Positions 1 through 64,000 of a stretch of DNA of 64,000 bases are shown in pieces. The stretch comes from Chlorobiota bacterium (lineage in GTDB: Bacteria > Bacteroidota > Chlorobiia > Chlorobiales > Chlorobiaceae): contig VGGK01000006.1 of NCBI GenBank assembly GCA_016868665.1, positions 1 to 64,000 on the forward strand, written 5' to 3'. How positions within the stretch are numbered: the first letter of the stretch is position 1; the number at the start of each line of letters is the position of its first letter. Below the pieces are notes generated by a model. The model was not told the origin of the DNA, ran no database searches, and saw nothing but the letters and a program-made list of their open reading frames with translations. The translations under genes were made by a program, and so were the position numbers.

Positions 1-54
1 CCTTCTCTGCGAAGCCGTCAAGCCGGCGTAAGCTGTAAGACCGCCATCCGGTAA

Positions 55-90
55 AAAAGAGAAGGCTGCCGAGGGCAGCCTTCTCTTTTT
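55..90 (-). terminator. Rho-independent terminator after the dcw/CoA-transferase operon
   Basis: A near-perfect hairpin: arm AAAAGAGAAGGCTGCC at 55-70, a 3-base loop at 71-73, and the complementary arm from 74, with runs of A on the left and T on the right. It lies about 20 bases beyond the stop of the minus-strand CoA-transferase gene, so it most likely ends that transcript. The A/T runs on both sides mean it could also stop transcription arriving from the left. Confidence 0.85.
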
Positions 91-109
91 ATTGTCGAAT
101 CTTCGTTTC

Positions 110-1402
110 TCACACCTCACAGCTGCTTTTCTGTCCATACAAATCTCGGGCGCTGCGGCAGATTTCCTCCCGGAAGTCGGGATGGGCTATGGAGGCCAAC
201 GCTTCGGCTCGCTGGCGCAGGTTCTTGCCATGCAGGTTCACGATGCCGTATTCAGTAACGACATAATGGACATGGGCTCTCGTGGTTACGACCCCTGCTC
301 CGGGCTTGAGATGAGGCACAATCCGGGAAGCCCCTTTTCTTGTGGTGGAGGGCAGAGCTATGATCGGCTTACCGCCTTCTGAAAGCGCTGCGCCCCTGAT
401 GAAATCCATCTGACCGCCTACGCCGGAAAAAAAGCGCTGTCCTATCGAATCCGCGCAGACCTGACCGCTCATATCGATCTCCAGAGCGCTGTTGATCGCT
501 GTGACTTTCGGATTTTTGCGAATCTCCCTCGTGTCGTTGACATAGTCGGAAGGAAGCATTTCGACAAGCGGATTGTCATCGACGAAATCATAGAGCCGCC
601 GGGTACCTACAAGGAAGCTGGCTACCACGATCTCTTTGTGCGTCTTCTTTTTCCTTCCGGTAATAACACCTTTTTCGATGAGTTCGACGACGCCGTCGGA
701 GAACATTTCAGTGTGGATGCCAAGGTCACGATGAGAACCGAGCGCCGCAAGCGTTGCATCGGGAATAGCCCCTATGCCCATCTGCAGCGTGGCTCCGTCC
801 TCTACGATCGAAGCGATATGGCGCCCGATGCTCTGTTCGGCTCCCGTCAGCTCATGTCTCGGAGTCTCGGGAAGAGGATCTTCCACTGCAACCATCGCAT
901 GAATCTTGCTGATATGGAGCAGTCCTTCACCGTGCGTTCTCGGCATGTGCGGATTGACCTGCGCAATAACGTGACGGGCATTGTGAACCGCGGCAAGCGA
1001 AGCATCGACAGATACTCCCAGAGAGCAGTATCCGTGACGGTCGGGAGGCGAGACGTGAACAAGGGCGACGTCAAGAGGAAGAATCCTGTTATGGAACATC
1101 GAGGGAACATCGCTGAGGAATATCGGCATGGCATCGGCATCGCCCTGCTGAACCGCATTCCGGACGTTTTTTCCGACGAAAAAGGCATTAAGCCTGAAAC
1201 TATCCCTGTATTCAGGCCTTACATATGGTGCGTCACCCTCAGTATGCAGGCTCACGATTTCGACGTCCCTCAAATCCCCGGCCCGGCCAACCATGGCTTC
1301 TATCAGGCGCTGCGGCGTCGCCGCCGCAGTATGCAGAAAAACCCTGTCTCCCGAACGAATAATTGAAACCGCTTCTTCAACTGAAAGCATCCGGTTTCCC
1401 AT
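110..1402 (-). CDS. acetyl-CoA hydrolase/transferase family protein (4-hydroxybutyrate or acetate CoA-transferase type)
   Basis: A 430-residue protein of the CoA-transferase family that moves CoA between acyl-CoA and a free carboxylate (4-hydroxybutyrate, acetate, propionate or succinate members are known). Visible landmarks are a GIGAIP glycine loop near residues 209-214 and the HTEMFSDG segment near 230-237, whose glutamate (about residue 232) matches the catalytic Glu that forms the glutamyl-CoA thioester in this family. Length fits the single-chain Cat/4HB type. The ATG at 1402 has AAAGGAG about nine bases upstream. It follows ftsZ on the same strand after about 30 bases and precedes a strong terminator, so it is probably the last gene of the dcw transcript. 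The true acyl substrate cannot be read from sequence; in a reductive-TCA autotroph, acetate or succinate recycling is an inference. Confidence 0.85.
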   Translation of the reverse strand: MGNRMLSVEEAVSIIRSGDRVFLHTAAATPQRLIEAMVGRAGDLRDVEIVSLHTEGDAPYVRPEYRDSFRLNAFFVGKNVRNAVQQGDADAMPIFLSDVPSMFHNRILPLDVALVHVSPPDRHGYCSLGVSVDASLAAVHNARHVIAQVNPHMPRTHGEGLLHISKIHAMVAVEDPLPETPRHELTGAEQSIGRHIASIVEDGATLQMGIGAIPDATLAALGSHRDLGIHTEMFSDGVVELIEKGVITGRKKKTHKEIVVASFLVGTRRLYDFVDDNPLVEMLPSDYVNDTREIRKNPKVTAINSALEIDMSGQVCADSIGQRFFSGVGGQMDFIRGAALSEGGKPIIALPSTTRKGASRIVPHLKPGAGVVTTRAHVHYVVTEYGIVNLHGKNLRQRAEALASIAHPDFREEICRSARDLYGQKSSCEV

Positions 1403-1435
1403 AATGAGTACTCCTTTTACGATGAAGCGCAGCTG

Positions 1436-2731
1436 TCAGCTGCCGTTGTTTTTCCTGCGAAGATAAGCCGGAAGATCCGTCGCCCCTTTCTGTATCTGGT
1501 CTTCCTGCTCTTCGATACTCCGGGAGAAATGGCCTCCGTTTTCCGTATTCTGTTCCGTGCGCTTTTTGTTGCCGACCTCAAGAGGATCGTGAATGGATAT
1601 CTGCCGTCTGACATAGGTCGGAATCCGAAGATCCTCTTCCTGCTTTTCGGGCAGACCGGTCACGACCGACCTTACGGCAGCATGAGGAGAATTCCCATAG
1701 CGATGCGCGGTGTACTTCGGGGCCTGCTGTTCCTTCTCGGATCCGGCAGATTCAGGGGAATCTTTTCTCCTGAATCCGGTAACGATGACCGTAACCCGGA
1801 TTTCTCCGGAAAGCTGCAGCTCATCAACGTAGCCGTTGATGATTTTGGCTTCGCTGCCGACCTGCTCTTCGATGTAGTTCATGGCATCGGTCATATCCCT
1901 CATGGTTACCTCACCGGTGATATTGACCAACACTCCTTTGGCACCCCTGACAGAAACTCCGTCGAGCAACGGGCTGTTGAGCGCATCCGAGGCCGCCTTC
2001 AGCGCCCTCCGCTCTCCCGCTGCGGCTGCAGAACCCATTACGGCGTCACCGGCTCCGGACATGATGCTTTTGACATCGGCAAAATCAACGTTGACATGAC
2101 CGTGTCTTGTAATGATATCGGCGATCCCCTTGGCGGCACGGTACAGCACGTCGTTGGCCATATTGAAAGCTTCGGTTGCACTGATGCCGTCTTCGGCGAT
2201 GCTGAGAATCTTTTCGTTCTCGACGACTATCAGGGTATCTATGAATTTACGAAGTTCGTTGATTCCCCCGTCGGCGATGCGCGCTTTGACCTGGCCTTCG
2301 AAATTGAATGGCCTGGTCACGACCCCTATGGTCAGAATACCCATGTTTCTCGCAATGGAGGCAATAACCGGCGCCGCTCCCGTTCCAGTGCCTTTACCCA
2401 TTCCTGCGGCAATAAACACAAGATCAGCGCCTTTCAACTGCGCAGCTATGATATCCTTGTCGTCCTCTGCAGCCTGCCTGCCTTTGGAAGGATCGGCTCC
2501 TGCGCCAAGTCCACTTGTGGCTTTCTTGCCTATCTGCACCCGTATTGGCGCCTTCGAATTCAGAAGCGCCTGCCGGTCGGTATTGAAAACGATATACTCG
2601 GCCCCGCTGATTTTACGGTCAATCATGTTGTTTACCGCGTTGCCGCCGCAACCGCCGACGCCTACAATCCTGATGGTAACCCCCTTTCCCTGATCGCCCT
2701 CGAACAGTCCCGGGTCCAGTTCAAATGCCAT
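1436..2731 (-). CDS. ftsZ: cell division GTPase FtsZ
   Basis: Tubulin-like GTPase that polymerises into the Z ring on the inner face of the membrane. The nucleotide-binding signature GMGKGTGTG sits near residues 110-118, the N-terminal [11 protein letters not shown] loop near 24-34, and the T7 synergy loop appears as NVDFADVKS around residue 210. After the globular domain (to about residue 320) comes a charged, low-complexity linker of about 90 residues. The conserved C-terminal peptide follows (DLPAYLRRK near 418-426), the part that binds FtsA and other partners. 431 residues is slightly long for the family, because of the linker. It follows ftsA by 45 bases at the distal end of the dcw cluster. 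Confidence 0.98.
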
Positions 2732-2776
2732 GGTTTCGTTCCTGATTATTCATTCATGCGCCTTAAGCGGCGCCGG

Positions 2777-4102
2777 TTATAGTTCGCTCCAGAATTTTTT
2801 CAGCCGGTCGACAATCTTGGTTCCTGAAGAATTGGTCTGCGAAGAATCCTGCGCCGTCCCGGAATCTTGCAGAGGCTCTTCCGCTTCGGTGATTTTTCCT
2901 GCGTCAGGCGTTCCCTGAACGACGTGCACGGCTTCGGACTCCTCGAAAAGCGAGTTCTGGAGCGAGTGCGCGACAAGCCCCATGACCGTTGCGTACATGG
3001 GATTGTTGACCGAACCTTTTATGCCTCCCGATACCCCTTCAGGATACCCGATACGGACATCGAGCCCAAGCACATCCCTCGCAAGCTCCTCCGTACCAGG
3101 CATGAGAGCGCCTCCGCCGGTAATGATCGCTCCTGCGTTGAGAAATTCATAATATCCCGACCGCTTGACGGAATCCCGCACCAGCTCGAAAATCTCGATC
3201 ATCCTGGCTTCGATGATCAAGGTCAGAGAACTTTTCGGAAACGACTTCTGCGGGCGGCCCTCGATACCCGGAATGAGAATGGTTTCATCCTCTCCGACCA
3301 GCTTGCTGTATGCGTTTCCATGCCGGATTTTCAGCTCTTCAGCCACTTCGTGAAGAGCCTTGACCCCATGCGCGACATCGTGCGTAACATCGTTTGCCGC
3401 AACCTTGATAACTTCGGAGTATCTGATCGCGCCATCGATATAGATGGCCACCTCGGTTGTGCCGCCGCCGATATCGACGACGACGACGCCGCTCTTTTTT
3501 TCGCTCTCTTTCATCACGGCGATGCCCGAGGCTACAGGCTCGAAGGTCAGAGCGCCGACTTCAAGGCCGGCTTTTTCAATGCACTGCTTGATATTGCGGA
3601 TCTTCGTGCGAAGCCCCACCACGATATAGGCGCTGCCGCGCATGGTGGTTCCCGCCATGCCTATGGGGTCGAGCACTCCTTCCTGATCATCGACGATGAA
3701 CTCCTGCGGGATCACATGGATGATTTCGTGATCCATATCGAGATACCTGATGTTGGTTTTGGCTTTTTCAAGAAAGCGGCGAACATCCGACTCGTTGACT
3801 ATGCCGGTCTGGTTGACGCTGATTTCGGAATTGCTGTGGATGCAGTTCACATGCGCTCCCGAAATACCGACATTAACCGCTCTTATCCGTATCGAAGACT
3901 CCCGCTCGGCATCAGCTACGGCAGCCCTGATGGCATCGACAGTCTTATTGATATTGACGACCGTCGCCCTCTGCAGACCCTCCGAATTTGAGCGCCCTTT
4001 GCCGAGAACGTTGAGTTTTCCAATCTCGTCCTTTTCAGCAACGACAACGCAAACCTTGGTCGTTCCGATATCAAGTCCCACTGCTATATTGCTTTTCAGC
4101 AT
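2777..4102 (-). CDS. ftsA: cell division protein FtsA (actin-like Z-ring anchor)
   Basis: Actin-fold ATPase that tethers FtsZ to the membrane. The phosphate-1 loop VGLDIGTTKVCVVV is at residues 8-21, a second ATPase motif VVVDIGGGTTEVAIY is near 208, and ITGGGALMPG is near 330 in the adenosine region. The protein ends with a basic/hydrophobic tail, VDRLKKFWSEL, matching the amphipathic membrane-targeting helix of FtsA. A Ser/Thr/Glu-rich linker separates this helix from the core. 441 residues is normal. It lies between ftsQ (23 bases upstream) and ftsZ, the classic order. Confidence 0.97.
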   Translation of the reverse strand: MLKSNIAVGLDIGTTKVCVVVAEKDEIGKLNVLGKGRSNSEGLQRATVVNINKTVDAIRAAVADAERESSIRIRAVNVGISGAHVNCIHSNSEISVNQTGIVNESDVRRFLEKAKTNIRYLDMDHEIIHVIPQEFIVDDQEGVLDPIGMAGTTMRGSAYIVVGLRTKIRNIKQCIEKAGLEVGALTFEPVASGIAVMKESEKKSGVVVVDIGGGTTEVAIYIDGAIRYSEVIKVAANDVTHDVAHGVKALHEVAEELKIRHGNAYSKLVGEDETILIPGIEGRPQKSFPKSSLTLIIEARMIEIFELVRDSVKRSGYYEFLNAGAIITGGGALMPGTEELARDVLGLDVRIGYPEGVSGGIKGSVNNPMYATVMGLVAHSLQNSLFEESEAVHVVQGTPDAGKITEAEEPLQDSGTAQDSSQTNSSGTKIVDRLKKFWSEL

Positions 4103-4125
4103 GATCGTCTATACTTGCATGATTA

Positions 4126-5010
4126 TCACAGCACAACATCCTGCCGCATCTGTCGGGCAAGAGTATCCATCGTAAATATCCTGTCCCTGAATCTCAGATC
4201 GACAGACTCGAAAGCGTCCGGACCTTTCTTCGATACTACCTTTTGCCAGAATATCTCGAATTTTTTCAACTTTTCCTTAAAGTTCCCGTCACTGCCGACA
4301 ACAAACCTGGCGGACGATCCGGCAGCCCGGCAGAACGTCAGACCATCCGGCTGAAGGTGGATTTCACGGATCAGAAGCCTCGCATAGTCAGATTCCCGCA
4401 GGGCTTCGGCAAGACTCATGACCACCGTACTGTCCCTTTCGGCAAGTCGCTCAGGCGCGTTTATGCCCTTCACCGTACGGCCTATACCGAACACGCCGAT
4501 CAGCGTACCGAAACGGGAAGAGACACGGGGAGTTTCCGGCAGGAGAACGCCTTCGGTATCGATAATCATGTTTCTGTTCCGGTAGAAAGTCCTCGCCAGA
4601 GGCTCCCTCTCCGTTACTTTCACCCTGACGATTCCGTTCAATTCGCGGGCAATTGCAACCCTCCTGACATAAGGAATAACGAGAAGTTTCGATTCGATCT
4701 CCCCGGTATCGAGATTCTGCAGATTCTTTCCGAGGTAGCCGTTCAGTACCTCAGAAAGCGCATTTCGAGGAATGATGTCCGCTCCTTCTATGACAATCTC
4801 CCTTACGGCGACCTCCTGCTTCCAGTCAGACGCATAGAAGGCGAGACCGGCAAGAGCGGCAAATACAAGCAGGAGAATAACAAGCACCGCTTTCCAGTTC
4901 CCGCCGCTGTCCTCCGGAAGCCGACCGCCGTTACCTCCGCCTCCGGAAGAAACAGAAGAACTATCCGGCACCTGAGAGTCTTCGTTATGTTCGGAATCAG
5001 AGATCTGCAT
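4126..5010 (-). CDS. ftsQ: cell division protein FtsQ (POTRA domain, bitopic)
   Basis: Bitopic membrane protein of the divisome that links early and late division proteins. The N-terminal ~37 residues are cytoplasmic and Ser/Gly-rich. One transmembrane helix follows (about residues 40-63, AVLVILLLVFAALAGLAFY), then a periplasmic POTRA-like segment beginning at VREIVIEGADIIP. A FtsQ/DivIB beta domain with VKVTEREPLA comes next. Sequence conservation is low for this family, so the call rests on architecture plus position between murC and ftsA. A 105-base gap separates it from murC, the largest gap in the cluster, and could hold a secondary promoter. Confidence 0.9.
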   Translation of the reverse strand: MQISDSEHNEDSQVPDSSSVSSGGGGNGGRLPEDSGGNWKAVLVILLLVFAALAGLAFYASDWKQEVAVREIVIEGADIIPRNALSEVLNGYLGKNLQNLDTGEIESKLLVIPYVRRVAIARELNGIVRVKVTEREPLARTFYRNRNMIIDTEGVLLPETPRVSSRFGTLIGVFGIGRTVKGINAPERLAERDSTVVMSLAEALRESDYARLLIREIHLQPDGLTFCRAAGSSARFVVGSDGNFKEKLKKFEIFWQKVVSKKGPDAFESVDLRFRDRIFTMDTLARQMRQDVVL

Positions 5011-5115
5011 GGCTCAATTCGGTAATCTGATCAGGGCGGGTATACACTACCAACACAACAGCCTGAAAGTGTCTGACGTTTCAGCCGGAATACAAATAAA
5101 AGGAAAATATCCCGT

Positions 5116-6507
5116 TCACCTGCCGTCAAGCTCGCGGGCAAGCCTGGTTGCCATATGGGTTATGTCTCCCGCTCCCATGAAAAGGAGCATTGTGTCCTCA
5201 TTGCAGCACTCCCCGAGCGCGACGTAAAGTTCGTCCTTTCCCCCGATAAACACAGCCTGCCTGCCTCCGGCTTTCCGTACCGCTGCGGCAACCATCTCAC
5301 CGTTCACTCCGGGAAAATCTTCCGCCTTTTCCCGGGAAGGATAGATATCGGCGATATAAATCGCATCCGCATGGGAAAGAGCCCAGCCGTATTCGTCGGC
5401 AAACTCCTGCGTTCTCGAATAGAGATGGGGCTGAAAAACCGCAACGATCCGCGTATCCTTCCATCCGCTGCGAGCGGCTTTAACGGCAGCCTTGACTTCA
5501 GAGGGATGGTGAGCGTAATCGTCGACGATCATGAGTCCTTTGACGTCTTCGTATTTAATCTGGAAACGCCTTCTCATGCCGCTGTACAGTCCAAGACCGG
5601 CAATCAGTTTTTCCGGTGCGATGTCAAGTTCGAGGCCGGTGGAAAACGCTGCAAGCGCATTGAGTACGTTATGCCGACCCGGAACCTGCAGCATCACACG
5701 CTCGTACAGGCTTCCGAAAGCCCTTACGGTAAACGAGGAATGGTTTCTCTCCAGCTGAATATCCGTCGCCATCACATCGGCAGGCTCATCAATTCCGAAC
5801 GTAGTCACTCGTCGGTTGAGCCTCGGAATGATCCGTCTTATTTCAGGCCAGTCTGCACAGCAGATCACCCTGCCGTAAAACGGCACCTTGTCAGCAAAGG
5901 CTACAAAGGCGCTCTTCAGCTCGTCGAGCGAGCCATAGGTATCCATATGCTCCGATTCAAGGCTGTTGATGACGGCAATAGTAGGCGTAAGTTTGAGGAA
6001 TGCCCTGTCGTATTCATCGGCCTCTATGACCATATACTTTCCGTCGCCGACAACCGTACTTCCTTTCAGATAGTCTGAAACTCCGCCGATCATGACGGTA
6101 GGCGACTCGCCCGACTCGATCAGCATGGTGGCGACCATCGCCGTCGTGGTGGTTTTGCCGTGGGTGCCTGCAATGCATATGCCCGACTTGTACCGCATCA
6201 ATTCTCCAAGCATCTCATCCCGCTTGATGACCGGAATGCCTGCTTTTTCCGCTGCGGCTATTTCCGCATTCTCATGTATCCTGACCGCCGAAGAGAAGAC
6301 TACCACATCGGCGTTTTCTATATTCCCGGCGCTGTGCCCGCGATAGACAACCGCGCCGTGCTCTGCAAGCTTGTCGGTTACCTCTCCGGTCTGCAGATCC
6401 GAACCGCTGACGCTGAATCCTGATTTGAGAAGCAGTTCTGCAATCGCGCTCATTCCGGCACCGCCAATTCCAACAATATGCACCTTTCGGGTTTTTCCGA
6501 GTTCCAT
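5116..6507 (-). CDS. murC: UDP-N-acetylmuramate--L-alanine ligase
   Basis: Cytoplasmic Mur ligase that adds L-Ala to UDP-MurNAc, the first amino-acid step of lipid II synthesis. The Rossmann-like N-terminus has [15 protein letters not shown], the ATP-binding loop reads [13 protein letters not shown] near residue 110, and [12 protein letters not shown] (the MurC-type motif) is near 330. 463 residues is the usual length. I start at the ATG at 6507; the frame is open to a TTG at 6513 that would add only two residues. It sits six bases or so after murG, and is followed by ftsQ. No murB or ddl gene separates it from ftsQ, unlike many dcw clusters. Confidence 0.97.
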
Positions 6508-6518
6508 GTACAATCCGG

Positions 6519-7613
6519 TTACTGTTTTGCAAGTTGAATAATACGTCCTGCAAGCAGCCTTGCCGCATCGGGATGCGCAAGCGCATTACAGGAAGCCGTC
6601 ATAGAGGCGAGCCGCTCCGAATCATGGAGAAGATCCAGGACGATCTGCCTGGCTCCCGGAGTTTCAAGTCGGCTGTCGTCGATAAGCATTGCTGCCCCGG
6701 TACCTACAAGAGCTTTTGCGTTGAATCGCTGATGGTCTCCGGTAGCATGGGGGTAGGGAACAAGCACCGAGGGCTTTCCCATATTGGTCAGCTCGGCGAT
6801 GGTAGATGCACCGGCCCGGCACATGACAAGATCGGAAACCGCATACGCATCGCCCATATGTTCTATATAGGGACCGATCCAGAGTCTCCCGGATGGTTTG
6901 ACCTGTCTACTGATGCGCTCATAGTCCAGAGAGCCGGTCTGCCAGACGAGATTGGCGCCCGAAGTGAACGCCCCGAACCATTGGAGCAAGGCATTATTGA
7001 TGGATCGGGCTCCGCGGCTGCCACCGAAAACGAGAAGGGTCGGCAAAGGCTCCATGAGACCGAAACGCCTGAGGGCATCCTCCCTGCTGACAGGGGGAAA
7101 TGAACGGGCAGGGTTTCCCGTAACGAAAACCCTCTTTTTTCTTCTGATATAACCGCCGGCCTCGGTAAACGAAAGATGCACTTCGCGGGCAAGCAGAGAA
7201 AGCAGTTTCGTGGTCACGCCGGGAAACGCATTCTGCTCCTGTATCAGCGTTCTGCGCCCCAGAAGCTGGGCGGCAAGAAGCACTGGAGCGCTCACAAACC
7301 CCCCGGTACCGATGACAACGTCCGGTTTTTCCCTTGCTATGATCGATGCGGCAGAAAAGAGCGCTGCAGCAAAATCCGCAAGCACCGCGACATTGCTGAA
7401 AAGCGCCTTGAGCGATCCGCCCCGCTTCAGTCCCCTGACCGGAAGCAGGTGCAGCCTGTAACCCAGACGAGGCACCTCTGTCGCCTCGATGCCGGTTTTC
7501 GTCCCCGCAAACGATACCGATGCTTCCGGAACCAGTTTCAGCAACTCGCTTGCCATGGCGACAGCAGGGTAGAGATGGCCACCGGTACCACCGCCTGCGA
7601 AAAGAATATTCAA
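6519..7613 (-). CDS. murG: UDP-GlcNAc:undecaprenyl-PP-MurNAc-pentapeptide GlcNAc transferase (TTG start)
   Basis: Peripheral inner-membrane GT-B glycosyltransferase (GT28) that turns lipid I into lipid II. The donor/acceptor loops [11 protein letters not shown] (residues 6-16) and [11 protein letters not shown] (about 196-206) are intact, as is [11 protein letters not shown] near 260 in the UDP-GlcNAc binding region. The start is a TTG at 7611-7613 that overlaps the ftsW stop as TTGA. A strong GGAGG lies seven bases upstream inside the end of ftsW, which supports this unusual start. 364 residues is typical. Confidence 0.97.
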
Positions 7614-8809
7614 GAAAGCCCTCCTTCCGGTTTTTCCGTGCCGGATTCAGATTCCCGCCTCTGTTTCCTGGATCTCGATATGCTGATCAGAATGCCGACT
7701 CCAAGCGAATTGAATACCAGCGCCGTCCCGCCGTAACTGATAAACGGCAATGCCACGCCGGTGGTCGGAAGCAGATGCGTTGCAACGGCAATGTTGACGA
7801 AGGCGAAAAGCACGATTGCGATGGTGATGCCTGTTGCGACGTACTTCCCGAAATTATCCGGCGCATGCTTTGCGATAACGAGTCCGCAGCCGAGAAATGC
7901 CGAAAAAAGAAAGAGCACGAACAGTGCGCCTATAAAGCCGTACTCCTCGCCGATAACGACAAAGACAAAATCGTTGTAGGAAAGCGGCAGGTAGAGTTCC
8001 CGCTGTTTGCTGGCTCCGATGCCTAGCCCGAAAAGACCTCCGTTGCCCAGCCCGATTAGCGCCTGGAGCACCTGGTAACTCATCCCTTTCTCGTCCCCGC
8101 TGAAAAACGAAACCAGCCTCGCCATCCGGTAAGGCGCTATCATGGCATAAACCGCTCCGACGGGAATAATCAGACCTGCAGTAGCAAGAAGATAGCGGAT
8201 GTTGACCCCCCCGATGAACATCATGATAAAACCTATCAGGGCGATAAGCGAAGCCGTGCTGAAGTTCGGTTCGAGTGCGACAAGAAAAACAACCGTAATC
8301 AGGATAACGACAAGCGGCAGATAGGTGTTATGCAGATCCTTGATATATGCCTGTTTTTCGCTGATCAGACGGGAGAAATGAAAAATCAGCGCATATTTTG
8401 CAACATCGGACACCTGAAACTTCAGTGGGCCGTATCCGATCCACCGGGCGGCACCGGATATAACGCCGACAACCTTCAATACCAGCAGGAGGGAGAGCAG
8501 AAAAATGCTGACAAAAAGAAAAAGCTTGCTGACTTTATAGAATATATGATAATCGATCCGGGCTAAGAATACGATAGTGAATATCCCGATAACGGAAAAG
8601 AAGAGTTGCCGCCAGAGGAAGTATTCCGAACTGGAGTACTTGTTTTCCGCCCATCCGGCGCCGCTGCTGTATACGATCACAATTCCGATGCAGATAAGCA
8701 GGGAAACGATCAACAGCATCAGCTTCCCGGCTATGACCTCCCCGGAGGTATTACCCCTGTATGGCCGGTCGATAGTTGGGGAACCGGCCGGTCCGACGCC
8801 GACAGTCAT
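7610..8809 (-). CDS. ftsW: SEDS peptidoglycan glycosyltransferase FtsW
   Basis: Polytopic SEDS-family membrane protein that polymerises lipid II at the septum together with FtsI. About ten hydrophobic segments are visible between residues 25 and 375. Family landmarks include GAARWIGYGPLKFQVSD (about 118-134), the ALEPNFSTA loop near 180 (equivalent to the LxxPDfG segment) and TTGVALPFISYGG near 350. The gene overlaps murD by an ATGA junction at its start and murG by a TTGA at its end, so the three are translationally coupled. The genetic context favours FtsW over RodA. Confidence 0.96.
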   Translation of the reverse strand: MTVGVGPAGSPTIDRPYRGNTSGEVIAGKLMLLIVSLLICIGIVIVYSSGAGWAENKYSSSEYFLWRQLFFSVIGIFTIVFLARIDYHIFYKVSKLFLFVSIFLLSLLLVLKVVGVISGAARWIGYGPLKFQVSDVAKYALIFHFSRLISEKQAYIKDLHNTYLPLVVILITVVFLVALEPNFSTASLIALIGFIMMFIGGVNIRYLLATAGLIIPVGAVYAMIAPYRMARLVSFFSGDEKGMSYQVLQALIGLGNGGLFGLGIGASKQRELYLPLSYNDFVFVVIGEEYGFIGALFVLFLFSAFLGCGLVIAKHAPDNFGKYVATGITIAIVLFAFVNIAVATHLLPTTGVALPFISYGGTALVFNSLGVGILISISRSRKQRRESESGTEKPEGGLS

Positions 8810-10200
8810 GATGTAAGACCTTGTATAAGATGCTTGAAAAGCATTCCGCGCTCCTCGAAGTTCGCAAACATGTCAAAGCTTGCGCATCCGGGAGAGAAGA
8901 GTACCGTATCGCCTCTGCCTGCGGCATTGCCTGCCAGTTCGACCGCCTCTTCAAGAGTTTCGGCCGAAAGCGTCTGCGTGACGCCTTCAAATGCCCGGCA
9001 TAGTTTCTCTTTCGACTCGCCGATGGCAATTATTGCCGCAACCTTGCTGCGTACGACATCGGCAAGCAGGGAATAGTCGTTGCCCTTGTCCCTTCCTCCC
9101 GCTATCAGCACAAGCCTGCCTGGCACCGCATTGAGCGCCTGAAGCAGCGCGTTGACATTGGTTGCTTTCGAATCGTTGATCCAGTCGATCCCGTTGAAAG
9201 AACGTACGAATTCCTGCCTGTGCTCGACCCCCGCAAATCCGGATAACGCCGTCCGGACAGCATCCCTGTCTATACCAAGGGAAAAAGCTGCTGCGGCTGC
9301 CGCAAGCGCGTTGTATATATTGTGTCTGCCCCGAAAACTGTTTTTAAGAAATTCGTCGCCGGCGATGACCGGATATGATGCACCACCCTGCCAGTGCAGG
9401 ATCATGCCTTCTTCGAAAGAAAAGCCTTCTTCCGAAGCGTACCGGACGGCATCCGCGCCGATACCGAAGGGTATGAGCCGGAAGGGATATGCTCCGGCTC
9501 CATCGCCGAAATGATCCCTGAGCAGCGGGTCGTCGATATTGTAGCACAGGGCATCCGGCGCCTTCTGCTGACGGCAGATTCTGTATTTCGCCTCGGCATA
9601 CTCCCGTATGTCGCCATGATACCTGTCAAGATGGTCGGGAGTTATATTGGTGATGACCGATACGGCTGGATGGAAACTTGTGCACCCTTCAAGCTGGTAA
9701 CTGCTCAGCTCGATGACTGCAAGATCATCCGGTGCGAGCGAAGCGACAACAGAGGAGAATGGCACTCCGATATTTCCGGCGCTGACGGCCCTGTATCCCC
9801 GCGCATTTCCCTCAGCTTCGGCGATTCGGTGCAGGAGCGTCGCCGTAGTGGTTTTTCCGTCGGTACCGGTAATGCCGGCCATTCTCGCCCTGCAGAACCA
9901 TGAGGCCGCTTCGATCTCGCTGAAAAGAGGAATTCGTTTCTCGAGCACCATGCGAACCACGTCCGACTCGCGCGGGATTCCCGGACTTACGACTGCCAGA
10001 TCGGCATCGCAGAGACGCCCGGTATGTCCTCCGTCTTCATACTCAATTCCGAGCCCCGACAAAAGCGATTTTTCATCGTCGGACAACTGCCCGATCTCGC
10101 TCACGTAAACGCGGGCTCCTTTTGCAGCAAGCAGCCCGGCCACAGCCATGCCGCTCCTTTTTGCGCCGATAACCGATATTTTTTTCCCGTTAACCTCCAT
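8806..10200 (-). CDS. murD: UDP-N-acetylmuramoyl-L-alanine--D-glutamate ligase
   Basis: Cytoplasmic Mur ligase adding D-Glu to UDP-MurNAc-L-Ala. The N-terminal domain carries VIGAKRSGMAVAGLL, the ATP loop reads GITGTDGKTTTATLL near residue 113, and NDSKATNVNA (about residue 318) matches the MurD motif. VLIAGGRDKGNDY near 345 and VLFSPGCASFDMF near 430 are typical C-terminal features. 464 residues is the normal size. It starts 12 bases after mraY and ends in an ATGA overlap with ftsW. Confidence 0.97.
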   Translation of the reverse strand: MEVNGKKISVIGAKRSGMAVAGLLAAKGARVYVSEIGQLSDDEKSLLSGLGIEYEDGGHTGRLCDADLAVVSPGIPRESDVVRMVLEKRIPLFSEIEAASWFCRARMAGITGTDGKTTTATLLHRIAEAEGNARGYRAVSAGNIGVPFSSVVASLAPDDLAVIELSSYQLEGCTSFHPAVSVITNITPDHLDRYHGDIREYAEAKYRICRQQKAPDALCYNIDDPLLRDHFGDGAGAYPFRLIPFGIGADAVRYASEEGFSFEEGMILHWQGGASYPVIAGDEFLKNSFRGRHNIYNALAAAAAAFSLGIDRDAVRTALSGFAGVEHRQEFVRSFNGIDWINDSKATNVNALLQALNAVPGRLVLIAGGRDKGNDYSLLADVVRSKVAAIIAIGESKEKLCRAFEGVTQTLSAETLEEAVELAGNAAGRGDTVLFSPGCASFDMFANFEERGMLFKHLIQGLTS

Positions 10201-10212
10201 AGTACGTCGTTG

Positions 10213-11319
10213 CTACCTGAGTTTCAATGTCATGAGACTTGCAAGAAAGAACAGAACGGTGATAATCCAGAACCTGATGACAATTTTCTGTTCGGGCCAG
10301 CCCTTCAGCTGGAAATGATGATGCAGCGGGGCCATGAGAAATATCCTCCGTCCCTGACCGAAACGCATTTTCGTATATTTGAAATAAAGCACCTGCAGGG
10401 AAACCGACAGCGTTTCGACAAAGAATATTCCCGCCAGCACGGGAAGAAGCAGTTCCTGTTTGATCAGCAGCGCAATGACGGCAATGGCGCTTCCGAGAGC
10501 AAGCGATCCGGTATCGCCCATGAATACCTCCGCAGGATTCGAATTGAACCAGAGAAATCCTACGCAGGCCATAACTATTGCCATACTTACAACGGCAATT
10601 TCGCCGCCGCCGGAAATAAAGGGAATCTTCAGATACGATGCATAGACGGCATTGCCGGCAAGATAGGCGAAACCTCCGAGCGCGAAAACGACGATAGCGG
10701 AACTGCCCGAGGCGAGTCCGTCGAGACCATCGGTAAGATTGACTGCGTTGGAGACCGCCGTGATGATGAAAATCACCACCGGAATGTAGAAGATACCGTA
10801 ATCGATCGTGAGATTTTTAAAGAACGGCACGGTCGTGGTCGAACGCAGCACCGAAAATGCCGGATCAAACCATGTGTAGAGACCGATGAAAAGGCCGAGA
10901 GCTATCTGCCCTATGAGCTTGTACCTGGGCGAGAGTCCCCCCTTTACCTTGAGCACCACTTTCATATAATCGTCAAGAAAACCTATGGCTCCCATCCAGA
11001 ATACCGCGAGCATGATCAGCCATACATGCGGATCGTCGAAACGCGCCCATAGAAAAACCGATATCTCGACAGCAATAATGATGAGCAGACCGCCCATAGT
11101 TGGAATATCCTTCTTTTTCCTGTGTTCCGGTGGCGCCTCTTCTTTTACCGGCTCGATTATGCGTCCTTTGAGGTACCTGATGAACCAGGGGCCGAAAACG
11201 ATGCAGATAAGAAGTGCCGTTACGGCTGCTGCGCTTGCCCTGAAGGTAATAAACTCGATAACGCCGAGGCCGGGCGGATCATAAGCGTCGTTTAAGTATT
11301 TAAGGATATAGTACAGCAT
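10213..11319 (-). CDS. mraY: phospho-N-acetylmuramoyl-pentapeptide transferase
   Basis: Inner-membrane enzyme that couples UDP-MurNAc-pentapeptide to undecaprenyl phosphate, giving lipid I. About ten transmembrane segments are seen. Conserved cytoplasmic loops include PTMGGLLII near residue 75, the aspartate pair in FLDDYMKV near 118, [15 protein letters not shown] near 190, and the HHH motif in [12 protein letters not shown] near 330. 368 residues matches the family. It lies between murF and murD with gaps of 12-17 bases. Confidence 0.97.
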
Positions 11320-11336
11320 TCAGGCTGAAACGTTGA

Positions 11337-12755
11337 TTATTGAGATATTCTTTCGATGCAGAGCGCATTTGCCGCCACATCGAGCCGCATGCCCCTCGAT
11401 CCCTTGAAAAGCACGGCATCTCCGGGATGCACCATATCGATGAGCGCTTTCGACAGCTCTTCGCGACTTGCATAGTGACCATATGCGCGAGTCTCGTTTC
11501 CCGTCAGATAACCGCGGGCCAGATCCCCGAAAGTCAGAAGCAGATCGATCGTGCTCTGCTGAATATACCTGCCGATCTTTTCATGTTCAAGTTCTCCGCA
11601 TTCCCCGAGTTCGAGCATATCACCGAGTACAGCTATTTTTCTGCCGGGGCACGACAACTCGTCAAGAAGGTCGATGGCGTAACGTACCGAATCCGGATTG
11701 GCATTGTAGGTGTCGTTGATGATGGTGACGCCTCCCGCCTCCCGGTATTCCATGCGTTTCCATCCGGACGGGGGATGCAGGTTTTGAAGTCCATCCCTGA
11801 TGCTGGCCAGGGAGAGTCCGAAATACGACCCGACCACCGCTGCGGCAAGCGCATTGATAACGTTATGGCGGCCTGTCAGCCGCAGGCTGACGGAGAGACG
11901 ATCCCCCCCGGAACAGAGAAAAAACATCGGCCGACCATGTGCATCAAGGCCGATCTCTTCGGCATGCGGCACCTGTTCGCTATATTCGTCGAGACCGTAG
12001 AGCACCCGTCGCCGAAGTCCTTCGGCTGCTTTTTTCAGCCTGACATCTCCGGTATTGACAAAGCAGACCCCTCCATTGCTGTCGAGATAGTCATAAAGCC
12101 GTGTTTCGGCGGCAGCAACCCCATCAAGATCGTGCAGAAACTCCAGATGCTCATGGCCGATATTGGTAAGCAGCCCATGAGTCGGTCTTGCGATGGAGGC
12201 AAGCAGTTCCATTTCCCCGGGGTGGTTTATTCCCATCTCAACAACGGCGATCCCGGTATCCCGTTTCATCTGCAGCAGGGTAAGAGGAACGCCAAGATGG
12301 TTGTTCAGATTGCCTTTACTCACATGCACCCGGAAACCGGTTGCAAGCACCGAAGCGATCAGTTCCTTTGTGGTTGTCTTTCCGTTGCTTCCGCCTATAC
12401 CCAACACAGGAACATCGAAGGTGCCGCGATAAGCGGAAGCAAGCTGCTGAAGCCCTTCGACGGTATCGGCAACGACCAGATAGTTACGCCGCCCGATTCC
12501 CTCCTGCAGCGGATGCGACTCATACCACTCCTTCGACACTACCGCCCATGAAGCCCCTTTAGAAAAAACCTCGTCAATATATCGGTGCCCGTCGGTCTTT
12601 TCCCCCCGGAGAGCGACAAAGACATCTGCCTCCTTAACCTCGCGAGAGTCGATGACGACAGTCGGTTCCTGCATCTGCAGTACATCTCCGCCGGCATCTG
12701 CCGTCAAGATTTCGCCGATCTTTCTCAGATCGGCTTCAACAAGAACGCCTTTCAT
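11337..12755 (-). CDS. murF: UDP-N-acetylmuramoyl-tripeptide--D-alanyl-D-alanine ligase
   Basis: Mur ligase that adds D-Ala-D-Ala to complete the pentapeptide precursor. The ATP loop IGGSNGKTTTKELI is visible, then VVEMGINHPGEMELL and NDTYNANPDSV, all MurF signatures. I start at the ATG at 12755 (MKGVLVEADL) because it overlaps the murE stop as ATGA; a longer open frame upstream reads through the murE coding sequence. This gives 472 residues, normal for MurF. mraY follows 17 bases downstream. Confidence 0.95.
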   Translation of the reverse strand: MKGVLVEADLRKIGEILTADAGGDVLQMQEPTVVIDSREVKEADVFVALRGEKTDGHRYIDEVFSKGASWAVVSKEWYESHPLQEGIGRRNYLVVADTVEGLQQLASAYRGTFDVPVLGIGGSNGKTTTKELIASVLATGFRVHVSKGNLNNHLGVPLTLLQMKRDTGIAVVEMGINHPGEMELLASIARPTHGLLTNIGHEHLEFLHDLDGVAAAETRLYDYLDSNGGVCFVNTGDVRLKKAAEGLRRRVLYGLDEYSEQVPHAEEIGLDAHGRPMFFLCSGGDRLSVSLRLTGRHNVINALAAAVVGSYFGLSLASIRDGLQNLHPPSGWKRMEYREAGGVTIINDTYNANPDSVRYAIDLLDELSCPGRKIAVLGDMLELGECGELEHEKIGRYIQQSTIDLLLTFGDLARGYLTGNETRAYGHYASREELSKALIDMVHPGDAVLFKGSRGMRLDVAANALCIERISQ

Positions 12756-14326
12756 GCGGATTGATTTGTCGTTACGTCGTCCGGCCCCTCCCTGAAACAC
12801 TCCCTGAAACACTCCCTGAGCATCTCCTGATCCGAGAAATAATGCTTTTCACCGGCTATTTCCTGACTGGTTTCATGACCTTTTCCTGCCACAAGCAGCA
12901 CATCGCCAGGCCGAAGCGATGCGGCAGCCTCGCGGATTGCCGATGCCCGATCGACGATGCGCTTGTAACTGCTGCCGCTCATGCCGCTCTCGATATCGTC
13001 AAGAATCTCTTCCGGATCCTCGTCCCTTGGATTGTCGGATGTCAGATAGGAGAAATCGGCGTTTTCGGATGCGATCCTGCCCATAAGCGGACGTTTCATC
13101 CTGTCGCGATTCCCGCCGCATCCGAAAACCACGATAATTCGGGATGGTGGACGGACGAGTTCCCGGATTGTACCAAGAGCCTTTTCAAGAGCGTCCGGAG
13201 TATGCGCATAATCCACGAAAGCACAGCGGCCGGCGTATGCGTCCGGGACTTGCTCCATTCGTCCCGGAACACTGAAGGGCGTCTTCAATGCTTCGGTAAC
13301 CGCGCTGGACGAGATGCCCATACCCGAAACGACGGCGACGGCTTCGAGCAGATTCATGACGTTATACCTGCCCGGAAGTTCGGTTCGCACCTCTGCGGAA
13401 ACATCCGGAAAATTCAGGCTGATTGTCGTGGCGGCAGGTGAGCTCTCCGTAACGGAAGCAGAAAACCGTTTTGCGCACTGCAGATTCCTATGTGATTCCG
13501 GCTCCATGGTACAGCAGAGCCGCCGCTCCTGCGGCACCTTTTCCGCCATGAGAGCCCCATAAGAATCGTCACCGTTAAGAACGGCAAAACCTTCCGGGGC
13601 GAGTTGGTCGAACAGAAGCTGTTTTGCCCGGGCGTACTCCTCCATGGTGTGATGAAAGTCGAGGTGATCCATGCTCAGGTTGGTGAACACCGCGCTTCTG
13701 AACCTGAGACCGTAAACCCTGTCAAGCACAAGGGCGTGCGAAGAAACTTCCATGACCGCCGCATTGCACCCCTCTTCAAGCATGGCAGCGAAAAGCAGCT
13801 GAAGTTCATGCGCTTCGGGCGTAGTACGTTCAAGAAGAATATCCCCGGAAGGCATCCGGCAGAGCCCGGTACCGATATATGCAGCGGAAATACCACAAGC
13901 ATTGAGAAGTCCGGTTATCAGCCGGGCAGTGGTGGTTTTTCCGTTGGTGCCGGTTACGCCGATAAGAACAAGTTTTTCCGATGCTTGACCGTAAAAAACT
14001 TTTGCCGCTTCTGCAAGCGCTTTCCGCGCATCGGCCACACGTATGAAAAGTACTCCGGGAGCAAGCTGCATGGGCAGCGTTTCGCAGATTATCGCGATCG
14101 CGCCCTTGCGAACTGCGGCGTCGATGAACCGATGGCCATCGGATACAAACCCTGGAATCGCCGCGAACAGCGAACCGCTGACAACCTCCCGCGAATCGGC
14201 GGTGATCGCTGCGACCGACAGCCCGTCCGGATCGGGACCTGAACAATCGATGTGCCTGATCTGATCGAGGAGGACGGAAAGCCTGACCGGCAAGATCGGC
14301 TGTGAAAAAGAAATTCCCTTTATCAT
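12752..14326 (-). CDS. murE: UDP-N-acetylmuramoyl-L-alanyl-D-glutamate--2,6-diaminopimelate ligase
   Basis: Mur ligase adding the third stem residue. The ATP loop is GVTGTNGKTTTARLI near residue 115, and the substrate-selecting motif is DNPRDEDPEEI near 430. DNPR is the meso-diaminopimelate signature, so the cell should make DAP-type peptidoglycan, in line with dapD elsewhere in the window. The C-terminus carries a 12-bp in-frame tandem repeat giving a CFRE-CFRE duplication close to residue 510. 524 residues is slightly long. It overlaps ftsI (ATGA) upstream and murF (ATGA) downstream. Confidence 0.97.
   Translation of the reverse strand: MIKGISFSQPILPVRLSVLLDQIRHIDCSGPDPDGLSVAAITADSREVVSGSLFAAIPGFVSDGHRFIDAAVRKGAIAIICETLPMQLAPGVLFIRVADARKALAEAAKVFYGQASEKLVLIGVTGTNGKTTTARLITGLLNACGISAAYIGTGLCRMPSGDILLERTTPEAHELQLLFAAMLEEGCNAAVMEVSSHALVLDRVYGLRFRSAVFTNLSMDHLDFHHTMEEYARAKQLLFDQLAPEGFAVLNGDDSYGALMAEKVPQERRLCCTMEPESHRNLQCAKRFSASVTESSPAATTISLNFPDVSAEVRTELPGRYNVMNLLEAVAVVSGMGISSSAVTEALKTPFSVPGRMEQVPDAYAGRCAFVDYAHTPDALEKALGTIRELVRPPSRIIVVFGCGGNRDRMKRPLMGRIASENADFSYLTSDNPRDEDPEEILDDIESGMSGSSYKRIVDRASAIREAAASLRPGDVLLVAGKGHETSQEIAGEKHYFSDQEMLRECFRECFREGPDDVTTNQSA
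12789..12820. repeat. 12-bp in-frame tandem repeat in the 3' end of murE
   Basis: The unit TCCCTGAAACAC occurs twice in a row (12789-12800, 12801-12812) and begins a third partial copy at 12813. Read on the minus strand it encodes a repeated CFRE within the MurE C-terminal tail. The length is a multiple of three, so copy-number change would not shift the frame. Confidence 0.8.
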
Positions 14327-16344
14327 AATACTGACCGCTGCCTGACCGCGGAAGAAAGTTTGACCCGGACTATCCCTGACCTGGCGATTTTCATGCCGGG
14401 ACGGACGCTCTGGACGCTCACCACGCCGTCCGAAGCACCGCTCGATTCCATTTCAAGCCCGAGCCATTTCAGAAGGCGTCGGGCATCGTCGCCCTTCAGT
14501 CCTTTGAGATCAGGAACAGCGACCGTTGTCGTCGAATCGATAGCCGCCTGCTCGGGAGACTTGAAACCGAGGTTTTTCTGCAGCTCTTCGGAACAGGCAA
14601 GAATCCTCGAAGATATTTTCGAAAAAAACGGAGCGGCGACAGTTGCGGCATAATAAGCTGTCCTGGGCTCCTCGACCAGCACGATGAGGGCGTACCTCGG
14701 CGCTTCGACTGGAAAATAACCGACAAAAGAGGAGACATAGACGGCATTCGCATAGGAACCTCCGGTCGCCCTCCTTGCCGTACCGGTTTTTCCGGCAACG
14801 CTCATACCTGGAATTGCGGCGCTTCTTGCGGTACCGCTGTCTACGACCGCCTTGAAATACTCCTTGCCGAGATACCTTGCAGTCTCGGGTTCGACAACCT
14901 TTCTGACCGATTCCGGCCGATTCTCGACTACGGTACGTCCGGCTGCATCGGTAATGCTCCTGACAACGAAAGGCCTCATGAGCACGCCGTCATTGGCTAT
15001 AGCCGCATAGGCCTGCAGTATCTGCAAGGGAGTTGCCATAACCTGATAGCCGTATCCCATCCATGGCAGCGTTGTCTTGTCCCATGTGCTCAGCGGCCTT
15101 ACCCTGCCGGGTGACTCCCCGACCAGGCCGATGCCGGTTTTTGAGCCGAATCCGAAATTCTTCGTATAGGCATGGAATTGCACCCTGCCGGTTTCCATCG
15201 CGGTTCTGGCCGCGACCACGTTGCTCGAGTGCATGAGCGCCTCCCGGAAAGTCAGCTCTTTGTAAGGCTCATGATCCCTGATCCTCAGACCGAACAACGG
15301 CAGAACGCCGTTATTGGCAGATACCTTGTCTTCCGCCTTTCGGCCGAGCACTTCGGTGGCAGTTGCCGCCATGACGATCTTGAAGGTCGACCCCGGCTCG
15401 AAACTGTCCGTAACAGAGCGATTTCGGGATTTTTCAGGAGTCCATGTCGCCCTCCGATTGAGATCGAAGGTCGGAATATTTGCCATTGCGAGCACTTCTC
15501 CGGTTCGCACATCAATAACGATGCCTGTTGCCGCATTCGCCTGGGACGTGGCAACAGCTTCGGCAAGCTCGTCCTCGACAATACTCTGGATATCGGCATC
15601 GAGCGTCAGTTGAACCGTATTGCCTTTTACGGGATCGAGCTGCAAGGCATCGGGAGCAGGGTAGCGCTTTCCGGTTGCCGACCTCTGGTAGACCCTCGAC
15701 CCGTCCCGCCCCTTCAGATAGCGATCGAACTGCATCTCGATACCGCTGATGCCGCTGTTACGGTTGTCGGTTACGCCGATCAGCTGTGCTGCGACATTGA
15801 GATAGTAGCGCTGCTGCTCCCGGTCGAACCAGACGCCGGAAATTTTTTTCTGCATGAGCGGCAAAGCCTGTACGGCAGAAATCTTGCGGCCAAGAACGGC
15901 AAGCCGCTTGCCCCTCCTGAGTTTTTTAAGGTATTCCCGACGGCTTTTGCCGAGATGCGCGGAAAAAAGCCGGGCTACCTCGGCAGAATTATCAAATGTT
16001 TTCTGTTCGCCGGTTTTCCTGTCTATCACGGCTTTTCCCTTTTCATCGAAAAGCGGGGTATTTCGTACGATCTGCGGATCTGCATAAAAAGAAATCGTTT
16101 CGACGGTTTCCGCAAGCATCCTGCCGTGACGGTCGAGAATGACCCCTCGCTGCGCATGTTCGGTAACAAGCCTGATATACTGCTTTTCGGCCTTTTCCTG
16201 ATATTTTTTAACATTGACGATCTGAATGTTCAGCAGCATGGCGATAATTCCGACAAGAAAAAGCAGAAAACAAAGCACCACCAGGCCAAGACGCTTTCCG
16301 AACTCCGCATCGGGAGTTTTTTGCGGTATCTCGCTTTCACTCAT
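14323..16344 (-). CDS. ftsI: septal peptidoglycan transpeptidase FtsI (PBP3-type) with a PASTA domain
   Basis: Class B penicillin-binding protein that cross-links septal peptidoglycan with FtsW. A single N-terminal transmembrane anchor lies at about residues 18-42, a PBP dimerisation domain at about 50-220, and the transpeptidase domain follows. The transpeptidase has the active-site tetrad STFK near 318, SSN near 370 and KTGT near 523. The last ~65 residues form one PASTA domain (VPDLKGLKGDDARRLLKWLG). PASTA repeats are classic in Gram-positive PBPs and also occur in Bacteroidetes/Chlorobi FtsI-SpoVD types. 673 residues is consistent. It follows ftsL by 32 bases and overlaps murE by ATGA. 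Confidence 0.96.
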   Translation of the reverse strand: MSESEIPQKTPDAEFGKRLGLVVLCFLLFLVGIIAMLLNIQIVNVKKYQEKAEKQYIRLVTEHAQRGVILDRHGRMLAETVETISFYADPQIVRNTPLFDEKGKAVIDRKTGEQKTFDNSAEVARLFSAHLGKSRREYLKKLRRGKRLAVLGRKISAVQALPLMQKKISGVWFDREQQRYYLNVAAQLIGVTDNRNSGISGIEMQFDRYLKGRDGSRVYQRSATGKRYPAPDALQLDPVKGNTVQLTLDADIQSIVEDELAEAVATSQANAATGIVIDVRTGEVLAMANIPTFDLNRRATWTPEKSRNRSVTDSFEPGSTFKIVMAATATEVLGRKAEDKVSANNGVLPLFGLRIRDHEPYKELTFREALMHSSNVVAARTAMETGRVQFHAYTKNFGFGSKTGIGLVGESPGRVRPLSTWDKTTLPWMGYGYQVMATPLQILQAYAAIANDGVLMRPFVVRSITDAAGRTVVENRPESVRKVVEPETARYLGKEYFKAVVDSGTARSAAIPGMSVAGKTGTARRATGGSYANAVYVSSFVGYFPVEAPRYALIVLVEEPRTAYYAATVAAPFFSKISSRILACSEELQKNLGFKSPEQAAIDSTTTVAVPDLKGLKGDDARRLLKWLGLEMESSGASDGVVSVQSVRPGMKIARSGIVRVKLSSAVRQRSVL

Positions 16345-16376
16345 TTTGCAACATGCTCACAGGATTGACGCTTATA

Positions 16377-16874
16377 TTATGGCACAATTTCGACTGCAGG
16401 AACGCTTGACGCCTGCAGACCGAGGAACTCCGCCTGCAATGCGATATTATGAATGCCCTGCAATTCGTTCACCTTGAGTTCCTGGGAGGTAATGACGCTC
16501 GAACTCATAGCTATCTGCTCTCTGAGCGTTTCGTTTGCAAGGGCAAGTTTCTGTATCGCTATGGTGTTGTAAATCTGAAACAGAAGAATGCCTGTAACCG
16601 GCAGAAGGTACAAAAAAGTCCTCAAACGGAGGAGATCCGAAAGCCGGAACCCGAACGCCCGACTTAACAGCTCTTTAATCCCCCCTTCTCCCTTGCCGGA
16701 CGGAGCCTGCATTTCGAAAAAACGGGCAACTCCTTCGCCGGCTGCGTCGATCATCCGCACGGATCCGGATCGTTCCCTTTCGTCATGATGATCTGTCTCG
16801 CGGATATGCATGACGTCGAAAGCCCTCCCCGATAGATGCGGCGTAAAACCATGTTCTGCATTATGTGAGATCAT
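16377..16874 (-). CDS. ftsL: FtsL-like bitopic cell division protein
   Basis: A 165-residue protein with a long polar N-terminus, one transmembrane helix (FLYLLPVTGILLFQIYNTI, around residues 85-103) and then a short extracytoplasmic coiled coil rich in Leu/Gln/Glu. This is the FtsL/DivIC architecture. Sequence identity across FtsL proteins is poor, so the name rests on shape and on its slot between rsmH and ftsI. I start at the ATG at 16874, which overlaps the rsmH 3' end by 14 bases; a longer frame starts 27 bases further upstream. The extended N-terminus, about 80 residues, is longer than in E. coli FtsL. Confidence 0.8.
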   Translation of the reverse strand: MISHNAEHGFTPHLSGRAFDVMHIRETDHHDERERSGSVRMIDAAGEGVARFFEMQAPSGKGEGGIKELLSRAFGFRLSDLLRLRTFLYLLPVTGILLFQIYNTIAIQKLALANETLREQIAMSSSVITSQELKVNELQGIHNIALQAEFLGLQASSVPAVEIVP

Positions 16875-17853
16875 CGGCCTCTCCTTCTGCAAGTTTTTCA
16901 AGAATCCGGAGCCTGGCGCTCCGGGCCCTCGGATTCGACGATATTTCCTGTTCTCCTGCTGACACAGGTTTTCTGGTTACGATCCTGAATTCCGCTTTTC
17001 TGACGGGCTCCCTGAGCCCTACCCCCCTGGGCCCCCAATCGCTTCGCGCGCGCGTGGCAAAAAAGCATTTGACCATCCGATCCTCGAGAGAATGGTAACT
17101 GATGATCGCGAGCCGACCTCCCGGAGAGAGCATTGCTGCGCTTTCTTCAAGCGCAGCGGCAAGCACGTCGAGCTCATGGTTGACCTCAATCCTGACAGCC
17201 TGGAAAATCCGTGAAAGCGTTCTGATGACCCGGTCCTGCCTCGGCTCCCTCTGCCGGATAAGTCCCGCCAGCGTCTCGGTTCGGAGAATCGGACCCTGCC
17301 GATCCCGATACTCCACAATATCGCGGGCTATACTTCGGCTTCGGGGCTCCTCGCCGTAACGGAAAAAAAGATTCGCGAGCTCCCGTTCACTCATGGTATT
17401 GACTATATCCGCGGCGCTTCGTACCGTTTCGGAATCCATGCGCATATCGAGAGGGCCATGGTGCAGGTAACTGAATCCCCGTTCGGGAGAATCGATCTGC
17501 GCCGATGATACGCCAAGATCGAGCAGCATCCCTGCTAATGATGGCGCCATCTGCCTCTCACGGCATACCCTGAGCACGATCGAACGAAGATCCCCGAAAT
17601 TGCCCTTAACCAGAACGATATTGCCTTCGAACGAAGCCAGGCGCTTCCCCGCCGCCTCGAGCGCTCTGTCGTCCTGATCGATGCCGATAAGAAGGGACTG
17701 CCCGCCGAAACCTTTCCGGAACAGTTCTTCAAGAATTCTCCGGGAGTGCCCTCCACCGCCCAGAGTTCCGTCAACATAGACTCCCGGCATTCTCACAAGC
17801 AGATCCGGTATTTCTGCCGCAAGAACCGGTTCGTGATATCCATTTGCATCCAT
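16861..17853 (-). CDS. rsmH: 16S rRNA (cytosine1402-N4)-methyltransferase RsmH
   Basis: SAM-dependent methyltransferase (MraW) that modifies C1402 in the decoding centre of 16S rRNA. Signatures are HEPVLAAEI at the N-terminus, the SAM loop VDGTLGGGGHSRRIL, LLDLGVSSAQID, RGFSYLHHGPLDMRMD and SYHSLEDRMVKCFF. I start at the ATG at 17853 (MDANGYHEPVL), just after the mraZ stop at 17858, with AGGATC immediately upstream. The frame is open for 15 more codons that would overlap mraZ. Length 330 residues. It is the second gene of the dcw cluster. Confidence 0.96.
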   Translation of the reverse strand: MDANGYHEPVLAAEIPDLLVRMPGVYVDGTLGGGGHSRRILEELFRKGFGGQSLLIGIDQDDRALEAAGKRLASFEGNIVLVKGNFGDLRSIVLRVCRERQMAPSLAGMLLDLGVSSAQIDSPERGFSYLHHGPLDMRMDSETVRSAADIVNTMSERELANLFFRYGEEPRSRSIARDIVEYRDRQGPILRTETLAGLIRQREPRQDRVIRTLSRIFQAVRIEVNHELDVLAAALEESAAMLSPGGRLAIISYHSLEDRMVKCFFATRARSDWGPRGVGLREPVRKAEFRIVTRKPVSAGEQEISSNPRARSARLRILEKLAEGEADDLT

Positions 17854-17857
17854 GATC

Positions 17858-18304
17858 CTAAAAAAATCTCCCGGCAAGAAGTGAAAACCGTTCGGCATTC
17901 CCCTGCAGTAATACCCTGAGCCTCCCCGGCTCCCAGACTACCAGTTTGGTATCCGCCCCCATAATAAGAGCGTCTTTAACTATTCCAGCATGATCGAGGC
18001 TCTCCCGCGAAAGAGCGATCCTGCCCTGGCGATCGACGGCGACAATATCGAGACTTTCGTAGAGCATGGTTTTCAGAAGCCGTTCATCCGGGTTGAAATC
18101 CGAAAGACCTGCCAGTGAACGCTTCATCTGCTGCCAGATTTCCGGCTCGTAGAGCTCCAGAGAGCCGTCTGGTGCTTTCATCAGATAAAGATATATTCCC
18201 GATGCAGAGGTCGCGGAAAAAAAATCTCTGCGGAAACGGGCCGGAATCATCAGACGGCCCTTTTCATCGAGAGCATGCAGCTCTTTGCCGATAAATCCAG
18301 CCAT
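17858..18304 (-). CDS. mraZ: MraZ, transcriptional regulator of the dcw cluster
   Basis: AbrB-fold DNA-binding protein with two tandem MraZ (SpoVT-AbrB-like) domains. The two repeats are visible as LDEKGRLMIPARFRRDF (residues 13-29) and VDRQGRIALSRESLDHA (about 95-111), matching the DXXGR signature of each half. 148 residues is the family size. In E. coli MraZ binds direct TGGGN repeats ahead of its own gene and represses the cluster. Very similar repeats lie about 115 bases upstream here, so autoregulation is a reasonable inference. First gene of the cluster. Confidence 0.96.
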   Translation of the reverse strand: MAGFIGKELHALDEKGRLMIPARFRRDFFSATSASGIYLYLMKAPDGSLELYEPEIWQQMKRSLAGLSDFNPDERLLKTMLYESLDIVAVDRQGRIALSRESLDHAGIVKDALIMGADTKLVVWEPGRLRVLLQGNAERFSLLAGRFF

Positions 18305-18388
18305 GAATACCTGTTCCCGGAAAAGATTAGACTATATGTAAAAATATAGGTAAACGAATGCAGCCTCTACTGAAAGGCCTCGAACACG

Positions 18389-18416
18389 AGTATAAAATAA
18401 ACGGGAATAAGGAAAA
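18389..18416 (-). promoter_or_regulatory. candidate promoter of the dcw operon (mraZ)
   Basis: On the minus strand a TATACT -10-like hexamer (18394-18389) is preceded, after 16 bases, by TTTTCC (18416-18411) as a weak -35. It lies about 85 bases ahead of the mraZ start and immediately downstream of the MraZ-box-like repeats. Seen by eye only; the -35 is poor. Confidence 0.4.
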
Positions 18417-18419
18417 CGC

Positions 18420-18445
18420 TCCCACATTTTACCACTTCTTCCCAC
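18420..18445 (-). promoter_or_regulatory. three MraZ-box-like direct repeats upstream of mraZ
   Basis: Read on the minus strand, GTGGGA (18445-18440), GTGGTA (18435-18430) and GTGGGA (18425-18420) occur with an exact 10-bp period. This is the arrangement described for the E. coli MraZ operator (TGGGN repeats separated by 5 bases). The array lies directly upstream of the candidate -35 hexamer in the divergent mraZ/NYN-gene spacer, so it could also influence the opposite gene. Confidence 0.75.
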
Positions 18446-18538
18446 AAAAAATGTATGTAAAAAGGTTACAGCAAACAAACAGTTATCTCTTTTACACATC
18501 TGATTTTTTCACCGGTGGTCTTTGCCACACTGAACAGC

Positions 18539-19027
18539 ATGTCGAATACCGAAATCATCATTGACGGATACAACCTCCTGCATAAGCTCTATCCTGCGGG
18601 CGGCGGCGCCTCACTCGAACACTGCCGGAAGAAAACCGAGGCCCTTCTTGAACGCTACAGAAATAAAGCGAAATGCCCTGTCACCGTTGTTTACGACGGT
18701 GGCGGAATCCGCGATACTGCCGCTGGAGCCGCAGTTCTGACCGTCTATACTGCATCGTCAAAAAGCGCCGACAGATGGATCATAGATTATGTAAAATCAT
18801 TGAACACAAGCAGAAAAATGGTTACTATTGTAAGTTCGGACAGGGAGGTATGCCTGTATGGAAAAGCATATGGAGCCAAATGCCTTACCTCGGAGGAGTT
18901 CATTACGCTGCTTGGCTCGGAAAACAGCAAGGCGAGTCCGGCATCTGGCCGAAAATACAGCGACAGGTTTCTTGATGAAAGGGAAGTCGAGCAATGGAAA
19001 CTCCTGTTCGAAAGGGGAAAACGCTGA
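18539..19027 (+). CDS. NYN/YacP-like PIN-fold ribonuclease-type protein
   Basis: A 162-residue protein of the NYN_YacP (DUF901) family; the Bacillus member Rae1 is a ribosome-associated endoribonuclease. The first acidic site is in IIIDGYNLLHKL at residues 5-16. Later conserved acids appear in KSADRWIIDYV and IVSSDREVCLYG, giving the expected metal-binding set of the PIN-like fold. The start is the ATG at 18539, placing the DGYN motif at the family's usual position; an upstream start would add eight residues. It is divergent from mraZ and heads a short plus-strand run with chorismate mutase and mltG. RNA target unknown. Confidence 0.8.
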   Translation: MSNTEIIIDGYNLLHKLYPAGGGASLEHCRKKTEALLERYRNKAKCPVTVVYDGGGIRDTAAGAAVLTVYTASSKSADRWIIDYVKSLNTSRKMVTIVSSDREVCLYGKAYGAKCLTSEEFITLLGSENSKASPASGRKYSDRFLDEREVEQWKLLFERGKR

Positions 19028-19106
19028 TCAGCAGCGCTTGTCAGTCTGTCCCGCAAAAGCCTCCTTAAAAAATATATCTCTAAAAAACGCAGTTTATCTC
19101 ATAAGC

Positions 19107-19424
19107 ATGTCTGAAAGCACTCTCGGAAACAGCGGGCATTGGCAGGAACTCGAAGAATGGCGAAAAAAAATCGACGATATTGACCGGCAGTTGGCAGCCC
19201 TCCTCTGCGAAAGGCTTCAGTGTGCCCGGAACATCAGCGTTCTCAAAGCAAGAATCGGCGAACAGGTGCTCCAGCCCGAAAGGGAAAAAGAGGTTCTAAG
19301 CAACGTCATCAGTCAGGCAGACTCGGAGCAGAAAATCAGCGCCCTGAAAAGGGTCTACCTCAGCATTCTCGAGGAATCCCGGCTTTTTCAGCACGAACAG
19401 AACTGCGGTCACAAGCACTCCTGA
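19107..19424 (+). CDS. chorismate mutase (AroQ class), stand-alone
   Basis: A 105-residue all-helical protein converting chorismate to prephenate for Phe/Tyr synthesis. The N-terminal helix carries WRKKIDDIDRQLAALLCERL, where the Arg and the IDxID-type acids match AroQ mutases. A second cluster, ARNISVLKARIGEQVLQPEREKEVL, holds the catalytic Lys/Arg and the conserved PEREKEV. I start at the ATG at 19107 because the open frame upstream lies in the 3' end of the preceding gene. No good ribosome-binding site is visible. No fused dehydratase or dehydrogenase domain is present. Confidence 0.85.
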   Translation: MSESTLGNSGHWQELEEWRKKIDDIDRQLAALLCERLQCARNISVLKARIGEQVLQPEREKEVLSNVISQADSEQKISALKRVYLSILEESRLFQHEQNCGHKHS

Positions 19425-19448
19425 CCAGGAAAACCGGCATGTCAAATC

Positions 19449-20462
19449 ATGGCATCATCATCAAGACCATTCGGAAAATTATTAACCACCTTTCTGCTCA
19501 TGGCTTCGGCCGCATTATGCGGGATGCTTTTTATTCCGGGCATCAATACCGCAGATCGGCCGACCGGCATCACTGTTCACAGAGGAATGGGTTTTATGGA
19601 GATTGCCGGCGAAATGCAGCGCAAGGGGGCGATAAGAAACCGATGGCAGACCATCATCGCAGGAAGAGCGATCCCCGGGCTGCACAACATAAAACCCGGT
19701 CGCTACACGGTTCCTCCCGGCATGTCAAATTACCTGCTGCTCCGATACCTGCATACGCATCCGCAGGATGAAGTACGGGTCACCATTCCTGAAGGCCTTG
19801 AGCAGCGCGAAATTGCCCTACTGCTCTCCTCGAAGCTCGACATGGATTCGGCAGGATTCATGGCCGCTGTGCGGGATCCCGCGTTTCTCGGAAAGAACGG
19901 GATAAGCGACAGCAGCGCAGAAGGGTACCTTTTCCCCGGCACTTATAATTTCGCATGGTCGGATACTCCGGAAGAAGCTGCGGGATTTCTTGTAAGGCAG
20001 TTCAAAAAATTCTATTCCGACAGCCTGCAATCCATTGCCGCATCAAAAGGCCTCACAGAAAAAACACTGCTGACGCTGGCTTCGATCGTCGAAGCCGAAA
20101 CGCCTCTCGATGAAGAAAAGCCTGTTGTCGCCAGCGTTTATCTGAACCGTCTGAAAAAAAACATGCGCCTCCAGGCAGATCCGACGGTTCAGTTTGCTCT
20201 CGGCGGAGAAGATCGGCTTCTTTATTACAAGGATCTTGCCGTCGACTCGCCCTATAACACCTACCTCCACCCGGGACTGCCTCCCGGTCCGATTTGCAAT
20301 CCCGGCGCCGCATCGATCAAAGCCGTGCTGAATCCTGCCGAGACCGGCTACATCTACTTCGTCGCGACAGGAAAAGGAGGACACTATTTCGCATCGACAC
20401 TGGCAGAACATGCCGAAAACGTCAGAAAATACCGGCTTGCAAGGAAAAGCACGACAGAATGA
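19449..20462 (+). CDS. mltG: endolytic murein transglycosylase MltG (YceG-like)
   Basis: Membrane-anchored lytic transglycosylase that cleaves nascent glycan strands and sets their length. An N-terminal transmembrane anchor lies at about residues 10-30. A LysM-like subdomain follows (GITVHRGMGFMEIAGEM), then the catalytic domain. The active-site glutamate is in LASIVEAETPLDEEKPV (about residue 218), followed by VYLNRLKKNMRLQADPTVQ and YNTYLHPGLPPGPICNPG, all family hallmarks. 337 residues is normal. It lies 25 bases after the chorismate mutase gene. Confidence 0.93.
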   Translation: MASSSRPFGKLLTTFLLMASAALCGMLFIPGINTADRPTGITVHRGMGFMEIAGEMQRKGAIRNRWQTIIAGRAIPGLHNIKPGRYTVPPGMSNYLLLRYLHTHPQDEVRVTIPEGLEQREIALLLSSKLDMDSAGFMAAVRDPAFLGKNGISDSSAEGYLFPGTYNFAWSDTPEEAAGFLVRQFKKFYSDSLQSIAASKGLTEKTLLTLASIVEAETPLDEEKPVVASVYLNRLKKNMRLQADPTVQFALGGEDRLLYYKDLAVDSPYNTYLHPGLPPGPICNPGAASIKAVLNPAETGYIYFVATGKGGHYFASTLAEHAENVRKYRLARKSTTE

Positions 20463-20564
20463 GCCGGAATCGGCCTTGCGGCATCGTTCCTTTTACAAAA
20501 GAGAAATACATTATATTAAGTACCGAAAGAGATTCATGCATTTTTTAACAAATCATAATCACCA

Positions 20565-21758
20565 ATGCAGAAAAAGACCTTGTCCGACGTTGCCATCCAG
20601 GGTAAGCGGGTATTGATGCGCGTCGATTTCAACGTTCCCCTCGATGCGGAAAAAAACGTTACAGACGACAAACGAATAGTTGAGGCTCTCCCTTCGATCA
20701 GGAAAGTGCTCGAAAACGGCGGACGCCTGATCCTCATGTCGCATCTCGGCAGGCCGAAAGGAAAGCCAAATGCCGAATACTCGCTTGCTCCTGCAGCAGC
20801 AAAGCTTTCCGAGCTTCTTGACTGTCCGGTAACGATGGCAGACGACTGCATCGGAACGGAAGTCATGCAGCAGGTTCTCGCCCTTCAGGACGGCGAAGTG
20901 ATCATGCTCGAAAATCTCAGATTCCATCCGGAAGAGGAAGCCAACGATCCTGACTTCGCACGCGAGCTCGCTTCGCTGGGCGAGATTTATGTGAACGACG
21001 CCTTCGGCACCGCCCACAGAGCCCATGCGTCAACGGAAGGTATCACAAGGTACATGCAGACCGCCGTTGCCGGATACCTGATAGAAAAAGAGCTGAAATA
21101 TCTCGGAAAAGCCCTCCAGGAACCCGAAAGACCCTTCGTGGCGATCCTTGGCGGATCGAAAATCTCAGGAAAAATAGATGTTCTTGAAAATCTTTTCAAT
21201 AAAGTTGATACCGTTCTTGTAGGCGGCGCGATGGTTTTCACCTTTTTCAAGGCACAGGGGCTGGCGATCGGCAACTCCCTCGTTGAAGACAACAAACTCG
21301 AACTGGCCCTGAATCTCATAGAACAGGCAAAACAGAAAAACATCAGATTGCTGCTCCCTGTCGATGTCATCGCAGCAGATGAAATCGCCGCGGATGCCGA
21401 ATGCCGTGCAGTCTCTATTGATACTATTCCGGAGGGCATGATCGGAGTGGATATCGGTCCTGAAACAGCCTCGATCTATCGCCGTGAAATTCTGGGAGCA
21501 AGAACCGTGCTCTGGAACGGACCGATGGGGGTATTCGAAATCGACCGCTTTGCCGAAGGAACCATCGCCATTGCAGAAGCCATGGCCGAAGCGACCGCTT
21601 CAGGCGCAACGACCATCATAGGAGGAGGCGATTCCGCCGCTGCCGTAGCAAAAGCAGGACTTGCAGAGCAGATGACCCATATCTCCACCGGCGGCGGAGC
21701 GAGTCTCGAATTTCTGGAAGGAAAGGAACTTCCCGGAATTGCCGCGCTGAACGACTGA
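20565..21758 (+). CDS. pgk: phosphoglycerate kinase
   Basis: Glycolytic/gluconeogenic kinase interconverting 1,3-bisphosphoglycerate and 3-phosphoglycerate with ADP/ATP. The N-terminal substrate site shows RVDFNVPLD (residues 19-27) and the basic-patch segment MSHLGRPKG (about 60-68). [12 protein letters not shown] is near 190, and the C-terminal nucleotide site has GGGDSAAAV near 350 and [14 protein letters not shown] near 372. 397 residues is standard. In a reductive-TCA autotroph it would run in the gluconeogenic direction. It is a single gene, separated by about 100 bases from mltG. Confidence 0.98.
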
Positions 21759-21838
21759 CGGCATAGTGCAGTTAAAGTAAGAAAGCGAAACAAAGAGCAG
21801 AACAAAGCATAAACAGGAGAGCTGAAAGCGACCGCCAC

Positions 21839-22690
21839 ATGAGTTATTATAATCAGCCATACAGCCCCGGGGGGTTCCAGCTCATGCCCCCTGCAATAAA
21901 AACCATACTGATGGCGAATATTGCGATTTTTCTATTGCAGATTCTGATGCAGAACTCGTCGCTCGGCGGTCTGCTCACTGCTGCAGGGGCGCTGTGGCCG
22001 ATTGCATCGAATAATCAGGATGGTCTCTCTTTCCAGATATGGCAGCCGGTCACCTATATGTTCCTCCATGGCGGTTTCGGCCATCTCTTTTTCAATATGT
22101 TCGCATTATGGATTTTCGGTGCCGAACTTGAGAACTACTGGGGGACAAGGCAGTTCACTATCTATTATTTCTTATGTGGTGTCGGGGCCGCTTTCGTTAA
22201 TCTCCTTGCAACCATCGGCGACCCTTATCCGACCGTCGGCGCGTCCGGAGCTGTTTATGGAGTGCTTATCGCTTTCGGCATGATGTTTCCCGAGAGGTAT
22301 ATCTTCCTGTATTTCCTGTTTCCTGTCAAGGCAAAATATTTTGTTGCAGGATATGCCTTCATCGAATTCATGTCGGGCCTGGGCAGCAGAACGATGGGAA
22401 GCGGCAGCAACATCGCTCACTTTGCCCATCTTGGAGGCATGGTTATCGGGTTCCTGTACATCACGCTCCGAAGAAAGGGCTGGACATTCCCGAAATGGCC
22501 GAAAAGGTCGCTCTCGAACGGAGAACGCTCTGAAAGGAAGCAGGCTTCGATCCGCCGCATCGATGAAGGCGATGCCGCATCAGTATCTGAAACAGAGATC
22601 GACGCCATTCTCGACAAAATATCGAAGAACGGCTATGAATCGCTTACCGGAGAGGAAAGGCGGAAACTCCTGAAAGCAGGTGGAAAGTGA
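21839..22690 (+). CDS. rhomboid family intramembrane serine protease
   Basis: Polytopic membrane protease. Six hydrophobic segments lie between residues 18 and 205. The nucleophile motif GASGAVYG is near residue 132 in TM4 and the partner histidine is in [10 protein letters not shown] near 197 in TM6, so the catalytic Ser-His dyad is intact. [19 protein letters not shown] gives the conserved His/Asn loop of TM2. A soluble C-terminal tail of about 70 charged residues follows; similar tails occur in bacterial rhomboids with a DUF6576-like end. Substrate unknown. The next gene starts five bases downstream, so they are probably co-transcribed. Confidence 0.93.
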
Positions 22691-22694
22691 TATC

Positions 22695-23150
22695 ATGAAG
22701 GAAAAGAACCATCTTTTCGCTTCAGCCGGAAAAAAAGCTGCCAGCCTGCTGAAGGATCCGGAAAAAACGAAAAAGCTGCTTGATGCGGCTTTGAGGCGTT
22801 CTTCATCCACAGGACACTCGTCGCCTGTTTTTTCGCTCGGCGAAAAATTGCAGGCAGCAGTCCGCATGATACGCGCCTATATCCAGAAAGAGTATACCGA
22901 CATCCCGTGGCAGACCATCATCGCCATGACCTCGGCTCTGATCTATTTCGTCTGGCCGCTGGACGCAATTGCGGATTTCATACCCCTTCTTGGTTTTGCC
23001 GACGATGCAGCCATCCTGTCGGCCGTGCTTGCCTCCATCAATCATGATCTCGACCGTTTTCTTTCGTGGGAAAAAAAACGACGCTCAGACGCGGAAACCA
23101 TCCCCTGCGAAGAGATCGATTCCGAACGGATCGACAACTCCGGTCACTGA
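22695..23150 (+). CDS. DUF1232 (YkvA-like) membrane protein
   Basis: A 151-residue protein whose middle holds the DUF1232 signature: IPWQTIIAMTSALIYFVWPLDAIADF style hydrophobic stretch followed by PLLGFADDAAILSAVL. This family is of unknown function and membrane associated; many members are thought to lie at the inner membrane. The flanks are charged and basic at the N-terminus. I start at the ATG at 22695, five bases after the rhomboid stop. The 3' end overlaps the convergent methyltransferase gene by seven bases. Confidence 0.8.
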   Translation: MKEKNHLFASAGKKAASLLKDPEKTKKLLDAALRRSSSTGHSSPVFSLGEKLQAAVRMIRAYIQKEYTDIPWQTIIAMTSALIYFVWPLDAIADFIPLLGFADDAAILSAVLASINHDLDRFLSWEKKRRSDAETIPCEEIDSERIDNSGH

Positions 23151-24580
23151 GCGATACGTTCGAAACAGGCGACGCTTTCGACGTGAACTGTGTGCGGGAA
23201 CATGTCGACCGGCTGAACCGAAACGAGCCTGTACCCGTTCCGGCATATCTCCCGGCCGTCGCGGGCAAGATTCGAAGGGTTGCAGCTCACATATACGATT
23301 CGCCTTGCTCCGAGTCTGATCATCGTTTCCAGCGCTTTGGGATGCATGCCGGCTCTGGGTGGATCGGTTACGATTACTCCAGGAGCCTCGTATTGAGAGA
23401 GCCGTTGCAGCAGTGCCTGAAAATCCTTGAGGTCGGCCTGGAAAAAGTCAGCGTTAGCAATACCGTTCATCGACGCATTCATGGCTGCATCCCTGAGTGA
23501 GCTTTCAACCACTTCTATGCCGACAGCCTGTCGGCAATGCCTGGCCAGATAGAGCGTTATGGTTCCGGTACCGCAGTAGAGGTCGTAGACGGTATCGTCA
23601 TCGCGCAAGCCCGCAACCTTTATGATTTCATCGTAGAGCACCTCTGCCTGTCTGGTGTTTGTCTGGAAAAAAGAATTCGCAGATACCCGGAAATCAAGCG
23701 ATCCCAGGCTTTCAGTTAATGAACCGCTGCCCTGAATCGTATACTCATAGTCGCCAGTCGCTACAGTATTTTTTTTAGCCGTGACATTGTTCACCACCGT
23801 CAGTCGCTCTTCGGGAAGAGCCTCTGCAAGAAAATCCGCATATTGTTTCATGAGTTTCGCATCATACCACGACGTGACAATGTTGACCATGATTTCTCCG
23901 CTATGCATGCTCGATCGCAGCATGAGATTTCGCAAGTACCCTTCGTGAGCCTTTACCGCATAGGGAGCAAGATGATGCTCCAAAGCGAACAGACGGGTAA
24001 GACGAAGCAGGTCGTTCATACGATCGGTCGCAAGATAGCAGTAATCGATATCCAGCACTTTCTCGAAGTTGCCGGGCGCATGAAACCCGAGAGCGAAATC
24101 CTTGGGTCTGTCCAGTTGCTCAAGCGGGAGTTCTTCCGGTAGAAGATAGCGGATGCTGGAACAGGAAAATTCAACCTTGTTACGGTAATGAACGGGCGAA
24201 TGTGCCGGCACTACCAGCTCTACAGGAGGATCGACGAACCCGCCGATATGCTCGAGATCGTCAGCGACCTTTTTCTTTTTGTAGCGAAGCTGCGCCTCGT
24301 AGGTTACATGCATCAGCTTGCAGCCGCCGCAGACTCCGAAATATCCGCATTTCGGTTCCACCCTGTCAGGAGAGCCCTCGACAACCTGAAGCGCCTGCGC
24401 GTCGATAAACCGCTGTTTCACCCTCCTGACCAGCACCCGAACGCGGTCGCCCGGAGCCAGCATGCCGCTTACCATGACGCCCATGCCATTGTCAAGCCGA
24501 CCGAAACAACGGTCTTTATCGGCAAAATCGGTGATCGTCAGCTCGAAGATATCGCCTTTTTTCAGGATTGCGCTTTCCAT
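23144..24580 (-). CDS. 23S rRNA (uracil-5-)-methyltransferase, RlmD/RumA family with 4Fe-4S site
   Basis: SAM-dependent RNA m5U methyltransferase. An N-terminal TRAM (OB-fold) domain occupies about residues 1-65. Next is an iron-sulfur cysteine set (CGYFGVCGGCKLMH near 78-91 plus a later Cys). The catalytic domain has VYDLYCGTGTITLYLA near 335 (SAM loop), VTDPPRAGMHPKAL near 405, and the nucleophile in YVSCNPSNLARD near 438. 478 residues is in range. The exact uridine modified (U747, U1939 or both) is not certain. It ends convergently with the DUF1232 gene. Confidence 0.92.
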   Translation of the reverse strand: MESAILKKGDIFELTITDFADKDRCFGRLDNGMGVMVSGMLAPGDRVRVLVRRVKQRFIDAQALQVVEGSPDRVEPKCGYFGVCGGCKLMHVTYEAQLRYKKKKVADDLEHIGGFVDPPVELVVPAHSPVHYRNKVEFSCSSIRYLLPEELPLEQLDRPKDFALGFHAPGNFEKVLDIDYCYLATDRMNDLLRLTRLFALEHHLAPYAVKAHEGYLRNLMLRSSMHSGEIMVNIVTSWYDAKLMKQYADFLAEALPEERLTVVNNVTAKKNTVATGDYEYTIQGSGSLTESLGSLDFRVSANSFFQTNTRQAEVLYDEIIKVAGLRDDDTVYDLYCGTGTITLYLARHCRQAVGIEVVESSLRDAAMNASMNGIANADFFQADLKDFQALLQRLSQYEAPGVIVTDPPRAGMHPKALETMIRLGARRIVYVSCNPSNLARDGREICRNGYRLVSVQPVDMFPHTVHVESVACFERIAQ

Positions 24581-24592
24581 ACGCTGTACTTT

Positions 24593-25516
24593 TCATGTTT
24601 CAAGTCCTGCAGCAAGCAGGGCTGCTCCTAATACACCGGCACTGTCACCAAACCGGGGTTTCAGCAGCGGCACCATTAACTTTTTGCTGAACAGACCGCC
24701 TTCGATAATGCCTCGGGTCTTTTCAGAATAGAGCGTATCGATATTTCCGACGCCTCCGCCGATGATGCAGCAGTGAGGATCGAGAATATTGAGTACGGCT
24801 GAAAGGGCAGCGCCGAAATACACGGTCAGGCGCCGGATTGTCGCTTCCGCTGCAGTGTCCTCAGAAACCAGGGCGGCGATCTCCCTCAGAGATTTTGAAA
24901 AACCCGTCAGTGACCGGTAATATCCTTCAAGCGCCGGGCCCGAAATAACCGTCTCTACACATCCTCTTTTACCGCAGTAACAAGGCTCGCCGTCCGGAAT
25001 GAGAACATTATGGCCCCACTCTCCCGCAATACCGTGAGCTCCTGTAAGCACCCTGCCGCCCGAAACGATACCGCCTCCCACGCCGGTACCGATAATCATG
25101 CCGAATGCAGTCCGTCCGTCTCCTTCACGCATGACATCCCTTCCCGCGCCCAGCAGCGACTCGGCAAGAACAAAACAGTTCGCATCGTTGGCAATAACCG
25201 TTTCCCTCCTCAGAAGATACTCCAGATCGCCTTTCAGATCGCGACCGTTAAGGCAACGCGTATTGGAATTGCTCATGCTGCATGAAGCCTCCTCGTATCT
25301 TCCGGGAGTACCTATTCCGATACGCGGCGGCAAAGGACATCCCGTCTCTTCCGAAAGCCCTTCAAGCAATCCGACGATCCTTCGGAGAATACGTTCATAA
25401 CCGGAATCAGCTGCGGTGGGAATCCTTCTGCGAATCAGCTGTCTCATATTGCTGTCGGTTATGACCGCCTCGATCTTCGTTCCCCCTAGATCTACCCCCC
25501 AGTACCGTTCGTTCAT
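24593..25516 (-). CDS. ROK family sugar kinase (glucokinase-like)
   Basis: Cytoplasmic sugar kinase of the ROK family. The N-terminal phosphate loop is GVDLGGTKIEA (residues 7-17), IIGTGVGGGIVSGG is near 140, and the ROK zinc motif is CYCGKRGCVETV near 180, with an upstream His (WGHN) as the extra ligand. GGGVGNIDTL closes the adenosine site. I start at the ATG at 25516, which overlaps the PAP2 gene stop as ATGA; the longer frame runs back through that gene. 307 residues. It may phosphorylate glucose, fructose, ManNAc or GlcNAc; the sugar cannot be told from sequence. Confidence 0.85.
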   Translation of the reverse strand: MNERYWGVDLGGTKIEAVITDSNMRQLIRRRIPTAADSGYERILRRIVGLLEGLSEETGCPLPPRIGIGTPGRYEEASCSMSNSNTRCLNGRDLKGDLEYLLRRETVIANDANCFVLAESLLGAGRDVMREGDGRTAFGMIIGTGVGGGIVSGGRVLTGAHGIAGEWGHNVLIPDGEPCYCGKRGCVETVISGPALEGYYRSLTGFSKSLREIAALVSEDTAAEATIRRLTVYFGAALSAVLNILDPHCCIIGGGVGNIDTLYSEKTRGIIEGGLFSKKLMVPLLKPRFGDSAGVLGAALLAAGLET

Positions 25517-26112
25517 GTATCGGAAAATCCTTTCCTTTTCAGCAAAGGCTGCAGAACGTTCTTGAACGCCCAGGAAAACAGAAGATAGGCCAGCAGGCCG
25601 CTGAAACAACCGATGGCGAAGCCTGCGAGCACATCACCGGGATAATGAACACCGACATATATCCTTGAATATCCTACAAGAAAAGCGTAGCAGGCCATCA
25701 GAAAAACCATTATCCTCTCGACCCGCTCCCCGCGACCGAACACTATCCAGAAGACAGAAGCGACTGCCGCCGAATTCGCCGCATGTGAGGAAGCGAACGA
25801 ATAAGAACGCGACTGGTCGATCAGCAAACGGCATCCATCGATAACAAAGCAGGGACGGATTCGCTGAACCAGCGGTTTGAGAATGCCGGATGCCGTGTAA
25901 TCGGCAATGCCGACGGCAAGCAGCCCTATGGCAATAACGGCGAAGCCGCTGTGCCCTTTTCTGATAAAAATAAAGAGCGCAGCGAGCAGAAACAGATGTG
26001 ATGAAAGCTTGAACATGGTAAGAAATACCATGAGGTCATCGAGAGCAGGATGTACCATATATGAGTTAACCCACAGGAAAACCCGGGCATCAATCTCTCC
26101 GACCATATCCAT
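25513..26112 (-). CDS. PAP2 superfamily membrane phosphatase
   Basis: Integral-membrane lipid phosphatase (type-2 phosphatidic acid phosphatase fold). The three catalytic motifs are present: KPLVQRIRP (KX6RP, around residue 80), FASSHAANSA (usually PSGH; here SSH), and SRIYVGVHYPGD (SRX5HX3D, near 148). Six hydrophobic segments are visible. The context, between yidC and a sugar kinase and close to cell-wall genes, makes undecaprenyl-pyrophosphate or another isoprenoid/lipid phosphate a reasonable substrate, but that is inference. It starts six bases after yidC ends. Confidence 0.88.
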   Translation of the reverse strand: MDMVGEIDARVFLWVNSYMVHPALDDLMVFLTMFKLSSHLFLLAALFIFIRKGHSGFAVIAIGLLAVGIADYTASGILKPLVQRIRPCFVIDGCRLLIDQSRSYSFASSHAANSAAVASVFWIVFGRGERVERIMVFLMACYAFLVGYSRIYVGVHYPGDVLAGFAIGCFSGLLAYLLFSWAFKNVLQPLLKRKGFSDT

Positions 26113-26118
26113 ACGCGG

Positions 26119-27864
26119 TCACTTCTTGGACCGGCCCTTCTGTTTTTTCGGAGCAGCAGCGGCAATAGCGGCGTCAAGCGCGGCTTTCGGCACATCATCG
26201 GCGGACGTCGTGGAATTGATGTAGAACTGCTGGGCAACGCTGAATACATTGAACATCAGGTAATATAGACCCAGACCCGCCGGAAGATTATTGAAAAACA
26301 GCAGCATCATGACCGGAAATACGTAGAGCAGTACCTTCATCTGCTCGTTGGTCTGGGCTGTCGGCGTGATTTTCTGCTGGATGAATACCGTTATACCCAT
26401 AAGGATCGGAAAAACCGCAATATGATCACCATAGACAGGTATGCTGAATCCGAAATCAAGAATCGAATCCGGCACAGAAAGATCTTTTGCCCAGAGGAAA
26501 CCATGATGACGAAGTTCGATCGATGAACGGAACACATAGAACATCGCAAATAGCAGCGGCATCTGAAGTAATACCGGAAGACAGCCTCCCAGAGGATTGA
26601 CGCCTGCTTCCTTGTATATCCTGCCCAGTTCGCTCTGCAGCTTGGCCGGATTATCCTTGTACTTTTCCTGAAGGTCCTTGAGCGCCGGCTGCAAAGCCGC
26701 CATCTTTTTCATTGACTTCGTTGACGCCATGGTGAGCGGATAGGTGACCAGTTTGATCAGCAGGGCGAAAATGATAATGATAACGCCGTAATTGCTGATA
26801 AAGCCGTTCATCCAGGTAAAGACAGGAAGAATGATGAACTCGGCAAAAGGCCTGGTCAGCCAATCCCAGCCGAAATCCATGATTTTTTCGAGATCGGCGT
26901 CGAGCTTCTTTACGGTATTGTAATCGAGAGGACCAATGTAGAGACTGTAACGGTTCTCGGTTACGTTATCCGACGAAGGCACCGGCATTTTCAGTGAGGC
27001 AAGGTACTCCTCGAAATGACCCCCCTGGCGTTTGCCCTCAAGATAAATTCCTGCCGTTTTGCTTTCGGGTATCAGGGCCGCAGTGAAATATTTGTTCCGC
27101 ACTGCAACCCACCCGGCTTCGCCCGACTGCTCTTCGCGATAGGTCTCGTTATCCTTGGATGCATCGATCTTCACCAGACTTCCGCCGAGATACCCCCCGG
27201 CAAGTGCATTGTGCGATTCATCCTCGCGATTTTTTTCGGAGTATGTCAGTCCTCCGTCCCATTGCAGCTGATACTCGTTTCCGGCAAGCGCATTGTTGAA
27301 TCCGGTAAGTTTGACGTCGTAATCGATCTTATAGCTGTTCCCGGAAAAACGGTAGATAATCTCGATAGCCTGGGATTGACCGATGTCGAGCCTGTAGCGC
27401 ACCGAAGAACTCTCCGCTCCTTTGAGATTGATCTTCGAGCCGCTGGCGATCGGCTTGAAATAGAGATCTCTCGTATCGATTTTCTTTCCGTCATTACTCA
27501 GAAAAAGCAGGGAAAGCGCACCTTTCCGAGCATTGCTGACAAGATCGAACGGCTGAAGTTTTCCGTCAAGATGTTTTTTAAGTACTACAGAGCTGATCGT
27601 AGCGCCTTTCGATGAGAGCGTGATTTTCATAAGATCGTTCTCAACGGTCATCACCTCAGCCTCTCCGGCAGACGCATCCGCAAAAACCCCGAAAGCGTCC
27701 GAAGGCTTTTCGGGTGCAGGCGCGCCTGGTGATTCCTGTTCCGTATTCTGACTCTTCCTGCCATTTTCGGCAAGAGGTGCTTTCGTTTCCGGCGACATGA
27801 ACTGCAGCCAGACAATCATGATCAAAGCTATCAGCGCAAGACCTGTCACTGAATTTCTATCCAT
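26119..27864 (-). CDS. yidC: membrane protein insertase YidC
   Basis: Oxa1/YidC/Alb3 insertase that places proteins into the inner membrane alone or with SecYEG. There is an N-terminal membrane helix (residues 6-24), a large periplasmic beta-sandwich domain (about 80-345), and a C-terminal core of five helices. The core has the hydrophilic-groove region ([19 protein letters not shown] near 400) and [20 protein letters not shown] near 442. A basic tail, KKQKGRSKK, could contact the ribosome. 581 residues is the Gram-negative length. Its start overlaps the yidD stop (TAATG), and rnpA-rpmH lie just upstream, the usual origin-proximal order. Confidence 0.97.
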
Positions 27865-28157
27865 TATCGCCTTCTCTTTAAGTTGTCCAGTGTTCTACCG
27901 GATTTCAACGGCACCGGGTCATAACCGCCTTTTGAAAAAGGATTGCAGCGAAGCACTCGCCAGATCGTAAGCCACGATGCGTAAAAAAAATTGTGCTCTT
28001 CATACGCATCAAGCGCATACTGCGAACAGGTGGGATAGTATCTGCAGGACGGACCGAGCAATGGGGACAAAAATGCGCGATAAAACCTGATCAGGGCAAC
28101 AGGCAACAGATTAACAATCTCACCAGGCGACATGCTTTTCACAATTTGCTTCTTCAT
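27864..28157 (-). CDS. yidD: membrane protein insertion efficiency factor YidD
   Basis: Small protein associated with YidC-dependent insertion. The core [30 protein letters not shown] is easily recognised in pieces ([19 protein letters not shown]), followed by [15 protein letters not shown], all DUF37/YidD hallmarks. The start is uncertain: in-frame ATGs exist at 28196, 28157 and 28133. I chose the middle one (97 residues) as closest to family length with a basic N-terminus; none has a convincing ribosome-binding site. It sits between rnpA and yidC and overlaps yidC as TAATG. Confidence 0.9.
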
Positions 28158-28214
28158 TCGTAACGAAAACAGTCTCCGCGAACCGACAGCTTGCATCGAG
28201 CCCGCAATATGCTT

Positions 28215-28628
28215 TCAACTGTTTATGATAGTAAACAATAATCTGCTTATTTCCCTTCGTAAAACATCCAGGGTGGGCAAGTCGCGCCCGGATCCGCTGT
28301 AGACGATGGCAATACAGAGCGTTTCAGAAAAACGAATTTCGCAACCTGTCGTCCGCTTTTCGGTCAGCATGTACTTTTCGAGCCGGTACGCCTCTTTGAG
28401 AAGCCGCCTGATCATGTTTCGCGAAACCGCATCTCTGACCTTTTTTCTGCCAACGGCAAAAAGAACGGCCGCAGGCGCTCTCCTGTGCAGGGCACCTGTT
28501 TTAAGATTCGCGTAAACAATTGTAACATGCTCGCCATTCAGTTTTTTCCTGCTTCTGAAAAGAGCCGCAATAAACTGTTCTTTCCTCAGTATTTCATGCT
28601 TGCGCAGCGAATTGACGGCCACAATCAA
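28215..28628 (-). CDS. rnpA: ribonuclease P protein component
   Basis: Basic protein that assists the RNase P ribozyme in maturing tRNA 5' ends. The RNR motif region reads VSRNMIRRLLKEAYR near residues 68-82, preceded by VGRKKVRDA. The N-terminus, LRKHEILRKEQFIAALFRSRKK, resembles the usual L-x-x-x-x-x-F start. 137 residues is slightly long. It is downstream of rpmH, as in nearly all bacteria. Confidence 0.92.
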   Translation of the reverse strand: MIVAVNSLRKHEILRKEQFIAALFRSRKKLNGEHVTIVYANLKTGALHRRAPAAVLFAVGRKKVRDAVSRNMIRRLLKEAYRLEKYMLTEKRTTGCEIRFSETLCIAIVYSGSGRDLPTLDVLRREISRLLFTIINS

Positions 28629-28691
28629 TCTGAAGGTAAAAAACAGACGCCTTTATGAGCTATCTTCGTCAGTTGGCCCCGCATGACGAAC

Positions 28692-28853
28692 TTATCTGGA
28701 GGCAGTACCCATTTCGCTGCTGACCGTCAGGCGATGCCGCCCTTTTGCCCTTCTTGAAGCGAGCACTTTCCGTCCGTTCTTGGTGGACATTCTCAGTCTG
28801 AACCCGTGCTTGTTTCTTCTTTTTCTATTACTTGGCTGAAATGTTCTTTTCAT
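28692..28853 (-). CDS. rpmH: 50S ribosomal protein L34
   Basis: A 53-residue, strongly basic ribosomal protein. Translating the minus strand from the ATG at 28853 gives [18 protein letters not shown] at the N-terminus, [19 protein letters not shown] in the middle, and a short tail ending GTASR before TAA at 28692. The first 44 residues are textbook L34; the C-terminal extension of about nine residues is slightly longer than E. coli L34. It is the first gene to the left of the candidate origin and starts the rpmH-rnpA-yidD-yidC run. Confidence 0.96.
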
Positions 28854-29268
28854 CTCATGTTACTCCGGACTTTTTGAAAAATGTAAAAATTATGGGCATA
28901 TAATGTAGCATATGGCCGGAACATATACAAGCGATTGATCATAACAGATTACGACGCAGGGAACTCCCCGGACAGGTTATCCGCAATGTTGATAATTTGT
29001 TGACAAAAAAAACATATTACCCGCAAACACAAAACACAAAGGCATCCATAGCTGCCCACAGGTGTGGACAAAACCTTCACGAGAATCTTTTAATGCATGA
29101 ATAATAAAGCAGATAGGGTGTTGATAACTCATACCGGCAAACGCGGCAGATCATGACGGATTTTCAACAGACCGATTGTTATTTATCCACTGAAAACAGT
29201 AACTTGCAAACATTTGATGTGGATAATTCCGATCTCCGCCCCACAATGATTACAATCAATTCGTATCC
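28854..29268. other. candidate chromosomal origin (oriC) with a DnaA-box cluster
   Basis: This 415-base spacer between divergent rpmH and dnaA has no gene. It holds at least seven 9-mers matching or near TTATCCACA: TTATCCGCA at 28977 (+), TTATCAACA at 28987-28995 (-), TTGTCAACA at 28998-29006 (-), TTGTCCACA at 29063-29071 (-), TTATCAACA at 29119-29127 (-), TTATCCACT at 29183-29191 (+), and the perfect consensus at 29218-29226 (-). The flanking sequence is AT-rich. The gene neighbourhood (rpmH/dnaA/dnaN/recF) is the standard bacterial origin context. dnaA promoter elements should also be here but I could not place them with confidence. Confidence 0.85.
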
Positions 29269-30744
29269 ATGACTGACTCGAGATCCACCGCAAAGATGGA
29301 AAACGTATCGCAGAAACACCCGAAAAGCTCCTCACTTGAATATCAGGTCTGGGCATCATGCCTCGATGCGATCAGGGAAAAAATAAATCCTCTCGCATTC
29401 AAGACCTGGTTTATACCCATTAAACCGCTCAGCTTTGCAGGTAACGAACTGACGATCGAGGTACCCAGTCAGTTTTTTTACGAATGGATAGAAGAGAACT
29501 ACTCATCGTACCTGAAACAAGCCCTCAAGGATGTCATAGGTCCCGATGCCAAGCTCATGTACTCGATCGTGATGGATAAATCGCAAGGCCAACCGGTAAC
29601 CATCGAACTTCCTCATCAGAATTGCGTTCCGGATCAATGTCATCCGAAGAAACAGGAATCGGTCTCTTCATCGGTCGCTCGCCAGGATTTCGAAAGAAAC
29701 CTTATGCGTTTCGAAACACACCTGAACACAAAATACACCTTTGATACGCTTATACGAGGCGATTGCAACTCTCTGGCTTTCGCAGCATCGAAGTCCGTTG
29801 CCAGGCATCCCGGCGAAAATGCTTTTAACCCGCTTGTTATTTATGGCGGCGTCGGTCTTGGAAAAACACATATGATTCAGGCAATCGGAAACAGCGTCAG
29901 ATCTAACTGCATCTCGGAAAAGGTACTGTATGTATCAAGTGAAAAATTTGCGATTGATTTCGTCAATGCTATTCAGAACGGAAAAATTCAGGAGTTCTCA
30001 GCATTTTACCGTATGATCGACGTTTTGATAATCGACGATATCCAGTTTTTTGCCGGAAAAGAAAAAACGCAGGAGGAGATATTCCACATCTTCAATACAC
30101 TTCACCAATCCAACAAGCAGATTATTCTTTCTGCGGATCGACCGATCAAGGAGATAAAAGGAATTGAGGATCGATTAATATCCCGCTTCAACTGGGGACT
30201 GTCCGCAGACATACAACCGCCGGATTATGAAACGCGCAAAGCCATCATTCTCAGCAAATTACACCAGAGCGGGGTAAACCTGGATGATACGGTTATAGAG
30301 TTCATAGCAACAAATGTAACCGAAAACGTCAGGGAACTTGAAGGATGTATCGTAAAACTCCTTGCTGCACAATCTCTCGACCACCAGGAAATCGATCTGC
30401 AGTTTACAAAATCGACCCTTAAGGACATTATCCGGCATACTACCAAACAGCTCACCCTCGATACGATAGAAAAGGCTGTGTGTTCTTTCTATAATATTAC
30501 TCCAAATGATCTGAAAGGTAAATCGAAAAAGAAAGAGATCGCCGCCGGAAGACAGATGGCGATGTATCTTGCAAAACTCCTTACGGATTCTTCCCTTAAA
30601 ACAATCGGACTTCATTTCGGAGGACGAGACCATTCAACGGTCATTCATGCTCTCAATACCATTGAAAAACGCGCTGAAGGCGTAAGCGAGGAAAGAAAGA
30701 AAATCGAAGAACTGAAAAAAAGGATTGAGATTCTATCCATGTAA
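29269..30744 (+). CDS. dnaA: chromosomal replication initiator DnaA
   Basis: AAA+ initiator that binds DnaA boxes and melts oriC. Domain I lies at about residues 25-100 ([21 protein letters not shown]), a variable linker follows, and the AAA+ core has Walker [10 protein letters not shown] near 197 and Walker [18 protein letters not shown] near 258. The C-terminal helix-turn-helix contains the DnaA signature [14 protein letters not shown] near 450. 491 residues is normal. The start ATG at 29269 is followed by a second in-frame ATG nine codons later; either is possible. It lies 42 bases beyond the last DnaA box, suggesting autoregulation. Confidence 0.98.
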
Positions 30745-31025
30745 TCCACCGAAACCGTGTATAACCTGTTGAAATCGTGTTAAGCGCATGTTGGTAAACC
30801 GCAGCTTTTCAACACACTGACCAAACGTCTGACAATCGTAAACAAACGACCAACAGAAAACACCTGCTCCAATACACAGGTTGCCAACAGCGAGTTCTAG
30901 CGAAGTTGTAACGATAATATCAATAAATATAATGTTATACGAATCCGGTCAGTAAGTTGTCAAGAAATCAACAGGATATACAACAACAACAACATTTTAT
31001 AAAATAAAAACAGATAAAGAGTAAG
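30745..31025. other. dnaA-dnaN spacer, AT-rich, no gene seen
   Basis: A 281-base noncoding stretch. The last 100 bases are very AT-rich with ACAACAACAACA-type runs near 30980-31000 and a poly-A/T stretch before dnaN. Only degenerate DnaA-box-like words (for example TTTTCAACA near 30808) are visible. It could hold the dnaN promoter or a DNA-unwinding segment of a bipartite origin; the sequence alone does not decide. Confidence 0.4.
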
Positions 31026-32153
31026 ATGATGCAATTTTCTTCAACAATACGTCACCTCCAGGATGGCGTAGGAAAGGTCTCCCTTGCGATTCCTGCAAAG
31101 ACAATCGACCCAAGGTTCGATAATGTCCATTTAAGTATCGAAAACGGTACGCTTACGCTTTTCGCTACAGACGGGGAAATCTCTGTAACCGCTTTTTGTG
31201 GCGTTGAAACGACGGATTCCGGGAATATCGGGATAAAGGCAAAAACACTTCAGGAATTTCTCAGGAGCATGTATGATACCCCTGTAACATTTACAATAAA
31301 TCGTCAGGAGATCAGCGATCACGGAATGGTTTCAATAAAGACCGACAAGGGGCGATATACAATACCATGCATGTTTGAGAACAAGCAGGAAAAGAACGAG
31401 AAGGCATATGATATAGCGATTGAACTCCAAACGTCGGAATTGCTTGATCTTGTTCACAAAACGATATTCGCATGCAGTGTTGACGGAATGAGACCGGCAA
31501 TGATGGGTGTTCTGTTTGAAATAGAAGAAAACAGAATTACGGGCGTGGCAACTGACGGACACAGACTGGTACGCTGCAGAAAACCTATAGAAACGCATGT
31601 TCAGGAAAAGCAGAAAATTGTTGTCCCTGCAAGAGTTCTTTCAATTCTTCAGAAACTTTCTCAATCAGATATCGTTACGATGTCTATTGACGAAGAACGA
31701 CGCTCTGTAAGATTCTGTATGGACAACGTAGTACTTGATGCTGCTCTTATCGTTGAGCCCTATCCAAATTATGAAGCCGTCATACCTGTTGAACATGACA
31801 AGAAAATGCTGGCCGAAAGGACGGATATTTACGATTCTGTTCGAAGAGTTGGAAGGTTTTCAAGCATCGGTGATATAAAAGTTGAAGTGGATGGGGATAA
31901 AACAAGAATTATGGCTGAAAATACAAATGAGGGAGAATCGGCTCAAGAGGAAATCGGCTGCAATTTTACAGGAGAACCCATCACTATAGGATTCAATGCC
32001 AAATTCATCGAAGCGGCGCTTTCACATATTGATGAAAAGGAGATCATCATAGAGATGAAAAGTCCTACCACCGCAGTCATATTCAAACCTTCCGAACAAA
32101 AGGAACAGGAAGATCTGATTATACTTGTCATGCCTGTTCGCATCAATAATTGA
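31026..32153 (+). CDS. dnaN: DNA polymerase III beta subunit (sliding clamp)
   Basis: Ring-shaped processivity clamp for DNA polymerase III. The three-domain beta-clamp pattern is recognisable. Landmarks are [19 protein letters not shown] in domain 1, [24 protein letters not shown] in domain 2 and the C-terminal LVMPVRI, which is the hydrophobic-pocket tail (MPVR/MPMR). 375 residues is normal. Two Met codons in a row leave the start ambiguous by one residue. recF follows after 16 bases. Confidence 0.97.
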
Positions 32154-32169
32154 CAGGAGATAGTCGTTC

Positions 32170-33282
32170 TTGATTATACGGCAGATACAATTTGTACAGT
32201 TCAGGAATCATGCAACCCTCACATTCGAACCGGAAAACGGCATAAATCTGGTTTTCGGTTCGAATGGAACAGGGAAAACATCTATTCTGGAAGGTATTCA
32301 TTACTGCTGCCTTACAAAAGGTTTTATAAGTAGTTATGACGTAGAGTGCGTAACATCGGGATCATCCTTTTTTGTTGCTCGGGGGAAATTTGAAGCCGAT
32401 AATGGATCGAAAATAAGCGTAAAAATATCGTACAGCAAGGATAACGGCAAGCAACTGAGCGTAAATGGTTCTAATATATCTTCTTTTTCAGAACATATAG
32501 GTACCTTGCCCTGCTTAACGTTTTCACCTGGAGATACCGCCATTGTGAACGGCGCACCAACAGAAAGAAGACGAATGCTCGATAACGCAATTTGTCAGAC
32601 AGATTCGATATACCTTGAATCGCTCATTCAGTATAAAAGACTCCTGCAGCAGAGAAATGCCCTTTTATCAAACAGGAACAATCAACTGATTGATTTATCG
32701 ATGCTCGATGTTCTTACGGAACAACTCGCATATAAAGCCGTCACTATAGTACAGACAAGGCAGATTTTTTTACAGAGTATAATACCGGAACTCGTAAGGA
32801 TGCATGGTATCATATCAGGGGGAGTACAACCAACGATAACATACAAGTGCTCTTTTTACAACGGTGATTCAACATATTTCAGAAAAGAAATTATGTTGCA
32901 TCTATTACTGAAGTATCTTAAGGAAAAAAGAAATGAGGAAATCTCCAGGGGTCAGACTGCAGCAGGCCCACACAGGGATGATATTCAGTTTTTTATGAGG
33001 GAAAGAGATGTAAAAAAGTACGCTTCCCAAGGACAGAAAAGAACATTTATTATCGCGTTGAAACTTGCTCTATATGAGTATTTTAAAAGTAAAAAAGAGG
33101 AGAGACCTATTTGTCTGTTTGACGATATTTTCAGCGAACTCGATAAAGAACGTTCAGGAGCATTATTATCAATAATGAAACAATACGGCCAGACTATCAT
33201 AACATCAACTGAAAGGTTACATGAATCATACATAAATGCTGTTAATATTTATGATATATCAGCAAAGGGAAAAACATCGTGA
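32170..33282 (+). CDS. recF: DNA replication and repair protein RecF (TTG start)
   Basis: SMC-like ATPase that loads RecA at single-strand gaps with RecO and RecR. Walker A is GSNGTGKTS near residue 30, LCLTFSPGDTAIV-type ABC core follows, and the signature/Walker B region reads SQGQKRTFIIALKLALYEY and CLFDDIFSELDKERS near 285-325. 370 residues fits. The start is TTG at 32170, with AGGAGA nine bases upstream; no in-frame ATG lies nearby that keeps the conserved N-terminal beta strand. Its stop overlaps the next gene as GTGA. Confidence 0.95.
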   Translation: MIIRQIQFVQFRNHATLTFEPENGINLVFGSNGTGKTSILEGIHYCCLTKGFISSYDVECVTSGSSFFVARGKFEADNGSKISVKISYSKDNGKQLSVNGSNISSFSEHIGTLPCLTFSPGDTAIVNGAPTERRRMLDNAICQTDSIYLESLIQYKRLLQQRNALLSNRNNQLIDLSMLDVLTEQLAYKAVTIVQTRQIFLQSIIPELVRMHGIISGGVQPTITYKCSFYNGDSTYFRKEIMLHLLLKYLKEKRNEEISRGQTAAGPHRDDIQFFMRERDVKKYASQGQKRTFIIALKLALYEYFKSKKEERPICLFDDIFSELDKERSGALLSIMKQYGQTIITSTERLHESYINAVNIYDISAKGKTS

Positions 33283-33569
33283 AGAGCAAGACACCCAGAA
33301 AGCTCGATGACATAGTCAACGATGTATGCAGAGGGCTTGGTATAAAAGACGAAAGACTTCAGTACAGGGTATTTAAAGCATGGAGAGACATAGCAGGAGA
33401 TATAATAGACGACATAACAGTCGCAGAGAGACTCACAGGAGGCAGATTATACATACGGGTGAAAAATTCCGCATGGAGGATGGAATTGAATTTCAGAAAA
33501 AAAGAACTCGCAGAAAAAATGAATAACGTTCTCGGAAAGGAAAAGATAAAGGAAATTATATTCCGGTGA
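33279..33569 (+). CDS. DciA-like (DUF721) protein, possible replicative-helicase loader
   Basis: A 96-residue DUF721 protein. The family includes DciA, the ancestral loader or regulator of DnaB helicase in bacteria lacking DnaC/DnaI. Recognisable parts are the central VFKAWRDIAGDIIDDITVAERL and the beta-rich ending LYIRVKNSAWRMELNFRKKEL. It starts with GTG at 33279, overlapping the recF stop, and therefore is translationally coupled to recF. The placement beside dnaA-dnaN-recF supports a replication role. Confidence 0.8.
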   Translation: MKSKTPRKLDDIVNDVCRGLGIKDERLQYRVFKAWRDIAGDIIDDITVAERLTGGRLYIRVKNSAWRMELNFRKKELAEKMNNVLGKEKIKEIIFR

Positions 33570-33571
33570 CA

Positions 33572-33619
33572 TTTCCGGCGCCGCCTGAAATAACATAATG
33601 AAGTAAACAGCGCCGGAAA
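33572..33619. terminator. inverted repeat between convergent dciA-like and flavodiiron genes
   Basis: TTTCCGGCGC (33572-33581) and its exact complement GCGCCGGAAA (33610-33619) are separated by 28 bases. It lies between two convergent genes, where a shared terminator would be expected, but there is no T-run after either arm, so intrinsic termination is doubtful. Confidence 0.4.
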
Positions 33620-33637
33620 GAAAGATGAGAAGATTGA

Positions 33638-34861
33638 CTAAATGTTACAGCTCAGCTGATACAGCTCTATCATTCTATCGGCAAAAGATTTGCCGAATGT
33701 TATACACTCATTGAATTCCGGCTCATGCGGCTGGAATTTGATTCTGACGTTTTTATCGAAAACATTCAGTTTAAGAAGAGAAAAGTTTGTTTCGATCATC
33801 TTCACTCCCTCACCGCTCCAGCCGAATGAACCGAACGCAGCAGCCAGTTTGCCTTTGTCGCGTATGGGATTGATAGCGGCAAAAAGCTGGTAGATCTGCG
33901 GTAATATATTCTGATTTATTGTTGGAGAACCTACAATGATTCCAGAACAATGGGCAATCTTATCTTCAAGTTTAGAAAAGTGAATATTTTCAACGTCACA
34001 GATATCGATCGTGAAATCGCATGACTGTTTGAGACCATCGGCAATCTTGTGGGCAAGAAGAGCTGTGTTCTCATAAGCAGATACGTATGCTATCAGAATA
34101 TTTTTTTCGTTTGGAAGTGCGATGGCGTTAGATGCATAACGATGAGAAAGATCTACGTATTTTTTCCAGTGAGTGCGTAGAATAGGCCCATGACCAGGAC
34201 AGATTACCTGAATATCAAGAGGTTTGATCTTTTCAATAGCCTGCAGCATATATTTACTGAACGGCCTTAAAATGGCATCAAAATAATAGGTGAAAGCGTC
34301 GTCGAAATCTCCGACAAGATCGTCGTACATTTCCTCATGGGAAAAATGAGAACCGAAAGAATCGCAGGTGAAAAGAACACGATCCTCTTCAAGCCAGGTA
34401 TATATAGTATCGGGCCAATGAAGGTTTGGAGCGCCTATGAAATGAAGAGTCTTGTTGCCGAGATCGAGGGAATCGCCATTCTTGACAACAAGATGCTTGA
34501 AGTCATGTCCAGTCTGATCGCGCAGGAACTTTATCGCATTACCGCTGCCGACCACAGTTGCGCCTGGAGCAACGCTCAGAAGGTTGTGAACATTGCCGGA
34601 ATGATCCGGTTCAGTATGATCCACAATAATGTACTCGATCTCAGAGGGATCTGTAACCTGTTTCAACTTATCAAGATAAGAAGGCCAGAACTTTGCTTTT
34701 GTTGTTTCGACAACAGTTTTTTTATCGGCATTGATAAAATACGAGTTGTATGTTGTACCATACTTCGTTTCCATGACAATGTCGAAAGTGATCAGGCCTG
34801 GATCAAGTACACCTATCCATGTTACGTCATTAGTAACAGCAAGAATTTTATTGTCGGTCAT
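33638..34861 (-). CDS. flavodiiron protein (oxygen/NO-reducing FprA type)
   Basis: Soluble protein with an N-terminal metallo-beta-lactamase-like diiron domain and a C-terminal flavodoxin domain. It reduces O2 to water or NO to N2O using electrons from rubredoxin or a similar donor. Diiron ligands are seen in [10 protein letters not shown] near residues 82-91, in the CDSFGSHFS segment near 170, and in CPGHGP near 224. The FMN-binding flavodoxin part begins at [16 protein letters not shown] near 255 and includes [12 protein letters not shown] and [14 protein letters not shown]. 407 residues is the class A size. In an anaerobic phototroph, protection against O2 is the likely role (inference). 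Confidence 0.93.
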
Positions 34862-34959
34862 AAAGTGGAATTTGAATGTTTGGAAAAAGACAAAATATCA
34901 TACAAAAATACATAAAACACCGGCACATAGTTCCATAAAATGAATTAGAGTGTTCAGGA

Positions 34960-37344
34960 TTATAAGTCATTATTGAATACGTCGGATGATGTGATACGTG
35001 TTTCCTTTATAAGTTCAATACCATCAGGAGAAAAAGCAAAAAGAGTGTCGGCAGAAAAAATCATGCTGAAATCCTGGGGTTTAAAAAACGGAAGAAATTT
35101 CTGACAGTATTCATCGAGCCTCTTGAGATAAAAAGCTGTATTGTCGTCCGGCTTTTCAGAATCCCAATCAGAAGCAAGACGTCCTTTATCGAAAAATGAA
35201 GAAGAATTGCCGGAGCCGCTTATATAATAGGTGATCCTGTCGCCTTTCGAAAACGGATTACCTGATTTCAGTGCAAGTTCATACGTAACAGATTTTGAAC
35301 GTTTTCCATTTCTGACATCTTCGAGATACTGGTCAAGAGATGATTTCAAGGATTCAGTCCTTGAAATCTCTGTAATATCCAATCTGTGATCCTGTATCTT
35401 ACGACGGTATTCCATAAACAGATCATGAATACCGCATATATCTTCAGAAAGTAGTTTCTCGAAACCACGCTTAATGAAATCCCTTCCGAATTTTTCACCG
35501 CTCCTGCTGGTAAGAGATGATCCTTTAATGGTCATAACGTCATCATAACCAAGAAGGGCATAATTTTTCTTCAGGTATGAAATCATTTTTTTAAATCTGC
35601 CGTCATATCCTATCTGAATGCCTTCCGGCATTTGTGACGACACATCGCTGACAAGTTTTCTCTCATCCTCTTCTGAACAGATATGTGGCGGAGGAATAAA
35701 AAGAATACCGTCTGTATCAACTTCAATAACGCGACAATCGCGTGATTCGAACTCGGCAATCATTTTTTTCGCGATACTCTGACCTGTTGAGGTTACCCTG
35801 TCAGCTTCAGAATAATCATTGAATATTCCACCCTGAAAGCCAAGATAACCGTACATGGCGTTGACAAGGATTTTGAAAGAAGATTGCATCGCATCAAAAT
35901 TTCCACAAAGAGCGGGAATGCCATTTTTTTTGTACAATCCGCTGAGTTGTTTTGCCTTGAAACGGAGGTCTTTAAGATCATGAAGCACACCGGGGAAAAC
36001 ACGAAGAGCATCGCTTTTCGGACAAATATCGAATGAAATCATGATAGAAGGATAAAGAGATTCGACATCAGCATAAACAACAGGACCGAGAATGCCTTTG
36101 AGAAATACTTCTGTATATCCTCCCATGAACTGCTGACCAGATGAGGGTTTAGGAATGGAATGTTTCTGACGAAGATATTCGCGAACAAAGAGCGATTCGA
36201 TTTTTGCTGCCGGCCCGAGACGGGATGTCATGCCATACGTGAAAGGAAGCATCTGAGTCGTATAGAAATTGCTGCCGGACAGTAAGCTGGAAAGATCCCG
36301 TGTTTCGATGACATCATCAAGCGCATAGTCAAGAAGTTTTTCATAGTCATTATCCCAGGTGGATGCGATATCATTGTAATCTATATAGGTTCTGTCCTGA
36401 GCGGCGATACCGAAATGTCTTGCAACAGCTTTCAGCCCGTAACTCTGCATGGAACGTCTCGATACGTCATAATTTTGAACCAGAAATAGCGTATCGACGA
36501 CATGACGTCCCGGGATATCGAAATAAGGAAAATCGATCGTTCGTTCTGCAAAACGGATGCTTGACGGATAGCTTCGAGGAAGCATACCATCTCTTCCTAT
36601 GGAGAATGACACTCCATGATGATCACAACGACGCTGCAGATATGGCAGATCGAAACTGAAGATGTTATGACCTTCAATAACATCGGGATTTCTGCTAGTA
36701 ATTGTTTCTACAACCTGCTTCAGCAGCTCTTTTTCGGATCTGGCTTTCGAATGCAGTACCTCTTTCCAACCCATGTTGTCAGAAAGGGACACAATAATGA
36801 TTTCATCGGAAAATCGATCATGTTTATCGTTACTGAGGTTACCAGGCCTGTAATACGTTTCAATATCAAGCTGCAGCCGATGCAGATCTTCGAAGAGCAT
36901 TCCCTTGAACAGGGTTTTGCCTGTCTGAAGAAAATATTGAGATAAACCGTCGCCTTTACTGTATGTAAGAGGGCTGTATCCATCATGATCCGATATGTTT
37001 TTATTCCATGAATCTGAGTCCGATTTCTCATTGATGAAGTCGAGAGCAGCACGATACATTTTCCAGCTGTCGAAAATAGCGAGATACTGATAGAAGTTGG
37101 AGCCGTGAAGTTTCACTAGCCAGAACTTTTTCTGGTTTTCCGGAACAAAGCCGTCAAGAACGGCACCGTCAGAAAGAAAAAAGAAGGGATAAAACGGATC
37201 GTCACGAAATTGCACGGAATCGCCTTCACGAAAAAATAGTCTGATAAGGCTGTCAGAGAGCTGATAGGCGCCAACAATGCGCTCCTCTTTATCTTTACCG
37301 AAAAGAAGCGTGTTATCGATGATGTCATGAATTAGGTTGTCCAT
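34960..37344 (-). CDS. family B DNA polymerase with 3'-5' exonuclease (PolII/archaeal-type)
   Basis: A 794-residue family B polymerase. The exonuclease motifs are intact: LDIET (Exo I, near residue 160), [12 protein letters not shown] (Exo II) and [12 protein letters not shown] (Exo III). The polymerase motifs are also intact: [10 protein letters not shown] (motif A, near 423), [13 protein letters not shown] (motif B, near 495), VDTDG (motif C, near 543), and a downstream [12 protein letters not shown] few E. coli Pol II-like proteins and many archaeal replicases share this layout. I use the ATG at 37344; the frame is open to a TTG six bases upstream. It lies 55 bases after mnmG with a parS palindrome in the gap. 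A repair or translesion role is more likely than bulk replication, by inference. Confidence 0.92.
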
Positions 37345-37380
37345 GAACAAAATAAGATGAAAATGAAATAATGATTGCGA

Positions 37381-37396
37381 TGTTTCACGTGAAACA
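37381..37396. promoter_or_regulatory. parS chromosome-partition site 1
   Basis: TGTTTCACGTGAAACA, an exact 16-bp copy of the bacterial parS consensus bound by ParB. The symmetry extends outward (GCGA...TCGC) to 24 bp. It lies in the short gap between the mnmG stop and the family B polymerase start, about 8.3 kb from the candidate origin. Confidence 0.93.
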
Positions 37397-37407
37397 TCGC
37401 AGATGAG

Positions 37408-39273
37408 TCAGCGACCGAGTTTTACCATCAGAACCGAAATATCGGCGGGTGAAACGCCAAGTATTCTCGATGCCTGGCCTATCGTTTCAGGACGGTGTTT
37501 CGACAGTTTTTCCCTGCCTTCACTTGAAAGACCGTGAACGGATTCGAACGAAAATGCCTGTGGTATATGCAGGGATTCCATGCGGGATATGCGTTCGGAG
37601 AGAAGCATGTCCCGTTTCAGGTAACCCTCGTACTTAATATCGATCTCAACTTGTTCGAATACAAGCGGATCAGAAGAAAATCGGAAAATCATTTCCTTGA
37701 ACACCGGTGAGCATCCGAAAAGAAGAGAGAAATGTATACCGTGTCGTTTAAGAAGAGTTGACGCAGAAAGGGAAGACTTGATTTTCTGAATGCCATGCAT
37801 TGCAAGATGATCGTTTATGAGATCAGGAGAAAAAGAGAACGATGATGCAGCGTTTCTTACCTGTTCGATGGCATCGGATTTTCGGGAGCAGGCATACATT
37901 GCAGAATCAGAAATAAGACCGGCATCATGACCTGATTTGCTGAGACGGAGATCCGCATTATCGTGTCTGAGATGGAGTCTATGTTCCGCAGATGAGGTGA
38001 ACATCCTGTAGGGCTCATCAGTTTCCTTGGTGATCAGATCATCTATAAGTACGCCTATATATGCATCCGAACGTTTAAGAAGCAGCGGGTCGCGGTTCCT
38101 GAGCTTAAGTGATGCGTTTAATCCGGCCATAAGTCCCTGAGCGGCAGCCTCCTCATAGCCCGAAGTTCCGTTTATCTGTCCTGCAAAATATAGATTATCG
38201 ATAATTTTCGTCTCCAGTGTTCTCCCGATCTGATAGGGGAAGAAATAATCATATTCTATTGCATAGCCCGGTCGTATAATCCTGACCTCTTCAAGACCAG
38301 GAATTGTTTGCAGTGCATTTCTTTGAATATCCTCAGGAAGTGATGTCGAAAATCCGTTGACATACATTTCGTTGGTATCGTATCCTTCCGGTTCAAGAAA
38401 GATGTGATGATTGTCCTTGTGTGAAAAACGGTTGATTTTGTCCTCTATGGAAGGGCAGTACCGAGGTCCCGTACCCTGAACCTTTCCGGTAAAGAGAGGT
38501 GATCGGTCAAAACCGGTTCTGAGGATGGCATGCGTTTCAGGTGTTGTTCTGGTCAGATAGCAGCTGAGCTGATTTATCGAAGATAGAGATCCGGTCGAAA
38601 AAGAAAATGGAACAGGGTCTGGATCTCCATACTGCTCTTCAACACGAGTATAATCGACGCTTCTTTTATCGATACGGGGAGGAGTTCCTGTTTTAAGTCG
38701 CCCATATCTGAATCCCAAATCGGCAAGATTCTCGGTAAGACCGAGTACTGGCGGTTCCGCAATGGTTCTGCCGCCGGGATAATGAGTCATTCCAATGTGA
38801 ATAAGACCATTGAGAAATGTGCCACATGTCAGGATAACGGCTTTCGAACAGATACGGGTACCGGTTGAAATGTATACACCATCAGCTTTCCCGCAGCTGA
38901 CATGGATCGCCGTAACAGTATCCTGTAGAAGGTCGATATTTCGTTCAAGTTCGATGACTCTTCGCATATAGAGCGAGTAGCGCGTTCGATCTGCCTGGGC
39001 TCTGGGTGAGCGCATCGCAGGGCCTTTGCTTGTGTTGAGCATGCGGAACTGAATTCCTGTGTTATCGATAGCCTTACCCATTTCTCCACCAAGAGCGTCG
39101 ATTTCTCTCGTTATCTGGCCTTTGGCAACACCTCCGATAGCGGGATTGCATGACATTCTTGCCAATGCGGACAGATCGGAACTGATGAGCAGACATGACA
39201 TACCTGTTCTTGCTGCTGCAAGCGCGGCTTCACAGCCGGCATGTCCTCCGCCTGCGACAATAATATCATACAT
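37408..39273 (-). CDS. mnmG: tRNA uridine-34 5-carboxymethylaminomethyl modification enzyme MnmG (GidA)
   Basis: FAD-dependent enzyme that, with MnmE, installs the cmnm5 group at U34 of several tRNAs. The N-terminal dinucleotide loop reads [19 protein letters not shown] (residues 6-24), followed by [13 protein letters not shown] (near 42-54), [12 protein letters not shown] (near 150), [12 protein letters not shown] and [28 protein letters not shown] and [14 protein letters not shown] are also diagnostic. 621 residues is the family length. mnmG is commonly close to oriC, and here parS sites lie on both sides. Confidence 0.98.
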
Positions 39274-39287
39274 GATATATGCCTTTG

Positions 39288-39303
39288 TGTTTCACGTGAA
39301 ACA
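39288..39303. promoter_or_regulatory. parS chromosome-partition site 2
   Basis: A second exact TGTTTCACGTGAAACA palindrome, 15 bases ahead of the mnmG start and about 10.2 kb from the candidate origin. With site 1 it brackets mnmG. The parAB genes themselves are not in the window. Confidence 0.93.
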
Positions 39304-39508
39304 TTACTGGTTTATGCTAATAAGCTGATAGTTCGACAATTGAACGACGCCCTGGTTCGTTCCGGTTATTATATAATGAATAAAGTAATAGCAAAGTAAG
39401 TATCGCAATTTGTGTCATTTTTGTTCAGGCACCATCTGATTGTCTGAATCTCTATGGGTCATATTCCCCGCCTCTTGAGTCGTAATGATATTATAGAGTT
39501 GTCTTCAA

Positions 39509-39537
39509 AATAACCCGCTGCTTGCGGCGGGGTTCTT
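39509..39537 (+). terminator. possible hairpin/terminator in the soxY leader
   Basis: AACCCGCTGC and GCGGCGGGGTT can pair around a two-base loop with one bulged G, followed by CTTTATT. The T-run is short. It could end a short leader transcript or act as an attenuator ahead of soxY, but the evidence is modest. Confidence 0.4.
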
Positions 39538-39641
39538 TATTAACAAGGAGGAAATTGTTATCATTAAATTACAGTAAATATTTAGGATCGATCAGGCCTG
39601 CTTTGACGACAATAAAAATATTTGCATCGATGCAGGGAATT

Positions 39642-39665
39642 TTATATAATCATATAGTTATATAA
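39642..39665. promoter_or_regulatory. repeated TTATATAA element, candidate operator upstream of soxY
   Basis: TTATATAA occurs at 39642-39649 and again at 39658-39665, separated by eight bases, about 55 bases upstream of the soxY start. Each half is itself a palindrome. The spacing of 16 bases between half-site centres and the AT-rich symmetry suit a dimeric winged-helix repressor, such as ArsR-family sulfide sensors, but no regulator gene is in the window. The element could simply be an AT-rich promoter. Confidence 0.4.
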
Positions 39666-39720
39666 ATGTAAGGTTTCCTGATTCGATGGAATAAATTAAC
39701 CTGTTTTTTTTGATCATTCT

Positions 39721-40158
39721 ATGAAAAGAAGAGCGTTTATCGAACGGAGCGCCGCGATTGCGTTGCTCGCCTTCTTGCGGCCTGCAGATCTGATGGCGAC
39801 ATGGAACGGCAGGAATTTTCAGCAGGTTCCCCTTGAAAAGGCTTTAATTGATGTACTCGGCACGAAAGATCTGGTGCGGACAGGAAGAATCACCGTTACA
39901 GCTCCTGCTGCGGCTTCAGATGCAACTTCGGTGCCTGTTGAAATTAATTCCGATATAAAAGGTGATGCGATATATCTTTTTGTGGAAAAGAATGTAACTC
40001 CTCTTGTTTTCAGTTGTTCGCTGCATGAAGGAGCTCTTGCTTATTTCTCTCTGAATGTGAAAATGAAAGAAAGTTCACTGCTTTATGCAGTGGTAAGGGA
40101 AAACGGCAAATACTATATGGCATCGGCACAGGTCAATGTATCGGCTGAAGCCTGCTGA
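39721..40158 (+). CDS. soxY: SoxY-like sulfur-carrier protein with a C-terminal cysteine
   Basis: A 145-residue periplasmic protein resembling SoxY, the subunit of SoxYZ that carries sulfur intermediates on a cysteine of a flexible C-terminal arm. A twin-arginine-type signal is visible (KRRAFIERSAAIALLAFL, residues 2-19). The body has the VPVEINSD...VTPLVFSC...LHEGALAYFSLNVKM pattern of the SoxY immunoglobulin-like domain. The usual GGCGG tail is absent: the protein ends VNVSAEAC, so Cys145 is the very last residue; a second cysteine is at 99. It is followed by soxZ after 33 bases. Family assignment is good; whether the tail works like canonical SoxY is open. Confidence 0.85.
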   Translation: MKRRAFIERSAAIALLAFLRPADLMATWNGRNFQQVPLEKALIDVLGTKDLVRTGRITVTAPAAASDATSVPVEINSDIKGDAIYLFVEKNVTPLVFSCSLHEGALAYFSLNVKMKESSLLYAVVRENGKYYMASAQVNVSAEAC

Positions 40159-40191
40159 AGTCCTGGAATCAACAATACACATTACAGTATT

Positions 40192-40488
40192 ATGAGAGTT
40201 CTCGCAACGGAGAGTGCCGGAGTCGTTTCGGTAAAAGTTATCATTCCTCACCCGAACGAGTCCGGTACGCGTAAGGATGATTCGGGTAACGTTGTTCCTG
40301 CCCATTTCGTAAAAGAAGGAAGTGTTATGCTCAATGGGCGGCCGCTGCTTGATCTGCAGCTTGGTCCGTCTGTTTCCAAAGATCCATTTATTCAGTTCAG
40401 ATTTGCGGGGAAAAAGGGAGATAAACTCGCTCTCCGCTTTATAGACAGCAGCAATCAGGAGTTCTCGTCGGAAGTCTCCGTTGTCTGA
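40192..40488 (+). CDS. soxZ: SoxZ sulfur-carrier partner protein
   Basis: A 98-residue protein matching SoxZ, which pairs with SoxY. The conserved VKVIIPHPNESGTRKDDSG and PAHFVKEGSVMLNG segments are clear, and the ending SSNQEFSSEVSV is the usual C-terminal strand. There is no signal peptide, as in known SoxZ, which is exported to the periplasm bound to SoxY. It lies between soxY and fccA. No soxX, soxA or soxB gene is in the window. Confidence 0.92.
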   Translation: MRVLATESAGVVSVKVIIPHPNESGTRKDDSGNVVPAHFVKEGSVMLNGRPLLDLQLGPSVSKDPFIQFRFAGKKGDKLALRFIDSSNQEFSSEVSVV

Positions 40489-40569
40489 TTTTCAGATGCA
40501 CGATTGCGTTCATGTTGCCGGATTTCAAGCAGTGCCTTTTCCAATTCTATCAATAAGGAGAATATTATC

Positions 40570-40941
40570 ATGCAGGTAACCATCAGATCGTTGCTGACCG
40601 CCTGTCTTGTATTTTCGGTCCTGCTCATTGCGGGAACTGATGCCTCTGCTGCGGCAAAAAAGGTTCAGAAGAAAAAAACGGCAGAAGTCTGTGTCGTTGA
40701 TCCCAGAGGAGAGATTCTGGCGTTATCGTGCGCCTCGTGTCATGGTACGGATGGAAAAAGCGTCGGTATCATCCCGTCTTTTTACGGTAAATCGCCTGAG
40801 TACCTTGAAGCTGCCCTTAAGGATTTCAAATCGGGAACCCGCTATTCAACTGTAATGATCCGGCATGCGAAGGGGTATACCGATGAGGAGATCAGGCTTA
40901 TAGCAGAATATTTCGGAACAGTATGGCAGAACAACAAATAA
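40570..40941 (+). CDS. fccA: flavocytochrome c sulfide dehydrogenase, monoheme cytochrome subunit
   Basis: A 123-residue periplasmic c-type cytochrome. A Sec signal peptide occupies residues 1-25 ([20 protein letters not shown]). The single heme site is CASCHG near residue 55, with a candidate distal Met in [15 protein letters not shown]. Monoheme FccA is the green sulfur bacterial type (the Chromatium one is diheme). The start ATG at 40570 has AAGGAG about ten bases upstream; the open frame begins earlier without a signal peptide. fccB follows 15 bases later, so it would take electrons from the flavoprotein subunit. Confidence 0.9.
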
Positions 40942-40956
40942 CGGGGGAACAGGAAA

Positions 40957-42249
40957 ATGAATCATAACATTTCGCGCAGGGACTTCAATAAACTGCTTGT
41001 TTCCGGCGTTGCCGGTTCTGCTCTGGGAATTTTCGGCATGGCAAAGCCTGCATTCGCTGCACAGACCCGTATTGTGGTTATTGGTGGCGGATTCGGAGGT
41101 GCGTCGGCAGCCAAATATCTGAGAAAGCTCGATCCCTCTCTTTCCGTTACGCTTATCGAGCCTAAAGCCACGTTCTACACCTGCCCTTTCAGCAACTGGG
41201 TGCTTGGCGGGATGAAGACCATGGAGGATATCGGTCAGACATACGCCCTGCTCAGGAGCAAATACGGCGTCAATGTGATTGCCGATACGGCTACCGGTAT
41301 CGATTCTGTTAAAAGCACAGTTACACTCAAGAGCGGGAAGGTTATCAATTATGACCGTCTGGTAGTATCTCCCGGTATCGATTTCAAATACGGAGCCATA
41401 GAGGGGTACAGCGAAAGCGTTGCGAACTCGTCGATGCCGCATGCCTATGAAGCCGGGCCCCAGACCATTCTTCTTCAGAAGCAGCTGCTTGCCATGAAGG
41501 ACGGTGGCAGGGTGCTTATATGTCCTCCGGGTAATCCTTTCAGATGTCCTCCAGGTCCCTATGAGAGGGCAAGCCTCATAGCGCATTACCTGAAAGAGAA
41601 AAAACCGAAATCCAGGATCCTGATTCTTGACGCAAAAGATAAATTTTCGAAACAGGGACTGTTCAAGAAAGGATGGGACAAGCTCTATCCCGGAATGATC
41701 GAGTGGCGTTCTTCCGCTACTGGCGGCAAGATCACCAAAGTCGATGCCGCTTCTAAAAGCGTTACGACAGATTTCGGTGTCGAAAAAGGCGACGTTATCA
41801 ACTTCATTCCTCCACAGCAGGCAGGAAAAATCGCTTTTGATGCAGGTTTGACCGATGCTTCCGGATGGTGTCCGGTTAATCCGATAACGTTCGAGTCAAC
41901 CATTCATCCGGGTATTCATGTAATCGGCGATGCCGTTATTGCGGGCGCGATGCCTAAATCCGGTTTTGCTGCCAGCAGTCAGGGAAAAGTCGTTGCCGCT
42001 TCGATTATCCGGTTATGCCAGGGTAAGGTTCCCGCGCCGCCTTCGCTTGTCAATACCTGCTACAGCCTTATTGGTCCTGGTTACGGCGTTTCGGTAGCTG
42101 GTGTGTACAAGCTGACCTCTGCCGGTATTGTGGAAATACCCGGGTCCGGCGGTCTTACTCCCATGGACGCTGATGACGATCATCTCAACGAGGAGGCGAT
42201 GTTCGCTCGCGGCTGGTACAATAATATCGTTCAGGACATCTGGGGATAG
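40957..42249 (+). CDS. fccB: flavocytochrome c sulfide dehydrogenase, flavoprotein subunit
   Basis: Periplasmic flavoprotein oxidising sulfide to sulfur or polysulfide and passing electrons to FccA. A Tat signal, SRRDFNKLL, covers residues 1-35. The FAD dinucleotide loop is [16 protein letters not shown] near 40-55, and [13 protein letters not shown] has Cys76, the likely covalent FAD attachment. Redox cysteines that could form the active disulfide are in [11 protein letters not shown] (Cys197) and VNTCYSL (Cys368). 430 residues is typical. The gene ends just before a strong terminator. SoxF of Paracoccus is a homologue, which ties this family to SoxYZ chemistry. Confidence 0.95.
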
Positions 42250-42265
42250 CGTTCGTTTTATCCCG

Positions 42266-42299
42266 AAAAAAAGCCCGGCTCGCACCGGGCTTTTTTTTT
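42266..42299 (+). terminator. Rho-independent terminator after fccB
   Basis: Stem AAAAAAAGCCCGG (42266-42278), loop CTCGCA, and CCGGGC followed by nine T residues (42291-42299). It closes the soxYZ-fccAB unit 16 bases after the fccB stop and isolates it from secD. Confidence 0.92.
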
Positions 42300-42417
42300 G
42301 CTTGCAGCGCAATATGCCTTCGTTGTCGAAGGGGGCGGTAGGGACGATTGTTAATCACTACCCCGTTTTATATATTGGCTGAATTATTTACATCGCGCGA
42401 AAAGATATATTTCAATA

Positions 42418-44232
42418 ATGAAAAACAAGCCCTTCAATCTTTTTCTGATTGTACTGGTATCCATAGTCTCCATCTGGTCGCTTTGGCCCTCCTGGAGAGA
42501 TTACTCGCTCTCAAAACAGCTCGACAGCTATGCTTCCGCCGAGGACAGCCTGAAGTTCACCCTGAGCCATCGCGACGAAATCGAAAATGCCCGTAAAAAA
42601 AGCCTCAAGCTCGGTCTTGATCTGAAAGGCGGCATGCATCTGGTTATGGAAGTGGACCAGGTCGATCTTTTCGAGCAGAAGGCATGGAACAAGGACGCGA
42701 AATTCAATGAAATTATGGAGAGGGTTCGCCGGAGTTCGCTAACTAGCAATGCCAGCGTCATCGATCTTACCGTATCTGAATTCAGGAAAGAAAATATCCG
42801 CCTCAGCCGTTATTTCTACGATATAAGGAACAGCGACCGGGAGATAACCGACAAGCTCCGCAAGGAAGCGGAAGATGCTCTGGCAAGAGCGCGGGAGATT
42901 ATCCGTAACCGTATCGATCAGTACGGCGTTGCGGAACCGGTCATCACGACGCAGGGCAACAGGAGGCTCATTATCGAGCTTGCAGGCATAGCCGACGAAA
43001 ACAGAGTAAGAAACCTCCTGAAGGGAACCGCAAAACTTGAATTCAAGCTTCTTCGCGAATCTGACGTGCTTCTCAGGGTTCTTGACAAGCTGAATTCGTC
43101 GCTTGTTGCGCAACGGGCGCTTTCTTTCGGAGTGCCCGATACCTCGGGTGCTGTACCTCAGGCGGTTTCGCAGAACAGATCGGGAGGACCGCTTTACGAT
43201 GTGCTGACGGTCATGGACAATGGCAGCGTTTATGTTCATGAAGATTCCCGGGATTTCGTCACAAAGCTGTTCCGGCGGAGCGATATCAAGGCGCTTGTGC
43301 CTCAGGACAGCGAACTGCTGCTTGCCGCCAGGCCCGATCAGCTTCAGGACGGACAGAACTACTATCCGGTCTTTCTTCTCAGGAAAACCGCTGAACTGAC
43401 CGGAGGCGTCATTACAGAAGCTAAAGCCACCTTCAGCGCTGAGGGCGCTCAGCCGGAGGTGCTCATGGAGATGAACTCGGAGGGTACGGCCAAGTGGGCG
43501 CGTATTACCGGAGCCAATATCGGCAAACGCATCGCTATCGTGCTTGATGGCGCGGTCTACAGCGCTCCTGTGGTACAGTCGAAAATTCCGAACGGTAATT
43601 CGGTAATCAACGGAATCGAGAGTGTCGAGGAGGCAAAGGACCTCGAAATCGTCCTTAAGGCAGGAGCATTGCCCGCGCCTGTCCGTATCATCGAGGAGCG
43701 GACGGTAGGTCCTTCGCTCGGTGCCGATTACATCAGGGCCGGAATGATTTCTCTGATATCGGGTTTTCTTGCCGTGTCGATGTTCATGCTTGTCTATTAC
43801 AGGGTTGCCGGTGTCGCCGCAAATGCGGCAGTTGTGCTCAATATTCTCATTGTGCTGTCGGTGCTTGCCGGATTCAGCGCGTCGCTTTCTTTACCGGGTA
43901 TTGCCGGTATCGTCCTGACCATCGGCATGGCTGTAGATGCCAACGTGCTTATCTACGAGCGTATCAGGGAGGAGCTCTCAGAAGGAAAATCGATCGTTTC
44001 GGCAGTGACTGCCGGTTACGACAAGGCTTTTTCTTCGATACTCGACTCGCATGTCACTACGCTGGCTTCAGCATATCTTCTCTATACATTCGGCATCGGT
44101 CCCGTTCAGGGTTTTGCCGTTACGCTGATGATCGGCACCGCCGCAAGTCTCTTTACGGCTATTGTGGTGACAAAGGAGATTTTCGCATTCATGCTTTCGA
44201 AGAATATGCTTTCAGCAAAAAGTTTCGGTTAA
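42418..44232 (+). CDS. secD: protein translocase subunit SecD
   Basis: Inner-membrane RND-type protein that, with SecF, uses the proton gradient to drive late protein export. One N-terminal helix (residues 5-25) is followed by a large periplasmic domain holding [18 protein letters not shown] (near 60) and [15 protein letters not shown] (near 380). Five C-terminal helices start near 440 with [15 protein letters not shown], and [22 protein letters not shown] near 500 is the conserved SecD motif. 604 residues is normal. secF follows 21 bases downstream. Confidence 0.97.
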
Positions 44233-44253
44233 ACAATCAATGGCTCGCTATTC

Positions 44254-45189
44254 ATGAGGATTCTTCACAACACGACTATCGACTTTCTTAAATACCGAAA
44301 GGTCGCCTATGGCATATCCATCGCCCTCATTGTGGTCGGCCTGGTATCGCTTCTTTTCAAGGGACTCAACTACGGCATAGATTTCCGGGGCGGCTCGGAA
44401 GTGGTTGTAAGGTTTGAAAAAGATATCGACGTAAGCAGGGTAAGGAGCGTGCTCAAGGAGGCTGGAGTTTCAGGAACGCTGAAACAGTACGGCATGGATC
44501 GATCGTTTCTGCTCAGCACCGTTTTCAGCGGCGAAACCAACGAGCTGAAGACGCTTATCGACAACGCGGTAAGGGACAGAATGCCTGACAACGCGCATGA
44601 AATCGTGCGGATTGAATCCGTCGGGCCCACTATTGCATCCGATCTTAAGTGGGCGGCGTTCAAGGCGCTGCTTGCGGCTCTTGCCGCCATTCTGCTCTAT
44701 GTAGGCATCAGGTTCGAGTTTAAGTTTGCGACTGCTGGCGTCATAGCGATTTTTCACGACGTGCTCATAGTACTTGGACTGTTCAGTATTCTGGGCGGCA
44801 TATTTTCGTTTATGCCCCTTGAAATGGATCAGAGCATCATTGCCGCTTTCCTGACGGTTGCAGGTTATTCCATAACCGATACGGTTGTCGTTTACGACCG
44901 TATCAGGGAGCGTATCCGCGGCCGCAAACCTTCGGAGTATGAGGCAATTATCAACCAGAGCCTGAACCAGACTCTCAGCAGGACGATCATCACTTCCGGA
45001 ACTACGTTGCTGACGGTTCTCGTTCTTTTCATATTTGCCGGGCCTGCAATCCGGGGATTTGCTTTCGCTGTTTTTGCCGGCATTCTGATTGGTACCTACT
45101 CGTCCGTTTTTGTGGCGGCTCCGCTCGTCTACGACTGGCTGCGGGTGACTAAATCGACGGTGAAGCTCAGAGGTGGCAGCGCTTCGTAG
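44254..45189 (+). CDS. secF: protein translocase subunit SecF
   Basis: Partner of SecD in the translocon. Six transmembrane helices are visible, with the periplasmic GLNYGIDFRGGSEVVVRF near residue 30 and the conserved AGYSITDTVVVYDRIRERIR near 210. FHDVLIVLGLFSILG near 168 is another family hallmark. 311 residues is the expected size. Its stop lies about 50 bases ahead of the SurA-like gene start. Confidence 0.96.
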   Translation: MRILHNTTIDFLKYRKVAYGISIALIVVGLVSLLFKGLNYGIDFRGGSEVVVRFEKDIDVSRVRSVLKEAGVSGTLKQYGMDRSFLLSTVFSGETNELKTLIDNAVRDRMPDNAHEIVRIESVGPTIASDLKWAAFKALLAALAAILLYVGIRFEFKFATAGVIAIFHDVLIVLGLFSILGGIFSFMPLEMDQSIIAAFLTVAGYSITDTVVVYDRIRERIRGRKPSEYEAIINQSLNQTLSRTIITSGTTLLTVLVLFIFAGPAIRGFAFAVFAGILIGTYSSVFVAAPLVYDWLRVTKSTVKLRGGSAS

Positions 45190-45238
45190 GAAAGGCGCAC
45201 AGACAGGAAAACAATATCAAGAAAGAGGAGTGTTCAGC

Positions 45239-48475
<3,237 letters not shown>

Positions 48476-48558
48476 TCACCAATAATAGCTGAGTGGATAA
48501 ATAAACCTCAAGATAACAAAATAAGGGAATTTGAGTGCCATTCAGAGAGCATGCGCTT

Positions 48559-48954
48559 TCAGCGGGTTTCTTCCCAGAACGCGTCGATGAAATGTTCTAT
48601 GGATACCACTGCCGGGTGCATGTCGTCAAATGGGCCGGACAATACGGCAATGACATCGAACCGGCAATCCGGTTCCCTGTTCTCGAGGGTAAGCAGGTAC
48701 GATTTAGCCGCCTTGATGATCTCTTTCTGTTTCTGGGGAGTTACCGCTTCTATCGGATGGCCCTTTTCAAGTGAGCCTCTGGTTTTTACTTCGATGAAGC
48801 AGAGCGTGCCTCTGTCGAGGGCAATGATGTCGATTTCATTCCGTCGTGCGCGGTAATTTCTCTCGACGATCCGGTATCCCTTTGTGATAAGGTACTCTGC
48901 TGCAAGATGCTCGCCTTGCTGGCCAAGAGAATGTGGATCGAAATTCCCGGTCAT
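48559..48954 (-). CDS. UPF0102 (YraN-like) endonuclease-fold protein
   Basis: A 131-residue restriction-endonuclease-fold protein. The core has [22 protein letters not shown] (residues 13-34), [21 protein letters not shown] (38-58, with the D-x-E-x-K type set), and a trailing [17 protein letters not shown]. The family is conserved in bacteria and often lies beside rnhB, as here; function unproven, a nuclease or Holliday-junction role has been suggested for relatives. It starts eight bases after the rnhB stop. Confidence 0.88.
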
Positions 48955-48962
48955 GGAAAAAG

Positions 48963-49616
48963 TTATTTTTCTCCAAGCTGTTTCAGCCGGAAGCTGTTAC
49001 GGTGAATACTGCTTCTGCCGAACGCTGCAATGGCTTCGATGTGCTGGCCGGTAGGGTATCCGAAATGGCGGTCGAATCCGTATTCCGGGAATTGCCGGCT
49101 GTACTCTGTCATGATGGCGTCCCTGCATGTTTTTGCAAGTACAGATGCTGCCGCGATCGAATAGACCTTCGAATCTCCCTTGACGATGGTTTCGAATGGA
49201 ATCGGGAGCGCAGGTTTGAACCGGTTGCCGTCTACGAGCAGCAGTTCAGGAAGTGACGGAAGTTGTTCGACCGCACTGTTCATTGCGAGCATGGTTGCCT
49301 GGAAGATATTTATCCTGTCGATGATATCGGATCCGATAACGGCTACGGCGCAGCACTCTGCAGCGGCTCTGATTGCGGAGGCAAGGGTTTCCCGGAGAGA
49401 ATGAGAAAGCTTTTTCGAGTCGTCAAGCCGCGAAAGGATTCCGTTTCCAGGAGTGAACCATCTCGGAAATACAACAGCTGCTGCTACGACGGGTCCTGCA
49501 AGCGGGCCTCTTCCGGCTTCGTCGATTCCGCAGATCCTGACCGCGTTCTGCCATAACTGAAATTCGTAATCTGTTGTCATGGTTTGCGCGATTGCTCCGT
49601 TTTTGTTGTCCGTCAT
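48963..49616 (-). CDS. rnhB: ribonuclease HII
   Basis: Cleaves the RNA strand of RNA-DNA hybrids and single ribonucleotides in DNA. The diagnostic [21 protein letters not shown] is near residue 30, with later [13 protein letters not shown] and [12 protein letters not shown]-type segments ([13 protein letters not shown]). HFGYPTGQH near the C-terminus is typical. The start is not certain: ATG at 49616 gives 217 residues, ATG at 49580 gives 205; the open frame begins at 49682. Neither has a good ribosome-binding site. It is co-directional with yraN and gyrB. Confidence 0.92.
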
Positions 49617-49682
49617 GAAATATAGCGTAAATCCGCAATAACCCTGCAGGCTGAGGTTCTTGCCTGTCCTGATGGATCTCAA

Positions 49683-50009
49683 TTACCGTTTCCTGCTAAT
49701 ATTTCTTATCTTGTTTGTTGGCCTGTAAGCTGTTTGTGCCGGCATATCGGCATTGAAAAATGCATGGCTGGTATGTGGATGGCTCTGGCCCCTGCATACC
49801 GCGGATTTTCCCGTTTTCAATGGCTGCCCATGATAAAGCGGGGTGAAATTGCTCCTGCGGCCTTCAGGACAAAGAATTGAAACCCGAAGGGCGCACTATA
49901 AGCGAGTACTCCCGGAAATGCGGTGCTGTCCGACAGGGCGTGCTGCCCATAGAGAAACTGTAAATAAGGGGAATGCCCCTGTTTTTGCCATTTATAACAG
50001 AGTTTACGC
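49683..50009. other. rnhB-rng spacer, structured leader with no gene seen
   Basis: The divergent spacer upstream of the RNase E/G gene. Several short hairpins are visible: GGTATG/CATACC near 49769-49799, GGGC-GTGCT-GCCC at 49936-49948, and AGGGG-AATG-CCCCT at 49967-49980 followed by GTTTTTG. The last one is terminator-like and ends 23 bases before rng. I see no tRNA, SRP, tmRNA or RNase P signature. Confidence 0.45.
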
Positions 50010-51707
50010 ATGAAGAAGAGTATGAACAAACAGCTCCTCATGAACAAGATCGGCGATGAGATACAGGTTGCGCTTGTCGAAGAGGGCCGACTTGCGGAGC
50101 TGACTATCGAGCGTCCCGAAAGTCGGCGGAGTATCGGCGACATCTACCTCGGTCGGGTACACAAGGTTGTTGAGGGTCTGAAGGCCGCCTTCGTCGATAT
50201 CGGGCAGAAATCCGACGGGTTTCTGCATTTTTCGGATGTCGGCACGACCAGCGAGGATTATCGGGCTCTGATAGAGGATGACGACGACGACGAAAACGGC
50301 GGCGGGGATGATGCAGAGGATGGTGAGGACTCGGTTTCTGCTGCCGGCAGCGCAGACGGAGCGGGAACTGTCCCGTCTGCCAGAGCCCCGCAGCGGACAG
50401 CGGGAAAAAAGGTCCCGGCGACCGAAGAGGAAAAGGCGGAAAAAAGACAGTCCTATACCCAGATGATAGCGGGAAAGCTCAAGCCGAACGATTCCATACT
50501 GGTTCAGGTCATCAAGGAGCCTATCAGCAACAAGGGCTCCCGGCTTACCTCCGATATCACCATAGCGGGACGCTTCATGGTGCTTCTGCCTTTCGGAGGA
50601 GGTCAGGTAGCGGTTTCCCGCAGGGTTGTCGTGAGAAAAGAGCGTGCCAGGCTTAAAAAACTTGTGCGTTCCATGCTGCCCGAAGGTTTCGGCGCGATTA
50701 TCCGCACCGTTGCCGAACATCAGGAAGAGTCTCTGCTCAAGCAGGATCTTGAAAAACTGCTCGCCAAGTGGGTGCAGATCGAGGAAAAACTCAAGGACGC
50801 GACGCCGCCCCAGCTCATTTTCAAGGAGGATACCATTATTTCCAGCGTGCTTCGCGATTCTCTCACTTCCGACGTGACCGAGATTGTCGCCAACTCGCCG
50901 GGTATCTACAAAGAGACGCTGAACTACATCCAGTGGGCGGCGCCGGAAATGGAAAAAAACGTCTCGCTCTATCAGGGCAAGCTGCCGCTGTTCGAAGGCT
51001 ACAATATCGCCAAGGATGTCGAATCCATTTTTTCACGCAAGGTGTGGCTGAAATCCGGAGGTTACATCATCATCGAGCATACCGAAGCCATGGTGGTCGT
51101 AGACGTCAACAGCGGCCGCTATGCAGCCAAACGGGAGCAGGAAGAGAACTCCCTGAAAACCAATCTTGAAGCCGCTCGGGAAATTGTGCGCCAGCTCAGG
51201 CTTCGCGACATAGGCGGCATTATCGTGGTTGATTTTATCGATATGCTCGACCAGAAGAACGCGAAAAAAGTCTATGATTCCATGCGTACCGAGCTGCGCA
51301 ACGACCGGGCGAAATCCAACATTCTGCCGATGTCCGATTTCGGCATCATGCAGATCACCCGCGAACGCATCAGGCCGAGCCTCATGCAGCGCATGGGCGA
51401 TCAGTGTCCCGCCTGCGGCGGCACAGGTGTCGTGCAGGCGCGTTTCACCACGATCAACCAGATAGAGCGCTGGCTTCGCAAGTACGCGCTGCAGCAGAAC
51501 ATGAAATTTCAGCAGCTCGATCTCTATGTCAGCCCAACGGTTGCCGAACCGCTGAAGAATACCGATATGAAAACCGAACTGAAATGGTTTCTCCAGCATA
51601 TGGTTTTTGTCCGGGTGAAGCCGGACGAGAGCTTGCGCAGCGACGATTTTCGCTTTTACAACCGCAGAAGCAATAAAGATATCACTGCCGAATACGGCGA
51701 TCTCTAA
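50010..51707 (+). CDS. rng: ribonuclease E/G family endoribonuclease
   Basis: Single-strand endoribonuclease in rRNA maturation and mRNA decay. The N-terminal S1 region begins near [33 protein letters not shown] (residues 36-68). An unusual acidic insertion, [12 protein letters not shown], follows near 90, then about 60 charged residues, before the S1 fold resumes. Catalytic aspartates are in [12 protein letters not shown] and [11 protein letters not shown] near 366-412. The zinc-link is CPACGGTG near 468. 565 residues and no long scaffold tail favour RNase G over RNase E. dapD follows after 18 bases. Confidence 0.93.
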
Positions 51708-51725
51708 CCTAAAGCGCCATCAGCA

Positions 51726-52589
51726 ATGTCAGCATACGAACAGTTGAAAAAAGATATTATCTCGCTTTCGTCCGCTAATGCGGCGGAGCTTGCCCTGAAT
51801 CCGGACGCCCGAAGGGTTTTCGGAGAGTTCAAGCAGATGCTCAATAACGGCAGCATCAGAGCCGCAGAAAAGACCGGCGGAGCATGGATCGTCAATGCGT
51901 GGGTCAAGGAGGGTATTCTTGTCGGCATGCGTCTCGGCAAACTTACCGCGGGCAGCGTTCATCCGGAGGGTGAAATTGGATGTTTTTCCTTTATCGACAA
52001 GGATACCTGGCCGCTTAAAACCATTACTCCCGACCATAACGTACGTATTGTTCCCGGAGGTTCGTCGGTACGGGATGGTTCCTATCTGGCTCCATCGGTG
52101 GTGATGATGCCTCCAGCTTATGTCAACGTCGGCGCCTATGTTGATGCCGGCACCATGATCGATTCGCACGCACTTGTCGGCAGCTGCGCCCAGATCGGCA
52201 GGAATGTGCATCTCTCTGCAGGCGTACAGGTCGGAGGGGTGCTTGAACCTGTAGGAGCCGTGCCTGTTATCATCGAGGACGACGTGATGGTCGGGGGCAA
52301 CTGCGGCATCTATGAAGGCACAATCGTTCAGGAGCGCGCCGTCATCGGCACAGGAGTCATCCTGAACGGTTCGACGCCTGTATACGATCTTGTCAATGGC
52401 ACGATTCACCGCAGAAGCGCGGACGCTTCGCTCATCATTCCGTCAGGCGCCGTTGTCATTGCCGGATCGAGAGCGCTTAAAGGAGCGTTCGCCGCCGAGC
52501 ACGGACTTTCGCTCTATACGCCGGTAATCGTCAAATATCGCGACGAAAAAACCGACAGCGCCACTGCGCTCGAACAGGCGCTCCGTTAG
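51726..52589 (+). CDS. dapD: 2,3,4,5-tetrahydropyridine-2,6-dicarboxylate N-succinyltransferase
   Basis: Left-handed beta-helix acyltransferase of the succinylase branch of lysine/meso-DAP synthesis. Hexapeptide-repeat character is clear from about residue 100: [35 protein letters not shown] in pieces, then [19 protein letters not shown]-type and [25 protein letters not shown]. 287 residues is the proteobacterial DapD type. It supplies meso-DAP for MurE encoded in the same window. It lies 18 bases after the RNase gene. Confidence 0.95.
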
Positions 52590-52598
52590 CTTGTCACA

Positions 52599-52649
52599 GC
52601 ATCCGCAAGGATGCCTCCGCAGGCCGCGCGGCCGCTATCGACCGCGCGC
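52599..52649. repeat. GC-rich hairpins between dapD and the S41 protease gene
   Basis: GCATCC-GCAA-GGATGC (52599-52614) forms a perfect stem with a GNRA-type loop. It is followed by the palindrome GGCCGCGCGGCC (52622-52633) whose GCGCGG part can alternatively pair with CCGCGC at 52642-52647. No T-run follows, so a classic terminator is unlikely; an mRNA stability or processing element is possible. Confidence 0.5.
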
Positions 52650-52688
52650 AGGTAATGGTAAGCGTCGATTATAACAAGATGTTGCGTA

Positions 52689-54392
52689 ATGAAAATACAG
52701 TCATTCACCAGGCGGGTTTCAGCAGCTCTTTTCGCCGTAGTCCTTGCATGTTCGCTTTCGGTCGCCTCCCTTTCCCTGCTTGCCGCTTCCAGGGGAACGC
52801 CCGGGAATGATTTCTCTGAAATAGCCGAAAGCATAGATCTGTTCGGAGATATCTACCGCGAACTGTCTGAGAACTATGTCGAGCCGCTTGATGTGAGAGT
52901 CCTGATGTATGCGGCTATAGACGGTATGCTCGGGGTTCTCGACCCCTATACCTTATTTCTTGACGAAACCCAGTCCGAAGAGCTTGGTGAAATAACCAGC
53001 GGCCAGTATACCGGAATAGGGCTCAGTATGACCAGGTTCGACGACGCCGTCTATGTCACATCGGTACTCGAAGGCTATCCTGCCTGGAACGCTGGCATCC
53101 GTACCGGCGACAGGATCACACGCGTTGACGGAAAACCTCTTGCCGGCAGAAACCTTGATCAGGTGCGGGAGCTTATGAAAGGCGCTACCGGAAGCCGTTT
53201 TTCCATGAATATAGAACGCGAAGGAGGCAGAGCTCCGGGGACGGTATCGCTCGTACGCGAAGAGGTAAGAGTCAGTACCGTCAGCTATTCGGGAATTATC
53301 GGGCGTACCGGTTATCTGCAGCTCGGAAGTTTTTCCAGTCATTCGTCCGGCGATATGCGTCAGGCCGTCGATAAGCTTCTGCGCGAAGCCGCAGATCGAT
53401 CCCAGCCGATGAACGGTCTTATTATCGATCTGCGCGGGAACCCTGGCGGCTTGCTGACGGCGGCGGTGGATATATCCTCCTTGTTTGTCGGAAAAGGCAG
53501 CACTGTGGTGACCATCCGGGGAAAAAAGCCTGAATCCGAAAAGATCTACCGCACCGAACAGCAGCCTCTCGTTCCCGCATTGCCTCTTGCGGTGCTTATC
53601 GACAAAGAGAGCGCTTCCGCATCCGAAATCGTATCCGGCGCCATTCAGGATCTCGATCGCGGCATCGTGCTTGGCGAACGCTCTTTCGGCAAAGGTCTTG
53701 TACAGTCTGTACTCAGGCTGCCATACGACACTACCCTTAAGCTTACTACGGCTAAATACTATACTCCATCCGGACGACTTATACAGAAACCTCATGGCGA
53801 CACTCACAAAAAGAGAAGCGTGCTGAAAAAAAACGGCGAGAAAAAGCCGCTCCCGGTATATTACACCGCGGTGAAACGCAAGGTATATGGCGGTGGAGGC
53901 ATTACGCCCGATGTGGTTGTGGAGGCTCCGGAACGCTCGGCCTATGAGCAGGAACTGCGCCGGAAAGGGATGATATTTCTCTTTGCATCGAGATATCGTG
54001 CCTCGCATGCAGGTTTTTCGCCTGATTCGTCAGATCGCGCAAGCCGCCTGAAAGCGTTCAGCGAATTTCTCGGCGAAAAGCGGTTTTCTTACACTTCCGC
54101 ATCCGAAAGAAATCTTCAGGAGCTTGAAAAACAGATTGCCGAAGAACTGAACGGCGAAAAGACGGGAGTTCCCGGAAGTCTTGAAGGATTGAAAAAGGAG
54201 CTGCTGCAGATGAAAAACAGCCTGACAGCCCTGCAGGGCGAAAGGATCGCCCGGTTGATCGATATCGAAATCATGCGGCACGGCAACGAAACCCTTTCGA
54301 GAAAAGCCGAACTCGACGATGACCCCGTCGTGCAGAGGGCGCTTGCCCTCTTTGCCGATCCGAAAGCCTATTCAAGGATGCTTCGTCCCTGA
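52689..54392 (+). CDS. carboxy-terminal processing protease (peptidase S41, CtpA/Prc type)
   Basis: Periplasmic serine protease. A signal peptide covers residues 1-34. An N-terminal S41 helper region is followed by a PDZ domain (about 95-180: GIGLSMTRFDDAVYVTSV, GIRTGDRITRVDGK). The catalytic part has LIIDLRGNPGGLLTAAVDI near 243, the nucleophile in DKESASASEIVSGAI near 312 and the general-base lysine in SFGKGLVQ near 337: the Ser-Lys dyad is intact. The remaining ~190 residues form a charged, partly coiled C-terminal extension. 567 residues is longer than typical CtpA. The 3' end overlaps the convergent membrane-protein gene by 21 bases. Confidence 0.93.
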   Translation: MKIQSFTRRVSAALFAVVLACSLSVASLSLLAASRGTPGNDFSEIAESIDLFGDIYRELSENYVEPLDVRVLMYAAIDGMLGVLDPYTLFLDETQSEELGEITSGQYTGIGLSMTRFDDAVYVTSVLEGYPAWNAGIRTGDRITRVDGKPLAGRNLDQVRELMKGATGSRFSMNIEREGGRAPGTVSLVREEVRVSTVSYSGIIGRTGYLQLGSFSSHSSGDMRQAVDKLLREAADRSQPMNGLIIDLRGNPGGLLTAAVDISSLFVGKGSTVVTIRGKKPESEKIYRTEQQPLVPALPLAVLIDKESASASEIVSGAIQDLDRGIVLGERSFGKGLVQSVLRLPYDTTLKLTTAKYYTPSGRLIQKPHGDTHKKRSVLKKNGEKKPLPVYYTAVKRKVYGGGGITPDVVVEAPERSAYEQELRRKGMIFLFASRYRASHAGFSPDSSDRASRLKAFSEFLGEKRFSYTSASERNLQELEKQIAEELNGEKTGVPGSLEGLKKELLQMKNSLTALQGERIARLIDIEIMRHGNETLSRKAELDDDPVVQRALALFADPKAYSRMLRP

Positions 54393-55094
54393 ACCGGAAC
54401 CGGATTTCCATTGTGCCTCATACCGTCGGGTCTGACGGTGGATGCCGAGTACGATCATGAGGTTGCTGATGGTGAGCAGGCTTTCGGCCGATCCGTGAAG
54501 CAGGTCGTCATGCGACAGCGAGTGAAATCCTCGAATCTCTGTGGCCAGGTACATGAAGAATACCGTTACGGTTATAAACACCAGCACGAACCAGAATCCT
54601 GCAACGGTAAGTCCCGAAAAAACCGTTGGGTCCTTCTTTCGCACCTTCAGGAGCAGGACCAGGAAGGTCAGATACACCACGCTGGAAATCTGCAGGATAG
54701 CGTCGAAAACGTCTTCGCCCATGTAAGACTGGGGTTTGCCAGCGATCATCAGTGTTCCGAACCCGGCCATCATGCCCGATGCGAGGTTTGAGGTTCCGCT
54801 GGTTTTCAGGATCTGCATCGTTGCCCAGAGCAGGGAGATGCTGCCGAACAGATTGATGGTTTCCGACAGGTCAAGAAGCAGCGGAACACTGTCCGTCGTG
54901 ACATGATAGGCAAGAACGAAAAAACTGCCTGTCCAGTGCGGCAGCATCGAGAGTCCGAAAAGGCGGATATCCTTTCTTCCCGTTATTCTGCCATAACGAT
55001 ACATCATGAACGCGGCAATCCCCCATTCAAGAGACGAAGAAATATGGATAAACCAGTTCGGCAGCGAAAGCAGTCCCAGCAGGTCAAGATTCAT
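54372..55094 (-). CDS. Ycf49-like membrane protein (DUF2499/DUF3593 type)
   Basis: A 240-residue integral membrane protein with about six hydrophobic segments. The N-terminal half, LPNWFIHISSSLEWGIAAFMM and YRYGRITGRKDIRLFGLSMLPHW, closely resembles DUF2499 (Ycf49-like) proteins of cyanobacteria and plastids. The second half (VVYLTFLVLLLKVRKKDP, then GLTVAGFWFVLVFITVTVFFMY) resembles the companion DUF3593, giving what looks like a natural fusion. Function unknown; known members are confined mainly to phototrophs. It lies 32 bases after bchP and is probably co-transcribed with it, suggesting a photosynthesis role (inference). Family assignment is from memory. Confidence 0.7.
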   Translation of the reverse strand: MNLDLLGLLSLPNWFIHISSSLEWGIAAFMMYRYGRITGRKDIRLFGLSMLPHWTGSFFVLAYHVTTDSVPLLLDLSETINLFGSISLLWATMQILKTSGTSNLASGMMAGFGTLMIAGKPQSYMGEDVFDAILQISSVVYLTFLVLLLKVRKKDPTVFSGLTVAGFWFVLVFITVTVFFMYLATEIRGFHSLSHDDLLHGSAESLLTISNLMIVLGIHRQTRRYEAQWKSGSGSGTKHP

Positions 55095-55126
55095 TTGCTA
55101 TTCCTGAAAAGCTCTCCTCCTGATGG

Positions 55127-56269
55127 TCAGCTGCCCTTGATCAGGTGGTAGATATTCTTTGAAAAAATCTTCATCTGCACGCTCCACGGAGCAGGCACCA
55201 TTTTTTTGTAGAGGTATGAATCGAAGGTGATTTGCTGCACGTCGTCGTCGGCGCAGATCGCCACAAAACTCTCTCTCAGTCTGTCGTTGCGGTAGTAGAC
55301 GCTTTGCAGCACCTCGAGACCGAAAAAAATCGGAGCGTAGAGCTTGCGGAATCCTTTCTCGTAGACATCGAGAGGCGCTCCCTGCCGGATATGATTGATC
55401 ATTGCCTGAGCTGCGAGTTTGCCGGAGCGCATGGCAAAAAAGATACCTTCGCCGTTTGCAGGCGTAACCAGTCCCGCTGCGTCTCCCACAAGTATAGCCC
55501 GTTCCCCTGTGAAAGAACGCCGCGGTTTCATGGGAATTTTCGCGGCCTCGTCGAGATAGGGTCTTTCGATAATGCCGATTTTCTCGATGAATCGCCTTTG
55601 CAGATTCCTGATGTTATGTTTTTTGTCTTCCGTACCGGTGCCTATGGCGAGGTGGTCCGCTTTTGGAAATATCCAGCCGTAAAAATCGGGAGAGACTTCT
55701 CCGTCGAACCATATTTCCACGATATCGCTGAACTTCTCGATTGCCGGCGTGTACCGGAAACGCTGCTGCATGGCGATAACCTTCAGTTCGTTGGGGGGAA
55801 AGCGCAGCTCGTCGGCGGTTTTCGAGTTTGCTCCATCGGCACCGATGATGTAGTCGGCCTCAATCGGAGGCAGTTTGTCGCCGAGGGTATGGATCACGAA
55901 TCTCTCTCCCTTCCGCTCGATGGAACTCATCAGCCCCTCGAGAACGTCGCTGCCGGCATTGCTGGCTTCCTGGCGAAGATAGCTGTCGAACCGTTCCCGG
56001 CGGACCATGCCGACATAGCCGTTCGGCATGTGCATGCCGATCACCCTGCCCTTGGGCGAGCGCGCGCGCATGTGCGAAAGTTTTTTTTCAACAAGTTCGG
56101 ACGGCAGGCCGAACTCTTCGATAAGCCCGAGAGGGATCGCACCCCCGCATGGTTTGACATTATCGAGGTTCCGCTCCAGGAGAACCGTGCCAAGTCCGGC
56201 TTCTGCCAGTATCCTCGATGCAACTGCTCCTGAAGGGCCTCCTCCTATGACGGCAACGTCGTAACGCAT
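55127..56269 (-). CDS. bchP: geranylgeranyl reductase, (bacterio)chlorophyll synthesis
   Basis: Flavoprotein that reduces geranylgeranyl to phytyl groups in chlorophyll/bacteriochlorophyll a. The FAD loop is [21 protein letters not shown] (residues 5-25). KPCGGAIP near 39-46 is a hallmark of BchP/Chl[15 protein letters not shown] is near 91, [13 protein letters not shown] near 142, and [24 protein letters not shown] near 258. 380 residues is in range. In green sulfur bacteria paralogues exist, so a role in menaquinone or another isoprenoid is possible. It sits 37 bases after glyS and before the Ycf49-like gene. Confidence 0.88.
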
Positions 56270-56306
56270 GGTTTCAGATTCAACGGTATTCGTTTACTGA
56301 TGACTG

Positions 56307-57776
56307 TCAGACAAGTTTTTCTGCAAGGAACATCCTGGCTCTTTCCATCGGGATCCTCTCCTGCGCCGCGCTGTCGCGGTAACGTACGGTGACGGTCTGG
56401 TCTTCAAGAGTCTGGTGATCGATGGTAAAGCAGAACGGCGTACCTATTTCATCCTGACGACGGTAACGTTTTCCGATAGATGCCGCATCGTCGTATTGCA
56501 CCATGAATGCCGAGGACAGTTCACTGCGGAACTGCTCGGCCTTTTCACCCATCTCGCCTTTTTTGACGAGTGGAAGCACGGCCGCCTTTACCGGAGCCAC
56601 TTTCGGCGACAGCTTCAGCATGACGCGGGGCTCGCCGTCCACCACATCTTCGCTGTACGAATCTGAAAGCAGCGCGAGAAAGAGCCGGTCGCATCCCGAA
56701 GATGTTTCCACCACATATGGAATATAGCGTTCATTGGTCGTCTGGTCGATATACTCCATGTTCTTGCCGGAGTACTGCTGGTGCTGGCTCAGGTCGAAAT
56801 CGGTCCGCGAATGGATTCCCTCGATCTCCTCGATGCCGAAAGGAAACTCGAACTTGATGTCGTAAGCGAGGTCGGCATAGTGTGCCAGTTTGTCGTGCTT
56901 GTACCAGTGGAGCTTTCCCGGCGTGATGCCGAGGGCGTCGATATACCAGTTGAAACGCTCCTCGCGCCAGGCCTCGAACGCTTCGATCTGTGTGCCGGGC
57001 TTCACGAAGTACTGCATCTCCATCTGTTCGAACTCCACCATCCTGAAAATGAAGTTGCCCTTCACGATCTCGTTGCGGAACGCCTTGCCAATCTGCGCTA
57101 TGCCGAACGGCACCTTCATGCGCGACGATTCCCGGACGTTATGGAAGTTGACGAAAATGCCCTGTGCGGTTTCAGGACGCAGGTAGACGATTCCTGATGT
57201 GTCGGCGACGGCTCCCATGTTGCACTGAAACATCAGATTGAACTGGCGCACTTCGGTCCAGTCTCCGGAGCCGGTGTCCGGAGCTTTGATCGCTTCGGCA
57301 ACGATCAGTTCGTAGAGCGCCCTGTTCGGGTCAGGTGCGCCGGAGGCGGCTTCATAGACGATCTGAACCTGTTCGGCTTTCTCGCTTTTTCCTTCTCTGC
57401 GAAGTTTTTCGATATGGTTCTCGATCAGGTGATCCGCCCGGTAGCGCCGCTTGGTAGTGCGGTCGTCGATCATCGGGTCGTTGAAACTCGCCACATGGCC
57501 GGATGCTTCCCATACAGTCGGATTCATCATGATCGACGCATCGATACCCACGATGTTTGCATGGCTGCGGGTCATCGAGTTCCACCATAGATCCTTGATA
57601 TTTTTTTTCATTTCGCTGCCGAGGGGGCCGTAATCGAAGCAGGAGGAAAGCCCGCCGTAAATTTCCGACGACGGAAATATGAAACCGCGGCGTTTTGCCA
57701 GCGAAACCAGTTTATGCATCACTTTATCAGGCGGCAGGTTGACGTTCTGCACGCGTGTTTCTTCGGAATAGCTCAT
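56307..57776 (-). CDS. glyS: glycyl-tRNA synthetase (alpha2, class II)
   Basis: Charges tRNA-Gly. The homodimeric type rather than the bacterial alpha-beta type is shown by a single 489-residue chain. The N-terminus has LAKRRGFIFPSSEIYGG and YDYGPLG-like (CFDYGPLGSEM). Class II motif 2 is FRNEIVKGNFIFRMVEFEQMEM in pieces near 240, and motif 3 includes SSGCDRLFLALL near 355. The anticodon-binding domain is about residues 385-489. I start at the ATG at 57776 (MSYSEETRVQN); the longer frame lacks family similarity. First gene of a glyS-bchP-Ycf49-like run. Confidence 0.96.
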   Translation of the reverse strand: MSYSEETRVQNVNLPPDKVMHKLVSLAKRRGFIFPSSEIYGGLSSCFDYGPLGSEMKKNIKDLWWNSMTRSHANIVGIDASIMMNPTVWEASGHVASFNDPMIDDRTTKRRYRADHLIENHIEKLRREGKSEKAEQVQIVYEAASGAPDPNRALYELIVAEAIKAPDTGSGDWTEVRQFNLMFQCNMGAVADTSGIVYLRPETAQGIFVNFHNVRESSRMKVPFGIAQIGKAFRNEIVKGNFIFRMVEFEQMEMQYFVKPGTQIEAFEAWREERFNWYIDALGITPGKLHWYKHDKLAHYADLAYDIKFEFPFGIEEIEGIHSRTDFDLSQHQQYSGKNMEYIDQTTNERYIPYVVETSSGCDRLFLALLSDSYSEDVVDGEPRVMLKLSPKVAPVKAAVLPLVKKGEMGEKAEQFRSELSSAFMVQYDDAASIGKRYRRQDEIGTPFCFTIDHQTLEDQTVTVRYRDSAAQERIPMERARMFLAEKLV

Positions 57777-57928
57777 GGTTGTTCGTGAAATGTGGAAAAA
57801 TTCTTCCGGTGATCCGGTTTCAGGTAAATAAAACAAAGAATATAACAAACCAAGGGGGATTAATCAGCGGGCGACATTCCCTCTCTCGGCGCCGGACGCT
57901 GTCGTATCTGTGGTTAGGATGTTATATT

Positions 57929-58900
57929 ATGTACAGAACGGGATCATACGGAATAGAGCGCTCGATTGCGGCGTCACATTCACAAGTTCGCATCATGATT
58001 GACAGGCACCGACATTCCATGATCGAAGCGGGGCTCAGGAGCGCCGATGCGATGATGATGGACGAGGACAAGATCTGGTCGCGGTACAGCGACGACAAAG
58101 TGGATATCGGCGAGCGGCTCGCAAAAGTTATCAGAACGCTCAGCGTTGCCAATCCACTCAAAAAACCGCTGAGGGCGCTCTCCATTGGTTCCAGTACGGA
58201 ACCGCAGTTCCGAATCTTCGAAACCGCTTTTCGCGGGGGACTCTACCTGTTCGATATCGATTCCCGGGCCATGGCCGTCGTCAGCGATAGGGCTTCCCGA
58301 CAGCATACCGCGCATGTAAGGGCGATCATAGGGGATTTCCGAGAGGTTTTTTCGGATCCTGTGGAGGTTGACCGCTTTTTTACCGATACTCTTGACAGGC
58401 GGAAACTCGACCTTATAGCCTTTCACCATTCGCTTTACTATTGCGAAGCCGCGGAATGGGCGTTGCTTTTCGAATACATCTGCAGACGTCTGCTCGCCCG
58501 TAAAAGCGCTGTGCACGCTGTTCTCATGGCCGCTTCAAGCAGCAACAGGATGACGACGACATGGCTTTACAACCACTTTGCCGGTAAATATTTCGGGATA
58601 CGCAACGATCAGAGCCTTGCGACGTTTAAAAAGCAACTCGAACAGCAGCCCGCATTTCGTAACGACCAGATTCTTCTCGATACAAGCCGGGTGCGATTTT
58701 TCGTTGACGATTTCGGGAAATTCATGAAAGTCGTCTGGATGATCATGCTCTATCCGGGCGTCCACCGGTACGATGCCCGTCAGAAAGAGGAGATCGTGGA
58801 ATTTGTCTACGACACATTCTGGAGCGCCCGGCAGCCGCTTTTACAGCTGCAGCATCATCTTGTCGTCTACCGGGGAATAGGATTCAGAGGTCTGATCTGA
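57929..58900 (+). CDS. methyltransferase-like protein of unknown function
   Basis: A 323-residue protein I do not recognise firmly. The segment LRALSIGSSTEPQFRIFE near residue 95 followed by GLYLFDIDSRAM resembles a class I SAM-methyltransferase motif I and the acidic end of strand 2, and LDLIAFHHSLYYCEAAEW resembles motif IV. The rest has no clear domain, and there is no signal peptide or membrane segment. I start at the ATG at 57929, with AGGA ten bases upstream; the open frame begins 174 bases earlier and overlaps glyS. It ends ten bases before the convergent clpS stop. Confidence 0.6.
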   Translation: MYRTGSYGIERSIAASHSQVRIMIDRHRHSMIEAGLRSADAMMMDEDKIWSRYSDDKVDIGERLAKVIRTLSVANPLKKPLRALSIGSSTEPQFRIFETAFRGGLYLFDIDSRAMAVVSDRASRQHTAHVRAIIGDFREVFSDPVEVDRFFTDTLDRRKLDLIAFHHSLYYCEAAEWALLFEYICRRLLARKSAVHAVLMAASSSNRMTTTWLYNHFAGKYFGIRNDQSLATFKKQLEQQPAFRNDQILLDTSRVRFFVDDFGKFMKVVWMIMLYPGVHRYDARQKEEIVEFVYDTFWSARQPLLQLQHHLVVYRGIGFRGLI

Positions 58901-58909
58901 AAGTGGGGG

Positions 58910-59215
58910 CTATCCGGTCTGGATTTCGGTTTTAAGGGCGATTTCCTCCAATACGGCGCTGACATAGATGCATCGTTCGATACTGCCGGCAAATACGATA
59001 GCCAATCCTCTGGAGTGAACTTCCCAGGTGATTTTTTCAGCTTTCGACCTGCTGCAGTTAATCGCCTTTATGATCTGAAAGATCACTTCGTCGAATGAGT
59101 GATCTTCATCGTTGAAGAGTACGACCCGGTAAGCATCGAGCGGCGTCGTACCCGCAATTTCTTCATCCCTGAACGTTTCCGGGGTATCTGATGCCTCGAT
59201 CCAGTTGCTGAACAT
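58910..59215 (-). CDS. clpS: ATP-dependent Clp protease adaptor ClpS
   Basis: Small adaptor that hands N-end-rule substrates to ClpA(C)P. The core reads [20 protein letters not shown] (near residues 29-48), where the N-D and H are the substrate-pocket residues, followed by [19 protein letters not shown]. 101 residues is normal, with a 25-residue flexible N-terminus. No clpA lies nearby. Confidence 0.92.
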
Positions 59216-59274
59216 GGCTCTGGTTGGTATTCTTCGATCTGTTGCGTCGTTCTGATACTATACGATTTTGCCGG

Positions 59275-60222
59275 TTATCCGGCAATCGCAGGCTCGATTG
59301 CCAGAAGATTGAATGATGTGTCGGATATCTCCATCCGGCAGCGGACCCCGACAGGGATGGTCATGAGATTTCTGATATGTCCGTATGAGAGCCCACGCAT
59401 GACTGGAACGCAGCTTTTCGTATGCGCGGTGTAGTAGTTGAAGACTTTCTCAAGACGCGCATCGTCAGCGCTTTCTCCCGGTTCATGACTGAACTGCCCG
59501 AACAGGATTCCCCGACAGTCGGCGAGCAAGCCGGCATTTTCCAGGTGGGCAAGCATCCGGTCTATTCTGTAGGCCGGTTCGTTGATGTCTTCAACAAAAA
59601 GCAGGGTATCGCCGAACGCAGGCATATAGGGCGTGCCGATCATTGACGAAAGCACCGAGAGGTTGCCGCCAATGAGCCGTCCTTCGGCCGCTCCTTTTCT
59701 GATGCAGGTAACCGCATGGCTTTCATGGTTCCTGAACGTCCGGGCATGGGACGGTGATGTCAGCATTCCCCAGAAATGCTCTTCGGTATAGGGCGAAGGG
59801 CCGTGCAGTTCGGTGGCAAGCATCGGTCCGGAAAAACTGATCAGGCCTGTTTTCGAAAAGACGGCCAGAGAGAGTGCCGTGATATCGGAATAGCCGACAA
59901 GAATTTTGGGATTTTCGGCAATGATACGGTAGTCGATTTTATTAAGCAGCCTCGATGCTCCGGCACCGCCTCGCAGGCATATGATCGCCCTGACTTCCGG
60001 ATCTTCAAACATGGCATGCAGGTCATGAAGCTTTTCTTCGTCAGCAATTGCCGGATCTGTGTCTATACGGTTGAGGTGAACAGAGGGTTTTACCCTGTAA
60101 CCGTTTTTTTCAATATACGTTACCGCCTGCCGGATTTTTTCGGGGTATGCGCTGTGTGATGATGGAGAGATGAGCCCGATGGTGTCTCCCCGGCGCAGGG
60201 CTTTCGGTACAAGCGTTCTCAT
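59275..60222 (-). CDS. LD-carboxypeptidase (peptidase S66, LdcA/MccF-like)
   Basis: Cytoplasmic serine carboxypeptidase of the S66 family. LdcA members remove the terminal D-Ala from murein tetrapeptides during recycling; MccF members cleave microcin C. The nucleophile loop is GYSDITALSLA near residue 109. GGNLSVLSSMIGTP is near 180, the Glu site in FVEDINEPAYRIDRML near 208 and the His in LSYGHIRNLMTIPVG near 280. 315 residues fits. It is co-directional with, but separated by a terminator from, atpDC. I favour LdcA because of the peptidoglycan context. Confidence 0.88.
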   Translation of the reverse strand: MRTLVPKALRRGDTIGLISPSSHSAYPEKIRQAVTYIEKNGYRVKPSVHLNRIDTDPAIADEEKLHDLHAMFEDPEVRAIICLRGGAGASRLLNKIDYRIIAENPKILVGYSDITALSLAVFSKTGLISFSGPMLATELHGPSPYTEEHFWGMLTSPSHARTFRNHESHAVTCIRKGAAEGRLIGGNLSVLSSMIGTPYMPAFGDTLLFVEDINEPAYRIDRMLAHLENAGLLADCRGILFGQFSHEPGESADDARLEKVFNYYTAHTKSCVPVMRGLSYGHIRNLMTIPVGVRCRMEISDTSFNLLAIEPAIAG

Positions 60223-60230
60223 TTGAAGTG

Positions 60231-60268
60231 AAAAAAAATCAGCAGCACAGCGGCTGCTGATTTTTTTT
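60231..60268 (-). terminator. Rho-independent terminator after atpC
   Basis: Perfect stem: AAAAAAAATCAGCAGC (60231-60246), loop ACAGCG, and GCTGCTGATTTTTTTT (60253-60268). It lies 15 bases beyond the atpC stop on the minus strand and closes the atpDC unit; runs of A and T on each side could make it bidirectional. Confidence 0.92.
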
Positions 60269-60283
60269 ATGAAAGGTATTGAA

Positions 60284-60550
60284 TCAGGCGATACTTTCTG
60301 TAAGCAGAATAGCCTTGTTTCCGCTCACCTCGAAAAATCCGTCCCTGATGGCAAAGCTTTTCTCGCTTTTGTCGGCAAGCACCAGCTTTACATTGCCTTG
60401 TTTCAGCGCGGCAAGCAGAGGAGCATGATTTTTCATGACCTGGAAAAGGCCGTCAAGTCCCGGTGCCGTAACGCTGTATATCTCTCCGGAAAAGAAGAGT
60501 TGCTGGGGCGTTACGATGTCAATATCAAACCCTTTATCGGAATTCGCCAT
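60284..60550 (-). CDS. atpC: ATP synthase F1 epsilon subunit (short form)
   Basis: Central-stalk subunit of F1. The protein is only 88 residues: the N-terminal beta-sandwich ([39 protein letters not shown]) is complete, but the C-terminal pair of inhibitory helices found in E. coli epsilon (about 139 residues) is missing. The ORF ends LTESIA at a clean stop before the terminator, so this is not a frameshift. Short epsilon chains are known from green sulfur bacteria. It follows atpD by 16 bases. Confidence 0.92.
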
Positions 60551-60566
60551 GGTTAATCAGTGGTTA

Positions 60567-61988
<1,422 letters not shown>

Positions 61989-62057
61989 TCAAACGTTTGT
62001 TCGGCAGCGTTTCTGTCGCTTGTATGTTGCTTCGCTTCTGAAACTTAACCGGATGCG

Positions 62058-62130
62058 AGCCACCTGCGGGACTCGAACCCACGACCTACTATTTACGAAA
62101 CAGTTGCTCTACCAACTGAGCTAAGGTGGC
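62058..62130 (-). tRNA. tRNA-Thr (anticodon CGU)
   Basis: The minus strand folds as a standard cloverleaf. Acceptor GCCACCT pairs with AGGTGGC; D-stem GCTC/GAGC with an AGTTGGTA loop; anticodon stem ACTGT/ATAGT with loop TTCGTAA, giving CGT at positions 34-36, which reads ACG; T-arm GTGGG-TTCGAGT-CCCGC. The discriminator base is T and the CCA tail is not encoded. 73 bases. Confidence 0.95.
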
Positions 62131-62290
62131 GTTGGCTTGCCAAAAATAAAGCCGAAATATAGCTTATTCGACAAAGAATAGCAAAGATATAATAAGGGAT
62201 GCCGATACTCTTTTAAAAAACGCAGGAACAGTATGTTAAAAGTCGTCTGATACCTATATTTGAGTTTTTAAAGGATTATAAAGCGATACG

Positions 62291-62833
62291 ATGATGATGA
62301 AAAGCATGAAATTCCCTGTCGAAAAAGCTCTTGCCATGGTGGCACTGATGCTTGTGTTAATTGTCGGCGCGGCATCAGCCGCTCCTTCCGCCATTGCGCC
62401 GTCATTCTCCGGAACAGGTCTTGACGGACGCCGGATTTCTTCCGGGCAGCTGTCAGGAAAGGCATATATCGTGAATTTTTTTGCATCATGGTGTCCTCCC
62501 TGCAGAGCGGAAATCCCGGATATGGTGGCACTGCAGAACGCATACAAAGCGAAGGGGTTCACATTCGTCGGCATAGCGGTCAACGAAAACGACGAGTCGA
62601 TGAAAAAATTCATAAAATCGAACGGCATTACTTATCCCGTCATGATGGCCGACCAGAAGATCGTGAGCGCATACGGCGGGTTTGTCGAAGGAGGACTTCG
62701 TGCAATACCGACATCCTTCGTCGTCAACAGGTCAGGGAATATAATACGGGTGGTTCCGGGAGCAAGAAGCAAGGCCGATTTCGAGAAAATGATTGTAGAG
62801 GCTCTGAAGCCATCGGTGAAAACCCTCAAATAA
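62291..62833 (+). CDS. TlpA/ResA-like periplasmic thioredoxin
   Basis: A 180-residue secreted or membrane-anchored thiol-disulfide protein. A hydrophobic N-terminal helix at residues 12-30 (ALAMVALMLVLIVGAASA) looks like a signal peptide, possibly uncleaved. The TlpA-type fold follows, with YIVNFFASWCPPCRAEIPDM near 60-79: the active-site WCPPC is typical of cytochrome c maturation-type reductants. AIPTSFVVNRSGNI near 140 carries the cis-Pro loop. In this organism it could serve periplasmic c-type cytochromes such as FccA (inference). Three early Met codons leave the exact start open by a few residues. Confidence 0.9.
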   Translation: MMMKSMKFPVEKALAMVALMLVLIVGAASAAPSAIAPSFSGTGLDGRRISSGQLSGKAYIVNFFASWCPPCRAEIPDMVALQNAYKAKGFTFVGIAVNENDESMKKFIKSNGITYPVMMADQKIVSAYGGFVEGGLRAIPTSFVVNRSGNIIRVVPGARSKADFEKMIVEALKPSVKTLK

Positions 62834-62919
62834 CCTGACGGGAATGATCCCCACCAATCCGGATCCCGGCAATGTACAAGAGCGCTTAAAGCCGGTTTCA
62901 CATAGATGTTATCATGCAT

Positions 62920-62954
62920 GTCCGCAGTACGGGTCGACTGCGGACTTTTTTTTT
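62920..62954 (+). terminator. Rho-independent terminator between the thioredoxin gene and pckG
   Basis: GTCCGCAGT (62920-62928), an 8-base loop, ACTGCGGAC (62937-62945) and nine T residues. It lies about 85 bases after the thioredoxin gene and ends 23 bases before the pckG start. It most simply ends the upstream transcript, but its closeness to the pckG start would put it inside the pckG leader if that promoter lies further upstream. Confidence 0.85.
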
Positions 62955-62977
62955 AATTCTCTATAACAAGGACGATC

Positions 62978-64000
62978 ATGAGCACAGTGCAGATTAATCC
63001 CCCGGATTTTGTGAAAAATTCCAAACTGCTCCAGTGGGTACAGGAAACGGCAGATCTCTGCAGGCCGGATTCCGTATACTGGTGCAACGGGAGCCAGGAA
63101 GAGTACGATATTCTTTGCAGTCAGATGGTGGAAAGCGGCACCTTCATCAGACTTTCCGACGAAAAGCGTCCTAACAGTTTCCTCTGTCGATCTGATCCGA
63201 GCGATGTGGCGCGCGTGGAGGACAGAACCTACATCTGCAGCATCCGTCGTCAGGATGCAGGACCGACCAACAACTGGGTGGCCCCCAAAGAGATGAAAGA
63301 GACCCTGCGCGGACTTTTCGACGGCTGCATGCAGGGCCGAACCATGTACGTCATTCCCTTCAGCATGGGTCCTCTTGGTTCGCCTATTGCGCACATCGGC
63401 ATCGAGATAACCGATTCGCCCTATGTTGTCACGAACATGCGCATCATGACCCGAATGGGCAGCAAGGTGCTTGAAATCCTCGGCGACAGCACAGATTACG
63501 TTCCCTGCCTGCACTCGGTCGGCGCTCCGCTTCAGCCCGGACAGCAGGATGTTCCCTGGCCATGCAACGACAGGAAATATATCGTGCACTTTCCTGAAGA
63601 ACGATCCATTATTTCCTTCGGCAGCGGTTATGGTGGCAACGCACTGCTCGGCAAAAAGTGCTTTGCGCTTCGTATCGCGTCTTCGATGGCTCGCGATGAA
63701 GGATGGCTTGCCGAACACATGCTTATCCTCGGCGTGGAATCTCCCGAAGGCGAGAAGACCTATGTTGCGGCGGCGTTCCCGAGTGCCTGCGGAAAAACCA
63801 ATTTCGCCATGCTGATTCCTCCGCAGGGTTTCGAAGGCTGGAAAGTCACGACAATCGGCGACGATATCGCATGGATAAAGCCAGCCAAAGACGGTCGTCT
63901 TTACGCCATCAACCCCGAATACGGCTTTTTCGGCGTTGCTCCCGGAACATCCGATAAATCCAATCCGAATGCGATGGCGACGCTTCACAGGAACTGCATA
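62978..64000 (+). CDS. pckG: phosphoenolpyruvate carboxykinase (GTP), 5' part; truncated by window end
   Basis: Interconverts oxaloacetate + GTP and PEP + CO2 + GDP. The first 341 codons are present and the frame is open to the last base. GTP-type landmarks are [11 protein letters not shown] near residue 40, the substrate/arginine segment [16 protein letters not shown] near 128, [23 protein letters not shown] in pieces near 210-230, and the kinase-1a P-loop [12 protein letters not shown] near 270. The ATG at 62978 has AAGGA about eight bases upstream. In green sulfur bacteria the reaction could run either way around the reductive TCA cycle. Confidence 0.95.

Follow-up and report, generated by a model that had tools for sequence, protein, structure and literature searches.

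We propose that the SoxYZ protein encoded beside flavocytochrome c sulfide dehydrogenase (FccAB) in green sulfur bacteria probably serves as a carrier dedicated to sulfane sulfur coming from FccAB, and not as a partner of SoxAX or SoxB, the transfer itself being a step that we infer. In the window, by which we mean the whole stretch of 64,000 nucleotides analysed here from a Chlorobiota bacterium, the SoxY-like product ends in a bare cysteine in place of the GGCGG arm, an ending that, on sequence comparison, is the rule throughout an orthologous class. Taken together with the FccAB context, this ending suggests a carrier that has been retuned for sulfide. We would go further, tentatively and with somewhat less than even confidence, and distinguish two kinds of SoxYZ: a GGCGG kind that works in the SoxAX-SoxB cycle, and an FccAB-paired kind in which each lineage has altered the end of the arm, frequently to a bare cysteine, and which would provide a periplasmic route from sulfide to carrier independent of thiosulfate oxidation, in a two-cysteine form (Cys99) in the Chlorobiaceae. 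The operon of the window contains the following features.

39721-40158, forward strand: soxY-like gene of the bare-cysteine class, 145 amino acids, with an RR-type (Tat-like) leader MKRRAFIERS, a SoxY domain, the arm SAEAC and the stop codon TGA
40015-40017, forward strand: codon TGT for Cys99, an additional cysteine that, within the class, is confined to the Chlorobiaceae members
40153-40155, forward strand: codon TGC for the last residue, Cys145, the homologue of the cysteine that bears sulfur in GGCGG
40192-40488, forward strand: soxZ (TIGR04490, 94.4 bits, cut-off 76; PF08770), without a leader of its own
40570-40941, forward strand: fccA-like gene for a monohaem cytochrome c (CASCH; PF00034)
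40957-42249, forward strand: fccB, flavoprotein subunit of flavocytochrome c sulfide dehydrogenase (PF21706, 166 bits; PF09242, 97.8 bits)

The spacers within soxY-soxZ-fccA-fccB are short, and the two downstream neighbours are FccAB: the flavoprotein matches the FccB profile and keeps both motif cysteines (one of them in NTCYSL), with both motifs aligned with 5n1t_A and 1fcd_A, and the best PDB matches of the haem-binding FccA-like product include the haem subunits 5n1t_B, 3vrd_A and 1fcd_C of flavocytochrome c sulfide dehydrogenases. The product of the first gene belongs to the SoxY family, where the preliminary description had placed it. It scores 82.7 bits against PF13501 (cut-off 28.4), covering profile positions 3-112 of 112; it has a SoxZ partner; and Cys145, which aligns with the carrier cysteine of solved SoxY chains, is invariant in a 42-sequence alignment. 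The structure predicted from 42 sequences has a mean pLDDT of 82.5, with about 60 at the final residues, and its best PDB matches are all SoxY (2nnc, 4uwq and 2oxg; Foldseek probability 1.00, TM by target ~0.8). The translated reading frame ends in VNVSAEAC followed by TGA, with Cys145 as the last residue, just as first described.

This protein is nonetheless outside the thiosulfate-pathway SoxY family. Its score against TIGR04488 (SoxY_true_GGCGG) is 92 bits, under the equivalog cut-off of 125, and GGCGG is absent from its arm. With the thiosulfate-oxidation proteins (TIGR04488; 2nnc, 2oxg, 4uwq) it shares the fold, the homologous cysteine, the SoxZ partner and the RR-type leader, and it differs from them in having SAEAC and a stop for GGCGG, FccAB as neighbour, the extra Cys99 and no SoxA or SoxB: in the window genome, which is 99.9% complete, SoxA was not found (search controls were positive in genomes G002 and G027) and SoxB gave no match at all. 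Two further families are excluded by score, namely TIGR04487, which has an AACIE arm (27.9 bits, cut-off 172), and TIGR04557, the quinoprotein-associated SoxYZ fusion (45.8 bits, cut-off 140), soxY and soxZ being separate genes here.

A search of 98 Chlorobiales genomes with PF13501 gave matches in 46. All 26 Chlorobiales orthologues of the window protein, itself and those of two Chloroherpeton-like genomes (G086, G087) included, end in a cysteine followed by a stop, mostly as QAC and also as EAC and EGC, a uniformity well outside what chance would give, and the ending can thus no longer be treated, as it had been, as an oddity of one protein. The terminal cysteine is encoded by TGT in 17 and by TGC in nine, and the stop is TGA in 18 and TAA in eight; since two cysteine codons and two stop codons are in use, the conservation lies in where the stop falls and does not come down to a single codon passed on by descent. 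The median dN/dS is 0.18 over 97 pairs of the bare-cysteine genes, a sign of purifying selection, and both the gene and its ending are maintained. These observations bear directly on the notion that a lost base or a premature stop removed GGCGG through sequencing error or gene decay, a notion that has nothing in its favour beyond an odd ending in one assembly. The other two forward frames over the end of soxY (...GQCIG*SLLKSW and ...MYRLKPAEVLES) hold no GGCGG, which bears out the earlier claim that no nearby frameshift would restore it, and together with the shared ending, the variety of its codons and the dN/dS of 0.18 they exclude a sequencing error, a frameshift or a pseudogene; we regard the chance of any such cause as negligible.

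The gene context of the class is as constant as its ending. Every one of the 26 bare-cysteine soxY genes stands directly before soxZ-fccA, and fccB then follows in 25, the remaining contig ending after fccA; wherever flanks are present, the soxYZ-fccAB operon of the Chlorobiaceae sits between gidA and secD. Of the 98 genomes, 53 have FccB, among them every genome with a bare-cysteine SoxY. In our view, the strict confinement of this SoxY to soxY-soxZ-fccA(-fccB), with no case in a genome lacking FccB, favours an FccAB-dedicated carrier. The GGCGG kind, by comparison, shares its cluster with SoxA and SoxB and is preceded there by an FccB homologue, and only one genome, a Pelodictyon luteolum MAG (G027), has both kinds. 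The suggestion that the terminal -AC class would track with fccAB linkage is therefore upheld, and the GGCGG class goes with SoxB instead. The position of that FccB homologue upstream of GGCGG SoxY in canonical clusters speaks against our proposal, in that an FccB-type neighbour alone is compatible with GGCGG. A second point against it comes from 11 further Chlorobiales FccB loci that keep the order gidA-fccAB-secD and are missing soxYZ, which implies either a loss of soxYZ at these loci or its gain elsewhere, and which would make SoxYZ at most an accessory to FccAB in those organisms. Orphan soxYZ genes also occur: in G012 (L083:8032-8829) and G007 (L084:9737-10534), SoxY ends in GGCG with no fccAB beside it, the two genomes have no SoxB or SoxA, and the orphan pair adjoins genes that by eye are cyclase-like and succinate dehydrogenase-like.

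The bare-cysteine protein could in principle be an ordinary thiosulfate-pathway SoxY to which SoxAX and SoxB are supplied from elsewhere in the genome, given that it belongs to the SoxY family and has an intact SoxZ partner, and that one Chloroherpeton-like member of the class (L052:5866-6306), which has no GGCGG, passes the TIGR04488 cut-off narrowly, at 127.6 against 125 bits, so that automated annotation would name it a thiosulfate carrier. Yet SoxB exceeds its cut-off in 18 genomes, of which 17 carry a full GGCGG SoxY and the last (G018) only a truncated piece of SoxY, its contig being 3.7 kb long, and it does so in none of the 25 genomes whose only SoxY is of the bare-cysteine kind; the window SoxY itself falls short of TIGR04488 at 92 bits against 125. 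For the window genome the absence of SoxA and SoxB, at its level of completeness, excludes this arrangement, and for the class as a whole we consider it very improbable. In G082, where the sole SoxY is of the bare-cysteine kind, we observed a SoxB-like fragment of 188 residues (G082:C7:50078-50587; 261.7 bits, below the cut-off), which may be a remnant, the effect of a contig edge or contamination.

Similar operons are found in another phylum. SoxY was present in 42 of 100 Gallionellaceae genomes, and a Gallionella MAG (L003) has soxY (ending in GGC and a stop), soxZ, fccA and fccB, plus a second soxYZ ending in GGCGG. Among the fccAB-linked SoxY of this family, 16 of 17 end in GGC and a stop, the exception being GGCSA (L142), and those not linked to fccAB end in GGCGG, with one GGCGN. 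The order soxY-soxZ-fccA-fccB and the cysteine as last residue are as in the window class; unlike the window protein, the Gallionellaceae SoxY keep the glycines before the cysteine and have no Cys99, and their stop often overlaps the start of soxZ. Such an overlap could in part account for the bare ending in Gallionellaceae, but it does not explain the ending in Chlorobiales, nearly all of which have a spacer before soxZ. In part of the Gallionellaceae, a gene for a NapC/NirT-like multihaem cytochrome and a second haem gene stand between soxZ and fccA (L131:3073-4777, L137:3047-4754, L122:8438-10149 and L123:3014-4609), the second interposed haem protein resembling, by eye, the ethylbenzene dehydrogenase gamma type.

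In the wider Pseudomonadota, SoxY was found in 128 of 399 genomes. Where fccAB lies upstream of soxYZ the arms read GGCAG, GGCSG, GGCVG and similar, and where the order is fccB-soxYZ they read AACTEE.. or AACVIG, in proteins that fall in or close to TIGR04487 and whose genes adjoin a SoxA-like gene. The TIGR04487 proteins resemble the window SoxY in being SoxY-related, in having an altered arm and in occurring beside fccB, and they differ from it in that residues continue past AAC and a SoxA-like gene adjoins. In 12 loci (L203-L207 and L209-L215), an AAC-armed TIGR04487 SoxY gene comes right after fccB and before the SoxA-like gene, and this neighbourhood suggests a function for the TIGR04487 family.

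We compared arm and context across 159 distinct SoxY, counting fccB within 4.6 kb and soxA/B/C within 3 kb, limits that were set after the loci had been seen; as the Pseudomonadota sampling deliberately sought out loci with fccB linkage, the proportions should not be read as estimates for the population. GGCGG occurs in none of the 64 SoxY that have fccB and no soxA/B/C within these distances (25 bare-cysteine Chlorobiales, 15 ending in GGC and a stop, and 24 GGCxx), and among the 88 with soxA/B/C nearby there are 76 GGCGG and 12 AAC-armed proteins. Fisher's test gives p 1e-30, a value in which related sequences are counted many times. On the tree the independent contrasts number four and agree in direction (sign test, p 0.125), and that the tie between arm and context comes down to these four must be counted against our proposal. 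The preliminary description had read the ending as a sign of altered carrier chemistry or of a partner enzyme with another pocket, consistent with FccAB as neighbour; of this, the association of the class with FccAB stands, and the reading as a whole finds partial support.

In a SoxY tree built without the arm columns, the bare-cysteine SoxY of Chlorobiales form one clade (SH-aLRT 100) and those of Gallionellaceae lie apart; an AU test did not reject a single clade of all bare-cysteine SoxY (p 0.53). In the FccB tree the Chlorobiales and Gallionellaceae groups are not specially close, and nothing in it points to an operon that the two shared recently. Several FccB homologues (SoxJ/SoxF) upstream of soxXY (L049-L057) fall inside the Chlorobiales FccB clade, a placement that suggests a duplication of fccB.

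It is conceivable, if on balance unlikely, that all of this reflects nothing but relaxed constraint: once SoxAX and SoxB were lost as partners the glycines would have drifted, without any fit to FccAB, and the carrier would serve small molecules such as polysulfide. The endings do differ by lineage within the FccB context (QAC, GGC, GGCAG, AACTEE), as drift would have it. Drift would not, on the other hand, keep an ending fixed over deep divergence, as in all of the Chlorobiales orthologues and 16 of the 17 Gallionellaceae proteins, nor does the low dN/dS agree with it; endings fixed lineage by lineage would seem to call for some positive fit. We therefore prefer the FccAB-dedicated carrier, in favour of which we count the conservation of the ending within lineages (QAC, EAC or EGC and a stop from Chlorobium to the Chloroherpeton-like genomes, GGC and a stop in Gallionellaceae), together with the low dN/dS, the invariance of Cys145, the retention of both FccB motif cysteines and the absence of SoxA and SoxB.

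The second cysteine, which the preliminary description had singled out, is real and conserved. The Cys99 column holds cysteine in 24 of the 26 class members, that is, in all 24 from Chlorobiaceae, and Thr and Val in the two Chloroherpeton-like members, from which it follows that Cys99 is not indispensable throughout the class; of the 133 other SoxY, 122 have Phe or Tyr at this position. In the structure model the residue falls within a predicted strand (95-100). This two-cysteine pattern of the Chlorobiaceae would suit a redox or stress protein, in which a Cys145-Cys99 disulfide acts as a switch, or which protects FccAB, with no delivery of sulfur. We hold this to be improbable, as the operon and the ending occur without Cys99 in the Chloroherpeton-like branch, and the invariance of the carrier cysteine fits a sulfur carrier.

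For the FccAB-dedicated carrier we posit the following sequence of events. FccB would oxidise sulfide at its flavin and cysteine pair, the electrons would pass out by way of the FccA haem, and SoxY would receive the sulfane sulfur as a persulfide on Cys145 at the tip of its arm, where this cysteine would sit next to the chain's own carboxylate. The GGCGG glycines would not have been kept because the carrier never enters SoxAX or SoxB. In Chlorobiaceae, Cys99 might act as a second or resolving cysteine that aids the unloading of sulfur, although this is speculative. Carriers of the DsrC/TusE type are like the window SoxY in having a sulfur-carrying cysteine near the extreme C-terminus of a mobile arm, with a second cysteine in many members; their fold is unrelated to that of SoxY and they are cytoplasmic.

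Part of this picture is already known, namely the soxYZ-fccAB cluster and the existence of non-GGCGG arms such as that of TIGR04487. According to PMC10158934, which cites Gregersen et al. 2011, green sulfur bacteria conserve this cluster, although it is absent from some Prosthecochloris and lost in coral-associated ones, and its SoxYZ are ~30% identical to those of the sox cluster; it is the same gene cluster as in the window, and the passages on it in PMC10158934 mention neither the arm ending nor the second cysteine. Variants of the SoxY swinging arm are treated in PMC11237559, where FccAB is mentioned once, not as a SoxY neighbour, and where sequences without GGC were removed, a filter by which the bare-cysteine class of Chlorobiales would have been excluded. 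SoxYZ bearing sulfane sulfur has been argued to be a working form of the carrier (PMC5336275), and mutants lacking FccAB often show little effect (PMC8232776). A link between arm ending and FccAB was not found in the searchable literature, outside which most subscription papers lie; nor did that literature yield any mention of the ending as a trait of the whole class, of how it tracks with FccAB or of Cys99.

How FccAB hands on the sulfur that it takes from sulfide, and why its loss in mutants often has little effect, has long been a question in the study of green and purple sulfur bacteria. A direct and testable answer is offered by a class of carriers that goes with fccAB and keeps away from SoxAX and SoxB. 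A simple sequence rule, based on the residues that follow the cysteine, would also correct automated calls of thiosulfate oxidation made from soxYZ alone. Finally, we note upstream in the window, on the reverse strand (34960-37350), a 796-residue open reading frame that by eye resembles a family B DNA polymerase, a type of enzyme uncommon in bacteria at large.
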